Shown in pieces: positions 1 to 64,000 of a stretch of 64,000 nt of DNA. The DNA is from Rhizoclosmatium globosum (taxonomy: Eukaryota > Chytridiomycota > Chytridiomycetes > Chytridiales > Chytriomycetaceae), in NCBI GenBank assembly GCA_002104985.1, contig MCGO01000015.1:310001-374000 (forward strand), given 5' to 3'. The position numbers were made by a program, and so were the translations under genes. The stretch's first letter is position 1, and each line of letters opens with the position of its first letter. The notes below the pieces were generated by a model. The model had not been told where the DNA came from and ran no database searches. It was given only the letters and a program-made list of their open reading frames with translations.

Positions 1-215
1 CATGTTGATCTACTTTTTTTTCGCAACTTCGTTCGTGACAAACCCCAGATCAACCCAACAGTCCAATCTTACATCGAAACTTTTCCTGACACGTCTTCAG
101 TCCCAAGCTTATACCTCCGCGTTTGCTTTCAGAGGTATCCACATCGCGGTTTCAGTTTATTTCTCACATTTGGTTGTTGATACGTTGATCGCCATCAGAT
201 ATACAAATCCATAAA

Positions 216-2893
216 ATGGATCCACCACCCTCCCGAGCGCGAGCGCGTCCAAGCGCAGGAAGCAAGTCATCAGTTCGCCCTATGAGTATGTTCGCCGCAA
301 GTCCACTACGCGCATCAGTGACCCCCGCAGTAACCGAAGACCCCGCACCCCCACAACACGAATCCTCACCCCGACGATTATCTGGACATTCCTTTTTGGG
401 CATCCGAAAGTCTGGAAACTCAACGCGAGAGCCGTCGCGAGACTTTAGCAACAGCTCGGCTGACGGTGCTTCTCTGTTCGTGACTGGGCCTGGAAGCGAT
501 GGGAAAAAATCAAAGGAAGCCTCACGACAGTCGTCGTTGAAGACAAAGGAAGCGAATATGGGGAGTATGGGGAAACTGACGGATTCTCCGTCCCAACCGG
601 CTCCCAGACGGAACTCAAAAACGTTTAATCCTATTGCAATGATGGGAGTTGGACGAAAGAATTCCAAGAAAAAGGAAGAATATGGGATTCCTGGATATAA
701 ATTGGCGAACGAATCTCGAGACCTGGAGTGTATTGGGAGTGGAGTCTTGCTGGATAACAAGCCAAAAAAACAAACTGTGATACGAATCAAACCAGTTCTG
801 CGAGTCGTTAATCCAGATGTAGATGAAATGATTTCCAGTGAAATGAAACCTCAATTAAGTACTGGTAGGACTTACTCTTAACAAAGATGGGATGCTCAAA
901 TACCAAACAGACTTACTGCCAAGGATGGACTCGACTGAATTTCCACTTCTGGAAACTGCCCATCTCGCATTCAATAGCTCCACAGGAAGCCTTAAACAAA
1001 TGATGTATATATCGCCTCACAGAGTAATACACGACGACTTTGTCTCAGAAACCAGCAGTAAAAGGAAAAGCGGTAATGACGTTCGTGACAGCATGGTAAC
1101 AGATGATGCGCACGACGATGACGATCTGGGAAGTTCTTGGGGCGACGATGTCAGACGTTTCAGCAATCGACTGAGTGTAGTTTCCACACATCATGCAAAC
1201 AAGCGAGAGAGTATTGCGAAATTCAGCCTCAAAGAAAACGATGACGGAAATGATGAAGATTCTATCAAGAATGTAAAGTTGGCAAACAAGGCACTTCACA
1301 AAGCCATAGATACATTCAAAGCCAATAACACGAAAAACGGGCTTGGTTGGGGAGAATTGATGCTTATAAATGGAACGATACAGGCCATAGTACTTGGTTG
1401 TCTTGAGAGTTATGTTTTTTGGAGTGTTTGGAAGTTTATTGATTTGAGTTGGGGTGCGACAAGTGGAAATGCGCAATTCTATCTGGTAATCTTCACTTTC
1501 AATAATCCAGTTCTATTTTCTTACACTCTATGAAGGTATACTTTGGCCTCTTCGTCCTAGCCGAAATTTTTATGGCTCTTGGATTATTAGACGCGGTATG
1601 TCCATTGTCCATCTTTAATTAAGTCCAATTTAACTTAAATATGGTACTAAGGCATGGAACAAAAATTCCATGCAAGTGATCGCATGTATCCTCTTCAACT
1701 TTGGAATCCTATCCTACTCGTTCATCCAAATCAACCATATCCGAAAGATCCAGATATGCGCCGAATCCTTCATCGCCGTTTACGCAGCTGGACCTTACCC
1801 TTTTGTATTTAACCAGACTCAGCTGTACGCCCAAGACCAATCGACGTACTTTAATTTGATGGGGACGTGTCCTTGGACATTGGATCCAAACGCTGCTGAA
1901 CGACTGACGGAGAGTTTGAAGTATTTGAGGGATGCGGCGCCTGTAGAGCTGGTTATTTGTGGAATTAGTGGGCTTGGGAATCTGATGGGGATGTTTTTCG
2001 GGTATAAAACATATCAAGGTACTTATTCGAAAGCGAAATAAGCTCGTGTGACTAAACAAATTCGATGCAGAATATGGGTGGAGTATGTATCAAGTCCAAG
2101 GAGCGAGTATTGAACGAAAATGTAAGCCGCATACATAGTCCCGTTTTCGCTTAAGCTCACCACCGCTTCTTACAGGGATCATGACAAGATATCACCTCTT
2201 TATTTTGGTGCTGAAGGTAAGCTGATATATTCAACACAACTTTTTTCTCACAAAATTGAGTCAGTTCAACATCTTCTTCACCCTCGGATTTGTCAGTCAA
2301 ATGGTTGCTGCTTTTTATTACTCTCAAAAGGGAGTGACGGATCAACTGCAAATGTTCAATACACCTTGGATTTTGGGACCAACGAATGAAACAACAGTCA
2401 TTATGCCGAATGATTATACTAAAGTTCCGAAAAATCTGCTTCTTCCACTGAGTATAGTAGCGATAGTTGCAGCGTCTTTGTCGTATCTATTTGGGTGGAA
2501 TGCAATCCGAAAATGCAACAAGTTGCTGATGTTGAGTTTTTTGGGACTACTCTTGGCTGACTTTGCGGCTGTTGTTTACGGACTGCAAGCTGTGTTTACG
2601 GATAAAAAGTATGAAATCACAAAGGATGCGTTGGCACTATTTTGTAAGACGTTTTCAGCTATTATTGTCATATTTTATTAACCGCAACCTAAAGGCTTTC
2701 TTCAAATCATCATCAACTTGGTAACGTGGATTATAGGGTTTCAGAATATACGAGATTTCGACAAAGGACTGAAAGATCTCCGTAAGTGTTGTGATACCAA
2801 TGCATGTTAAGTTAAACGGTTTTGATAGTCTACCAAACGGCTAATATTGATGCTACTGGAAACAAGATGGAGCGTAAAATATTCTTGGATTAG
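216..2893 (+). CDS. UPF0658-family Golgi-type multi-pass membrane protein
   Basis: Nine exons fit one open frame: 216-864, 911-1485, 1536-1595, 1652-2018, 2071-2121, 2176-2216, 2265-2643, 2695-2781, 2829-2893, with introns of 46-56 nt. About 350 N-terminal residues are Ser/Arg-rich and acidic, with no signal peptide. They precede about seven hydrophobic segments. Family-like motifs include LAEIFMALGLLDAAWNKNSM, NFGILSYSFIQI, a loop ending in a GWSMYQVQGASIERK-like stretch, then LVLKFNIFFTLGF and a terminal KMERKIFLD. The spacing of these resembles the UPF0658 Golgi membrane proteins of fungi (known in fission yeast, biochemical function unknown). The long charged N-terminus is extra compared with what I recall of the family. 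No frame break is needed. The first intron is the least certain, because a 22-nt alternative (865-886) also keeps frame. Confidence 0.75.
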
Positions 2894-3064
2894 TGGTTGG
2901 GATTTCGCTCATTTGTTTTCAATTTCATGCACGTATTAAAACAGTAACATACAAATGTGGTTCTACTGATTCTAAAAGTGATATTTATGTATATATTCCC
3001 CTCTAAACACGTGGGGTGGGATTTAAAATGAAACAGAAACGCAACGAAAAAAGTCTAACATCCT

Positions 3065-4674
3065 TCAGCTCGCGGTATCGACTCTCTTGACTTCACCCTT
3101 TTCAGTGTCACTTGTAACCTCTTCTCCGTACGAGTTGGTACGGCCTGCGACAGCATTCGTTGAACCAGTTGCAACAATAGCCACAGTATGTTTCGCAACC
3201 GAAGAAATCGCGGCGTGGAATTGCTGGCTCTGAGCAAGAGAAGTTCCCAAAAACTTGTACACCTGAGAGCTTCTATCGAAAATGTTTCCATCTTCCTTCG
3301 TCTCAGTCAAAAAGAACTCCTCCGGCTTACGGTCCTGAACACCAAGCGCTCCAAGTGTGCAGTTACCAAGGTAGATTGAACGCTCAGGTTCAAGAGTCTC
3401 AAGACGCTCAGTGTGGGCTTTGGTCTTGAACTCGTGCATGTATCCGCCAGAGGAGACAACGTAGTAGAATTCCTTGTAGGTTTGGAAAATATCCTTTGTC
3501 TTGCGAGTCAAGAGACCTTCGTGGACGAGACCAATCAAAGGGTCATCATGCCCTTCGTATTGATCAGTTTCAAACATTTCCGGACCTGTGGACTTGTCCA
3601 ACTTGCTGGTACAGAACAACTTCCACTCCTTCTCGGCATCCAAACCAGCCAAAGCGGCTTCAATATCGCCCGAGTGTTCCACCTTGTGAGACTGGATCTC
3701 GGAGATTGAGGACACGCCAATCAGAGCAACCTTGAGTTCCCGGATCAGATTCGCCTCAAAGACCTTGAAATCCGCCTTCGTGTCGATAAGGCTCTGGTTT
3801 CTAGCCTCGTGTTTCGCCTTTGCGTGATCGAGTTTGTTTTTGAGGACTTTGTTTACGAGCCACGGATCGCCGTACTTTTTAGCGTCTGTTCCTGGTCTGC
3901 GGGCAAAGGAAAGCGCTTTTTGGAGGTCTTCTTTTGCTTTGATGATGGACTGTTTGTCGCGGACGCGTTCTTCGTTGCGGGCCTGGTGTTTGAGTGAGTG
4001 TTAGGTTGATTCTAAGGAGGGTTGGGACTTTGACGCAGACCTTCTGTTCGCGAATAAGAATGTTCAACTTGGACTTGAGCGTGCGCTGGATTCCCTCAAG
4101 GGCCTTGGTCGTCTGGTTCTCCAGGCTGCGTTCAACGGTCGAGTGCTGTCCGGCAAGAATCGTCGCATCGGTCTTGAACACTTGGACAAGGGCTCGGATC
4201 GCTGACTCTTCAACGAATGCACGGTCGCGGAGTGGTGCCTGTTGGGTCCAGAGCTGTTTTTGTGAGTGATGGGGAGAATCAGAAGTGCTTTGCCAGAAGT
4301 ATAACGCGTGTTATCGGAGTACATACCTTCTGGTTCGAGGTGTGAGATCTGGCAAGTGCCTTCTCGGCTTCATAAATGCGGTTGAAGTGGTTGGACAAGG
4401 AAACAACAAAGTCCTTCCATCCATGCACGCGATCAGTCAAGACATCGGCAGGGTCAACAGCTAGTCCAAGAGCGACAGTGTTGGCTTCAGCGTCAAAGTT
4501 CTCTTCTCCTTCTGCCAATTTGGTGGCAGACAATGTTGGAGAGGATGGTGGAGACAGAGGTCGCTGGGATGGGGAACGGTTGTCCAACGTTTTGGATCGG
4601 AACATGGACATGTTGCGGCTTTTGTAGGTTGATGGTTTTCTTGGTGTGGAAATACGGGTGGTTTTATATTCCAA
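3065..4674 (-). CDS. Slm1/Slm2-like BAR and PH domain protein, copy A
   Basis: Three exons (4674-4327, 4253-4041, 3982-3065) give about 492 residues with no frame break. A conserved MSMFRSK follows an optional 21-residue leader (first ATG 4674, second 4611). A long helical region (about residues 60-290, rich in Lys/Glu/Gln) looks like an F-BAR/BAR fold. A PH domain follows at about residues 325-440, with the Slm1-type pattern of an FYYVVSSGGYMHEF strand and an ERSIYLGNCTLG strand. Yeast Slm1/2 are plasma-membrane, PI(4,5)P2-binding effectors of TORC2; a similar membrane-stress or eisosome role is inferred here. A close paralogue lies immediately upstream in the same orientation (4965-6669), so the pair is a tandem duplication. 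Confidence 0.8.
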
Positions 4675-4964
4675 AAAGTGAGTGTTGAACAGGATTTGGT
4701 GAGTGCACTATTATCTTGCTTGTCAATCCTGCCACGATTCCTGTTGCAAATTGTTCATCCATAATTGCACTCTCCATTTGTTGCCACGTTCCACCGCATT
4801 GAAGTCATGGTCAGGAACATCGAGGAAGGCACCAATGCAAAAGTTGGCACCATTATCTTCAAGGCAATAAGGAACACACTTCACGACTTAAAAGTATTTA
4901 TATTTTCTGATTTGTAGCAAATTGCATCTAATTAGAATGAACAAAAGAAAACGGAGGGCACCGT

Positions 4965-6669
4965 TTAGTAAGCAGTTGGAAGTCTCTTGACCTCCTTCTC
5001 AGGAACAGCAGGAGCTTCACCAAGAGTGTTGCTACGACCAAGAACAGCATTGGTAGATCCAGTGGCGACGACACCCATAGTGTGCTTAGCAATCGAAGAA
5101 ATAGCAGCATGGAACTGCTGACTCTGAGCAAGCGAAGTTCCCAAGAACTTGTAAACGTGGGATCCTCTCTGAAACATTTTTCCGTCCTCCTTCTTCTCCG
5201 TCAAGAAGAATTCTTCAGGCTTACGGTCCTGAACACCCAAGGGGTCCAAAGTACAGTCACCAAGGTAAATCGTTCGCTCAGGCTCAATTGACTCAAGACG
5301 GTCGATTTGTGGCTTGGCTTTGAACTCGTGCATGTACCCACCAGCAGAAACGACATAGTAGAATTCCTTGTAGCTCTTGAACAAGTCCTTGGTTTTACGG
5401 CTCAAGACACCTTCGTGGACGACACCAATGAGAGGGTCGTCGTGGCCTTCGTATTGATCAGTTTCGAACATTTCTGGGCCACCGGATTTGTCGAGTCTGT
5501 TGACGCAGAATTGCTTCCATTCCTTTTCGGCGTCCAAGGCGGCGAGACCAGCTTCGATCTCGTTGGCGTGGCTGGCACGGTGGGGCTGGATTTCGGAGAT
5601 GGAGGAAACGCCAATAAGGGCAACCTTGAGTTCACGGATCAAGTTTGCTTCAAAGACTTTGAAGTCGGCTTTGATGTCAACAAGCTTTTGGTTACGAGCA
5701 GCGTGCTTCATTTTGGCGATTGCGAGCTTGTTCTTGACTTCTTGGTTGGCCAACCATGGGTCTCCGTATCTGTTGGAATCAGTTCCTGGTCTGCGGGCAA
5801 AGGAGATTGCCTTTTGGAGGTCTTCCTTAGCCTTGATGATGGACTGCTTGTCCTTCAATCTTTCCTTGTTACGTTGCTGTAATTTAAAATGGGAATATGG
5901 GTAAGAAGCTGAACACTCAGAGGGTGGCAAAAATTGGGCGTACCTTTTGGTCCTTGACCAAAGCAGCCAACTTTGCCTTGAGAGACTTTTTGATTCCATC
6001 CAAAGCAGTGATAGTTTGCTTTTCCAAGCTGTGTTGGACAGCCGAGTGCTGAGCAGCAAGGGCGGTGGCATCGTTCTTGAAGACCTGAACAAGGCCTCTG
6101 ACGGCAGACTGCTCACCGAAAGCAAGGTCTCTAACTGGGCAGGGTGGGTCCAGTGCTAATTTGATATGAATGATGGTGAGTTGAATGTTTATCAATTTGT
6201 AAGTTTCAAGTTGAAAGGGGGTATGGAGAGCACACAAGCCCAGAGTGTGTCTCCCACTCAGCAACTCTGGCGCATTCACGCATCGTGAGTAACGAAACCC
6301 TCACAAACACGCACCTTCTGGTTCGCAGTGTGTGACTTTGCCTGGGCCTTCTCAGCGTCTGCGAGTCTGTGGAAGTGGTAGTTGAGGGCGACGACAAAGT
6401 CCTTCCAACCGTGGGCGCGGTCCGTCAGAACATCGGCGGGATCAAGCGCAAGGCCGAGCGCCAACGTGTCCGCCTCCGCGTCGAAGGTGTCGTCCCACTC
6501 GGCCGAGCCCGGGTGTTCGTACAACTTGGATGCGAGAACGACGGCGACATCGGCGGGGAGTCGGCGCTTCCGCGGCAGGTGCGGCGGAGGGGAGTGTGTT
6601 GCGCTTGTCAGCTGTCTTGGACCGGAACATGGACATGATCTTGGCTTTGGGGCTGGGTTTTTGCTTCAT
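4965..6669 (-). CDS. Slm1/Slm2-like BAR and PH domain protein, copy B (two frame breaks)
   Basis: This tandem paralogue of the 3065-4674 gene shares its exon plan: 6669-6315, 6155-5944, 5876-4965. The last exon (304 codons) is clean and carries the PH domain. Exon 1 is one nucleotide too long: MSMFRSK is in one frame, and the stretch that continues into LALGLALDPADVL is in another. Exon 2 is 212 nt where copy A has 213, with the break near 6136-6146. There is no GT-AG intron that repairs either break. The exon-1 region is unusually GC-rich. Either the sequence contains one insertion and one deletion error, or copy B is a recent pseudogene. Conservation of the rest argues for a working gene. 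Confidence 0.7.
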
Positions 6670-8036
6670 ACAAATTCAATCAACCTGACACAATATTATT
6701 ATAATCTACTATTATTTTCAGAGACGAAGAACATTCATCTTCACTTTTTTCTTTGCCAAACTTGACCACAACTCACTGATGGCTCACTTCCCTTTCTCTC
6801 ATCCTCCTTCATCAACCAAACCACACAAAACATACCAAAAACAAATAAAACCAATAAAACAAACAAAAACATTTTCTTTACTCCTGTTTTGTCTTTTGTG
6901 GCTGGTACTGATCCAAATATCGCTGTCTCTATTGATCAAACAATATGCTGTAACTATTTCATTTACAGGCAGCAAACGAATGGTCTCACTGTCAAAGATA
7001 TTTACAGACAAATGTCTCCTTCATTCTCCCCCTTTCCTTCTCTTTTCCATTTAAATGTCCAAACGGCATTATTCAGATGAACAGAGAATATCCTTGTCGC
7101 TTTTATTAATTACTTAATTTTCTCATGAAGGATGCCTTTTCCACTTTTTGGTCTTTCGCACCCTAATTGGCTGTTCAAAATATCCCTTCCAAATTACTCC
7201 AAAAAGTTTCCCACAAAAAACTGTCGTCAAAGCGTGGTTTGTGTACCCCCGTCCCTATTCCTTCGCGAGTGCAGCGCCTCTCTTCCTTGTATAGAGACTC
7301 TATCAATTGCACACGGGAGTTGGGCATTGAGATTGAAACGGGATGCCTCTCCAACTTGAAACGATGAGGCTGCCCAACAACACAGCAACAGCATAGACCA
7401 AGCGTAGATCGAGTGTGATTGATGGAGGGCAAACGTCTCTTGTCTTGTTACAAGGGACTTCCCACACTTCCCCTTCAAAACCCGTGTCACAACGTCCCCT
7501 TCACAAAATCCCCTTCACAAAAAATTCACCCCTTCATCCAAATTGATAACCAACTACTCTAATAGGTATACACCAAGTCTACAGAACCAATCCAGCACAC
7601 TACTTTCTGCGGGAAGGAGTCGGCGATGTCATTGCCAAAGACCCTCTCACTCAATCATTTGTGACAACAAAATCCGAGGACATTCTCAAACAAAACAAAG
7701 TTAGAGTGTGATGGAGAGTTACCATTGAGTGAGAGGTGAGGAGCATATAAGAAGGAAACCAGTGTACAACAAAAGTGCAGCAACATTGGACGTGACAAGT
7801 AGCTTGTCTGAACTATTGTATTAGAACTAATACTTTTTATTAAATGTTTCTGATATTTGATTTTTTCATTTCCTGAGCTGCGTGGTCGTTTGAAAACCAT
7901 GTTTCCATTACTGTATTCAATGATGGGAGTTATGGATTGAGGAAGTTTTCTTTTTCTTTAGTGTCTTCATTCTTGAGAAATACATATTCACAAGAAGAGT
8001 AGCTAAATGGAATAACTCCTACGCCTGCTTTCGCTT
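6670..8036. other. intergenic stretch without a supported gene
   Basis: About 1.4 kb between the Slm1-like copy B start and the end of the Clr2 gene. It has A/T-rich and pyrimidine-rich low-complexity sequence and short open frames only, none with splice-consistent extension or a recognisable motif. It presumably holds the copy B promoter and the Clr2 3' region. Confidence 0.5.
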
Positions 8037-10329
8037 TTACAGCGATACCGTCACTGCACTCATTCCAATCAACTGCGGATGAAACTTGGAAATAACACCG
8101 CTGCTGCAAACAACACTGACAAATTCAAGCCGATCGCTTCCACCTTCAGTCTGGATCCAACTTCGCTTCACCTGAAACTCATCCTCTCTTCCTGCATACT
8201 CCAAGTGGCACAAGTACCCAAACAACGAGACATCTCCAGGTACAACATCCTTTTCGTTGAACTCAATACGCAGCACCTCCATCACAGCCATTGAAGGATG
8301 CAACGACCCTCCAAACCGCACCCGTCCACAAATTTCATCGTTCACCTTCCTCAGAATACCCCCGAAATCAAACTTTCCCTTATTCCCATCCAAAGCAACA
8401 CTCTGAGGAAACGTGACAAAGTCCCCCAGATGAATCACTTCTCCACCAATCTGCAATCCACGCCAACTCCTCCCCTTCAACGTCCTCAACTGTCCAGCAT
8501 CACGCGGTCCTTTGGGTACCACCGTATTCAACATTTCAGGCTCCTTCAACATCCCTGACGTCCAAACACGTACTACCTCGGTCGCATGTATCCATGACCT
8601 CCATACGGCTGCTCCATACTTTACAACAAGCATGTCTCCACACGCGTCCAACCATTTCCGTCCTTCCTTGGTTTTGAGACTCTGCCCATAAACTCAATCA
8701 CTTTCGCGTCGACGCGGATGCTTGAAAACGGCATCAACTCGGTTGGAAGAAATGTTATTTCAGAGTTGAGCCGATGAGTTCTATTTTGACCAAGTCTACT
8801 ACTGATGTATTTTTTTTTGAGGTGTCTTCCATGTGGAAGGTGTATATGGGATGGAAGGGGCAAAGACTTCAATGTCGCCGCCGGCGTCGTCTTCTTCTTC
8901 AAGGATTGAGAGTATGGAGTGTGGGCGAATGACGCGGACGGGGCCATCTGAAGTGGTGCTTGGGATGTAGTTTATCATTGTGTCCCGGACGATGCAGGGC
9001 CAGTACACAATATTCCCTGGGTTTGTGAGGTGGGAGAAGGAGGGTGGGATGAATTTGGGTGTGGTTGAAGATGATGCAGGTGTTTGAACGAGTGGTGGTA
9101 CGGCATCGCTTAATAAATAAGTACGGATCCATGCGAGTTGGTGAGGATGGTATTTGTACTTGAATGGTTCATTGGTGTCTGTTGAGGCTGGTTTTGACGG
9201 TTTACGGGCTTCGGCCGCAGTAGGGGGTTTTGGAGTTGGTTGTGTATTTGATGGGCGCCGGATTGCTGTAGCGGAGGTTGCGCTTGTGACAGACTTTGGT
9301 TTTGGGGGAGGGCGAATGTTGGAGGCGTGTTGAGCCCGCTGCTGCATTAACGGTTGTGGAAGTGACGGGAAAAATGGTGCTGATAGAGGAATCGATACAG
9401 ACGAACGAAACGCGGGTGCAGCACTCGTAGATCCAGCCTGTTGTGGTTTCGGAAACGTTGTATCGATTGCATCAGCGATATCCGACTCAGTCTCATCATC
9501 CCCTTCATCACTTATCAAAATTTGGATATCATCGTCTTCCATTTCCTCTGCAGCCTGCTGAATAAACACATCCTCCATTTCATCCACTTCCGAAAAGTCA
9601 GACTCTTCGTCCTCCCCTTGCCGTTGCGATTCATTATTTAGCGAGGAATTGGTGGATCCAGATTGCCTTGTCACAGACGACGATTCCTGGTCATCATCGT
9701 CAGAGTCAATCACACGATAAGATTCGTGCCGCCGTCGTTTTGCCGGAGGTGCTTGTCCTTCCTCAAGTACTTCTTCATGCTCAACATTGGCTTTTGAAGG
9801 TTTTACTCGCTTCATCTTGCCCAGACAGAGTACGCATTCACATGCTGAAGATCCGGATATCAATGAAATCATGTGAGGAGCAAATTCATTTGTTGAGCGG
9901 AACTTCCTGTTTTCAAGTTATGAGAACATGCAATGAATACACAGATTGGACACCACTCAACTGTCCTGACGGATGACCCCAAATGTATTTATCCACGTGA
10001 TTTGTCATGGAGGATATACGAGGCACTCGAACAAGAACATACCCTTTGGGAAGGGAGAAGGTGGAACGTTCGTCCAATGAAACTGAGGACAAGTACGAAG
10101 GAACGTTTTCGGGATGTTTCTTAAAGTGATTGAGAACAAGTTGGGATACCTTTAAGAAGCATAAAGCCGTTTAGTTCAATTTGAAGAATGACAGGCAGAG
10201 TACCCTTCCAAGGAACGCCGAGATTTCATTTGAGGTGCAGAGGGAACTATTATCCGGTAGGCGGAAGTGTGTGTATTCGCCAACGTCATTTGCAACAGCG
10301 TCTGTATGCGGTGTTGGGATGGTTGGCAT
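8037..10329 (-). CDS. clr2: Clr2-like heterochromatin silencing factor (SHREC subunit)
   Basis: The N-terminus comes from three spliced exons: 10329-10204, 10149-9962, then 9906 onward. It reads into the Clr2 N-terminal signature: LPKGYVLVRV, a YIWGHPSGQKFRS block, and a CECVLC Cys pair. A long acidic, Ser/Pro-rich linker follows. The C-terminus holds the Clr2/BAH-like module, with a YWPCIVRD strand, AKVIEFMGRV, and WRGLQIGGEVIHLGDFVTF, ending at a clean stop. In fission yeast Clr2 is part of the SHREC deacetylase/remodeller that silences heterochromatin. Two frame changes remain. The first lies at a nine-T run (8810-8818) and could instead be an 82-nt intron. The second is near 8655-8670. 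Nur1 and CENP-A genes occur later in the window. Confidence 0.75.
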
Positions 10330-10477
10330 TCTAACCAGTTTTGAAAAGTGAATTAAAGGAAGAGAAGAGAAGAGAGAAACAGATGATTACACAGAAATGT
10401 TAAATATTCTACACAATATAAGAGTTTCGTCTGAAGACTATCCTTAACCAAACTCTTACACCTCCATAAACTCCACT

Positions 10478-11541
10478 TCAATCTCTTGGAATATTCTCCA
10501 ACGCCTGTTGCTTGATTCTTCTTTCATACGCAGCCTTTTGAAATCATACAGATTAGAGAATCATAGCATTTCAAAGGATGAATGGGGAATGCACCTTATC
10601 CTTCTTGAAAAGCATGTATGCGTCAGACTGCGCAGGTGAGTTGGGGTTTGGATCATCCAGAAGGTCTTGGATACCGAGCAAGATCTAGTGGACAATGAGA
10701 GTGTGGTTTAGCCGCAGTTGCATGAATACAACCGAAAACAGACCTGCTTGACTGTGATAGCCGGCTTCCAGTCTTGCTCCTCATTCACAATAGAGAGACA
10801 TACTGTTCCACTTGGATAGATGTTTGGGCTGCCGATAAAAGGAACGTCAGTAAACTCAACCAGGTTATCTCATGTTTGTTGTCGCTTGACTACAGAAGCT
10901 CAAACTCGCTCTACGCCTTCCAGTATATTCGCACACAAATATTATCAGCCGTGTGAGTGTCTTGATGAATTATCTAGTTCCCAGGCAACATCAACTTTTA
11001 GACTTCCGTAGAGGATTCAAGCGTCAGCACAAATGAGCACCATTCCGTCCACGGTATTGATATCGAAATCATTACGTATGAAGCGAGGCCAGGCGGGAAG
11101 GTGTGACGGATATCCAAGAGTGGCTATCAACACTCACTGGAAAAGAGCCGGAGTAAACACGCATTTCGGGGGTTTCTGTGGGTAATCCTCGGGGAAGTGC
11201 ATAATAAGTTTGTACACGCCGTTCTCCCAGTTGGTTCCCTTTTTGCCTATGTGGAGAGTCAGTGGAGTAGTTCAGGTCCAAGTCTCTGGACAACACCCAA
11301 CCAAAACCGCACCTGGAATCCCGACATGCCATTTCATGAGATTCAAGGAGTTGTCCGGGTTCTTGTCTGGTCTGGCGTAGAAGCCGAATGCTGCGTGGAG
11401 TGTGCTTAGTCCCCTCCAGTGTCCTACAGTGTACTACACAAGACCGCCTCAAATCCAACGACAAATCAAAAGCAACTCACGATGATCCTTCCGCCACTGC
11501 TTCCGCTCCTCAGTCAGTCTCGCGATGCAAATCGAGTTCAT
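10478..11541 (-). CDS. UBC9: SUMO-conjugating enzyme E2 (UBC9)
   Basis: Six exons (11541-11481, 11390-11313, 11246-11138, 10828-10744, 10684-10595, 10534-10478) give a complete E2 of about 158 residues. It has all UBC9 hallmarks: [17 protein letters not shown] at the N-terminus, [18 protein letters not shown], and the active-site block [14 protein letters not shown] with catalytic Cys, followed by [14 protein letters not shown]. Length matches the family. It is the single E2 for SUMO, acting in the nucleus after the Aos1/Uba2 E1. One intron (10829-11137) is long for this window at 309 nt. The start lies only 63 bp from the divergent SCOT gene. No frame break. Confidence 0.95.
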
Positions 11542-11604
11542 TGTCTTCTCTTTCCGATTTGATTTTCTCTGTTCTTCAAAAAAAGAAGCTCTCACAAGAA
11601 AACA
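11542..11604. promoter_or_regulatory. 63-bp shared promoter between UBC9 and SCOT
   Basis: The two start codons face away from each other across 63 bp, so both genes must use this segment or sequence inside the opposite 5' ends. It contains pyrimidine-rich tracts but no clear TATA box. Confidence 0.5.
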
Positions 11605-13760
<2,156 letters not shown>

Positions 13761-13832
13761 AGTGAAGAGACTTTTTGTGTTAGGAGCTTTGATAAATTAT
13801 AAAGAGTAATAGCGTCGAATGTGAGATTGTAT

Positions 13833-14850
13833 TCATCGTTGAAAGTTCGTCGTTGATTCTATCAGTCCTATCAAGAAATTAGCATCATCGACAGCCAATA
13901 AACACCCACCTTCAATGGCTGCCTCGATTTCTTTCTCATCTGCACGTACGATATCAGCCAAGTCACGCAAAGTTACCCACTCCTTCAATGCATGAACACG
14001 AGTTGCCAAGAATACGCAGGCACAAGCCGTCACCTGTTTGAATCAAGTCATTTAAGAATCAATCGATTTTGTCTCTTGTAGAAATACCTTGGCTGGTACA
14101 TCCAAACAAGTCCTTGAATCCAGAAAGAATCATTCGCCAACCCAATAGCAGTAGTGGATACTTCAGTGTACAATCCATCAATTTCTATCGTCTCTATAGT
14201 CGAGTATTTTAGAAGTACGGTTTTTCAACGGAGAGGAGAACTGACTGTTGGAAAGTGATTGTCGAGTTTCAGCACTCCATACATCTTGCATAATGTACAC
14301 AATCCACGGATGCGGCGTTTCCACGGTGGTTTCAAATGCAAGGATTCGAAGGAGGAGGAGTTCCGCTGTCACAAGTGACTCCTTGAGGTCCCAGTATATC
14401 TTTTTTTTTTTTGAAGGAGTTGAATGAGTTGCATGAGGTGGAAGTGAGACATTGACAGTTACATCATCATCTGTGTCATGTATCCATTTGAAGAACCGTG
14501 ATGCATAATCCTGAGTAGGATCAGAGGGCTGCAATGTCAATCGAGCAAAGTGCTCACCAATAGCCAGCATTGACAATGTCCCTCAGTTTCCTCGAGACTT
14601 CAGTCTGCTTACATGCCAGATGAATACATGTACATAATATAAGCTGAGGCATACGAGGTCAGCGGTATCAAGAGAACATGATTGAGTCGTGTTTGTTTAC
14701 ATGGTGATCCAGTTCTTTTGCAGCTTCGTCGATGGCAGCTAATGCTTGATACGAATGCCAATATTTCAAAGCCGTTGCAGTTGTAGAGTGGAGAGGAAGC
14801 TGAAGGATCTTTGCGAGAGTGAGTAAGAAAGTGATGGGATCCGATTGCAT
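13833..14850 (-). CDS. cyclin-Q/FAM58-like cyclin
   Basis: Exon 1 (14850-14701) starts MQSDPITFLLTLAKILQLP and contains TATALKYWHSY. Exon 2 (from 14643) reads LILCTCIHLACKQTEVSRKL then RDI, the classic first cyclin fold. Then come KESLVTAELLLLRILAFET, PHPWIVYIM, and in the second fold VTACACVFLATRVHALKEW. This arrangement best resembles cyclin Q (FAM58), the CDK10 partner, with cyclin L/K as alternatives. Two frame junctions are not clean: near 14530-14575 (a 46-nt intron with donor GTCAAT would fix it) and near 14110-14130. The start faces Sae2 across 100 bp. Confidence 0.6.
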
Positions 14851-14950
14851 TTTGACAAAGAATCAATAAATCTACGGTATAATCAATGGTTCTTCTTTGT
14901 CTTTCGTTTGTTCGAAAAGAAGCTCACAGGTTTTTCGGACATCTCCAGTG
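14851..14950. promoter_or_regulatory. 100-bp shared promoter of the cyclin and Sae2/CtIP genes
   Basis: Divergent start codons at 14850 (minus) and 14951 (plus) leave 100 bp for both promoters. No element is recognisable beyond A/T-rich sequence on the cyclin side. Confidence 0.4.
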
Positions 14951-16527
14951 ATGGACGACACCTCCGCCTTCTTTGGGCTTCTGTCGCAACTCGGGACCGC
15001 GCACGTGTCGGCGCTCCACGGTGAGTCACATTACTTGAGCGACCAATCAAAGAACTGAATCGAACTCGAACTGACTCGAATCAGCGGCGACCGAGTCCGC
15101 CTCAAACGACGCCTTTGCCGCCGCCGAGGCTCTTCGTCGATCTCAGCGCGAATCAAAAGTCGTCGCGATGAGTTTGCAAAGTTCAGGTTTGGTTTGGTTT
15201 GGTTTAGCTTCCGAAGTGGTTCAAGTTGTTTCTGAACTGTTCCTGGTCACTCGTCGTGGCTTTGACAGGGACGCCGCCGCAATCGAAAAGGCCGCGATCG
15301 AGGCACAGCTGTCAACGACACAGCTCAAACTGTCAAAGGCGTTGAAGAAGCTGCGAGTGTTGATCATGCCTAATGCTCACCAAGGAAACGGACAACCTTC
15401 AAAGGATACGGAATTCATTGATGCCGTCGATGCTGACTTGACGGAATCTCTCACAAAAGAGAATGATCGATTGCGTATTCGAATCGCGGAGTTGGAACGA
15501 CAGCGGGAAGTCGAGGCGGCTTGTTGGTCGACTGCAATCAGAGACCTGGAACGCGACAACGCGTCTTTAACTACAAAGTGTGCAGAAATTGAAGGGAAAT
15601 GGATGGAAAGACTGTTGAGTCTGGCTGCATCAAAGTCTATCATCGATGAGCTCCAATGCCAAGTCAGACGGAGACTTTGACTGACCAAAGTGACCAAAGG
15701 ACTACTGCCGACGAAAAGTCAGGACAGGCCGCGCAAAGTTTGAAACGAACAGCTGCGATTCAAGAAGACGAAACTCAACTCCCAACGCAACAACTGCCTC
15801 CTCCACCATCAAAGAAGCTTAAATCATCGGCTCTAGACTTCAAACCCGCATTGGAATCTGTCCTGGAAGATTCCACATCAGAAGGTGTCGACGCACCACC
15901 CTCCAACACTTCTCAGATCCCTCTGATTCCTGACGACAACAACGACGACGTTGATTCAAGAATCCCGCAACCTCCTACCTCAACCACGAAACAAATCAAA
16001 ACTCCTGCTTCGTCTTCATCTGCGTTCAAAGCCCCAACTCCAATCGATGCTTCGAAATCACTCCATGCTCGCCTTGGTTTCTCAAAACCTCCACCACCCG
16101 AACTCAAATATCAAGAAGTAGTCCGAGACAAAGCCGAACGCCGAAAAATGCATGGAAATTCGTGTGCCTGTTGTAACGACGTAACATTCCATTTATTTCC
16201 TTACCACTGAATCTCAACTTCTCCCATCAACTTAAATAGTTTTACGAAGCCGTAGGCCACGTTCCTCCCCTTGTTGAACTCGGTCAAGTCGCACCTGCGT
16301 CTGGGAATGGGAATAGGAACTCGCATCTTCAAAATGTGTCGAGACATCGGACTCGGTATGCGCCTGTGCAGTCTACACCCGAAGGGTTTTGGGATGTTGG
16401 GTTTCCTTCTGCGGAAGAGATAGAGAGGAGAAGGAGCGAAGCATCTGCTGCTGCTGCTACAACAGGAAGGCAGGGTAGTCGGAATCAAAAGGGTCAAGGG
16501 GAAGGAGTGGATCAACGCGACAAGTGA
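14951..16527 (+). CDS. SAE2: Sae2/CtIP/Ctp1 DNA end-resection factor
   Basis: Five exons: 14951-15020, 15085-about 15196, 15269-15662, 15719-16180, 16240-16527. The N-terminal third is coiled coil, as in the tetramerisation part of CtIP. The middle is low-complexity, Ser/Pro/Asp-rich with many SP/TP sites. The C-terminal Sae2/CtIP domain is clear: YQEVVRDKAERRKMHG, a CACCNDFYEAVG zinc-type Cys pair, then SRHRTRYAPVQSTPEGFWDV and GFPS. CtIP/Sae2 activates Mre11-Rad50 to open DNA ends for homologous repair and needs CDK phosphorylation. The donor of intron 2 is ambiguous (several GGTTTG repeats). No frame break is required. Confidence 0.88.
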
Positions 16528-16627
16528 ATTGGGATCTTGTTGTGTGCGTTGACATTCAGACACAGCTGACACAAAATAAACGCATGAGTGTGAAGTAATT
16601 TAAAGGTTTCCAATAATCAAAGTTTAT

Positions 16628-18128
16628 TCAAGCTCCGAGTAGTAAAGTTTCAAAAAGTTGGAATACTTCGTATTCCTCCATTCTAACTGATCCATCACCT
16701 CCAAGAAATTCTTGCGGGGAGGTTCCTTTGAAATCGTAGCCTGTGTAGGAAGAACTACATGAATACATGGAAATTCCTAATCCGTTGAGAAAAGTTGGAC
16801 CATTGTTCTTGAATCCAGATATAGCGGTTTTCAATGAAGTAGACGGCATGAATTGAATCAATGTCGATGAACTGTTGACTGAAAATAAGAAAGCCTCATT
16901 TGCAGATATTGGTAAACCCCTCGAAGACCATGCAGCATCAATATAGCCTCCTACAATTTTTGAGGTAACTGTTTTTATCAAGACGATTGTATTCGGCTTC
17001 CCGTCACATCGTTCATGGAATTTCGCTTCACGAAAGTTGTGTTCTGAACCTCGATACAACAATTCATTTCTTTTGGTTGAAACAATTTGATGTTAGCAGT
17101 AAGCAGGTCCCAGAACTTATTAATTGCTGGGATGTCAAATATCCTGGAGTCGAGGATAATTTTAGAGGATGCAAGAGACTGGATATCTCCTTCAAAATCG
17201 AAATGACCTTTTAAGAACTCAACCAAATTTGATTCAATCAATGATGCAAACGGCGCTACTCGTGTGATAAATTCAAGTTTGGACATCAACGACAGTTTAA
17301 CTATGGGAATTAAGTCCTGGATATCTTTCTTTGCTTGAATGATATTCAAACCCAGAGGTCCGATTCCAGGCTAACATTTCTATACCCTGCTTAGCTTTCA
17401 CCCATCCAATAATAATGCGCCATCTTTGAGCCGCTCAAACTTTTGATATTTTAGAATATCCTTTACCTCCTCAGAACTAATGTCACGAATTACTTCCTTT
17501 CCAGCCTGAAGTGCATTCGTAACATCATCTATAACAAAAGACAATGCTTCTTGTGCATTTTTCGATTCATTCAGTTGTAAACAGAGAAAGTATACGTCAA
17601 ACGACGTTTCTGGCGACAGTGTGTAGTCCATTATCTTTTTGACACACTGAGAAACAAGTGATGGTATCAACAGCTGATCAGCGATTAATGCGACGTGCTT
17701 CAGCAGCTCCTCGGGAACTTGACAGTAAATGTATTCAAGCACGATTTTGAAGGGCTCGATATCAACGTCTGGATGACTCAAGACGGCCAGCAGTCGCTTT
17801 GACCGCTTTTCATCAACAGTGATACTGGTTGGAATAATTGCTGGGACGTCAGGGTTGTTCCATCTGTCCGCCAATGCATGTCATAGTACTCGCAGTTTTT
17901 GGCGAGGATATTCGCGTGCGCCCAGACTGGGACTTTTGACTCTCCAATCAAGAGAAGAACATCAGCGTACCTTGAGTCATCGATAAGTGACTTGTTGTTG
18001 TCATGTGATGGGAGTGGTGGTGAATAGAGGCATTTTCTCGGAATAGGAAAGAGAAAACGTACGCGTAGAATTTGTATTGATATCATCTTCAGAAGTAACG
18101 GTTCAAGGTTTTCTTTAATGTGCTTCAT
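16628..18128 (-). CDS. BTB-TLDc domain protein, copy A (at least four frame breaks)
   Basis: By comparison with the better preserved copy at 46919-48456, this has a BTB/POZ domain (YADVLLLIGESKVPVWAHAN, LAKNCEYYD, LEYIYCQVP), a BACK-like helical region, and a C-terminal TLDc domain (IVLIKT, GGYIDAAWSSRG, ISANEAFLFS, MEEYEVFQL). Frame breaks lie near 17878, 17425-17435, 17335-17350 and 17057-17075, all within blocks conserved between the copies, so introns cannot explain them. The gene is either a decaying duplicate or badly affected by sequence error; the break density is the highest in the window. TLDc proteins act in oxidation resistance or V-ATPase regulation, and BTB proteins often serve as Cul3 adaptors; no specific role can be given. 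Confidence 0.65.
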
Positions 18129-18282
18129 CAAATACCTTTCTCTTGTATCGCGTTGTTGAAGACAACCAACGCATTGGCGAATTCGTCACGACAGTGAGGA
18201 TTACAGAATCCAACAACGCGACCTTTGTATATGGTCAATGAGTCTGCCGCGACGGGTTTCCCTGAATTCGGACACAAGGAAT

Positions 18283-18959
18283 TCACACAGTCTCCAGTGC
18301 CAATCCAGTCTTTTCTGTTTCTGAATCGACTGAATTAGACTCATCCTTGACCATCCGCGTTCTGCCTCCATTCACGTCATACTTGAGAAACACAGCAACG
18401 TCCTGCTTGTCCAAATCATCTGGTCCATAAAACGAGACATCAACTGCATCCAGAGTAAATCCCATCTTCAAGTAAAACGATATCGCTCGAGTATTTCTTG
18501 TTTGAGTCTCACACACGATCCGAGTGATATCACGGGTTTTAGCGTTTCAATCACGGCCGACATGAGTTTCATTCCGATTCCTGAACGTTGCACGCTCTTA
18601 TCGACAATGAATTCGTATACTTCCGCAGAGTTGTTCCATGATTCGTAATCAGTGATGATGATGCCTGTGATATCACCAGAGGTTGAGACTGCCTTGAAAC
18701 TCAAGCCGTGGGCTAAATGCGTCTTGTATCGATCAAGATCCGATTCTTCGGGGATCCAACTCCCGCCTCTTACCGTTGGTTGGTTGTGGAGCAAGGTAAG
18801 GTGGAGGTGGAATGAATCAGGCAAGGTATTAGGTCTGCTTGAGCCGCGACGGATGTTGTCACTGCGTAATACGAAGTTGGAATAGGCTGCAGAGGAACGG
18901 TAGAGAATCTGTAGCGCTGGAAGATCAGATGCTTCAAGAGGTAAGATTGAAGTCGCCAT
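18283..18959 (-). CDS. GNAT-family N-acetyltransferase with possible YHS-like C-terminal tail
   Basis: The N-terminal frame starts MATSILPLEASDLPALQ and holds the acetyl-CoA-binding motif A region (VYEFIVDKSVQRSGIGMKLM). After a frame change near 18535 (an AAAACCC context on the coding strand), the GNAT C-terminal motif follows (CETQTRNTRAISFYLKMGF). The substrate cannot be read from sequence. Downstream of the stop at 18283, in a different frame, a Cys-rich module runs to 18128: GDCVNSLCPNSGKPV, then YKGRVVGFCNPHCRDEF. It could be the true C-terminus of the same protein if another single-base break exists near 18295-18310. BTB-TLDc copy A begins at its end. Confidence 0.65.
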
Positions 18960-19283
18960 TATAAGACAATTTTTAAATCAATATTTAATGGACAATGGAA
19001 TTTAAAAAGAATTATTCAGATTGATGCCATATGACTCTTGTTCGTTCGCCGCCACCTCCGAGTCATGCCATGGCCACACCTGGCGCACTCCAGCAACAAT
19101 TTCAATCGACGCGCATTGCAACTCCTCTACGTCCACTTCTTTTTTCAGACTAACATATTACTTACCTCGTCCTTCAAACCCACTCCTGCACATCAATCAC
19201 TCGAGTGTCCTACAATTGTATAGTTCCCTCCCGCTCTCTGAGTTCAAATTCTCGTGAAGTTGCTTGGCCAACAACAAACGAGG

Positions 19284-19403
19284 ATGATATTCCGTTATTG
19301 CCCAGAAACTTGCACCGAGATGGCAAGGAAAGCTGCGGCGGACGCAAAGGTGGCTGCCGGTGCAAAATTTCTGGAAAAGATGAACTTGCCTGTAGTCCGC
19401 TAG
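19284..19403 (+). CDS. small hypothetical protein of 39 residues
   Basis: A short open frame starts MIFRYCPETCTEMARK, continues with an Ala/Lys-rich amphipathic stretch (AAADAKVAAGAKFLEKM) and stops at TAG. It lies in a 590-bp space between the GNAT start and the Cys-rich gene, which is otherwise empty. The pattern is protein-like but I recognise no family; an upstream exon is possible. Confidence 0.25.
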   Translation: MIFRYCPETCTEMARKAAADAKVAAGAKFLEKMNLPVVR

Positions 19404-19553
19404 CATCAGAGGCTTGTTGGAGTTGAGAAATAAAGGCAACAAGAAATGCTTCAGCTTCTTACACAGTCCATGAAGAATTTGGTTTAAGAAATGATTTTTT
19501 TATCACGAAATAAATACAATGTTCAAGCTTTCTCAAGCCACTCATCAAGATCC

Positions 19554-20039
19554 TCAAAGAATAAACAAGGCTCCCAATGCAAGACCCGCGGCAAACTCAA
19601 CAGATCCAGCGCCACTGGCACTGTTTTGCTTTGTACCATTCACAGCAAGAGTCGGCCCCATTCCTGCGTCACCAATAAGATCGGTTGGAGCGGGAGCTGT
19701 CCATGGCTTGACGGTAGTTGTTGTCCAAGTAACAAACTGCTTCATGGCATCGCAATAACTGGTCTGGGATGTAACGGCCTGCTGGAATGTGGCGTCTGAT
19801 TGGCAATTTGTGTTGTAGCACGTCACAACCTTTTGACTCTGTCCGCAAAGACACATGTACCAGTATCCTTGTCCCTTGGTCTGTTCAGAGGCACACCAGG
19901 TCTCGATGGTCGCGTAGTTTTGACCGGTTGATGCATACAAGAGGTCCGAAATGCATTTGTCAAAGATGGGTTGGGTTGCACCACAATTGGTTCCGTAATA
20001 GTGTGACACGGCAGATGCTGTTGTAGTTGGGACGGGCAT
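19554..20039 (-). CDS. Cys-rich Ser/Thr surface protein with GPI-type C-terminus, copy A
   Basis: An intact frame of 161 residues. Eight cysteines are arranged as TNCG, DKC, TWC, MCLC, VVTC, TNC and SYC, followed by a Thr/Pro linker and a hydrophobic C-terminal tail (EFAAGLALGALFIL) preceded by small residues, as in a GPI-attachment signal. No signal peptide follows the first ATG. An AG acceptor just upstream (ATCAG) suggests a missing 5' exon. The cysteine count recalls CFEM-like fungal surface proteins, but spacing differs and I do not assign it. A divergent paralogue is at 20379-20843. Confidence 0.6.
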   Translation of the reverse strand: MPVPTTTASAVSHYYGTNCGATQPIFDKCISDLLYASTGQNYATIETWCASEQTKGQGYWYMCLCGQSQKVVTCYNTNCQSDATFQQAVTSQTSYCDAMKQFVTWTTTTVKPWTAPAPTDLIGDAGMGPTLAVNGTKQNSASGAGSVEFAAGLALGALFIL

Positions 20040-20378
20040 CGTTATCTGATTGCGAAAGAGTTTTGAAAGAGATGAGTTTGGCGGGAACTACCCCTTGTCT
20101 TAATATCTGACAAGGTTCATGCCGGAGCTGCCATTCAAATTTAGACTACTCATCGACAAACGACCGCGTAATTTAGCTTCTAATAGAGGTCATCGCGCGT
20201 AGTCGATGTGCACGATTGGACGATCACGCACTGCAGGGAAACCATTGTTTCAAACTTGTCCGAAAACAGCCCCGCAAATCCCACAAGTACAAGGGGGTAT
20301 GGCACATTGCTCTCCCAAGATTTATAAGCTCAAAAACGCGTGTTTGAACCGTCCACACAAACTTGTCTGAAACTCAGA
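20040..20378. other. intergenic region between divergent Cys-rich genes
   Basis: 339 bp, with a possible TATA element (TATAAG, about 20322) serving the plus-strand gene. No other feature seen; missing 5' exons with signal peptides could hide here but none is convincing. Confidence 0.3.
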
Positions 20379-20843
20379 ATGGCTAACGCATACGGATCAA
20401 ACTGCGGCTCGCCCTCCAAGTCACGTTCAATACTTGCATCTCGAACCAGCTTACGTCCACCACTGGAACTTCGTACGCTAGACCGAAACCTTCTGTGCAC
20501 CTTACCAAACTTCATCGCAAGAGGCTTGGTACACTTGTCTTTGTTCTGCAGCAACTAGTGTTGTTGGTTGCTTTCAATCAAGTTGTCCAGGTGACGCCGG
20601 GGCTGCTTCTGCTCTGAACGCCAAGGCTGGATACTGTGCCGCTGCTGATGCATACAAACCAAAGAGCACAACTTCAGCTGCGGCTTTGATCACTAACACT
20701 GTTGCGGAAATCAGCAAAGTTGTTCCAGTTGGTACTGGCGTGCAAGGCCATCATCTACAGAAGGCGGTCAACAAGCCAAAAGCTCTGCTTTCAGTGCTGT
20801 TTGCGGAGCCTTTGTTGCTGTAGTCGCAGCCTTTCTAGTTTAG
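20379..20843 (+). CDS. Cys-rich surface protein with GPI-type C-terminus, copy B (three frame breaks)
   Basis: Reading through three frame changes gives a sister of the 19554-20039 protein: SNCGS, FNTCISNQL, ETFCA, EAWYTCLC, VVGCFQSSC, AGYCAAAD. An Ala/Ser linker and a hydrophobic end (VCGAFVAVVAAFLV) then stop at TAG 20843. Breaks lie near 20412, 20487 and 20755, each behaving as one missing base. A TATAAG box sits about 55 bp upstream of the ATG. The two copies diverge from a 339-bp intergenic region. It is either a pseudogene or a sequence-error victim; all eight cysteines are preserved. Confidence 0.5.
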
Positions 20844-21067
20844 TTTTTCTCGCATTATACTTGGTTGGTTATGTTGTAAATAAACCGCAATGCATGTTAA
20901 ACAATAAGTCCATAAAGTGTGGCGGTACTGAGTGTGCACTTAATTTTCAGTAGTTTCGGATTTGAAATAAAATTGCTACTTCTTCATAGATTTGTATTTA
21001 TACATTGCGTAAAGAAATAGAGTCTTCTGGAAGGGTCTAAGTTGAAATAGTACGCTGTATTGAAACA

Positions 21068-21371
21068 ATGAGTGAAAAACCAGCATCAAAAGCTGAGCCC
21101 GGTGCAAAGAAGGCTGTAAAATGTGCTTACGATGGGTTTGTTCAAGTAATCGAGGAAATTGCATCGTGTCTCATCACTTCCTCATAAAGCTGCCCGGACG
21201 CGTCTGTCAAAAGTGTTGGTGATTGTAGACAATGGTAGGTTGTTACGGCACAAAGCGCATCTCATATTCTTAAAAACCAGTGCAAAATGTTTTTGTCCTG
21301 GACATGCTCTGCCAGTGATACACGGATGTCAGATGCAAACAGGGGAAAAGTGTGGTGTTCGTTGGGATTAA
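21068..21371 (+). CDS. small AN1-type zinc finger protein
   Basis: Three exons (21068-21135, 21190-21234, 21281-21371; introns 54 and 46 nt) encode about 67 residues. After a Lys-rich N-terminus comes a complete AN1-like finger: KCAYDGC, nine residues, CRQC, AKCFC, PGH, ALPVIHGC. The Cys/His spacing fits the AN1 zinc-binding pattern apart from small loop differences. AN1 proteins are often ubiquitin- or stress-linked; here the finger is nearly the whole protein. No frame break. Confidence 0.65.
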
Positions 21372-21699
21372 CAATCAACAAAACCGTGAAACGAAGGTTT
21401 TAACTTCTCATTCGAAATGCCAATAAATTTATTTCAAATACTGTATTGAATATATGGAGTTAGATGGATCCCTGTGTGGACGAAGCAAATACAGAATTGT
21501 TGTCGCCATCCTCTTCCTCTACCGACACGAATGAAGATGCACCATCACTCATTGTCCAAGTGACAGAATAAATTGAATTGTATTTCGTGAGTTTCTGGTT
21601 GGTGTCATGGCTTCCAACAGTCATTGGGCAGTTTCTCAGAACGAGATTCGCGTTAGCAGGTTGACGCGAAGACCGTTAGTTTCGATGCTTGTGAATCAG
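21372..21699 (-). other. possible 3' exon of the membrane protein, otherwise intergenic
   Basis: On the minus strand, 21680-21460 is an open frame ending at TAA. It contains NCPMTVGSHDTNQKLTKYN and an acidic Ser-rich end. It follows the stop of the 21700-22598 gene in the same frame after two TAA codons, so it may be an alternatively spliced or separate exon. No splice site clearly links them. Confidence 0.25.
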
Positions 21700-22598
21700 T
21701 TAAATTATGATGGTCTCATCAATTGTAAATGGATGAAAGAATCCAGAATCTCTATGAGGCTCAGGTTCAGGTGACGCGACTCGCAACGAATTTCCCAGGA
21801 ATATATTACTATTACAAGTGTTTCGAATTGAGACCGTGTCTGAATTGGCTTTCATGATTTTCAGTCCAGACTTTCGGCGGTAAATAACGGCTCCAATAAT
21901 GCCAACAACGATAAGGAGTGCTCCGAGACCTGAAGCCACTGGAGTCACTACAGAATTTGAATTTGAAGTATTAAGTTGTTGGGAAACATTTTGCGCAGCG
22001 CTTGGAACTGGAACGTTGTTTTCAACGCCTGGAACGAACATAGTACGAGCGAGGGATGCTGATTGAACGACTCGCGATGCAATTATGACAGAAGAAGAAG
22101 AAGTGGTTGTGCATTAGAGATCAGTTCGGAGTTACAATTAAAGTGTGTCTTGGCTATCTGATGATTGAATGGGTATGAGATCAGGCAGGGAGGCAGATGA
22201 AGCAACATCCTGAATGGAACTTTCTTGGGTAGAAGGGTTGGCAATGACGACGTCTTCAGGTATTGGCAACAGAGACGGGGAATCAGGTAAAACTGAAGTA
22301 TGGACAAGAGGCTCTTCTGGAGTACGAGGCTCAATGCGAGATGCAGTTAAAATGGAAATACTAATTGAGTTGTCGTTGAGGTAGTTTGCAATCGGTTTGA
22401 AGGTGTTGTTCCATAATTCGATGAAGGTTCAGTCGATACGGCTGTTGAGTTGAAGTTTCTGTTGTGGTTTGAGCTGCTACATTTGACGATTGTGATGAAA
22501 CTCTGACGGCAGACTCCAGTATGCCAGCAGTAGTTTCCACTTTCGTTGAAAGCTTGAAAGCTCGGAGACAGTGGCAACAATGGGAGCCATCAGGAAAC
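21700..22598 (-). CDS. single-pass membrane protein with Ser/Thr-rich ectodomain (frames broken)
   Basis: The C-terminal frame (22041-21700) has a clean transmembrane helix (GLGALLIVVGIIGAVIYRR) followed by basic residues and a short cytosolic tail. Upstream, Ser/Thr/Pro-rich sequence in changing frames (22330-22140 and 22580-22350) looks like an O-glycosylated ectodomain. This layout recalls fungal cell-wall stress sensors (Wsc/Mid2 type), but no Cys-rich WSC domain is visible and the N-terminal signal peptide is unclear. Treat as a hypothetical wall or surface protein. Confidence 0.4.
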
Positions 22599-22861
22599 AC
22601 TGATCGCGACCAAGTGTTGGAATGAGTTAAGATACGTTATCAAAGAAAGCCCCTTCCCCTTGGAAATGAAATCATTCCCTTCATTTGGGGGTGTCTCGTT
22701 TCGGACGAAAATTTGTTTCAAGTGGCACACATGTAACTTTTATCAATTCTCTCCTTCTTTCGCTTCCTCAAAAGTACCACGGTCTATTTTAACTAATCAA
22801 ACTTACACTCAACCTCGTTGAATTTCGATTGAGCCGTATCTGACAATTCCGTTTCGGAAAA

Positions 22862-24720
22862 ATGATCAACGGGAGCGAACCGTATGACAAAGGAACAGAA
22901 GAACAGCGGGAGCCAGCTGTGCTGTATTATAGAATGGCTGAGACTGGACCAGATCTGTTCCGAAAGGTGTTGGAGAAGAAGGTTTGTGAGACCTGACTAA
23001 TACGATGCATCCCGCTTCCATCCAACGCGTTTTTAGGTTGGATGCCTTATATTGAAGGAGAGACGGAGTATTGGAATCTATGGTGGAAAGGTAATGGATG
23101 TTTTCCTGTCTCGCCTGAACTCAATACATGGTTTCAAAGGGTCTCGCTTCACAGTAGCTGAATATGAGCAATGCAAGCCTTTTCAAAGACTCAATCACTT
23201 TCCAAAAACTGCCGTGATAACTCGAAAGGTTCGGATTGTCTATATCGGCTAAAGACTTAAATTCTCTTAAAGGATGCATTATTCCGAACACTCAAAACTA
23301 TGCGAGGAATCTACGGGAGCGTGTACAACTTTTTCCCTCAGTCTTTTTCACTTCCGAATGACTATGTACGATTCGTGAGAGTCTATGCGGAGGAAGAGGA
23401 AAAGGGCGAACGTGTACGTAATTGACATTTCGATACGAGATCTAAACGATGAACGACATCAGTCAACTGGATATGTAAGCCAGCGGATCTCAGTCGAGGC
23501 CGGAAAGTCTTTGTTTTCAAAAACATTCAAGACCTCTCCTATGATTGCAGGTTTGCATCTCGTCCTTCTACCCTCTAATAATAACCATTAAAATTAAATA
23601 CAGTGCAGTATTGCAAAGATATATCAGCCCCATGCTTATATCAGGATACAAATTCGATTTACGATGGTATTTCCCCACCGAAACTTCCTCACCTCCTCAC
23701 TTCTTACTCACAGCTACGTGTGCGTTAGATCATACAGTCCCTTAAATATATACCTATATAAAGAAGGTCTCACAAGATTTGCAACCGTAAGAGAGTCTTC
23801 CTGCCGTCACATAATCGTATTCACACTTCTCAGGCTCCATACGACCTCACGGACCTAACAAACAAATTCTCACACCTAACAAATACATCAATCAACAAAT
23901 TTTCTCCAACTTTGCATGACGAGAAGACAACTGTTGGTCCTGGGTGTAAATGGACACTTGCACGCTTCGTGACTATTTCGCCGCGGAGAATTTACCCTTT
24001 GCGCAGCTCTGGGACCGAATCAAGCAATAATTATCCTTACACTGTTACCAGTCGCGGCGGAAGCAAAAGGTGCAATGGAGGGATGTTTTGAGTTATATGG
24101 GTTTGATGTGATTGTCGATGACGAGATGCGGCCATGGCTTTTGGAGGTTAATTTAAGTCCTGCGCTTTCTGTTGATTCGGAAGTCGATGTTGCTGTGAAG
24201 GCGGTATGTTTTTTCTTGGTGTTAGAAAGTCTAACCGTTTATTGTCAGCCACTTTTGGAGCATGTTGTAGCTCTGAGTGGAATAACTCAAGTGGACGCAG
24301 AGGCTGGACGTGAATGGGCTGTGAGTTGTCTTCAATGGTTTATGGAATAAAGACTAACGCAATTACGGTAGGATGAGCAGCATTTCATGAAGACAGAGCC
24401 GAGGCTGTACAAGAGACGAAGTAAGTGAATTGATGTTGGATATTAGCAAAACTCACTGTTGAATTTATGCAGCTTCAAGCGCATATTTGACGTCAAGCTC
24501 ACCAAACCAAAGAAAGAAACAAGTTACTCCCATATTCCCAGATAACGTTGGAGACTTTGATAAAATATTCCCGTACAATGAAATTACTGCAAAACACACT
24601 GATTATCAAGTTGGCAAGGTAGACATTTTCATGTTTGCCATTCAATTTTCTAAGCAACATTTCCCCCAGCCTCATATTAAAGCCGTGATTCAAGATGTCA
24701 AGAAATCTTTCTTTTCATAG
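22862..24720 (+). CDS. tubulin tyrosine ligase-like protein (TTLL2-type glutamylase)
   Basis: About ten exons. Motifs in order: GWMPYIEGETEYWNLWWKGS, RLNHFPKTAVITRKDAL, an NFFPQSFSLPNDY block, ICKPADLSRGRKVFVF, VLQRYISPMLISGYKFDLR, LYKEGLTRFAT, NKFSHLTNTSINK, CFELYGFDVIVDDEMRPWLL, EVNLSPALSVDSEVD. The ATP-grasp core is complete. The end, GDFDKIFPYNEIT, is typical of TTLL2. The product should add glutamates to tubulin of the flagellar axoneme or basal body. Introns are typical, e.g. at WWK|GS and LR|CYV. Two single-base losses are apparent near 23963 and 24028, flanking an LRDYF to LWDRIK segment. Confidence 0.85.
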
Positions 24721-24864
24721 GACCTTGATGAGTGCACGTTGTGGTCGGGTCATAATACGTACAATAAACACATATCTGAAATATTAAGTCTATTCATAAA
24801 CATAAGAATGGTCGCAACAAAAAGACCTCCCATCATCCATAAAAACCCTAATCAGTCAATATTT

Positions 24865-26601
24865 CTACTCTCTTGAGCCGTGAACAGTCTCCCAATGCCA
24901 CACAAGCTCTTGATCTGTCCGAAACTCTTTGAAGCATCCAATCACTTTACATTGCACGTTTGCTGCGCCCAATCCTTGCAATTTTTCGAATACTTGTCCA
25001 TGCGCAGTTTCCAAATGTCTGAACAAGTCGTATTCTCTGCCAAACCGAACAAGACATCCTGTCGTGGGACAGACAAGTTCCTTCCCTGCACTGGTCGAAG
25101 TAAATCCCGACAATAACAACCTCACATCTTCTTCTTGTTTCATATCCTCATTAGAATCCAACTTGACAGTGTCGGAATCCCTCGCACCCACCTCAGAAAC
25201 CCCACCATGCACCTTCGCCCGATGCCGTGCCAACAAATGCATGTACCCAAACCTCTCCCCACACCCCTCACACACAAACCTCTTCTCCCCCAAATGAACC
25301 GCACGTACATGCACACTCCAATTACTCCTCGTCGAAAACACTTTCCCACACCCATCCCACACACACGGCACAACCTCCCTCTCCAACAAATGCGTCTGCT
25401 CATGCGCTCTCAACCCAGCCTTCCCCGAAAACACTTTATTACACTCGCGACAAGTAGGCGGATGCACGTCGCGGATGTGGTGTTGAAGAAGACTCCACTT
25501 CCCGAACGCTTCGAGACACGTTCCACAGCGGTAGCGTGACCCTGCGTCGACTGTATGCGTTTTGGCGGTATGATCTGCCAGTGCGCTTGGTTTCGTGAAG
25601 GATTTGGGGCATTGGGTGCACGGGTATGCTGGTGTTCCTGTGTGAGACGCCATGTGTGTGCGGAGGAGGTGAGATTTTGAGAAGGAGAGGGGGCAGTCTT
25701 TGAAGGTGCATTTGTGGGGGAGTGGGTCTCTGTGTGCTTTTAGGTGACGGTTTAGGTGGTAGAGGGAGGTGAAACGAGCTGTACAGCGGTATTCTGGAGT
25801 TTCTGTTGTGGAGCGGATGAGACGGGAGATTGTTGAGCCTCCGCCTGTCGTTGAACATGTTTCAGTGTCACCGTTGTCGTCTTCATTGTCTGAGTCGTTG
25901 GAGGGAAGAAGAGCACCGAATGTACACGCATAAGGTTTTCGTGATTCGATCGTCGAGAGGTGGGATAGTGTGTGAACGTCGAGGTGGTTTTTGCGGGCAT
26001 AAGATTTCGAGCATCCAGGATGTGTGCATTTGAAAGGTTTCTAGTTGAATCACGTTAGTTTGTGAAAGAGGAGCAACAAGCCAAGCATTTACAAGATCGT
26101 TTCAAATAAGATGAGCTATGACTTACTTCACCAGTGTGAGACATCATATGTAGAACAAGCTTTGCATTCTTGGCAAAGACTTTTGAACAAACAGAGCAGA
26201 CATGTGTCTGCTTTGGTCCATTATGCGACGACGATACGTTCTGTTCTAGGATTCGAACGTATAGATGAGCTAGAGCTGTTATTGTTGTTGGTTCCTGGAT
26301 CACATTTCTGGACATTCGATGAAAGATGTTCATCGTCATCGGAAGACGAGTGATCCATGGAATCATGATCAGTTGAATCGAATAGTTTCGTTGTTGGTTG
26401 GCTTGAAGTGGTAGTTTCTCCGAGAGCATCAGGCATTGACATTGAAGAAAGATGGAATGAACGGGTAGGAGCCGAGAAGGACAGGGCCGTCTTTGGCAGG
26501 GAGACAGTTGAGGTATTAACGAGGGTATCGGCAGAAGTGCAACTAGATAGGGACCAGGCAGGAGACAGGGCCATTGTTGGTGGTTCCCCCTCCTCAGTCA
26601 T
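24865..26601 (-). CDS. C2H2 zinc finger protein, TFIIIA-like
   Basis: Exon 2 (26040-24865) is open throughout, and exon 1 ends at HTGE (26127) with an 86-nt intron. About ten C2H2 fingers are visible. They begin CSVCSKVFAKNAKLVLHMMSH and CTHPGCSKSYARKNHLDVH, and finish with two fingers (CPTTGCLVRF, CKVIGCFKEF) set apart by an acidic linker. Multiple CxxxxC fingers with a late spacer resemble TFIIIA, the 5S rRNA gene factor, but a general transcription factor remains possible. One finger (CTARFTSLYHLNRHLKAH) lacks its second Cys. The Ser-rich N-terminus (26601-26230) changes frame near 26225. The gene is divergent from the one at 26681. Confidence 0.6.
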
Positions 26602-26680
26602 CGTTCTGATTGTGAAACACTTTTGTTCTCCTCATTCTTTCTTCTCGTTTCCAAATCATCAACCCACCAAAACCAATCAA
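26602..26680. promoter_or_regulatory. 79-bp shared promoter of the zinc finger gene and the 26681 gene
   Basis: Divergent starts at 26601 and 26681. The segment is pyrimidine-rich then CA-rich with no TATA box. Confidence 0.35.
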
Positions 26681-27929
26681 ATGAGTGATTTGAGCCAGCA
26701 CCGACAATGTCCGTGTTCCAACATTCACGTACGCGTTGACGGGACCGAACTCGTGGACACAGTGATTGTACGTACCACGTGGTTCTTCTACTAATCAAAC
26801 AACCAGTACTAACCCAACAACCACCTTCAACCAACCAACCAAAACAGCGTCTTCCGCCACTCGCACTCAAAAGCGGCGGATCGCTCTTTTGCCTCAACTG
26901 CGGCGCCACGGTCTACGAACCACTCGGCGACTCGGACTCGGCGGAAAGCGGCGTTGTTGTGTCGGCGGCCCTTGAGCCCTCGTCGTCGTCAACCACAACT
27001 TCAACTTCAACTTCGACGGCCACGGGCTCAGACTGTTTCGCCGGAATCGAAATCGCTGCTTTTTTGAAGGTGCAGAACTCGCGGTGAAGGGCTTCGATGC
27101 CAACCAGAAACACCTGAGAAAGGTTGCTCTGAGACAGCGATTCGACGACTTTAAAGAGCGCGTGAGGAGCGAGGCGGAGGATCGTATCCTGCAGGCCCAG
27201 GCGGAGTGTGCCTGGCTGTGCGATCGGATTCAGGCCGCAGCGGGAGAGTGCGAGTCGTCGGGGGAGATGCTTGACACTATACCCCACCATCATCATCAAC
27301 AACAGCAACAGCCTACTACCCTTCAACTCACTCCAATCAGTAAAGAACAATTATTGGCTTCATCTCCTCACCATGGCTCTCTTCTTTCTCGAAACTTGAT
27401 TTCAAATGCACACTCCACTTCAACATCAAGTGTGACAGCAGCCTCCACTGCATTAGCCGTTTACCCTACACCCATCAACACATCCTCTCCCCCTACTTCT
27501 GCTCTCTCTACTCCAGCTCCACAACGCCTTTCTTCCCAAGAAACCACAACAACGGCTGCAAGCCAAGATCTTCCACGCGACTCCCTTTCCCGCAAAGTCC
27601 ATTTCAAAGAAACTACTCCTTCCGTTCCCACCCCTCCCCTCCCTCTCACTTCCTCCTCGGCCACGTCCCGTTCATTCCCATCCCCGGCTGCTCCAGACGG
27701 TGCTACCATCGAATTTGGGAAGGGTGCTCAACTGCGTGAAGAAGATATGTTTGAAATTGATTCTATTGATCAAGCTACTACTAGTGGGGAAGAGAGTGGG
27801 CGGTATCTCGATGAGACTGAAGATGATCTAGATGTTGATGAAGAGTCTGGTGTCGAAGATGATTGTGAGTGTTCAAATTATGAGTATCAGTGTTTGAGTG
27901 CGAGAGAGTGTGAGAGAGTGATTAAGTGA
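26681..27929 (+). CDS. hypothetical protein with N-terminal Cys motifs and acidic Ser/Thr-rich tail
   Basis: Exon 1 starts MSDLSQHRQCPCSN and ends at TVI (26768). Exon 2 has a CLNCG pair followed by a Ser/Thr run and FAGIEIAAFLK. A 38-nt intron (27069-27106) then leads to KHLRKVALRQRFDDFKERVR, a helical segment with Arg/Glu/Gln pattern. The remainder is low-complexity: a His4-Gln5 run, many Ser/Thr/Pro, and an acidic C-terminus. The CPC and CLNC pairs could bind zinc. I recognise no family. A GTGAGT donor near 27868 may continue splicing instead of the stop at 27929. Confidence 0.45.
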
Positions 27930-28100
27930 GAGGGTTGAAAGTGCGAGCGGGCAGCAGTGACGTGTTTGCACAGCGAGCATAGATATCTGACGCATTCGGA
28001 AGCGAGTGAAGCGAGCAGAGACAACTGACAAAGTCGGAAGAGAGCGCGAGTGAGCGGCAGGATACGCAACAGAGTTGGAGAAATCGTCGGTTGCAGATTT

Positions 28101-28419
28101 ATGTCACCTCCTGTACGAAAGAGAACGTTAAATTCGACAGAGCATGGAAATCACAGTGAAACTAACAATAAGTATAACAGCCCAACCCGTTTCACTCCTT
28201 TCATCGTCACTTCCCGTCTCAATCAAGAGAGATCCTAGACAAGATCCAAACTACGATAGAAAGCCTCCCAAAAAGACGGCACAGAATGAATTCGTCGCGC
28301 CACATGAAATAATTGCTAAATCATTCAAAGAGAATGATGTATTCGGGACTTCGTTGGTTGGTAGACCTCCCACGAGTATTGGCACTGGAACAAGCTACAA
28401 GAAACCACCTGCAATTTAG
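28101..28419 (+). CDS. small basic hypothetical protein, or 3' exon of the preceding gene
   Basis: An open frame starts MSPPVRKRTLNSTEHG and changes frame near 28225-28235 to DPRQDPNYDRKPPKK. It ends FGTSLVGRPPTSIGTG then a stop. The N-terminal and C-terminal frames overlap for about 100 bp, so a single-base break or a small intron is needed. A GCAG acceptor lies directly before the ATG, so it may be a terminal exon of the 26681 gene. No family recognised. Confidence 0.3.
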
Positions 28420-28650
28420 TTTTCTTATACTCTCTTCATATATACATGTATTTTCTATATAAAGTAAGATAAAGTTAAATTTTCAGTTAGTTCTACTGAA
28501 CATGTCGATTTGTGAATACATAAATAAGGCTTCAATCAACTCTTCTAATTAAGAAGGGTCGCTTCAGAATGGGAAGGCCCTCTCGTACAGGTCTCCACTT
28601 CCTCGCATTCCCACTCAACTCAATATGCAATCAATACAACTTCCAAAAGA

Positions 28651-28733
28651 ACGACAACTGCAGGACTTGAACCTGCGCTCCCAGAGGGAATTGCATTTCG
28701 AGTGCAACGCCTTAACCACTCGGCCAAATTGCC
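28651..28733 (-). tRNA. tRNA-Ser (anticodon CGA)
   Basis: The minus strand folds as a class II tRNA of 83 nt. There is a seven-pair acceptor stem (GGCAATT with AGTTGTC), a D arm around GGCCGAGTGGTTAAGGC, and an anticodon stem TTGCA/TGCAA around loop CTCGAAA (anticodon CGA). A long variable arm (TTCCCTCTGGGAGC region) and T arm GCAGGTTCAAGTCCTGC complete it. No intron and no encoded CCA, as expected for a eukaryotic nuclear gene. Confidence 0.93.
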
Positions 28734-28923
28734 GCTCGTTCAAGGAAGGTTTTGAGCAATAGAAATGGACCATACAACATTAAATGGTTGATTCCATACA
28801 GAGAGCCTTTGATCATTCATTCACGTGAATTCAAAGTCAATTAATGTATTTCTATTTTCCACTCAGTTGTGGAGCTTATTGTAAGAGCGGAAGGTATTGT
28901 CAAACAGACTTCAAAACAATCTG

Positions 28924-31900
28924 ATGAAACTGATTTTTGCCCTGACTCTCGCCTCATCTGTTGTTGCACAAGTGCCCGTGGCAAATTTATCGGACATATG
29001 GAATATAACAGAGATACAAACCATGGATGGCACAGGGAACAACAAGCAATATCCTCTTTGGGGATCAGCAGGAGCTCCTTATCTCAGGCTAACACCTTCA
29101 GACTACGGCCCCAATCAATGTAACATACGAACAAACCCGAATCCGCCGTCCTAACTGCTCTTAACATCAGCACCAAACGGTAAAACTCGACCAAACGCGC
29201 GACTCATCTCAAATGTCCTCTTTGGTCAAAAGCCATTCCTCCAAAACAGCGACGGGATCTCAGACTTTGTTCCTGCTTGGGGCGTCATGCTTCACCTGGA
29301 TTTGACTGTTCTGTCGCGTAATAGTTGTGAGTTCTGTGGTGTGTCCACAGTGACAGAACAGTTCGCTAAAGCACTCGAATGAAAGCTGACCCATACCCGA
29401 TCCCCGTCCCTCCAAATGATCCGGTCTTTAATATACCTGGATCTCCGGAAAACTTTATCCCGATGGATCGATCTGATTACACAGCTGTTGATAACGTTAA
29501 TAATTTGAGAGTTCATCCGAACGCGTTCACAGCGTGGATTGATTGCAGTGGACTCTATGGAAACAGTATTGCTGACATGAACAATATGCGGTCGTTTGTG
29601 GGCGGGAAACTCAAGAGCGTGTTTATGGAGAAGGGAGAGTTTCCTCCGATTCTACCTGATGGGACTTTCGCGTTCAACATTCGTAATTTGAACATGATGC
29701 CTGTAAGTTCAATTCTATTTAATGGCCTTCTTATGATTTATTCAGCAACTTATGATGAATTATCTGCTCTTCTTCCGAGAACACAACCGACGTGCGACAG
29801 TGTTAGCTCAAAGATACCCAGATTGGAATGATGAACAGTTGTTCCAACGATCAAGAAGATGGGTGATTGCGATAGTCCAGAAAATCACAGCAAATAATGT
29901 TCGTTTCCTTTGAGTCGCCATCCTCACTTAACTTCATGCTTAGTACATAACAGCCGTAACAGGCGAATTGCTGGACCCATACCCAGGATACGACCCAACA
30001 GTAAACCCCAATATTGACCTCTTCTTTGCAAACGTCGCCTTCAGATACGGCCACTCCGCAATTAACCAAGTCATCACCCGAATAGACGAATGGGGAAACC
30101 AAGTCCGTGAAGGACATTTATTGTTCCATAAAGCGTTTTACGAGAAACTCGTAACCCAAGTCACGTTGTATGGGATTGAATCCATCTTGCGAGGGTTCGC
30201 GACTCAGAGAGATCAGGTTATTGACACGCATATTGTGAGTGAAGTTCGCAATTATTTGCCTTTGAATCCTGGACATTACTTTGACTTGGCTGCAATCGGA
30301 ATACAAAGGTAAGCCAGTCATGAATCCTTTGGTTAGTGTTAACGATTTATTCAGGGCGAGAGAGCTGGGAATTCCATCCTACTCGAAACTTCGAGAATTT
30401 TTCAATCTTACCAAACCGTTTTATTGGAGTGACGTGACCTCTGACACTTCCGTTCAAGAGATTCTCAGTGATTTATATGAGAGTGTGGACGACCTGGACG
30501 CGTACGTTGGTAAACATAATTCCCAAGCTTAGCACTATTTGAACCAAATCAACAAATACATACAGGTGCATTCGCCGAAGACAAAATTGACAAAAACTCA
30601 ATAGTGAGTCGAATCCAGCGAATCTCCATCCGCGATCAATTCACACGAATCCGAAACGGAGATCGTTTCTGGTACGAGAATCCAGGAGTCCTCTCCCCAA
30701 TGGAGCTTGCCGAATTATCCACATTCACGTTGGGTGACATGGTCCGTCTGAACACGAACTGCACATACTATCCGAATGATCCGTTCATCACGACACCTGT
30801 TGCTTCTGGATTCTTTTTGACGGGACCACCGAAAGCACAAGCTTCATATTGAATCAGGTTTCGTTGATGGGCACGCTTCTGTTAAGTTGGCAGATACGCA
30901 CCGCTGACGGATACATTGACTTTCGGTATGAAAGTAACGCAACGGGATGGTTCGGGTTCGGATTCGGTGTGAATATGCTTGGAGCCGATATTTACTTTTG
31001 CAGTAACCTAGGAAACGGGACGTTCGGGGTACAGGATTCATGGAGGTGAGATTTTCTTTTTCTTTTCAATTTGGTTTTGGAACTGACTTTCAAATGACAA
31101 GTTCATCAACGCAACCAATTCCAAGCGACGTCAGCCAAGGAGGAATCAACAACGTAATCAACCCTTTGGACATCACATCTCAACAAACCTACTCAAAACG
31201 CGTCATCACATTTTCTCGCCTCTTAAACACCGGCGACCCGTTTGACATTGCCATTACAAACCAACCGATGGACGTCATATTTGCCTTCTCAGACAACGAC
31301 CAGCTTGTATGGCACGGTGCACAAAACCGCATGTCCGCAAAACTCAATTTTTACGTGAACCTGAATGGAAAAACTGCACTCCTCGACCAAGGTCCGATTG
31401 TGTCTCCTGGTCTCAAAGCCATCCACGGCGCGTCAATGTACGTTGCTTTTGGATTCATATACCCCTGGGAATCTTTGTGGCTCGGTATTACCAGAACATG
31501 GGAACCTGGCTCTCTATTCATCGTAGTTTAATGACAATCATCACTTCAAACGTGTTGATGGCCGCGTTGACGGCCTTGGTGGGGAGTTATGGTGATGTCA
31601 CGTTTTTTCACTACAAGATTGGAATCGCAGTTGTGATTGCTGTCTGTCTAACAATGATTCTTGGATACATGTCGGTAAAGTATCATGAGGAAATATCGAA
31701 ATATGGGTCATGGGCTGAAAGAGTACGGTTTATCCACAGAATTTCTGGTGAGTTTAAAAATTTAAATAGCTCTACTCACAGCAAATAGGATATGTGACAT
31801 ATGTTGGAGGACTGATCTCCGGATACTTTGGAGTATGTGATATTACAGCGGGTACAAAGTACCAAAGCTCCCTTCCATTGCCTACTTGATCTCAGGTAAT

Positions 31901-33845
31901 TTAAAACCCTGGCTTTCTTTCGCTATCAACATATGAAACCCTTTTATCAAATAGTTCTCATTGTCCCAGTCACTCTCGTCGCATACGGCGAACTAATTCT
32001 CCTCCCACGCGCCCGCTCGAAACTTCGAGGATCCACAGACCTGACAGGTCTCCCAATTTTTACATGGGACGACATAAACCTCCGCGTCGGTGCCGGCTCA
32101 AAATGGCTCGTCATTGAAAACCTAATCTACGATGTGCAAAAATACTACCCCTCACATCCAGGTGGTCCCGGACGAATCCTCCAAATGATTGGTCTCGATG
32201 CAACGAACGCTTTCAGCGGACCACCGTCCCGTCGAAAACTCGCATCAAGTTCGAGGAGCCTGACAACAAAATCAATGGCCTCGTTTAGATCCAAGTCAGG
32301 GACGTTGAATAAAAAGAGTCAATCGCAGACACAGGGAGCTACAATGGTTTATTCGAAGGGAGGGTCGCGGTTAAGTGAAGAAAGGAATTCGTCGAAGCAG
32401 TTGTTTTCAGAGGACGAGTATGGAGAACATGCGCATACTCGGTTTGCAAAGTTTATTCTCGCAGGGTTGGCTATCGGAAAACTAAGGTTTGGACAGTTTG
32501 GGTTTCTGAAAAGGTGTACTGAAGTTTCAGCTGTTAGAGACGATTCAGAAAGAACTACAGTGACTCCAGCAAATGCGTCAGTCCGGCAATCAATGTGGTC
32601 GGTCACTGTACCAAAGGGCAGTGAAATCAGTACCGAAAAAGATATGCGAACGCAACAACAACCAATGCTAACTGAGCGCTTCACACTATTTGAATTTGAT
32701 CAGAAATTCCCTTTGACAGATCCCCAAATCAAGCAACCAATTTATATGTTCAGGTTCTTGTTCAAGACACCTGAAAGTGAATTGGTTCTGAAACCAGGGC
32801 ATTGTATCATGTTACAGTTTGTTGCTAATGATGGTAAAATCGTAACTCGTTCGTATTGGCCTGTTCAAACTGTAAACAAGGGCGGGGTTGATATAATCGT
32901 GAAGTTGATTGGAGGGGAAATGTCAAATTGTAAGTTAAATCTAGTTCGTCTGTTTGACACCATTTTTATTCTATGATAGATTTAACAACGTGTGACTCTA
33001 TTCGCATGAGGGACCCATGCCAGATACAGATCTCACGAATCCATACAGCGAGAACGGAACCTGGAAATCCCTCGGAATTATCACTGATGGAATAGGATTA
33101 GCTGGAGCCTTACACTTGATTGACTACCACCTCCGAAACTGCAAACGTGATCCGATAACAAACAAACCCAACTTTCAAATCCATATTCTCACCAGTTTCG
33201 AGAACGAGAATGAAGTGTTTGGGCAGAAAGAGCTAGGGCAGTTGGAGGCGAGCTCGTGTGGCGCGTTGGTTGTGACTATGATATTGAGGAATTCAATGAC
33301 AAGAACGTATAATGGACTGATGGGTGAAATTACGGCGGAAGTCGTATTGGCTACAATGCCGAACCCTGATTTTACACAGCAATGGATGCCGCAAGAAATG
33401 AAACCAGGAGGGCTTGGAGTCTCAGTGTTGGCAGTAGGTGGTGGAGGAAACAGTTCTAACAATAGCGGTCCTGGAGAGGGACTCGGAATGTTTGCTGGAA
33501 CCACTCCAAGTAATGTAGGAACAATATTCCGTGAAGAGGGGCTTTTTAGAAGGAAGTTGTCATCAGGACTGATTGCAAATGACTATTCTGCCGATCCATC
33601 CATCAAGGCGACGCGTCAAATGAGTATGGAGGAAAGCGGCGCAAATGTAACTTCACCAAAGCCGAGCAGTATTGATACCATAGACGACGTTCATTCATTG
33701 GCAATGATCGTGTGTGGGTGGGTTGTTTGTTCATTTGGTACATAATTCAATACTAACTCCTTCCAGACCAACAAATACTCAAATATTAGTTGGAGACTTG
33801 TTACATGATCTCGGATATTCCAGAGTCTTTACTATTCATTCTTGA
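28924..33845 (+). CDS. DUOX-type haem peroxidase fused to DOMON, cytochrome b561, cytochrome b5 and reductase domains, copy A
   Basis: Twelve exons: 28924-29119, 29171-29326, 29386-29702, 29746-29898, 29944-30308, 30355-30509, 30566-31045, 31102-31747, 31789-31895, 31955-32929, 32980-33717, 33767-33845; about 1,450 residues. Signal peptide; animal-type peroxidase (about 20-540: AWGVMLHLDL, WIDCSGLYGNS, FFREHNRRA, FRYGHS with proximal His, RNGDRFWYENPG). DOMON (about 545-700: FGFGFGVNMLGADIYFC, VWHGAQNR). b561 (about 710-860) with four His in HGAS, IHRS, HYKI, IHRI. b5 core SHPGG with the second His displaced (EHAHTRFAKF). Ferredoxin-reductase-like tail, but RSYWPV and TDGIGLAGA replace the FAD and NAD signatures. 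Ser/Gly-rich insert before CGP. Four one-base breaks: near 30835, a C4 run at 31462, near 31880, a G3 run at 33010. Confidence 0.85.
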
Positions 33846-33893
33846 TTCTTCTGATTCCTACTTTTATTTACAACTTCAACCAAATCACGTTTT

Positions 33894-34698
33894 TTACTTT
33901 CTTCCTCGTGTCCTCCTTGTTGTACTCGTTGCGCTAACAACCTCTTCACTGGACTCGTCATCGTCTTCCTCGACGCGATCCTTCTTTGAGCGTTGATGAG
34001 CCAGCGACGCCTTCCGCGCACTCGCCGCACTCGCACTAGCATCACTCGCACTGCGATCGGCCTTGGGCCTCCCGCGTTTCTTTGCGGTTACCAGTTTGTC
34101 CGTGTCGTCTGTTTCGTCGGCAAAGACGGAACTCGCGGGCGTTGGCGCGGCCGTTGAAAGCGACGACGTGTTCGAAGTTGGCGATGCGGACTGGTTTTGG
34201 TGGATCGTGTTTGTGTTTGTGGTTGTGCGGGGGCTGTGTTGTCGGCGGTCGGTGCTGCGGCAACACTCACACTCAGCCGCCGCTTCTTCGCCTCGACGAC
34301 CGGTGGCGGCGGCGACACGTGGATCGACGGAACAGAAAAGTCGGATGGAAGCGAAAAGTCGGTTGGCGTTGGTGGGAAGGCAAAGGCCCATTCGTTCGAC
34401 TTTGAAATGTTGTTTTAAATGGTGTTAAATAAGTGTGAGGCAAAGGGAGAACACGCACCACGGCATCGAGTGATGTCAAATCATACATTCCATCCAACGT
34501 GCTCCACAGTTGCGCCGCGGAAATGTAGTGCGGCGATGCAAGACCCGTGTTTTGCGTGTTGTTGACAGCTTTGAGGATCTGGATCATCCGAAAGTGCTTG
34601 TGCAGTCCTATTGGCCGCGTGGAACAGATCGACTCGAGGAACACGGACTCCGTTGCGAGAGACAGCGTTGGTGGGCTGACTTGGCGTGCACCACTCAT
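33894..34698 (-). CDS. EAF7: EAF7/MRGBP-like NuA4 subunit (CT20 family) with AT-hook-like motif
   Basis: Exon 1 (34698-34459) holds the CT20 signature: VFLESICSTRPIGLHKHFRM, then IQILKAVNN, and AAQLWSTLDGMYDLTSLD. A 59-nt intron leads to exon 2 (34399 on), with a Pro-rich stretch (FPPTPTDFSLP) and then a Lys/Arg/Glu-rich tail that includes KKRGRPKAD, an AT-hook-like core. EAF7 belongs to the NuA4 histone acetyltransferase TINTIN module. The tail requires a frame change near 34235-34260, in a repetitive CAA/CAC region. The tail length is plausible but not conserved, so the C-terminus is uncertain. Confidence 0.75.
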
Positions 34699-34847
34699 TT
34701 TTGTTGAAGTTTTATTTTAGTGGATAAAATAAGTTTTGAGGAATATGGATAACTCAATGCTTCCAGTACACAGACTCCATCTTTTCTCAACGACATAGTA
34801 AAGAGACTTTTAATTAGATTCTATTTCTACTTCCTTCATCCAATAAG

Positions 34848-37216
34848 TTACACATTCATCTCTCCCATTAGTATACTATCCTCCCCACTATCTGCCCATA
34901 ATGTTGTCAAATGAGGAACTTCTGCACGCGAACCCCGTCGTCGATACAAGTTCGCCTTGGCTCGTTTGTATTGCCTCCAAAACACTATTCCCAGGAATAC
35001 AGTTATCGCAATACACGAAATAACAAGTGCAGCCCGAATACCTGTCCCTGATAACCAAATGCTCAACCTTCTGCTCCCTCGCCCGTCATCAATTGTAGAG
35101 CATACATGAACCAACAGGGCCCCAAGTGTCCAACTGATTGGAAAGCCTCCCAATTCATGCACAGGCTCAAACACACTCCTTGCCATTCGGTAAGAATCTC
35201 TACTGACACCACCCTCCTTCAAAACTTCATTCCTTGGAATTCCAAAACCTTCATGCAATACTTCCAGAACCCATGCACTCTTGAAGCACTGTAGCATAAC
35301 GCGCCCTTCTTCCACTGAATCCTCAAACTCCTCCTTCTCATGCTCAACAAGCCATTCATTTCGTACTTTACTCCAAGGTCCCCGACAAATTGAGTCAGCA
35401 CTCTTGACAAACTCGTCAAACAGGTACACACCCTTCTCTGTCACTGCACCCTTGACACCTGTTGGTGTGTAATAGTATTCTGCAACACCCAAAAACCGAT
35501 GCTTCCCAAAATCTGCAATGGCGCGTGAACACCATTAAATAGACAGGGAGGTTCATGACATGGGAGATGGTTATTCAGGTACGGGTTCAGTTCCGAGAGG
35601 CAGTTAAGGAGAGACCCGTTTCCAACAAGCGCCGGTCGAGGGGGTCTATTCTTGCCAACCCTTTTCATTATCAAGGACCAATCCGCTCGGGAGGCACGAG
35701 TCATACAACGGCACGAACTCCTCCTTATCGTTTTCTTTCAAGTCTGCCTGAACAGCTGAAACAACCCCATCCCTTCGTCGATCTTTCACAACACGAAACC
35801 CATTCCTCACAGCAATCCCTTCCAAATACCGTCTCCTGCTTCATTCACTCCAAATCCTAAAAATGTGCTTACAAACACATCAGTCCTCAAATCCCGCCCC
35901 GCAACATTCCTCAACACAACTTTATGCAGATCATCCGAATGCTGCAGCTTCATACTTTCCACCGGCTCAAACGCAATCTGCGTACTGGCCCCGCCCATAT
36001 CCAAGAACCCAAATGTATTCGGACTCTCCTTATGTGGAGGCGGTGGAACCTGAAGTGTGCGGTCACCAAACCCTTTGTTGAGGTAGTTGACTGCAACCCA
36101 CCCAAAGACTCCTTCAGCCTCCCCTGAAATAACACGGAACTGACGTGCACATCCACCATCAAGAGAGAATTGTGTTGTTGGCGAACAGTTTCGCATGCGT
36201 GTTGAAGGATTTGGGCACGTTGAAGTGGAGGTACGAGACGCATACCGGCTGTTGCAAGGAGGTATACGGGAGTTGATGAGTGCAACGATGTAGGTACAAC
36301 AGATTCCGAAAATTTCAAGAGCGGCGCAAGATAGTCCGAGACTTGATCCAGTTTCACAGTGTCACCTGCCTTCTTTGGATTAAACAGACTCGATAGACCC
36401 GGTTCAATCGCTTTCGACCATTTACGCCCCTTCTTTCCTTCTCCCACAGGATTTAATTCACTCTCAGGGAACGCTTTCTCAATGAGTGGCAATAAATCCC
36501 TTTTCTGCGATGGATGGTCAAACACCTTCCACGAATAAATCAGGGCTCGAGATCCAGATGAGCCCGCGTCAATCACGATACCGTATCTTCTATCTGCGTA
36601 CCAATCTGTTGACCACTCCTTTGAAACAGTTGTTGGTTTATAAACGGGAAACCCAGTGTCAAGAGCCAACATCGCCAAATCCACAGGCTCAATCGAAGAA
36701 TTAACTGGGAGGTGCTGATGAACTGAGGGACGCTCTTGCGTACCAGAACCCGAAACAGAGAAAGAAACCGCGAGTGTCCCCATCAAGGCCACCAAGACAA
36801 CAACAAGACAGTAATCACCACCCGATCGCGATACCTAGCTAAACAATAATCAACAACGAGCGTCTAATATCGGGAAGAGGGTCCAAGGGTCACTTCAAGA
36901 GAACCAACATACCGCCGCAAAGCCAGAACGACACAGCGACCCACGTGTTTGTCGCAAACAGTTTCGGGTCCCGGAAGAGTGTTGAGTCACGAAGCGTTGG
37001 TGGAGGCGTTGTAGCTGACGCAGGCGAAGGTGAAGTTGGTTGTTCAATGAGAGCTGCAAATGAGGCCGTGGACGATGTGCGGGTTAACCCCAAGTCTGAC
37101 TTAGGGTTAGCCACTGTTATCCCTAGTCCGAGAGATGTGCCCCCAAGGGCTGGTGACAGCGGAGCCGTTCCACTGCTCGAGGAGTAGTTCCTTCGCATGT
37201 CTTTTGACACTTCCAA
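34848..37216 (-). CDS. Golgi-type apyrase (GDA1/CD39, Ynd1-like)
   Basis: All main apyrase-conserved regions are present: GIVIDAGSSGSRALIYSW (ACR1), VYLLATAGMRL (ACR2), GEAEGVFGWVAVNYL (ACR3) and FGFLDMGGASTQIAFEP (ACR4). Later LFNGVHAPL precedes a C-terminal membrane helix (IRAALVISCIAITVFLGIVF) and a basic tail. The first exon (37216 to about 36911) encodes a Ser-rich cytosolic N-terminus running into a hydrophobic segment, giving the two-helix topology of Ynd1/ENTPD4. Such enzymes hydrolyse nucleoside di- and triphosphates in the Golgi lumen to support glycosylation. At least four frame breaks occur (about 36800, 36180, 35825, 35505), all between conserved blocks. Confidence 0.82.
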
Positions 37217-37510
37217 TCAATTTCTCTCTCAGATTCCATATTTAGTGACACGTAAATGGTGATTGAAAACAATAACTGAGATAACTCGATATTTTCGTTC
37301 ACTCTAGAATGAATAATTCGTGATTTATCGATTATGCTCCACATTGCCGACTTTGGACACACTTATAAATTAGCTATTCGACGAGGAAAGAATGAGTATA
37401 CGCCATAGTTGCGTCGGACTCTCAGAAATGATATTGTTGGCGGGGGGCACGATGGGGCAAACTGAATTTTTCCCTTTCTATTTGCTCCAAAATCACAGCG
37501 AGAAGATCCA

Positions 37511-38883
37511 ATGACAACCATCACATTGCAAAGTCCGTCGTTCTCTGACGGAACCAAAGAAGAACCCAAAGTCATGGTAGTAGCAAGCGTCGACTCCTCG
37601 CTTGCTGCAAAGGAACCTGAGTGGCTCGAGAACAAGCGAAAGCCACGGATGAAACATCATATATCGAACGTGAACAAGGAGCATTGGAATGACTTGTTCC
37701 GAATGTCTCACGCTGTGTTACCAAAAGTTTTCCTTCCTTCTGTGGGTCAGGCTATTTGGTCTACCCTTGTTTGCATCTTTTACTATGTGCCTCAAGTGAA
37801 CTTCCTCAAGTATGTTGTATTGAATCTTAAATGCACCTGTATTTACTTGATAATCAGGAATCTGGGTCTGCCAAACTCGACTTTGCTCATCACTCTTCTT
37901 GGAACGGCGATGGGTCTGCTCCTGGTTTTCAGAGTCAACAACTCTTATGACAGATACTGGGAAGGCAGAAAAGTTTGGAGTATTGTCCACTTTCAATTAC
38001 GAAACCTTGGGCGCTTCGTATGGATCTACTGTACCCGTAAGTTGTCCCATCTCCATGGGTGCGGACCAATTAAGATACTAATCCCTTTTCAACAACAGCA
38101 AAGACCGATGAGGACGCTAAGCAACAAGTCGGAGCAATGCATCTTCTGATTGCGTTTGCCTCTTCCGTCAAACATGCGTTGCGAAGAGAGCCGAGCCACC
38201 GTTACGAAGATCTTGGACCTCACTTACAACATATCCCCGACTTTGGCAGAAACGTCTATGCATCTCAAGCGCCTCTTCCTATTCCCCTCGAAATCACACT
38301 TCATCTCCAAAAGTACTTGAACCAATATAGCGCTTGCCTTGGCCCTGCTACAGCCTGTCTCAACGGTCTCGCAGACGCTTTGACTATATTCCAGAGAATC
38401 CGATCAACTCCGATTCCAGCCGCATACGCTATCCACTTGAAACAAACTCTGTTTGTGTACCTCCTATCACTGCCATTCCAATTAGTCGCATCTCCTCTTG
38501 GCTGGTGGACGATTCCAGTCACTTTCCTTTCTTGTATTGTCATGCTTGGTATCGAAGTCATTGGAACCGAGATTGAAAATCCTTTTGGTTTGGATCCAAA
38601 CGATTTGCCAATGGACGAGTACTGTGACCACATTGAGCGCGAGATTATGCAAATCATGAGTTTGGAGGACCCTGAGCGTGATTCTAAGCACTGGATCCCG
38701 CCATTCTCGTTGTCTGTACCACATGTGAACGTGAAGGAGTTGAGAGGTGCGACTGGTGAAGCTGTTAAGGTGGCTAAGGCGAGGGAAGGAAAGTTCATTC
38801 ATAGAACCAGTGCTTTGTTGCTTCATACCAAGGACATGGTTGCGAGAATTTCTGGAGCTGATGAGCTTCATCATTCCAAATAG
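37511..38883 (+). CDS. bestrophin-like anion channel (UPF0187), copy A
   Basis: Three exons (37511-37809, 37858-38036, 38099-38883) without frame breaks. Bestrophin-family motifs: LGTAMGLLLVFRVNNSYDRY followed by WEGRKVWS, then a helical middle, then SLPFQLVASPLGWWTIPVTF and EIENPFGLDPNDLPMDEYC. Four membrane helices are expected. Family members in bacteria, fungi and plants form pentameric chloride or other anion channels. Tandem copy B begins 92 bp downstream in the same orientation. The apyrase gene diverges upstream across about 295 bp. Confidence 0.85.
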
Positions 38884-38975
38884 TGAATGATAGTTGAGCT
38901 GTTTTTGCGTCGATCGCGTTGTTTAGAGCCTTACAAATCCCATAAATATATTATCTGAAATTAGAAGTTAGCCAG

Positions 38976-40347
38976 ATGGATACTCCGCCACCACCATCTT
39001 CCACTCCAGACCTCACAATCGACGGAATATCAATAGAAACGAGCGAAACGCCACACAAACAACCAAAATGGATGGAACCAAGTAAGAAGGAGCACAAGTC
39101 CCATAAAATTAGAAACTTGAGCAAGACAAACGTGGGAGACCTGCTCAATCTTGAATACTCCGTGCTTCCAAAAGTCTTGCCAATTTCATTTGGATTAGCT
39201 GTATGGAGCGCTCTTGCTTGCGTGTTCTATCTTGTTCCAGCTTGCAACTTCTTGAAGTGGGTTTCTATCTTTGGAAAACTTGTCAACTTATTAGCTTATC
39301 TGTATCTAGACAATGGGGTTTACCGAATTCAACTCTTCTTGTTACGATTCTTGGTAGTGCAATGGGTCTCTTGCTCGTGTTTAGAGTCAATACCGCTTAT
39401 GACAGATACTGGGAAGGACGAAAGATTTGGAGTTCTGTCCATTTTCAAATAAGAAACTTGGCGAGGCTTATTTGGACGTATTCTCAGCGTAAGCGACCTT
39501 GTTCACTTAACGATTTTGTTCATTTTGGTTTGTTGAACAGCAAAGAATCACGATGAAGCATTGCGTCGAATCGCAGCCATGAATCTTCTCATCGCATTTG
39601 CCACATCAACAAAGCACGCGCTTAGAAACGAGCCAGATTATAGGTTCAGCGATGTCGGTCCATTCCTTCAACATATCACCTCGTATTCTGAGATTCCATC
39701 ACACACTCAAGAATTACTCCCAACACCACTCGAAATCACACTCCACCTACAGCGATACGTAAGCAAGATCTCATCCGCGCAATCTTTTGTCTGCAACGCA
39801 ATGAACGGACTGACGGACACCTTGAGCTCATTCCATCGCATTCAAACCACACCCATCCCCACGCATATCAAATTCATTTGAAGCAAATTCTCTTAATGTA
39901 CCTTGTGAGTCTTCCATTTCAGCTCGTCGCGTCGCCATTAGGCTGGTGGACGATTCCCGTCGTTTTTGTTTCCTCGATTATCATGCTTGGAATTGAAGAG
40001 ATTGGTGGCGAGATTGAGAATCCTTTCGGGTATGATTATAACGGTAACGTGCAGTTATGTTTGGTTGTGAAGGCCGTTTAACATGCAGTTTGACAGATTT
40101 ACCTCAAGATGAGTATTGTACTGCGATTCGTGACGAAGTGCTGAGAATAATGCAGAAGGATGACGCTTGCGAGGATATTAAAGGATGGTGTTCGCCTTAT
40201 CCAATTGTGATGGAACGAGTCTCAGTGAGAAAGAAAAGCCATATGGCCTCAATGCCGACAGTAGTTGAAGAAAAGAAAGGCAATGAGGATGGATGGAAGC
40301 AGGACGTTCGGTGTGTATTGAATAGCTTCATCAAGATTGTATCGTGA
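38976..40347 (+). CDS. bestrophin-like anion channel (UPF0187), copy B
   Basis: Four exons: 38976-39256, 39310-39488, 39541-40043, 40097-40347. The first two introns sit at the same codons as in copy A; an additional intron precedes DLPQDEYC. Motifs: LGSAMGLLLVFRVNTAYDRY, SLPFQLVASPLGWWTIPVVF, GGEIENPFGYDYN. One base seems missing near 39860 (PTPIPT to AYQIHLKQ). The N-terminal cytosolic part (Pro/Ser/Lys-rich) and the C-terminus differ from copy A, so regulation may differ. Confidence 0.85.
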
Positions 40348-41029
40348 TTGTGGTTCAAACTAAAACCAGTACTTTCCGTCAAGTGTGATTGAATGTAATG
40401 AAGAGTTTATTACCTACCATGAGAGAGATTCTGACCAAATGTTGGAGCATCCGTATTTTGCCGATGCTGTAATATGCTTTTGCGGTGAGTCATTAGTCGG
40501 GTTCTACCCATGAGCTTCAAGGAAAGCTCCATGAGCAAGCAAGTCGAAGCATTCCCTTCCTAATGAAACTAATTTTGCAACGTGACTTGATCCTCTTGAA
40601 TGTCTTTTTATTCGCGTCCTCAGCACAACATACATTCCAGCAATAAAGTTCAACGAATTATAGATGGGAAAGCAAAAGAGTGCAAATGCCGCAGCCGGAA
40701 TTAATTACTTGTTCGACTGTTATGAAACTGTATTGTAGCATCAACAGAGAAACTCGCAAAAACTCGTGTTTTCTCCGCCTCCATTACAATTAGAAACGAT
40801 GATAACTAATTCGAATTGTGCTTTGAATCCATTTCAAATTTCATTTCCAATACGAATGACGTAAACGATCTGTTTTCAAATTCGATATTTCTAATCAGAA
40901 GAAGCAACGTCATCGGAAAAACCGGTATAAAGAGGCACACTCCCTGAGTCATTCCACATGGCAGCCACCAGAGAAACCTTAAAACCTCCGAATCGAATCC
41001 GGACCTTCTTCCTAAGCAACTGAGTCACC
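40348..41029. other. intergenic region, no supported gene
   Basis: About 680 bp, A/T-rich with scattered stops in all frames. It probably contains the promoter of the kinase that starts at 41030. Nothing else seen. Confidence 0.4.
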
Positions 41030-42204
41030 ATGTTCTCGACAACCAACACCGCCTCTGTCAGCAGCAGCAGCAGCAGCAGCAGCAAACACTCGTCCACGTC
41101 GAGCGCCAACTCCGTGACTAAAACCACCACAGCTGCCGCAACAACAACGAGCGCCGACAAGAACCAAAAGCCGCTCTACTCGGGCCTCAACTCCGAAGCC
41201 ATGGCCCGAATGGCCGTCTACTCCGCCTTCACCCAGTCCCCAAACCAACTCATTTCAAAGTACAAAGTACAGAAAATAATCGGATTCGGCTCAAACGGCG
41301 TTGTCCTCGCTGCCTTCTTCAACGCAACTCCGGTGGCAATCAAAATCATTTACAAATCAAAGACTTCAACAAACGCTCCAGTTCCCGCTGAGATTGATAT
41401 TCTGAAACAGTTTGGTTCAAACTCCGCATCAACCCACTTGTTGCAATACATTGAAGACTGGCAAGACCAGTCTGCCTTCTACGTTGTGACTGAACTCCAC
41501 GGCGCCGACTGGCTCAAGAACACGGGCTCTTCAACCCTCCGTCCAGTCACTTTCGGCCTCACACACAACAACGTATTCCTCCGTCTCTCCCTCCCAATCT
41601 CTACCGGCTCCTCCGATCTCTGGGCCTGGTCCTACGCCCACAGAGCCCACATGTACGCAACAACAGGCTCCCCCATCCTTCCTCTCGAACCAGTCAAGAA
41701 AATCGTCAAACAAGTCGCGATGCTCTCGCCGAAATGCATAACAACGGGTTCTACCACGGCGACATCAAGATTGAGAATATTCTTGTGGGTCAAAACACTT
41801 CTGTCCGACTTGCGGATTTCGGACACGCTAAACATGCGTCGCTTGGAATCAAGCATTATGGGACACTGGAAGTGTCTGCGCCTGAGTTCCTCCCTGATTC
41901 GCACTTTGTGAGTGGGGAGTTGGATGGTCGGGCAGCCGATGTGTTTGCATTGGGGATCGTGTTGTTTTCACTTGTGAATGCGACTGGTGAGGTACCAAGT
42001 GTTGTGAGACAAGTACTGGCAGGTCAAGTTGGGTATGCTGCTTTGGTGTCTTGTGATTTTGGGGAGTATCCTTTGGATGAAGTGCCAGATTTGGATGAAG
42101 ATGGATGGGACCTCTTGTTTGCCATGACCAGAGTGGATCCTACGACTAGAGTTTCCATCACTCAGGTGCTGGCACATCCGTTCTTTGCCGATGTTGTCGT
42201 ATGA
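41030..42204 (+). CDS. Ser/Thr protein kinase with HGD catalytic loop, copy A
   Basis: The N-terminus has a Ser run encoded by a CAG/AGC repeat (41057-41085) and a Thr/Ala-rich stretch. The kinase domain begins YKVQKIIGFGSNGVVLAAF (Gly loop), VAIKIIYK (ATP Lys), then after one missing base near 41720 AEMHNNGFYHGDIKIEN (catalytic loop HGD instead of HRD), VRLADFGHA (DFG), APEFL, and ADVFALGIVLFSL. It ends at the domain edge. Residues needed for catalysis (Lys, Asp, Asn, DFG) are present; the HGD makes it a non-RD kinase, which usually do not need activation-loop phosphorylation. A second HGD kinase of the same type is at 63392. Confidence 0.82.
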
Positions 42205-42578
42205 GTTGTATGCGTGGGACATTACTCTTCCTCTCTCATCATTCTCTTACCACTTCAAGTACGCGCGACCCTACAGGGCTTCTAATAGCGTGTTCTGGCT
42301 CATTCTGTTCTGCCTTACTCTGCTACGCATTGCATGAATTCTTGCTATTGATTTTATTCTTCTCTGAAGTTTATTTACCTTTTACGATGATACCCTTATT
42401 TCAATAATACTATCTACTTTTCCTATAATTTTAACTCGTGTGAAAGTTCTCAAAAGCATTTGGTTTGGTTTTGAATGGTGTACAAAGAAATCTATTCAAG
42501 TCCAACCAACACATAAATAAGAGGGGAATCCAGCCAAAAAAATACAACAAGAAGCAATATAATCAACAACGTCCAGGC
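42205..42578. other. intergenic region between convergent kinase and CENP-A genes
   Basis: About 374 bp of T-rich 3' flanking sequence serving both genes. No gene seen. Confidence 0.4.
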
Positions 42579-43330
42579 TCAAGCTAAACCTCCCCACTGG
42601 CCACGAATACGACGAGCCAACTGAATATCTTGCCTCATAATGGTGACGCGTTTCGCGTGAATGGCACATAGATTAGCATCTTCGAACAGATGCACGAGGT
42701 ATGATTCAGCGGCTTCTTGTAAGCTAGAATCGCTCCACTCTGCAAGCGAAGACCCGTTTCTCCACCAAATTTATCTTGAGTGAATTCCATAATCAGTTCA
42801 CGAACCTATATGTACATATTAGTTCCCATTCGCATGATGCATCCATTGAGTATGCAAGTTGGGAGATGATTTTCGGACGAGGCCCAACTACTTTCTCCAT
42901 CCGCCTCTTTCACCAACACCCACAGTCCCTGCCTCCAGCCCGCCGCCTCCTGTTCAACAACACAGTCTACTATGGTCCATGCATCATCGAGGCACCGCAG
43001 CTGTCAAACCAAACGAATGCGACAAACACGCACCACTCGCGCAAAGGGCAGCTTCCGAATCAGCAAGTCGGTCGTCTTTTGATACTTTCTGATTTCTCTG
43101 AGCGCGACGGTTCCTGGTCGGTATCGGCGCGCCTTTTTGACGCCCGCGGCCCCGGCTTTGTTTGGCGTTGCTGAGTGGGGACAAAGGGCGGGGTTAGACA
43201 GCCGGTACCCCACACCACACCAATGAGGCTTACTCTTGTCGGCTTTGGATGCGCGTCTGGGTGGAGATGAGGAGGCGGGCGCTTTGCCTTTCTTGACGGG
43301 CGTTTTGGCGGCTGCCTTCGAACGTGCCAT
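42579..43330 (-). CDS. CENPA: centromeric histone H3 variant (CENP-A)
   Basis: Three exons (43330-43234, 43170-43034, 42805-42579; introns 63 and 228 nt). The N-tail [18 protein letters not shown] is H3-like only at its first residues and lacks the usual H3 tail. The core follows: [77 protein letters not shown]. Features favouring CENP-A over H3 are the divergent tail, a longer loop 1 ([14 protein letters not shown]), VHLFEDA, and the RGQ ending. One base is missing near 42724-42730, inside the alpha-2 helix. The gene faces DRC8 across 53 bp. Confidence 0.85.
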
Positions 43331-43383
43331 CGTCTTTTTTCCCTCAAGATTGTCAACAACCTTCCTGTAGAAGAATCATTTTT
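43331..43383. promoter_or_regulatory. 53-bp shared promoter of CENP-A and DRC8
   Basis: The start codons of the CENP-A gene (minus) and the DRC8 gene (plus) are 53 bp apart, one of the shortest divergent spacings in the window. No TATA box is visible. Confidence 0.5.
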
Positions 43384-44046
43384 ATGAGTAACTTGGATCC
43401 GAATCTCGTGCGTAAAATTAAGAGCGGTGAGTGTGTTTTAATAGGGAGTTGCTTTGTCTGATGTATGGTTCTCGTCCAGCTTTCACTGTTTTTGACCAAA
43501 CCAGCAATGGAACTTGTGATGGTAGGGAATCCGACTTATCAAGAATCAAAATTCTAACACAATAAACAGTAAGAGAAATTGGAACAGTGATCCGATCACT
43601 TGGTGTAAACCCATCAGAAGAACAACTGCGAGGTTGGGTCAAAGAAATGGAAGAGGAAGAGCCAACAGGCTACATCCAATACGATAAATTCTTCAAATTA
43701 CAACAGAAAAGATATTTAGCAGTAACGCCGCAATTCGTAACGATGAGGAAGAGATTTATCGAGCCTTTTTGGCGTTGGACGCGGAAAAGAAGGGATTCTT
43801 GTTACCTGATGATTTAAAGCGATTTATGATGACAGAAGGAGAGCCGTTTTCTCAGGAAGAGATGGACGAAATGTTGGCGGTGGGGATTCCGTTTCTCATG
43901 TTTCTCAATTCTAATAGTTTCGTAGGCCTGCACTGACACGTCAGACAATCGAGTATACTACGAAGGTAATGTGAATGAAATTTATGTATTAGATTTTAAC
44001 TATATTGATTCTAGACTTTGTTTCGCTTTTGGCAGCCAATGAGTAA
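43384..44046 (+). CDS. DRC8: dynein regulatory complex subunit 8 (EFCAB2-like EF-hand protein)
   Basis: Five exons: 43384-43426, 43480-43521, 43570-43879, 43926-43965, 44015-44046. The product has calmodulin-like length with the DRC8 pattern: FTVFDQTSNGTCD, VREIGTVIRSLG, EMEEEEPTGYIQYDKF, and after one missing base near 43743, YRAFLALDAEKKGFL, MTEGEPFSQEEMDEML, VYYEDFVSLL. DRC8 is an axonemal protein of the nexin-dynein regulatory complex on outer doublets, present only in organisms with motile cilia. The next gene (ARMC9, convergent) is also ciliary. Confidence 0.88.
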
Positions 44047-44185
44047 AACAATAAATTCTTTCGGACTTGTACTTTTAATTAATTGGTGTTCGTGCTAATT
44101 TTGGACGTGTAGTGAAGCCTGTATTGAATTCCCGAATCCTAATTAAGAGATTAGTGACAGCTACATCTTAGATCAATGTTATAAC

Positions 44186-46824
44186 TCACTCAGTTTCTGT
44201 AGTTGGACATTCGCCTGTCTCTTTGGAGCTGCAGCTTGACATTTTCCCTTTGGAGCCAGATGCATTCACATTCGTCTCTTTAGGCCATGAGGCACCAGTA
44301 TGTTGAACTTTTACAGGTGCAGGAGTTATTGATCTCATCGTAGGCGTCTTGGGTCGTCGTAACTCGCGGGCAGCTTGATTAGGAATAGCAGTCGTTGATT
44401 TCCGAACAAGAGGCTCCTCTCCGCTCCCAGCCAATCCACCTGTTCCATTCCGCTTAACAGAACGGGATACACTTCTATGTGGCGTGTCGGTGCAGTACGT
44501 TAATAATACATCCGTCCAGCTTTATCATTCGGAAATGAGGGAATCAGCTGATCAAAGTCTTCTTCTGGTTCCTGGTCCTCTTCATCCTCTTCTTCGTCCT
44601 CATCAGCGCCGTCTTCTGAGACGGCGTCATCGTTTTGCTGATCGGTGGAATATAACTGCTCCAAGACAAAGTTGATTTGTCCCTTCACTTGGTCGTTTGC
44701 TGATTTCTGGAGGAACAGAAGCGATTCGTTCAAACGCAAGGAAGTCGCGCATTCTCTGAACGCGGGTTCCGACAGAATAGAGTATAGAGCCCCATTCACG
44801 TAAGTCTGAATTTGCATGCTGTCGATTTCAAGTAACCCCAGCAGTGTTTCGAGAGTTCGGACGGGGTTTTGTAAGCATTGTTTGCGGCCAGCTGTTCTCA
44901 AGCAAAGATTCATGAACAGAGCAGTTCCATATTCACAGCTATATCTGATAGTGAGTCGGAATGTTCAAGGAGCTTGTGCAAAAACTCTAAAACGTTCATC
45001 TTGTTCATTGTAGATTGTGCAGATCGTCTGTAAATAACTTGTAAGCTCGTCTGAAACAAATCAAGGCTGTAATGAAGGAACGCACCGTAAACTCAGCTTC
45101 TGCAACGTTCCCAACAAATTTTGTTGGTACAAAGAGTCGCGAGTTTCATTCACAAGAGCAGTGACAAGGGCTGCCGTGATTCCCGCTTCTTCTCCAGCAA
45201 GGATATAGTCCCTACCAATACATTCCGACGTCATGGTGTTCAAGAATCTCGCCATCTGCTCGCAAACTATATGCGGCCCTGTCTGAAGCAGAGGAATGAT
45301 GACGTCTTGTCCAGAAATAACGCCCAACACGTCATTATCCAAATACATTCTCAAAATTCGTCGTTTCTCAGCCAGGTTTGGTGCATGCGTGAGTCGCTAA
45401 ATGATGAGTTGTTAGAAACCATTTTGATTTTTATCAACCCACCATTCGTAAAGCCTGAAGAACGAATGCCTGTTTTCTAAACATCTCATCATCTCCCATT
45501 TTCCTCAGATCTTCGAGAATCATCTCGAAGTCAAGGTATGTGTCTAAATTATCGAAAACATCTTGGCCAAGATGCGATTTGGATGGCTCACGAGCGTGCA
45601 TACTGTTTGCTACGTTGCTGTCTCTTCTCGAATGTGCTGTTGTCGGAGCTGGAGTATTTCTTGGTTTTGTATTGTGTCTGAATCGAAGAGTTACTTCATG
45701 CAAATACATTGGAAGAAGCTTACATAGATTGCGATTTCGAGACACCCCGTGGATCTTTTTCTTGGATTTCCTCATATTCAGCTCCAACACTCCTCCTAAC
45801 AGTAGAATTCTTTTTGAATTCTCCAACTCGCTGACAGATTGAAGTTAAATATGCAGGTGTGATCTTTTCTCCATTGATACACGCTGCTAAAGTCTGCACG
45901 AGCTCCGAGGCTATTGTAAGCAAGTTATGATAGTCTCGCTGAAGTCCACGATGCTTCGAGGCAAGTTCGCGTTCATTGTCTTCCATTTCGTATACTTGTT
46001 GTTTCAAAGCCTTGATTTCAGCTTTGCTTTCTAACTCCGAGTTTATCAGTAAATTTGCCGCGAGAATAATGAAAATACCTTCTGCATTTTGTAGCGGCCT
46101 CATGTCCACTCCGTTCAAAATTCTCAGCAGCCTTGGAACATGAGCAGCTCTCAATGCACTTCCCAAGAAGGACTGAAGACGCGCATCCAGATCCGTGACA
46201 TGTCTTTCAGTAAATAGTTCATTGAAAGATGGGTGAGCTCGGGCATCGGGAACGTAGGGAAGCGCGTAGAACGAAAGAAATTGGGTTGTTTTACACAATT
46301 CAGCTCCTCGCGTCTCAAGAAACAGTTTAAATCCATCCATCGTGGATTGAATAGTATATTTCTATACGTTAAATAATTAAACAAATGGTATCCAAATAAG
46401 CTTAAGCTCACTTTGGCTGCAGTTGGACTCACGAATGGGTGGATCGGGAACACAGCAAAGTAGATATTAACTTGAAACTCAATCTTTTGATATAATGGAT
46501 CAGTTTTCACGATCTTGGGTGGAAAGTGCTGGTCCCAAAGCTTGAAGAACTCTTTTCTGTCACCGTCATGGAAGGCGATGATGAAGCGATTCTGAATCCA
46601 AGTTTAAACTTCGCAAAAGATTCATCATAATAACAAACTTTGACTTCCTCGAGACGCGATGCTGCCTCTGGATCTTCGTCCGAAGATATACTATCACCCT
46701 CTGGAACCCTCCCTCTTGCCCGCATTCTTGATCAAAAGCTACATAGAGATCTATAGTCTGCATATCGTAAATACTCTCGAATCAGAGTATTGGTGTCAAT
46801 TTCGCGTTTTGGATCAAGAAGCAT
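44186..46824 (-). CDS. ARMC9: ARMC9-like LisH/armadillo ciliary protein
   Basis: The N-terminal LisH-like segment (NTLIREYLRYADYRSLCSF) is followed by EFFKLWDQHFPP, IEFQVNIYFAVFPIHPF, then the ARMC9 block FLETRGAELCKTTQFLSFYA and LPYVPDARAHPSF. A coiled coil (QRDYHNLLTIASELVQTL) leads into armadillo repeats ending LMNLCLRTAG-like and YVNGALYSILSEPAFRE, then a Glu/Asp-rich tail. ARMC9 works at the ciliary basal body and base, and human mutations cause Joubert syndrome. Frame breaks include an A4 run (46734-46737) and the tail near 44495. The Ser/Thr-rich C-terminus down to 44186 is tentative. Confidence 0.8.
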
Positions 46825-46918
46825 TCTGAATGTTTGATTCTGCTGAAATTGTCACCAAAATAATGGACGAGTTTTTGTTATTATGAGGCACAATTCTTGA
46901 AATGAAGAAACGTCAACA

Positions 46919-48456
46919 TCAATCATCATCCAAATCATCCCATGCATTGAGTCGCGACTGAATGGGTACAGGACTGCTCTCCTTCTGCACCAATGGCCCT
47001 TTGACAGCTGCTCCAACAAGCTCATAGACTTCGTACTCTACTACTTCAGTCGAAATATTGGAACCAACTTTTACAGCCGATCCTAAAAACTGTTCCGAGG
47101 TCTTCCCGAAAGCTGTGTAGCTCAAATCGATACGAGACGTTACGTATTTCCCATTAATGCACAAATCGTGGCCACTACCATACGTAGCACCTAATGCACC
47201 ACTTCCATAGATACCATAGGATTTGTTGTTGCATGGCATCATGTGCATTCGTCCACCTGTGAATGAAAACAAGAAGGCTTCCTTGACAGGAATCCATTGA
47301 CCCAAAGAATGCCACGGAGCGTCTGAATAAGCTCCAATAACTCTCCCCCTGCTGTCTTGATAAGAACAAACAGGTCTCCTTTTCCATCGCACTGCTGATG
47401 AAACTTTGCGTTGGAGAACCCATGTTCTGATGCACGGAATAGAAGTTTGGTTTCAGTGGGAGTAATCAGCTTGATATTTGAATTCACAAGGTTACAGAGC
47501 GTCTGAAATGAGCTGCGATTCAAGATTGCAGAGTTTGGCAGCAGATCAGCGCCCCAAGTCTCGTTTCCTTGAATGACTAGTGGCACAAAATGGCCCTTGA
47601 GGAGTGCCACAAGTCCATCCTCCAGAATATCAAGATATGGAACCACATATGCGGTATAATATCCTTGTGAACGTGAATAACCCACAAATGGAATAAGGTC
47701 CTTGACATCCTCACGTCCATGTTCTAAGTTGAAGTCGTCTCCCAACCCATGCTCCAAGGCCACGTCCTCCACACCCTGTCTCAACTTGACCCATGCAATA
47801 ACAATGCGCCACCTCTGCTCTGGTGTGAGCATATGGAACATGAGAACCCGTCTCAATTCGTCGTCCCCAAGCTCCAGAATTGCGTGTCCACCATGCTGAA
47901 TAGCCTCATTGAATCCATCCAACACGGTCAATATCGCTGCTCCTTTCGCGCCATCTCGGGAAAGCTTGTGGCACAAAACGTAGAAATCGAAAGCGTTGTT
48001 GGGACACAACAGGTAGTCGGTGTAGTGCTTGATGCATTGATCGACTAGCAGTGGAAGCACCAATTGATCAGCGAACAAGCAGACGCTGGTGATATGCTCA
48101 TCAGGGACTTTTGTAGTCCCAGTGTAAATGAATTCAAGGACTATGTTGAGCACATCCACAGTTACATCTGGGTGTGTCAAGACTGCTCTGAATGTCTTAT
48201 TGCCCAATGGAGTTGTATCCGTGCTAGTCCATCTGTCTGCCAATGCCCGGTTGTAGTATTCACAGTTTTGGGCGAGGATGGCTGCGTGGGCGTAGACTTC
48301 CTTCTGAGTCTCACCAACTAGCAATACGACATCGGCGAATGCTGGATTAAGTCGAAGGGCATTGTTGCTTTGGCCCAGAGACCTTGGTGAAGTGGCGGTG
48401 AGTGGTTCTTGACTGCCTCCCAACATGTTTTTAATTAGGAGGAAAGCCTTACTCAT
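46919..48456 (-). CDS. BTB-TLDc domain protein, copy B
   Basis: A single long exon encodes about 510 residues. BTB/POZ at about 35-150 (FADVVLLVGETQKEVYAHAA, ILAQNCEYYNRALADRW, LEFIYTGTTKVPDE), a BACK-like helical part, then TLDc (LFRASEHGFSNAKFHQQCDG, FVLIKT, RVIGAYSDAPWHS, VKEAFLFSF, VVEYEVYEL). The only break is at a C5 run on the plus strand (47345-47349), where one more base restores GAYSDAPW. It ends in an acidic DDLDDD tail. It aligns throughout with the broken copy A at 16628-18128. TLDc proteins are tied to oxidative-stress resistance and V-ATPase control, but the substrate or partner is unknown. Confidence 0.82.
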
Positions 48457-48483
48457 CAGATTTTATTACCAAATTATCAATAA

Positions 48484-49689
48484 TTAACGTGTTTGGACTC
48501 CCACAGTTTTGGTTTGACGAAAGGGTGGCAAGCTGTACACGAATTTGTTGTATTCCTTCTGCAGTTGGCCATTCAAAATATCTTGATCGATTAGCTTTTG
48601 GAGGAAGATGAAAGTGAGACCGTGCACCTGTGATAACATTAGAAACACAATTTCAGATGATGGAGAACTCACCATCGCATGAGTCAAGAAAGCAGTGGGT
48701 AGCAAGTAACTCCAGTTATTGTGATTCATAGCATACAATGTAAATATTCCCGGAGGTGAAAGCCAGCTATGACTCCGCACTTAGTATTCCATCTACATTG
48801 CAAGGAACTGAGCACTTACCAAAATAAGTTCAGCGACCACTTTTTGGGATCCCATACGCTCAGCACCCAATGCATTTCAACTTTAGTAGCTGTTGGGCCA
48901 GCAGCTTTCTTTGCCTTTCTCGCAGGCTTCCCCTTTCCTGCACTCCAAGGACTCCAGCTAACCATTGTCTCGCGCAATGTTTTAATGGGTGTTCCCAGCA
49001 CGCTTCCACCAGACCGTTTCTTCAATGGAGTAGGAGTATATGTATAATTTACAGCTTCATCATCCTCAGAGTCGCTCTCAATCAATGTAGGGTCTGTTGC
49101 TGCAACATCAACAGGAACCAAACGCGCATTCCGCGACTTCAAAGCCAGATTCCACGAATTATCATATGGGCGGTCTTCATTGGGTTCCGTAGGATGCAAG
49201 AACAGGGTAATGGTCTTTGTGCGCGAGAAGAGGTGGATGTGTTGAGCAAGGAAATGATGAGGATTGCAAACTCGCAGACCCGAGCCTATTAGATGTCAAT
49301 ATAACAATAAAGGAGACAGATACGGCTCATACCAGAGTAGTAAACCAAGTACTCTCGCCATCTAAGGAGATCGAAGCCGTTTTCGACTTCAAGGCTGAGT
49401 ACTCAATGAATTCGTCGTCTGTGAATGCATCGCCTGAGTAGCCTTTTACGATGAGATAAATAACATTGAGTACGATGCCAAGTGGATTGCTAAGCCAGGT
49501 ATTAGACGATGAAGGACAAGGACACATCTCTCACCTTGTACGTTCCAGAGTTTCGTCCCATTCACAGAGCTGAAACCATTCATTCAAATATAGAAGAAAA
49601 TCCCATGGTGCATTGACTATTCGCTCACTCAAAGGCGTTACTTTGTATTGCCGCTTTGATGGCGTCTTGCGTGGTGACTTTGCAGGCAT
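48484..49689 (-). CDS. NUR1: Nur1-like nuclear rim protein
   Basis: Exon 1 (49689-49535) MPAKSPRKTPSKRQ then PWDFLLYLNEWFQLCEWDET; exon 2 (49489-49333) NPLGIVLNVIYLIVKGY; exon 3 from 49285. The later frame contains TPIKTLRETM, EMHWVLSVWDPKKWSLNLF, then WLSPPGIFTLYAM, QKLIDQDILNGQLQKEYNKF and the terminal VGVQTR. This order of short membrane segments, the WxLxVWDP motif and EYNKFVY tail matches fungal Nur1. Nur1 partners Lem2 at the inner nuclear membrane and tethers heterochromatin and rDNA. One frame change lies near 49200, and the 48780-48816 junction is uncertain. Confidence 0.72.
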
Positions 49690-49748
49690 CTTTCAAACAC
49701 AGTTCTAAACAAACAAAGAACCCCTCATTCTCATGAAGTTGAAGAAAG

Positions 49749-50193
49749 ATGACGCAGATTGGTACTCAACGAGTTAATCAATATAAAAAATTTCAGTGAG
49801 TGACTTTTGTAAACTTTATGAAAGCAGACTTATTCCCGATGACAGTGGATTATTTGGAAAATCTGTTTTCAAATGAACGCCGGTTGCTGAAACATGAATT
49901 ATCAAGCCAACGAAAGGAATACCAGATTCTTCAGAATATTATTACGGTTAAACTTGAGGAAAGCAAAACAGCAATTCAAGAGTTCCTATGAAGATGTATT
50001 GATCGCCCAAGCCGAAAGCTACGAAACTCTTACGTTGGAGAGACAGAAGTTTAAGCACCTTCAAACCAGTCTGGTCTCTACTTGTACCCAACTACACTTC
50101 TTGCCGAAACGAAAGAGAGAATATCAAGTGGATATTACGGACACGGTGAAGTGGAAGAAACGGGCCAGAACAGTGCCATTGGACGAATTTTAG
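49749..50193 (+). CDS. small coiled-coil protein of unknown function
   Basis: Exon 1 is only MTQI plus one base (49749-49761), followed by a 39-nt intron. The second exon reads FVNFMKADLFPMTVDYLENL, then a long helix rich in Glu/Gln/Lys with heptad-like pattern. After one missing base near 49985 it continues YEDVLIAQAESYETLTLERQ and ends in a basic segment (KRKREYQVDITDTVKWKKRA). About 135 residues. It is divergent from Nur1 (59 bp apart). A kinetochore, spindle-pole or basal-body coiled-coil role is possible, but nothing specific is visible. Confidence 0.5.
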
Positions 50194-50373
50194 GATAGAG
50201 TTGTTTTGATAGATGGGTGGACGCAGTGTATAATTGAAGTGAAGCGTGCTTGATATATACAGCATAAATGAAGGCCTTTAATTCAAAACTTAAACACTGA
50301 CGTAACTTGCATTACATACACGAAACAACTTATCAGGCATGAATTCAGTCAATTATTTTTTTCGCAGTTCCTC

Positions 50374-51820
50374 TCAACTGTCATGACGATGCACTCCCAC
50401 TTGAAGCCGTATTCTCGGTTCCCTTGTATTACCAACAGCAACACTCTTTCGACAAACCGGACAAGTTGCATTCAGCTTGAGCCAGCTTTCAATACACGCA
50501 GGGTGAAAATGGTGCACACATTCAAGTTTCACAACTTCTTCTCCATCCTCAGCGAAATCATCTTGACATACAGGACATTCTGGGTGGTCGCCCAAGTCTT
50601 TTGGTTTCACTGTTACGCGAGGGAGAGCGGCAATTTGAGCGTCTGTGAGGTGCGGTGGACCGTTTGATCTGATGAACGCGGGTTAATAATCCATATGCGT
50701 TGCATGAATTGGTATTGAAGGCTTGTTTCATGCCTCCCCTGTCGCAAACATGATCCCTGCATATTCTCCATTCATAAGTAGGTCAGAAGACTTAACTGAT
50801 TTGCTTGGTCCATGAGTTGAGTAATAATATCATCCATTCCCGCCTGTCCAAAGGCATAGTCTCGAGGATCCCCAATACCTCCAAACAATCGAAATAATGG
50901 ATTGGGAATACTGGATGCTCTTGCTTCTGTCTCGACTGGAACAAGAGGCGGACGCCGAGACATAATCATTCTGACATAAAGAAAGTGAATGAGAATCGAC
51001 AGATACTTGGGTGATTCAACATACTGCAGTAATCCAATGAGAGCCTCGCGTCTTCTTATTTCTTCTCGCATAGCTTCAGACACGCTGGGCTGGGTATTCT
51101 CAATATTCACCCATTCAGGTTCATCTTCATCCACCCCTTCCACTCTTTCACTTTCTTCGCCATTCACTGTTCCATCTCTGCCTTGTCTTGCTTCTCTTTC
51201 TTCTCTTGCCCGCCGAGCACCAGTTGTTTCAGCAAAAGGGCGAGTATTCCTTGCTGCAGGATCAGCAGAGCCCGGGAACGCGCCAATGAAAGCGCCGCCC
51301 GGCGGAAAGGGAAAGGGAGCCGGCTGGGCCCGATCCGCCTGACCAGAAGCCGATGGATCCAAGTCGCCAAAGAAGACGGGAACACCGCCATTCGCCGAAG
51401 AGATTGAGAAACCACCCGCAAACGAAGTCGATCTCGTCCCGCCTGAATTCAGCGTTGCCGTTCGTCCAGCCACATTTCCGCGATCGATTGAGTTTGAGGG
51501 TCTGTTTCCCGCCGAGTTCTCGGTTTGGATTCGCTGCGACGCCAACAAAAGCTGTCCAAAGAGACCCAAAAGCGGCGCCGTGGCTTCGTCGTCGACGCCG
51601 TCGTTCAAGTTCAAGTCGCCGTGTCCGAACTCGCCGCCGCCGCCGCCGTCGTCGGTGTCCGAATCCGCGACTTGCTCAACAAAGTCGGATCCGCACAACG
51701 AACAAAACGGATTCGTTGGGAGCGCCGTGGGTCCGAGCTCAAATGAAGACTGTGCGAAACAAGTGTTAATTCGGTGAAGAGAAGGACGGTCCTTGCCTGG
51801 CACTGGTGGCAGAAGTACAT
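50374..51820 (-). CDS. RING-H2 E3 ubiquitin ligase, RNF115/126-like
   Basis: Exon 1 (from 51820) gives MYFCHQCQ, the first half of an N-terminal zinc ribbon. A 38-nt intron joins it to ALPTNPFCSLCGSDFVEQV, the second half. A long Ser/Gly/Ala/Pro-rich acidic middle follows. Exon 2 ends at 50797; exon 3 (50668-50374) reads SNGPPHLTDAQIAALPRVTV, then the RING-H2 finger CPVCQDDF, CVHHFHPACIESWL, CPVCRKS. This three-part layout is that of RNF115/RNF126/BCA2-type ligases, which work in quality control of mislocalised proteins and endosomal sorting. No frame break. Coding GC is high around 51200-51700. Confidence 0.85.
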
Positions 51821-52026
51821 TGCTTGTTGTTTGAAATCGGTGTTGGGGTTTGGGTTTGGTTTCCACAAGATTCTGTCCTTGAACCGTTAACAGGTTTCTA
51901 TAACATTCCATTGATACGCTTAATTACCTTATTAAGTTAATTATTCTTTCTTCAGTTTGGAAGTTGAATGGAACAAATTGTCAATCCTTTTCATATCCTC
52001 TCCTCTCTTCATCTCACCACACCTGA

Positions 52027-55000
52027 ATGCCAGTGATCGGCCGACTAGCTTTGCTTTTATTGTTCAAACAAGCAGTAGCTTTCGACACTCAGTCTTATGA
52101 TGGATCAGGAAATAATCTACAAAATCCGAAATGGGGATCAACAGGAGACCCATTCTTGAGGCTTACTCCGGCACAATATGGACCCAATCAAGGTAATACT
52201 GGACAGGAGTGGGCGGGTTTCAGGATGATCGACGCGAAAACTAAAATGAGAAACGGATGACAACGAAATTAACCTATCCTGTTAAAACCCTTAATTACTC
52301 AATATCTAACAAGTTTTATTCAGCCCCAAACGGTCAGAATAGACCAAACGCAAGACTTGTTACGAACATTCTTCTTGGCCAACCCGACGTACAAGACGTG
52401 AAAGGGGCGTCTGATTTCTTGCCAGCATGGGGAGTCGTGATGCATCTAGATATCACATTCGCGCCTAAAAATGATTGTAAGAGCTGTCTTGGTTTCGTGA
52501 TCTTGAATCACTCAACACTTTCACAAAGCCGATCCATTTCCTATACCAGTCCCCAAATATGATCCAGACTTTGATCCATATGGTACAGGAAATCAAACTA
52601 TTCCGATGGGTCGTGCAAGTTACAGTGGTGTTGATACAATACGAAATTCTCGAATTATTACAAACGCTTTGACTTGCTATATTGACGGGAGCGCGTTATA
52701 CGGAAACTCGATAGACGATATGAATTCAATACGAGCATATACCGCTGGTCTCTTGAAAAGCGTACAATATCCAACTGGAGAATTCCCTGGTCGCATCGTT
52801 GGTGGCCGTATGGATGGATATTTCGAATATTCAGTTGCGAACGTCAATATTTCACCAGTTGAGTTTTGCTCATTTAGTTAGTAAAGCGATTAATAATGGT
52901 ACAGCAAACACTGATTCCATATGTTCTTCTGTTTCGAGAACACAATCGACGAGCAAGACTTCTGTTGTCACGGCATCCAACATGGTCAGATGAGCAGTTA
53001 TTCCAAAGAGCACGGCGATGGGTTATTTCTATTATTCAAAGGACGACAATTGATTTCGTAAGTCATATTCAAACACCTCTTCCTGTGTGGCTGAATCATG
53101 CTGCACTTAGTATGTTCCAACTCTCACAGGTGGTCCTCTACCCCCCTATAAAGGTTACAACCCAGACGTCAATCCTCAAATAGACCTCTTCTTTTCTCAG
53201 GCTGCCTTTATTTACGGTCACAGTGGCTTGAACGAGTACGTATTGCGAATAGATGACTCCGGAAACGTGATTCCTGCTGGAAATATGCTTTTACGCGAGG
53301 GTGCATTCAAAAACTTGTGCGATGAAGTCATCGCGTACGGAATAGAACCAATCCTCAGGGGATTTGTGTTACAACCGGAAAACGAAATCGATACAAAGAT
53401 TGTGGATGATGTACGGAATAATCTTCCGTTGAATCCAGGGACTTATTTCGACTTGGTTTCAATTGGAATTCAACGGTTAGAACCCCTCAAACTCACTTGT
53501 CGAAACTAAACAATCAACAGCGGTCGTGACCTTGGCCTCCCCGATTACAACACAATCAGAAAATCCTTCAACATCACACCCATCGAAAATGGAGCGACTT
53601 AACCAATGATTCAAACGTCCAAAACATATTATCAAACCTCTATTCCAGTGTGAACGACCTCGACCCGTCGGTTGGAATTTTTGCTGAAGACCCCAGCAAC
53701 CCTAAAAGTATGGTAGGTCCCGTCACAGCCGCATCAATCCGCGAACAGTTTACCCGTTTACGAGACGGCGACCGGTTCTGGTGGCAAAACCCTGGTGTCC
53801 TGACTGACGAGGACAAGTCTGATTTCCTATCGTTTGGAATCGGACAACTTGTGACTCTCAACACGCAAATCAAGTACTTCCCTGACAATCCGTTTGTGAC
53901 GCTCAACAGCTCCCTTCAGTACTTTTTGGGTGGACCGTCGTCGCGGCTTGTGCAAAACGCGTCGATAAGTTCTGTGGATGTGTTTGGCTGCTGCGGTTAT
54001 CGTGGAATATAACGACGGCAGACAATGTTATACATTTCAGGTTTGAAAGTAATGCAACGGGATGGTTTGGGTTTGGGTTCGGGACAAGTATGTTGGGAGC
54101 TGATATCTACTTTTGTAATGATGGAGGGAATGGCAGCTTTACAGTGCAAGATTCTTGGAGGTAAAAGCCTCTGATTTGAGGCGTGCATTTCAACTTATTA
54201 TCGTACAGTGTCGCTCCACAACCACCGCCAAGCGATGTGAGCCAGGGCGGTCAAGACAGTATCATATATCAACATGATATCACATCCCTTCAAAATTATT
54301 CTACTCGCGTCCTCATTTTCTCTCGCAAACTCTCGACCGGCGACCCATTCGACACGGATATTATCCACGGACCTATGGATGTCATCTTCGCATTCTCTCA
54401 ATCATCTGAATTAGCCTGGCATGGGGCCTTGAATCGTATGCACAGTCAAATCAACTTTTACGAATCCTCCACGGCCATTGCACCATCCCAAACGTCGACC
54501 GTTTCATCTAGTCTCTTGATTCTTCATAGTATATCTATGTACGTCGCTTTCATTATTCTGTATCCGTTGGGAATCTATGTGGCGAGGTATCACCGGAACT
54601 TGAATCGATGGCTTTCAATCCACACGTCACTTCTCTCCTCCGTCACGTCAAACGTTGTCGTAGCTGCATTGACCGCAATTATTGGGACATTTGGAAATAC
54701 GCAGTCAGTTCATTACAAAATCGGTATGGCGGTGATAGGTCTTGTTGGCATTTCATCAATGGCTGGTTATTTCGCAACAAAACTGTATATGGCACATTAT
54801 AGGTGGAGTAATTTAGCTGCAGTGTTTCGATATATTCATAAATATTCTGGACTGCTTGCGTATATCGTTGGACTTGTTGATTGTTACTATGGTGTTGTGG
54901 AATTGAGTCCTACTGCTTCTGAGCAAGTTTATTATCAACTTATTTTTCTTGTCACTGTGTTTATTCCACCGATTGGATTGTATCTGTATGGAGAAAAGCA

Positions 55001-56730
55001 GAAGCATCTGAACATTGACGTAAAGGACTATATGGGACTGAATAATTTGCCGTTGTTTAGATGGGAAGATGTAAATCACCGCGTTTCTTTGGGTGCGAAG
55101 TGGATTGTGATTGATGATATAATTTGTAAGTTTGGAGTTCTTAAAACGGTAACAATTCTAAAATACCCTAGACGACATTCAAAAATACATGGACTTCCAT
55201 CCAGGTGGTCCCTATGCACTCAACCAGATGATAGGAATCGATGCAGCCTTTGCATTTAATGGAAGATATACAAAAAAGCCTCTCATTGAAAAGTTCGGAA
55301 GCCTGGGCCGCCGAGGAGCCAATAGTGATGATGAAGAAGACGAGAAATTGAGGCAGCAATATGTTGTGAATAACCCAACAACATATGTGGACGAAAAACT
55401 TGAAGCCTTGATATACAACCATTCACGGTATGCTCGAAATATTTTGTCAAATTATGCAATGGGTACATTAAGAGACTACGATCCAACGCCGCGACGCAGC
55501 TCAAAAGATGTCGATGACGTGACTAATTCTGATAGTATGCTGAAAGAATCATCGCTCGAATTGGGTACATCTCGAGTCAAGAGGATTCCTGTTCACGTAA
55601 ACACATTTCAGCATTACATTATCGGGAGGAAAACTCTTCTCACTGGTCCTAACGCTCGACATCCTGTGTATCTCTTCCGACTCCTCTTTGATGAAGAAGA
55701 TGCAGAAATGCATTCTCGACCAGGAGACTCGTACCTCTTCCAATTTGTGGATGATACTGGCAAACTCGTCTCAAGGTCATATACTCCAATCAAAGTCGAC
55801 TCAAAGGGAGGCATTGATTTTATGATCAAATTGTACAACGGAGAAATGACACACTACCTCAGTGATGCAAAGTCAGTACGCATGCGAGGCCCAATACCAC
55901 GAACCGATCTGTTGAATCCCTTTTCGGAGTCGGGATGTTGGAAAACTCTTGGTCTCATAGCCGGCGGAACAGGAATAACTCCGATGTTACTCATCATTGA
56001 TTACCACCTGAAATACTGTTCACGGGATCCTGTGACAAATCGACCCAACTTCCACATCCATTTACTGTATGCAAATCTGGATGAGAAGAATATATTTGGT
56101 GTCAAAGAAATCGGTGAATTGGAAGAACGTGCGAATGGAGCTATTACCGTGACTTATATCGTCAGTGGAATCGCCAGTGAAGAATTTGATGGTTTGGTTG
56201 GGAATATCACGCCAGAGGTGTTGATTGCAACTATGCCAAAGCCTCTTGCCCAACGAAAAAAGTTTGGGTTGCACCTCCGAGTGGAAGCGGACCAACCTCT
56301 ACAGCTGGTAGTTTGATGCGAAACAGAATCAAGACACCTCAGTCTTACGTCGCAGATGGTAGGAAGAAACGAAACGAATGGCACATTCTCATCCTAACCT
56401 AATTTTTAGATTGGCATTCGGCTCTCTCCAAATCAAGAACAAACAAACAAAGTACTGCTTTAATTCCAGTGATTGAATTGGGCATGAAGGAAACGCGTCA
56501 AATTGGATCTGGTTCTCGTTCGCAATGCTCGACAGACTCTGGTGGAATCTCAAGAGACACTGCAGAGGTAAATGAAGGGTCGAGTATGGCAATTGCGGTG
56601 TGCGGGTAAGTTGTTTTTTAATTTTCTGAGGAGCCTTAACTCAATGATTTGCTTTAGTCCTATTCTCATGAATGTAACTGTTGGCGATATGCTGCGAAAT
56701 CTGGGGTATCAAAATGTATTCACTATTTAA
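52027..56730 (+). CDS. DUOX-type haem peroxidase fused to DOMON, cytochrome b561, cytochrome b5 and reductase domains, copy B
   Basis: Same architecture as the 28924-33845 gene, with introns at matching places (e.g. after exon 1, 52027-52192, and exon 2, 52324-52476). Signal peptide; peroxidase with WGVVMHLDIT, YIDGSALYGNSIDDM, REHNRRARL, IYGHSG (proximal His), RDGDRFWWQNPG. DOMON: FGFGFGTSMLGADIYFC. b561 His in HSISM, IHTSL, HYKIG, IHKYSG. b5 core DFHPGG with second His in NHSRYARNIL after about 74 residues instead of about 24. Reductase signatures are intact: RSYTPI (FAD), GGTGITPM (NAD), CGPILM. It ends NVFTI. One-base breaks near 53985 and at an A6 run (56256-56261). Copy B looks like the catalytically complete member. 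Confidence 0.86.
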
Positions 56731-56926
56731 TAAAAAACGTATGACGATAGACTGAAAGCAAAAGGAGATCCACGTCTTTACACTGCAAAACTCGTTCACA
56801 AGAAGTGAGACGCGTCGTTCTACTAAAACAAGATAGTTAATAATTTGTCACTCGCCATGAGGGTGGATGAGGAGAGAAAGATAATGATTGTCAGTTGATT
56901 CAGCCTTCGTAATGAAGGCCTCACAA

Positions 56927-57009
56927 CCAGACTAGTTGGACTTGCTAAAATAGGAAGCAACTAGCCCACTGATTGGCCGAGCCAACCTGGTGTTGTGTCG
57001 CAAAACCAG
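56927..57009. repeat. 83-bp direct repeat, copy 1
   Basis: Begins and ends with CCAG; about 75 bp are identical to the copy at 57085-57166. Two internal inverted repeats can form hairpins: TTGCT/AGCAA around AAAATAGGA, and CTGGT/ACCAG enclosing TTG/CAA. No open frame spans it. Confidence 0.85.
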
Positions 57010-57084
57010 TGGCTCAAGGAGCTCGACAAACGCGTTAAATACATCCGTAAGCTATGTCATCACTTAACACGTGAGATCACATAG

Positions 57085-57166
57085 CCAGACTGTTGGACTT
57101 GCTAAAATAGGAAGCAACTAGCCCACTGATTGGCCGAGCCAACCTGGTGTTGTGTCGCAAAACCAG
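57085..57166. repeat. 82-bp direct repeat, copy 2
   Basis: Same element as at 56927-57009, in the same orientation, offset 158 bp. It differs only by one base near its 5' end. Flanks differ, so it is not a simple tandem duplication of the whole interval. Confidence 0.85.
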
Positions 57167-57324
57167 CGGCCTCATATAGAGACTATACGAATGTATTTCT
57201 CTTTCTCGCTCATATAGATGGTAGATTGGAGAATCACTTATCTTGGGATGCCCAATTATCGCCACTTCGATTGAAGTTGGCTGAAGTTCGGGGTGTTTGA
57301 CAGTTTGTTTTGAAGATAATTTGT

Positions 57325-58822
57325 ATGGCGGGCAACACACAAGACATTGGCCACCTCACAGCGGAAGCATTCTTAAACGCTTCCGAAGAGGCAGACAGAG
57401 TTTCGCTCTTTTCCAGATCTCTGCTGATGTCTGGTCAGAATACTTCGGAGTTCTTCGCAAAAAGGAAACTCAACTCACAAGGCTGACTGGGTTCAGAAAT
57501 CAAATTCAAATTCTCCAAAGACGACAAGTATGTATATTTTAACCTCGGAATTCAGCTAATCGTTGCCCTTCAGTCAAGAGGGGACGCGTTTAAAGATTTG
57601 TTTCGAGGTCGTCGAGAAGCATTTGAAGTCCTCAAGTCCAATGCCGACGCGTCAAGATATCTAAAAATACATGAAAGCACATTTCCAGTTCTCGTGGAGC
57701 TAGTTGGATCCCGGAGAGCTCGTTTGGATTCTGGTGTCACTCCTGTCAAGCACAAGTCTCAACGACTTCTTCAGGAGGATGAAGACGCTCACAGTAATAA
57801 TAACGCGTATAAAGAAATTGAGAAGAACTCAAAGGAAAACTTAAGTGCTGACGAAGTGGAGGAAGGTGAAATTGCAACAGAAAAGAAAGGTAATCACACT
57901 CAGTATGTATGTTAGCTGCCTCAATTAAGCAAAATATAGTTTTTGAAGAGCCTTACCACAATACGGTTTCTAGTTCAGACTTTGGGTACTCCAGCCCAGT
58001 GATTGAAGAAACCGAGGACTGCAGTAAACTGGATCCTTCCAAACGATCGTCGCTGGTTATATCCAATAACTGCTGTAATATTGCTTCAGCATGCCATCAA
58101 TCTGTTCGCGATGCAGTCTTATTTGCTCTGAAACAAGGGAAAATCAAAAATGATGACCCATTGATTGGACTTGAACTTCAGCATCTCGTCGCCAAGCTGA
58201 ACACTCATGGATACAGTAATTACGAAAACTCACTCGTTTTACATTTTGGAAAGCAGTTTCGGCATGTAGTATCGCATTCAGGACAGCCTCTACGGTCTGT
58301 GTTTGAGCTCGGAAAGTCTTTGGCAGGAATGACCAAATTCTTATACCTGATTGCTGGATACCCTGAAGCTCTCACAAAGAAGCAAGGGCTCAGAATTGAG
58401 AAAGAATTTATTGCTGGTTGTTTGCGTCTAAAAGGTCAAAGTCAATCCTCTGTTGAGCGACATCGTTTGTATACCGTTGAAGGCTTTACGTCTTGTGACA
58501 CCCCGATCGGTCTTACAGTTAAAAGCTTGGGACTTATTTGGAAGCCTGATATTGTACTTGACATGGAACTTTGATGAATGCCGTTACCTTTTTTACCAAA
58601 CGAATCCTTCGAGAAGAATTTCATGTGGAGGCAAAAGGAACTAGTTTGGAGCTTTTTGACGATCTCTTACAACGAATTAGTCGTTGGCCGGACTATTTTG
58701 GAACAGAAAGAAGATTATTCACATTGTACCCAGGGGTTCAATTCCGCCACCTTGTTAGTAGCTGTAGGATGATTGTTTCTTGTTTGAAGGACCGAGTTTC
58801 GATCCTGTTGCATAGATCCTGA
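57325..58822 (+). CDS. hypothetical helical protein of unknown family
   Basis: Starts MAGNTQDIGHLTAEAFLNAS. A one-base break near 57405 leads to QISADVWSEYFGVLRKKETQ, then an intron (57530-57573) and SRGDAFKDLFRGRREAFEVL. The middle is acidic and Lys-rich with an EEVEEGEI-like patch. A second half from about 57935 reads CHQSVRDAVLFALKQGKIKN and FVKS-type helices, then after a frame change near 58575 AVTFFTKRILREEFHVEAKG. A further fragment (59058-59209; MSKFLVGQKRVCSEGKQWLC) may be its C-terminus. Overall soluble and helical. I recognise no domain, so no function is given. Confidence 0.45.
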
Positions 58823-59347
58823 TTACTCCATATCGTCGTTTGGCTTGATTCTTTTATTCAACATCTGCTGACCAAAATTTAATAAGGTGTCAATGATATA
58901 CATCTCATTTCGTATTGGAAGCTGTGGGAATGTGTTGTCCTCTCCTACTTTAACCAACACTCACCGATCGAGCGTCCAAAGTCCCGAACATCTCAAAACG
59001 ATTATCTAGGACGTTATGTAAATATCTACTATATTTCTTCGAAAGGAGACAGAACATTATGGAAGGAGATGTTGACGGTGGTAGAGGGTTGGACGATGTC
59101 CAAGTTTCTTGTGGGTCAAAAACGAGTTTGCTCAGAGGGAAAACAATGGCTTTGTCAGTTTAGTACAGGAGAATCATTCGACGAGAATGAAGATATCTTC
59201 TTGTATTGAAGGGCAAGTCTGGGATAATTGAGATATTACTGTCCATGGTGGATGATGTAGTCTTTGACTGATTTCTCTTTCTCTTCTTCTTCTTTCTTCT
59301 CTCTTAATTTCTATAAAATAAAAGATACCATAAAAGAACGAAGACAA
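58823..59347. other. mostly intergenic, with a possible trailing exon
   Basis: About 525 bp. On the plus strand about 59060-59209 an open frame ends FDENEDIFLY then TGA and could be a last exon of the 57325 gene. The rest is A/T-rich with no other signal. Confidence 0.3.
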
Positions 59348-60114
59348 ATGCCGCCATCCCCTCCAACTGGCCCATCGTTTATTGCAACGATAGTACAAGT
59401 GCGCACGCGTAGTATTGTGTAAGTGTACACCTGAGTTCAAGGTTGTTTCTGACGAGAGTAGGTCGCGGGTGTGTCCGAAATGCGGGGCCAAACTCGGACG
59501 CGACTCGACAGTTTCTGTTTGCGGATCGGCGTTCTTTTGCGACGGATTCGAATGCAAAGACCGGCGAGAGGCGGCCGGGCGCTTTGTTGTTCAGGTGTGT
59601 TGAGTACTCAACTTGACAGTCTCGTTCGTAATCACAATCTGTTCAGCTTACTCTCGCACGTGGGTCGCATCTCATTAAGGCCGTTGCGTTTGATGGCTCA
59701 GTCGTTGATTTGATTGGCATGGGCGCTTCGGAGTTCGATGTGCTTGTTAACAAACACAAACACCTGCCTGCCCTGCTCGAACTGCACCTACTGTCGCTCG
59801 TCTGCTATGTATCTCTCAGTGGAAAGGAGAAGGCAAAGACGGTTGAGTAGGCTAGAATCAATTGATGAACGGAAACTAATCTTGCACTAACAGCATATTC
59901 TCTTTGACAAAGACGAAATGATTGATTCTTTGGAGCCATGCAACAAATCGTTTGTCAAGTTGCCGATTTGCCTCTTGTTAAGGAGGCCATGCGGGTCTCT
60001 CTGGAGAAGGAGAAAGCCGCTTCAAAGCGAAAGGTTGAGGAGGAACCTGGTAGCCTTGCAATCAAAGCCACAGCTGAAAAGAAGCGGCGCGAAAATTCTC
60101 CACCGTCTATCTGA
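59348..60114 (+). CDS. OB-fold/zinc-ribbon protein resembling the RPA1 C-terminal domain
   Basis: Starts MPPSPPTGPSFIATIVQVRT. After one missing base near 59418 it reads KCTPEFKVV and VCPKCGAKLG, then VCGSAFFCDGFECKDR, a four-cysteine ribbon. Next come AGRFVVQLTLARGSHLIKAV and AFDGSVVDLIGMGASEFDVL, the strand pattern of the OB fold found in the RPA1 large-subunit C-terminus and DDIAS. An intron (59586-59645 region) interrupts it. The C-terminus (VKEAMRVSLEKEKAASKRKV and KKRREN) is basic and could be a nuclear signal. A single-strand-DNA or telomere-linked role is inferred, not shown. Confidence 0.5.
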
Positions 60115-60165
60115 ATACATAAATTCGCTCTCTTTGTGCTCATACGACAAGATTTACAAAACCAA

Positions 60166-61295
60166 ATGCATTCTGATCTTCCATACCCTGTGGCAATCTC
60201 TTTCAATAAGCAAAACGCGATGCTCTTTCCTCACACGTTCGCTTCTATTCATCATTTCGAAAACGCCACAAACTCAACCACCACCGATGGACCGACTTGG
60301 GGAAACCCTGCTGTTTCGGACTCTCAGTATGCCACGCTTGGTGTTGTTTTGGGAATGAGTCTTGAGATTTGCATCACTGGAATCATCACGACTTTGATTC
60401 GTTTGTTTCAAGGAGGACAAGTGGTACGCGTTCAGAACTTTAATATTATTGCTTCTATTATAAGCGCGTTCAACGTTGTTTGTGTTGTGTATCAAAGTGT
60501 GGAAAGCTGGGTCTACTTTTTGGATGAAACTCATTGTGCGTATGGAACCGTGATTGGAAACGCACTATCTCAACTGTTTAATCTCTCTTTTGGTGAGCAT
60601 TGCTTTCGGTTTCAATCTTGGCTCGCGCAGTATTGACCTTTTGTTCAATAGATGTTTTTATGCTGTACAAGACATTCTGTATCAGCTCTGGCTCATTTAT
60701 TCAAGTTCAGATTCCCATTTATTTGATTCTGGTGAATCGGTTCGTCTGGGCCGCCGTAGACTTGGCCAAGTCACAAGGAACATGGGACTCCGTGAACGCC
60801 GTGTGCGTTTACAACCAAAACAACACAACTGGAGTGGGATATATGGCGAGCGATATGATATCTCATTTGTTTTCTTGTTTGACGGCAATTGTTGTTGGGG
60901 TGATGAATGTAATGGGAAAAGGGCCATCAGATGAACCTGTAACTCTACACAGTGTTCTCGTCGATGGAAATGGTACGTTTCAGATCCATATTTTTCTTAT
61001 TATGTCCTTGACGTATCAAATAGTGTTACGTTCACTCATTGTCGTCGGAATTCATGCCTATGCCATGGCTGCCTACACGTATTTCCAAAATGATCCATAT
61101 GCAAGCACAGTTGCATCATTAGTCGAAGTGTATGTTTATGCCAGATGTTTGAACGCTGAGAACTTTTATGTTGTTGGTCGCATGAGTTATGCACGTCCAT
61201 CGACGTCGGGGCGACCTTCACTTACTGTGAAGAGTCAAGGACCGACTGGATCAATTATTGAACAAGGGAAAAAGGAAACTGATGGTGTCGCTTAG
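60166..61295 (+). CDS. seven-transmembrane receptor-like protein
   Basis: Three exons (60166-60592, 60652-60972, 61024-61295) without frame breaks. The N-terminus (about 50 residues) carries NAT and NST glycosylation sites and looks extracellular. Seven hydrophobic segments follow: YATLGVVLGMSLEICITGII, NIIASIISAFNVVCVVY, VIGNALSQLFNLSF-DVFML, IPIYLILVNRFVWAAVDLA, ISHLFSCLTAIVVGVM, and two more around LRSLIVVGIHAYAMAAYTYF and ASTVASLVEVYVYARCL. The Ser/Lys-rich tail is cytosolic. It could be a chytrid GPCR-like protein; no family motif (DRY, NPxxY, rhodopsin Lys) is evident. Confidence 0.6.
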
Positions 61296-61405
61296 AGTCT
61301 GGTTTTCCTAGTTTTCTGTTTGATTTCCTTGGATCGCTTTCTTGTACAATAGATTTTATTTATTTGAGTTGAGTATATGTTTATGAACTATAATAATGGA
61401 CAATA

Positions 61406-63255
61406 ATGATTTTCCTTCAAGTTGGACAGGTGTGGTTGCCAAGCATAACAACTCTAACAACCAGACTTTCTAAACAACACCAACTAAATCAGTGTGGAAT
61501 TCAAGTGGGCCAATCTTAGTACGGCATCTGGAGACTGAGTAAGGGGCTTCATTACAGACTCTGATAGTTGACACCTTAACAGATGCCCTCAAGCCTTTAC
61601 CGGCAACACAACCCATCAAAGTCTCCTGCCAATCGAAGAAATAATAGTAGATACCGAGGAAAAGGTACCCTGACTCCCCACCATACCCATCATCTGACAA
61701 ACACCACAGACGTGGCAAAACATTGCAGCATCATCAAACCCTCGCGCCTCTAAGCAAATTGTAAACGCTGGATCAACTGGACGTGGAAACAACTGGGCAC
61801 ATGGATACTCAGATGATTTCGGGGCAGAAGCAACTCTTGAGGCACTTCGCTACACGATTGAGAAGCAAAGCCCAAGTCCGTCACAAGGAATACTCCTATT
61901 TCAAAGTATTGCGGGAGGAACAGGCTCCGGACTTGGGTCTCGTTTGACTGAGGAACTTCGGGAAGAATACCCGAAACAGTTTCTTTGGAATTGTTGCGTG
62001 GCTCCCTTCGCGTCGGGAGAAACTGCATTGCAGCATTATAATTCACTTTTATCGTTGGGAAAAGTTCAGGAATCATCAGATCTGATATCTGTGTTTTCGA
62101 ATGACGTTGTTTTCAATGTTGTTTCGAAACAACATGCACTGTACAAAGGTAAGCTACAGTATCCGTTCTCTTGAAGCTTAAGTACTGGCTTTTAGGAAAT
62201 AAAACGGACCCGAAAATATCTCTTTCCGAACTGAATGATCAAATCTCAGCATCAGTGGCTGGAGTCCTGTTGCCCACATCCCCCGTTATTCAAACAGCCA
62301 AAGATTTGACTCATTTAAAGTAAGATATATTTTATTTCGTATGGTTCTAATTCACGGACGTCAGAATACGCGCCTTTAACGCGTGGGATCTGATAACCCA
62401 GGTTGCTCCATGCCATCTTGTAAAATCGTATCTATATCAACTTCAACAAACGCGCTAGAATCTGATAAAAGGTCTGGTCTTTTAAAAGGACTGACTCCTG
62501 CTCCCAGCTGGGATGATGTGACATCAGACCTGATAAGGAATATGCCACCTGCGCCTCTGTCTATAAAGCGAAGGTGATTATTAATTTTTCATTGAGCTGT
62601 AATTCTCACTTTCGTCAAAGTCATATATCGTCTCGATTATACGCACGAAATGCGACGGGGCCAGAATTCTGGGATCGATGTGACAAGTTCCATGCGAAAA
62701 TCCGGTCCAAATTGGGGCCTTCTATTGTGCCGTTACCAGCTCAAGACTTGGAGCTTCTCGCTTCATCGTCATATGGTGAGCAAATGATAAGGATTCTAGT
62801 GAACTAACCAAACGATACCAGCCATTAATATGAAGTCAACTTCTCGAAGTCTGACGCTTGTATCAACGGCTCTGATACAATTTCAATGCTCAGCCACTTG
62901 CTGGACAGATCAAAGTCGATGTATGACAGCGGCGCATACCTGCACTGGTACGACCGCCATTTTCAACAACACCATCAAGCATTCCGGCCCATAAAGCAGC
63001 CCAAACCCAGAGAAAACGAAATCAGGAGGATGGGATAACAGTATTTATGAGCCAAGCCGGATAACAGGGGGAATGGCTCGTATTGATATAGATGATGAAT
63101 GTGAGGACCCGTTTCCATGGCCGTATACGAAGCGAAAGGCGAAAAGAATTTGGATGGAGAGTGACTGGGATGTGGATCAATTGTTCAATGAATCGTTCAA
63201 CACAGTCGAAAATATGTTGGAATCTTATACAGAGTTTTGCACAAATCTTAAATAA
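61406..63255 (+). CDS. TUBD1: delta-tubulin
   Basis: Exons: 61406-61429, 61493-61538, 61583-61664, 61710-62148, 62196-62319, then further exons to 63255. N-terminus MIFLQVGQ joined to CGIQVGQS (nucleotide-binding T1 loop), then EIIVDTEEK, GRGNNWAHGY, the tubulin signature SIAGGTGSGLGSRLTEEL, and VAPFASGETALQHYNSLLSL. C-terminal parts: FNAWDLITQVAPCHL, GAYLHWYDRHF, and the last exon LFNESFNTVENMLESYTEFC. The pattern fits delta-tubulin better than epsilon or gamma. Delta-tubulin stabilises triplet microtubules of basal bodies. One base is missing near 61515, and frame changes also occur near 62440 and 62900; the final exon junctions are tentative. Confidence 0.82.
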
Positions 63256-63391
63256 AGAGAAGTAAGCATCAAATAATAACACCTTCACTGTGGACGATTC
63301 AACATGAATCAAGGGTAAAAGCCTCAACAGTCACTCTAATATTTCAGTTTTTTATTTACACTTCCTTTTAACAATAATTGAACAGGATAGA

Positions 63392-64000
63392 CTAAAACCA
63401 CTGATGGTCCACCACGCCTTGGATTGAAATCCGTCCTTTGGGATTCACCATGCACATTTGTTGCAAGAGATCCCTTGAGTCAGTGCTGAACTCTTCCCCG
63501 AACTGAAACGGAAACTTTCCTTCGTTAAGATTGATTGATTCCCAATCAATTCTCCCATGAAAGTCTTGCAGATTACCGCTCTCAGACAAAAGTATGTACA
63601 AAACCATTCCCAACGCAAACACATCCGCCTCCCGTCCATCCAACGCATTTCCCAAATATGGGCTCCCCACTAAAAATTCAGGCGGTACAGCATTCTCTGT
63701 TCCATATTTACATATCCCACTGCTTACTTTCTTGGCATGACCAAAGTCAGCCAACACCACATAAAGCCCTCTAGTATCCTCCATCCCAATGATCAAATTC
63801 TCGAGTTTCACATCTCCATGATAATATCCATGGGAATGTAACTCTCTTAAAGCTTTCGCCGCCTGCAACACAATGCATTTCACGGCCTCAACCGGAAGCC
63901 GCTTGTGACCTTCCAATTTAGCGAATACTTTCGATGCATAGTCGCCCACGCCCACGCATCGCAGCTTCCCGGAGAAACAGGGATAGAATGGTTGATCTCT
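63392..64000 (-). CDS. Ser/Thr protein kinase with HGD catalytic loop, copy B (N-terminus beyond window)
   Basis: The frame is open from the window edge to a stop at 63392 and contains the C-terminal kinase lobe: ALRELHSHGYYHGDVKLEN (HGD), VVLADFGHAKKV (DFG), CKYGTENAVPPEF, DGREADVFALGMVLYILL, and a final GRISIQGVVDHQWF. It is the same kind of non-RD kinase as the one at 41030-42204, including the DFGHAK motif and the conserved KYGT step. The Gly loop and ATP Lys lie outside the window. Confidence 0.8.
   Translation of the reverse strand, partial: RDQPFYPCFSGKLRCVGVGDYASKVFAKLEGHKRLPVEAVKCIVLQAAKALRELHSHGYYHGDVKLENLIIGMEDTRGLYVVLADFGHAKKVSSGICKYGTENAVPPEFLVGSPYLGNALDGREADVFALGMVLYILLSESGNLQDFHGRIDWESINLNEGKFPFQFGEEFSTDSRDLLQQMCMVNPKGRISIQGVVDHQWF

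What the first reader, a model, noticed from the sequence alone, without database searches (positions are those of the whole stretch)
28924..33845. Five-domain peroxidase-to-reductase fusion: a DUOX-like machine built without NOX
Seen: one spliced gene encodes a signal peptide, an animal/DUOX-type haem peroxidase domain, a DOMON haem domain, a four-His cytochrome b561, an HPGG cytochrome b5 and a cytochrome-b5-reductase-like FAD/NAD module. Known: DUOX couples an extracellular peroxidase-like domain to a membrane NADPH oxidase; DOMON-b561 proteins move electrons across membranes; b5 reductase feeds b5. Inference: cytosolic NAD(P)H electrons could pass via b5 and b561 haems to the DOMON and supply superoxide/H2O2 or reductant to the peroxidase outside the cell, or in a vacuole. 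I know of no described protein with this full order; fungal Ppo enzymes pair a similar peroxidase with P450 instead.
Basis: partly seen in the sequence, partly recalled or inferred. Interest (0 to 1): 0.92.

Follow-up and report, generated by a model that had tools for sequence, protein, structure and literature searches.

The report
Fungal peroxidase-reductase wire without NOX
Two genes in this stretch of a chytrid fungus each spell one long protein that joins a predicted signal peptide, a peroxidase-like domain, three cytochrome-type domains and a flavin reductase, although frame breaks that are likely sequencing errors interrupt both copies as assembled; relatives in three phyla of early fungi keep the same order, and the protein is predicted to carry electrons from inside the cell to the outside, much as animal dual oxidases do but on different membrane machinery.

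Summary
The domain order is real: predicted signal peptide, animal-type haem peroxidase, DOMON, four-His b561, cytochrome b5 and a b5-reductase-like FAD/NAD module. The gene is public as "heme peroxidase" of Rhizoclosmatium globosum (1323 of 1324 aligned residues identical). (1) As assembled, the frame breaks three times; the public model steps around these spots, and the breaks look like sequencing errors. (2) A second copy lies at 52,027-56,730. (3) The peroxidase has lost its distal histidine. Three capped searches gave 68 public relatives in Chytridiomycota, Glomeromycota and Mortierellomycota. In 40 of 40 rows covering 13 cofactor positions (the proximal His among them) all 13 are kept, but the distal His is kept in 0 of 56 rows, against 80 of 80 bacterial relatives. 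So the electron path looks complete while classical peroxidase chemistry is likely gone. Most likely it is an NAD(P)H-driven trans-membrane reductase ending in a rewired peroxidase-fold haem that would reduce O2: a DUOX analogue without NOX. O2 as acceptor is inferred; ferric iron is the main rival. Nine literature searches in one open-access library showed no description. The DUOX likeness is analogy, not shown descent.

The parts
28924..33845 (+). Gene A: 14 exons, peroxidase-DOMON-b561-b5-reductase protein (about 1422 aa when read through three frame breaks)
   Evidence: same gene as public protein P0001
28924..28971 (+). Signal peptide of gene A (predicted from hydropathy; absent from the public model, which starts later)
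29020..30771 (+). Animal-type haem peroxidase domain, exons 1-7
   Evidence: Pfam PF03098 3.5e-113; PDB 8s6c 2.1e-86; coordinates
29278..29307 (+). WGVMLHLDLT: place of the distal His (Leu here)
30040..30057 (+). FRYGHS: proximal haem His, kept
30876..31366 (+). DOMON domain with Met and His haem ligands (30969-30989, 31304-31324)
   Evidence: PF03351 2e-18; fold match to cellobiose/pyranose dehydrogenase cytochromes in relative P0048
31415..32001 (+). Cytochrome b561 region with four His (31415-31435, 31510-31530, 31603-31623, 31726-31746); two of three frame breaks fall here (31462, 31853)
32053..32448 (+). Cytochrome b5 domain, HPGG at 32152-32172 and second His 32428-32448
   Evidence: PF00173 1.8e-10
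32665..33842 (+). Cytochrome-b5-reductase-like FAD/NAD module; NAD(P)H motif altered in this copy; third frame break at 33011
   Evidence: PF00970 4.3e-8
52027..56730 (+). Gene B: paralogue of the same order, 10 exons, three frame breaks (near 53587, 53986, 56264)
52096..53877 (+). Gene B peroxidase domain; distal place WGVVMHLDIT 52428-52457, proximal His 53207-53224
53994..54431 (+). Gene B DOMON domain, from its start to the His ligand
54516..54998 (+). Gene B b561 region, four His, five helices
55050..55434 (+). Gene B cytochrome b5 domain
55591..56727 (+). Gene B FAD/NAD module with intact RSYTP, GGTGITP and CGP motifs; nearest solved relatives NADH-cytochrome b5 reductases

Best explanation
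Each of the two genes, read across its frame breaks, encodes a single membrane protein that is predicted to take electrons from cytosolic NAD(P)H through FAD, a cytochrome b5 haem and two b561 haems to a DOMON haem on the outer face, where a peroxidase-fold domain that has lost its distal histidine but kept its proximal one would likely serve as the last haem and reduce O2 to superoxide or H2O2. Shown: the parts, their order, the kept ligand residues, the lost distal His. Predicted: signal peptide, five helices, orientation. Inferred: that the chain works, haem in the peroxidase domain, and O2 as acceptor. In use it would be an analogue of the animal dual oxidase that replaces the NOX membrane core by a CYBDOM core plus a b5-b5-reductase pair; gene B keeps the NAD(P)H motifs, whereas gene A's clade has altered ones and may be weaker or specialised.
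Against: No transcript, protein or activity data. The CYBDOM proteins tested in the two papers reduce iron, copper or ferricyanide, which favours a metal acceptor. The distal Arg is not firmly lost: 0 of 62 at the aligned column, but an Arg lies within the six columns around it in 26 of 62. Asn421 (partner of the proximal His; numbering recalled) is kept in only 25 of 64, against 75 of 80 bacterial rows, and human DUOX1's peroxidase domain shows no haem (PMC7794343, passage), so the fungal one may be haem-free too. Gene A's clade has an altered NAD(P)H motif and Trp for Thr in the FAD motif. The hydropathy scan misses one helix in gene A and flags spurious stretches in the reductase part. The model that covers the peroxidase is of low confidence (pLDDT 68.5, pTM 0.40).
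Confidence: 0.45

Rival explanations
1. A self-fuelled ferric (or cupric) reductase: a CYBDOM protein with its own NADH-b5-reductase in place of cytosolic ascorbate, reducing metal chelates outside; the peroxidase-fold domain is a scaffold or binding module.
For: Same DOMON-b561 core as HYP1 and CRR, which reduce Fe(III) (PMC10784544, PMC10784552 passages); distal His lost; many rows come from arbuscular mycorrhizal fungi.
Against: Proximal haem His kept in 60 of 60 rows, which a mere scaffold does not need.
Confidence: 0.33
2. A working extracellular peroxidase fed with reductant or H2O2 from inside.
For: An_peroxidase fold with proximal His 60 of 60 and the REHN Arg 60 of 60.
Against: Distal His kept in 0 of 56 rows, against 80 of 80 bacterial relatives.
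Confidence: 0.06
3. A surface protein of the peroxinectin kind in which the peroxidase fold serves in adhesion or partner binding and the redox chain regulates it.
For: Peroxinectin A is the second best solved relative; catalytic pocket changed.
Against: Gives no reason for the strict keeping of the redox ligands. No adhesion motif was looked for.
Confidence: 0.06
4. Genes A and B of this strain are pseudogenes: the six frame breaks are real.
For: Frame changes without introns at six places. Short runs of a base are common, so the run argument against is weak on its own.
Against: All six, and one in a GDA1/CD39 gene, have the same sign; five of the six lie at runs of three to six identical bases; ligands and splice sites are intact; relatives near both genes read unbroken over the same places.
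Confidence: 0.08
5. Two adjacent genes wrongly joined.
For: Domains of separate origin; no transcript seen.
Against: Unbroken frames span every junction in one or other copy; 55 of 68 public family proteins carry all four main Pfam domains (hand count).
Confidence: 0.02

Closest known systems
Dual oxidase (DUOX1/2, BLI-3, fly Duox)
   Same: Signal peptide, extracellular peroxidase homology domain without a complete catalytic pocket, membrane haem pair, cytosolic FAD/NAD(P)H module in one chain.
   Different: Membrane core is b561 with a DOMON instead of the six-helix NOX core; b5 inserted; no EF hands matched; proximal His kept in 60 of 60, whereas human DUOX1 lacks its haem ligand His (PMC7794343, passage). 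The three DUOX rows in my set keep the proximal His too.
CYBDOM proteins (HYP1, CRR, mouse SDR2)
   Same: Outer DOMON with Met/His, five-helix b561 with two His pairs, similar ligand spacing (gene A 37-33-30-42; CRR 40-36-33-36 from the residue numbers in PMC10784552).
   Different: HYP1 and CRR use cytosolic ascorbate and consist of DOMON and b561 (PMC10784544, PMC10784552, passages).
Ferric reductases with DOMON (Naegleria, oomycetes; FRD superfamily)
   Same: Outer DOMON fused to a haem membrane core and FAD/NAD module.
   Different: FRD core; DOMON and peroxidase-like domains sit on different proteins there (PMC3591440, passages).
Cytochrome b5 - b5 reductase fusions (Ncb5or, nitrate reductase)
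   Same: b5-reductase sequence and fold; b5 next to reductase (recalled).
   Different: No b561 or DOMON (recalled).
Bacterial secreted peroxidases / peroxinectin A
   Same: Closest peroxidase domains (33-39% identity in the 80 loci; 6erc).
   Different: The 80 keep distal His, Gln and Arg; the match covers the peroxidase part only.
Fungal Ppo / linoleate diol synthases
   Same: Peroxidase-superfamily domain fused to a second redox domain (recalled).
   Different: P450 partner, no membrane electron chain (recalled).

Membership tests
Dual oxidase (DUOX) | N-terminal peroxidase homology domain behind a signal peptide | tested here: met
   (signal peptide by hydropathy only)
Dual oxidase (DUOX) | NOX core: ferric-reductase-type six-helix domain PF01794 with FAD_binding_8 | tested here: not met
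   none of 16 members match PF01794 or PF08022; DOMON-b561 stands in its place (PF08030, a NAD-binding model, matches 3 of 16)
Dual oxidase (DUOX) | EF hands in the cytosolic loop | tested here: not met
   no EF-hand family among the matches of 16 members
Dual oxidase (DUOX) | NADPH-dependent H2O2 release | not testable with these tools
   needs expressed protein
CYBDOM | DOMON with Met and His haem ligands | tested here: met
   68 of 68 and 63 of 64; fold match to 1d7b, 6jt6 in P0048
CYBDOM | b561 domain, five helices, four His in two pairs | tested here: met
   hydropathy flags five helices in gene B, four in gene A; Pfam PF03188 matches only 3 of 16 members and the fold search did not test this part
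CYBDOM | Cytosolic ascorbate as donor | not testable with these tools
   a fused NAD(P)H reductase makes another donor likely
CYBDOM | Plasma-membrane site | not testable with these tools
   signal peptide and helices fit plasma membrane or an inner compartment
Active animal-type haem peroxidase | Distal His (with Gln and Arg) | tested here: not met
   His 0 of 56, Gln 14 of 54; bacterial rows 80 of 80 for both; Arg loss itself uncertain
Active animal-type haem peroxidase | Proximal haem His | tested here: met
   60 of 60
Cytochrome b5 | HPGG His and second haem His | tested here: met
   68 of 68 and 70 of 70
NADH-cytochrome b5 reductase | RxY(T/S), GxGxTP and CGP motifs | tested here: inconclusive
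   met in gene B; in gene A the FAD Thr is Trp and TP of the NAD motif is AG; family-wide FAD Thr 55 of 69, NAD Pro 60 of 69

The most novel reading that the evidence does not exclude
Early fungi evolved a second kind of dual oxidase, independent of the NOX family: a single-chain wire of up to five haems (b5, two b561, DOMON, peroxidase-fold) driven by NAD(P)H, in which a peroxidase active site was turned into an O2-reducing haem, and in which both inventions, animal DUOX and this one, lost the distal histidine after being fused to a trans-membrane electron source.
Probability: 0.3. Interest if true: 0.88.

Novelty: new variant of a known kind. Interest (0 to 1): 0.72.

Why it matters
If it works as inferred, NOX is not the only way to build a dual oxidase, and three phyla of early fungi, arbuscular mycorrhizal fungi among them (six rows from Rhizophagus clarus alone), carry an unrecognised route for moving electrons out of the cell. 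A published survey says that, of the calcium-independent NOX enzymes, Rhizoclosmatium has NOXB but not NOXA (PMC9421330, passage), so another source of reactive oxygen or of extracellular reducing power would be worth testing there. The strict loss of one catalytic residue beside strict keeping of thirteen cofactor residues makes a clean evolutionary experiment in turning a peroxidase into something else.

Tried and rejected
DUOX kinship of the peroxidase: the tree leaves it open (61/66); animal DUOX ranked high partly because only proteins of similar length are candidates there. Peroxidase-free versions of the membrane-reductase half: a search with residues 540-1429 of P0005 gave 12 proteins, all with the peroxidase domain, but only 7,993 best-word candidates of that length class were scored, so absence is not shown. 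Prokaryotes: one peroxidase peptide pattern gave 478 relatives, 80 kept; their matches end between query residues 478 and 533 except L054 (590); ten of the translated proteins (L054 and the nine longest) were looked at by eye only and show no DOMON-b561 that I could see. Fold search of model 1 was filled by the reductase and did not test b561. Sequence search of solved structures with gene B's DOMON-b561 gave one chance-level match (E 0.26). Model 2 (P0073, a truncated relative) was too uncertain to use and was not searched. NCBIfam gave only weak reductase matches far below cut-off in 3 of 4 proteins. Coverage of alignment columns (55 of 75 rows over 60% in all six regions) is a weak test, since DUOX controls also fill DOMON and b5 columns there; I use the Pfam count instead.

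Literature: ten searches in one open-access library, of which nine bear on the architecture and on DUOX1. Searches were broad and showed only 10 of 1,622, 12 of 93, 12 of 519 and 10 of 49 papers; no listed title or abstract start describes this architecture. Subscription papers are not covered. Of the papers cited I read search passages only, none in full.

I had first read one intron (32487-32537) as coding; the public protein and relatives corrected it.
Full report
What is there. The spliced gene at 28924-33845 (+) has 14 exons with 13 GT-AG introns of 41-59 nt. Read through, it gives about 1422 residues: predicted signal peptide, An_peroxidase (E=3.5e-113), DOMON (2e-18), a b561 region with four His, Cyt-b5 (1.8e-10), FAD_binding_6 (4.3e-8) and a C-terminal NAD-binding part. 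A public protein, P0001 'heme peroxidase [Rhizoclosmatium globosum]', is the same gene: 1323 of 1324 aligned residues. The window is therefore from this chytrid (Chytridiales) or a near-identical strain.

State of the frame. As assembled the spliced reading stops after 730 aa. The continuation lies in other frames, changing near 31462, 31853 and 33011 without an intron. P0001 lacks a stretch at each of these places, so its gene model stepped around them and lost the b561 part with the second His and part of the reductase; it also starts 33 residues later, and its one further gap is an intron that I accept. A second gene changes frame three times in the same sense, and a GDA1/CD39 gene between them changes frame within about 23 bp (profile 7-119, then 125-222 in another frame). 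All seven have one sign; five of the six in genes A and B lie at runs of three to six identical bases. I read them as assembly errors; unbroken relatives exist for both genes. The fusion does not rest on these places: gene A's first frame runs from the start through peroxidase and DOMON into the first helix, and one frame of gene B runs from DOMON through b561 and b5 into the reductase.

A second copy. Gene B (52027-56730, +) has the same order; it is nearest to Obelidium (73% over 488 peroxidase columns), whereas gene A goes with Siphonaria and Chytriomyces. Chytriomyces hyalinus has one row with each (P0003, P0071); Physocladia obscura has P0073 with gene B and P0009, too short for the tree, with gene A's motifs. 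So the duplication is likely older than these genera. In gene A's clade (P0001-P0004; by motif also P0009, P0011) the NAD(P)H motif is altered, with Trp in the FAD motif; gene B keeps GGTGITP and RSYTP. The Pro of the NAD(P)H motif is also missing in P0071 and P0010.

Family. Three capped protein searches gave 73 proteins, of which 5 are controls (three animal DUOX, one spider and one alphaproteobacterial peroxidase) and 68 are family. They come from Chytridiomycota, Glomeromycota and Mortierellomycota (lineages looked up for five names; the rest by recall). By hand count of the tables, 55 of 68 carry all of peroxidase, DOMON, b5 and FAD-binding Pfam domains; several of the others are partial. 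Pfam on the 16 members of the first alignment: An_peroxidase 16, DOMON 16, Cyt-b5 16, FAD_binding_6 14, NAD_binding_1 10, Cytochrom_B561 3, NAD_binding_6 3, and no NOX core or EF hand.

Residues. Over 70 rows (68 public and the two window genes; P0001 and gene A are one gene), gaps left out: DOMON Met 68/68 and His 63/64; b561 His 63/63, 60/60, 62/62, 58/58; b5 His 68/68 and 70/70; FAD Arg and Tyr 69/69; NAD Gly 70/70 and 68/69; proximal haem His of the peroxidase 60/60. All 13 are kept in 40 of 40 rows that cover all 13. The distal peroxidase His is kept in 0 of 56; 14 of 70 rows have a gap there; the distal Gln is kept in 14 of 54 and Asn421 in 25 of 64. Among the 80 bacterial relatives (best 80 of 478) distal His is 80 of 80, Gln 80 of 80, Arg 80 of 80, proximal His 80 of 80, Asn421 75 of 80. 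The family's Arg is 0 of 62 at the aligned column, but 26 of 62 have an Arg within six columns, so its loss is not settled. In 15 of 15 chytrid rows with a full motif, and in 0 of 39 others, the residue before the lost His has itself become His, a possible new ligand; untested. Residue numbers 91-421 and the names of these roles are those of myeloperoxidase, recalled.

Origin. Peroxidase tree with 12 fungal, 3 DUOX, 1 spider and 16 of the 80 bacterial rows: fungal rows one side, 94/88, not starred; fungi with DUOX 61/66. The nearest solved peroxidases are 8s6c and Dictyostelium peroxinectin A, ahead of DUOX1. So 'DUOX-like' describes the plan, not shown descent.

Mechanism (inferred). CYBDOM proteins carry electrons outward with the same ligands (PMC10784544, PMC10784552, passages). 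Here the donor is built in. The peroxidase domain is unlikely to be an ordinary peroxidase without its distal His, yet the haem-bearing His is fixed; the simplest use is a last haem with an open or re-ligated outer side, reducing O2. Human DUOX1's domain shows no haem (PMC7794343, passages) and fly Duox lacks both His (PMC4654585, passage), so loss of peroxidase chemistry after fusion to an electron source has a parallel. Ferric iron remains the strongest rival acceptor.

Known or new. The protein exists in databases as 'heme peroxidase' or hypothetical. Nine searches of one library showed no paper on the order. The FRD survey describes DOMON and peroxidase-like domains on different FRD proteins, not with b561 (PMC3591440, passages). 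I file it as a new variant of trans-membrane electron-export enzymes: it meets CYBDOM's testable features with added parts and fails DUOX's NOX core.

Noticed in passing
34848-36834 (-): GDA1/CD39 nucleoside phosphatase gene whose frame also changes without room for an intron, same sign as in genes A and B.
   Followed up: partly
52027-56730 (+): Second peroxidase-DOMON-b561-b5-reductase gene, about 18 kb downstream of the given one.
   Followed up: yes
3065-4000 and 4965-6155 (-): Two neighbouring BAR-PH domain genes that look like tandem copies.
   Followed up: no
37466-38883 and about 38946 (+): Bestrophin-type gene followed by what looks, by eye, like a second similar start.
   Followed up: no
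28651-28734 (-): tRNA-Ser(CGA) just upstream of gene A.
   Followed up: no
41024-42204 (+) and 63392-64000 (-): Protein kinase genes; the first splits over two frames with room for an intron; the second is named by eye only.
   Followed up: no
P0001-P0004, P0009, P0011: Gene A's group has lost the Pro of the NAD(P)H motif and has Trp in the FAD motif, hinting at a changed or weaker electron donor site.
   Followed up: partly
chytrid rows, residue before the lost distal His: A His is fixed there in 15 of 15 chytrid rows with a full motif and in 0 of 39 other rows; it could be a new haem ligand.
   Followed up: no
P0015/P0027 and P0024/P0034 (Rhizophagus clarus): Near-consecutive locus tags suggest tandem copies of the family in an arbuscular mycorrhizal fungus.
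   Followed up: no
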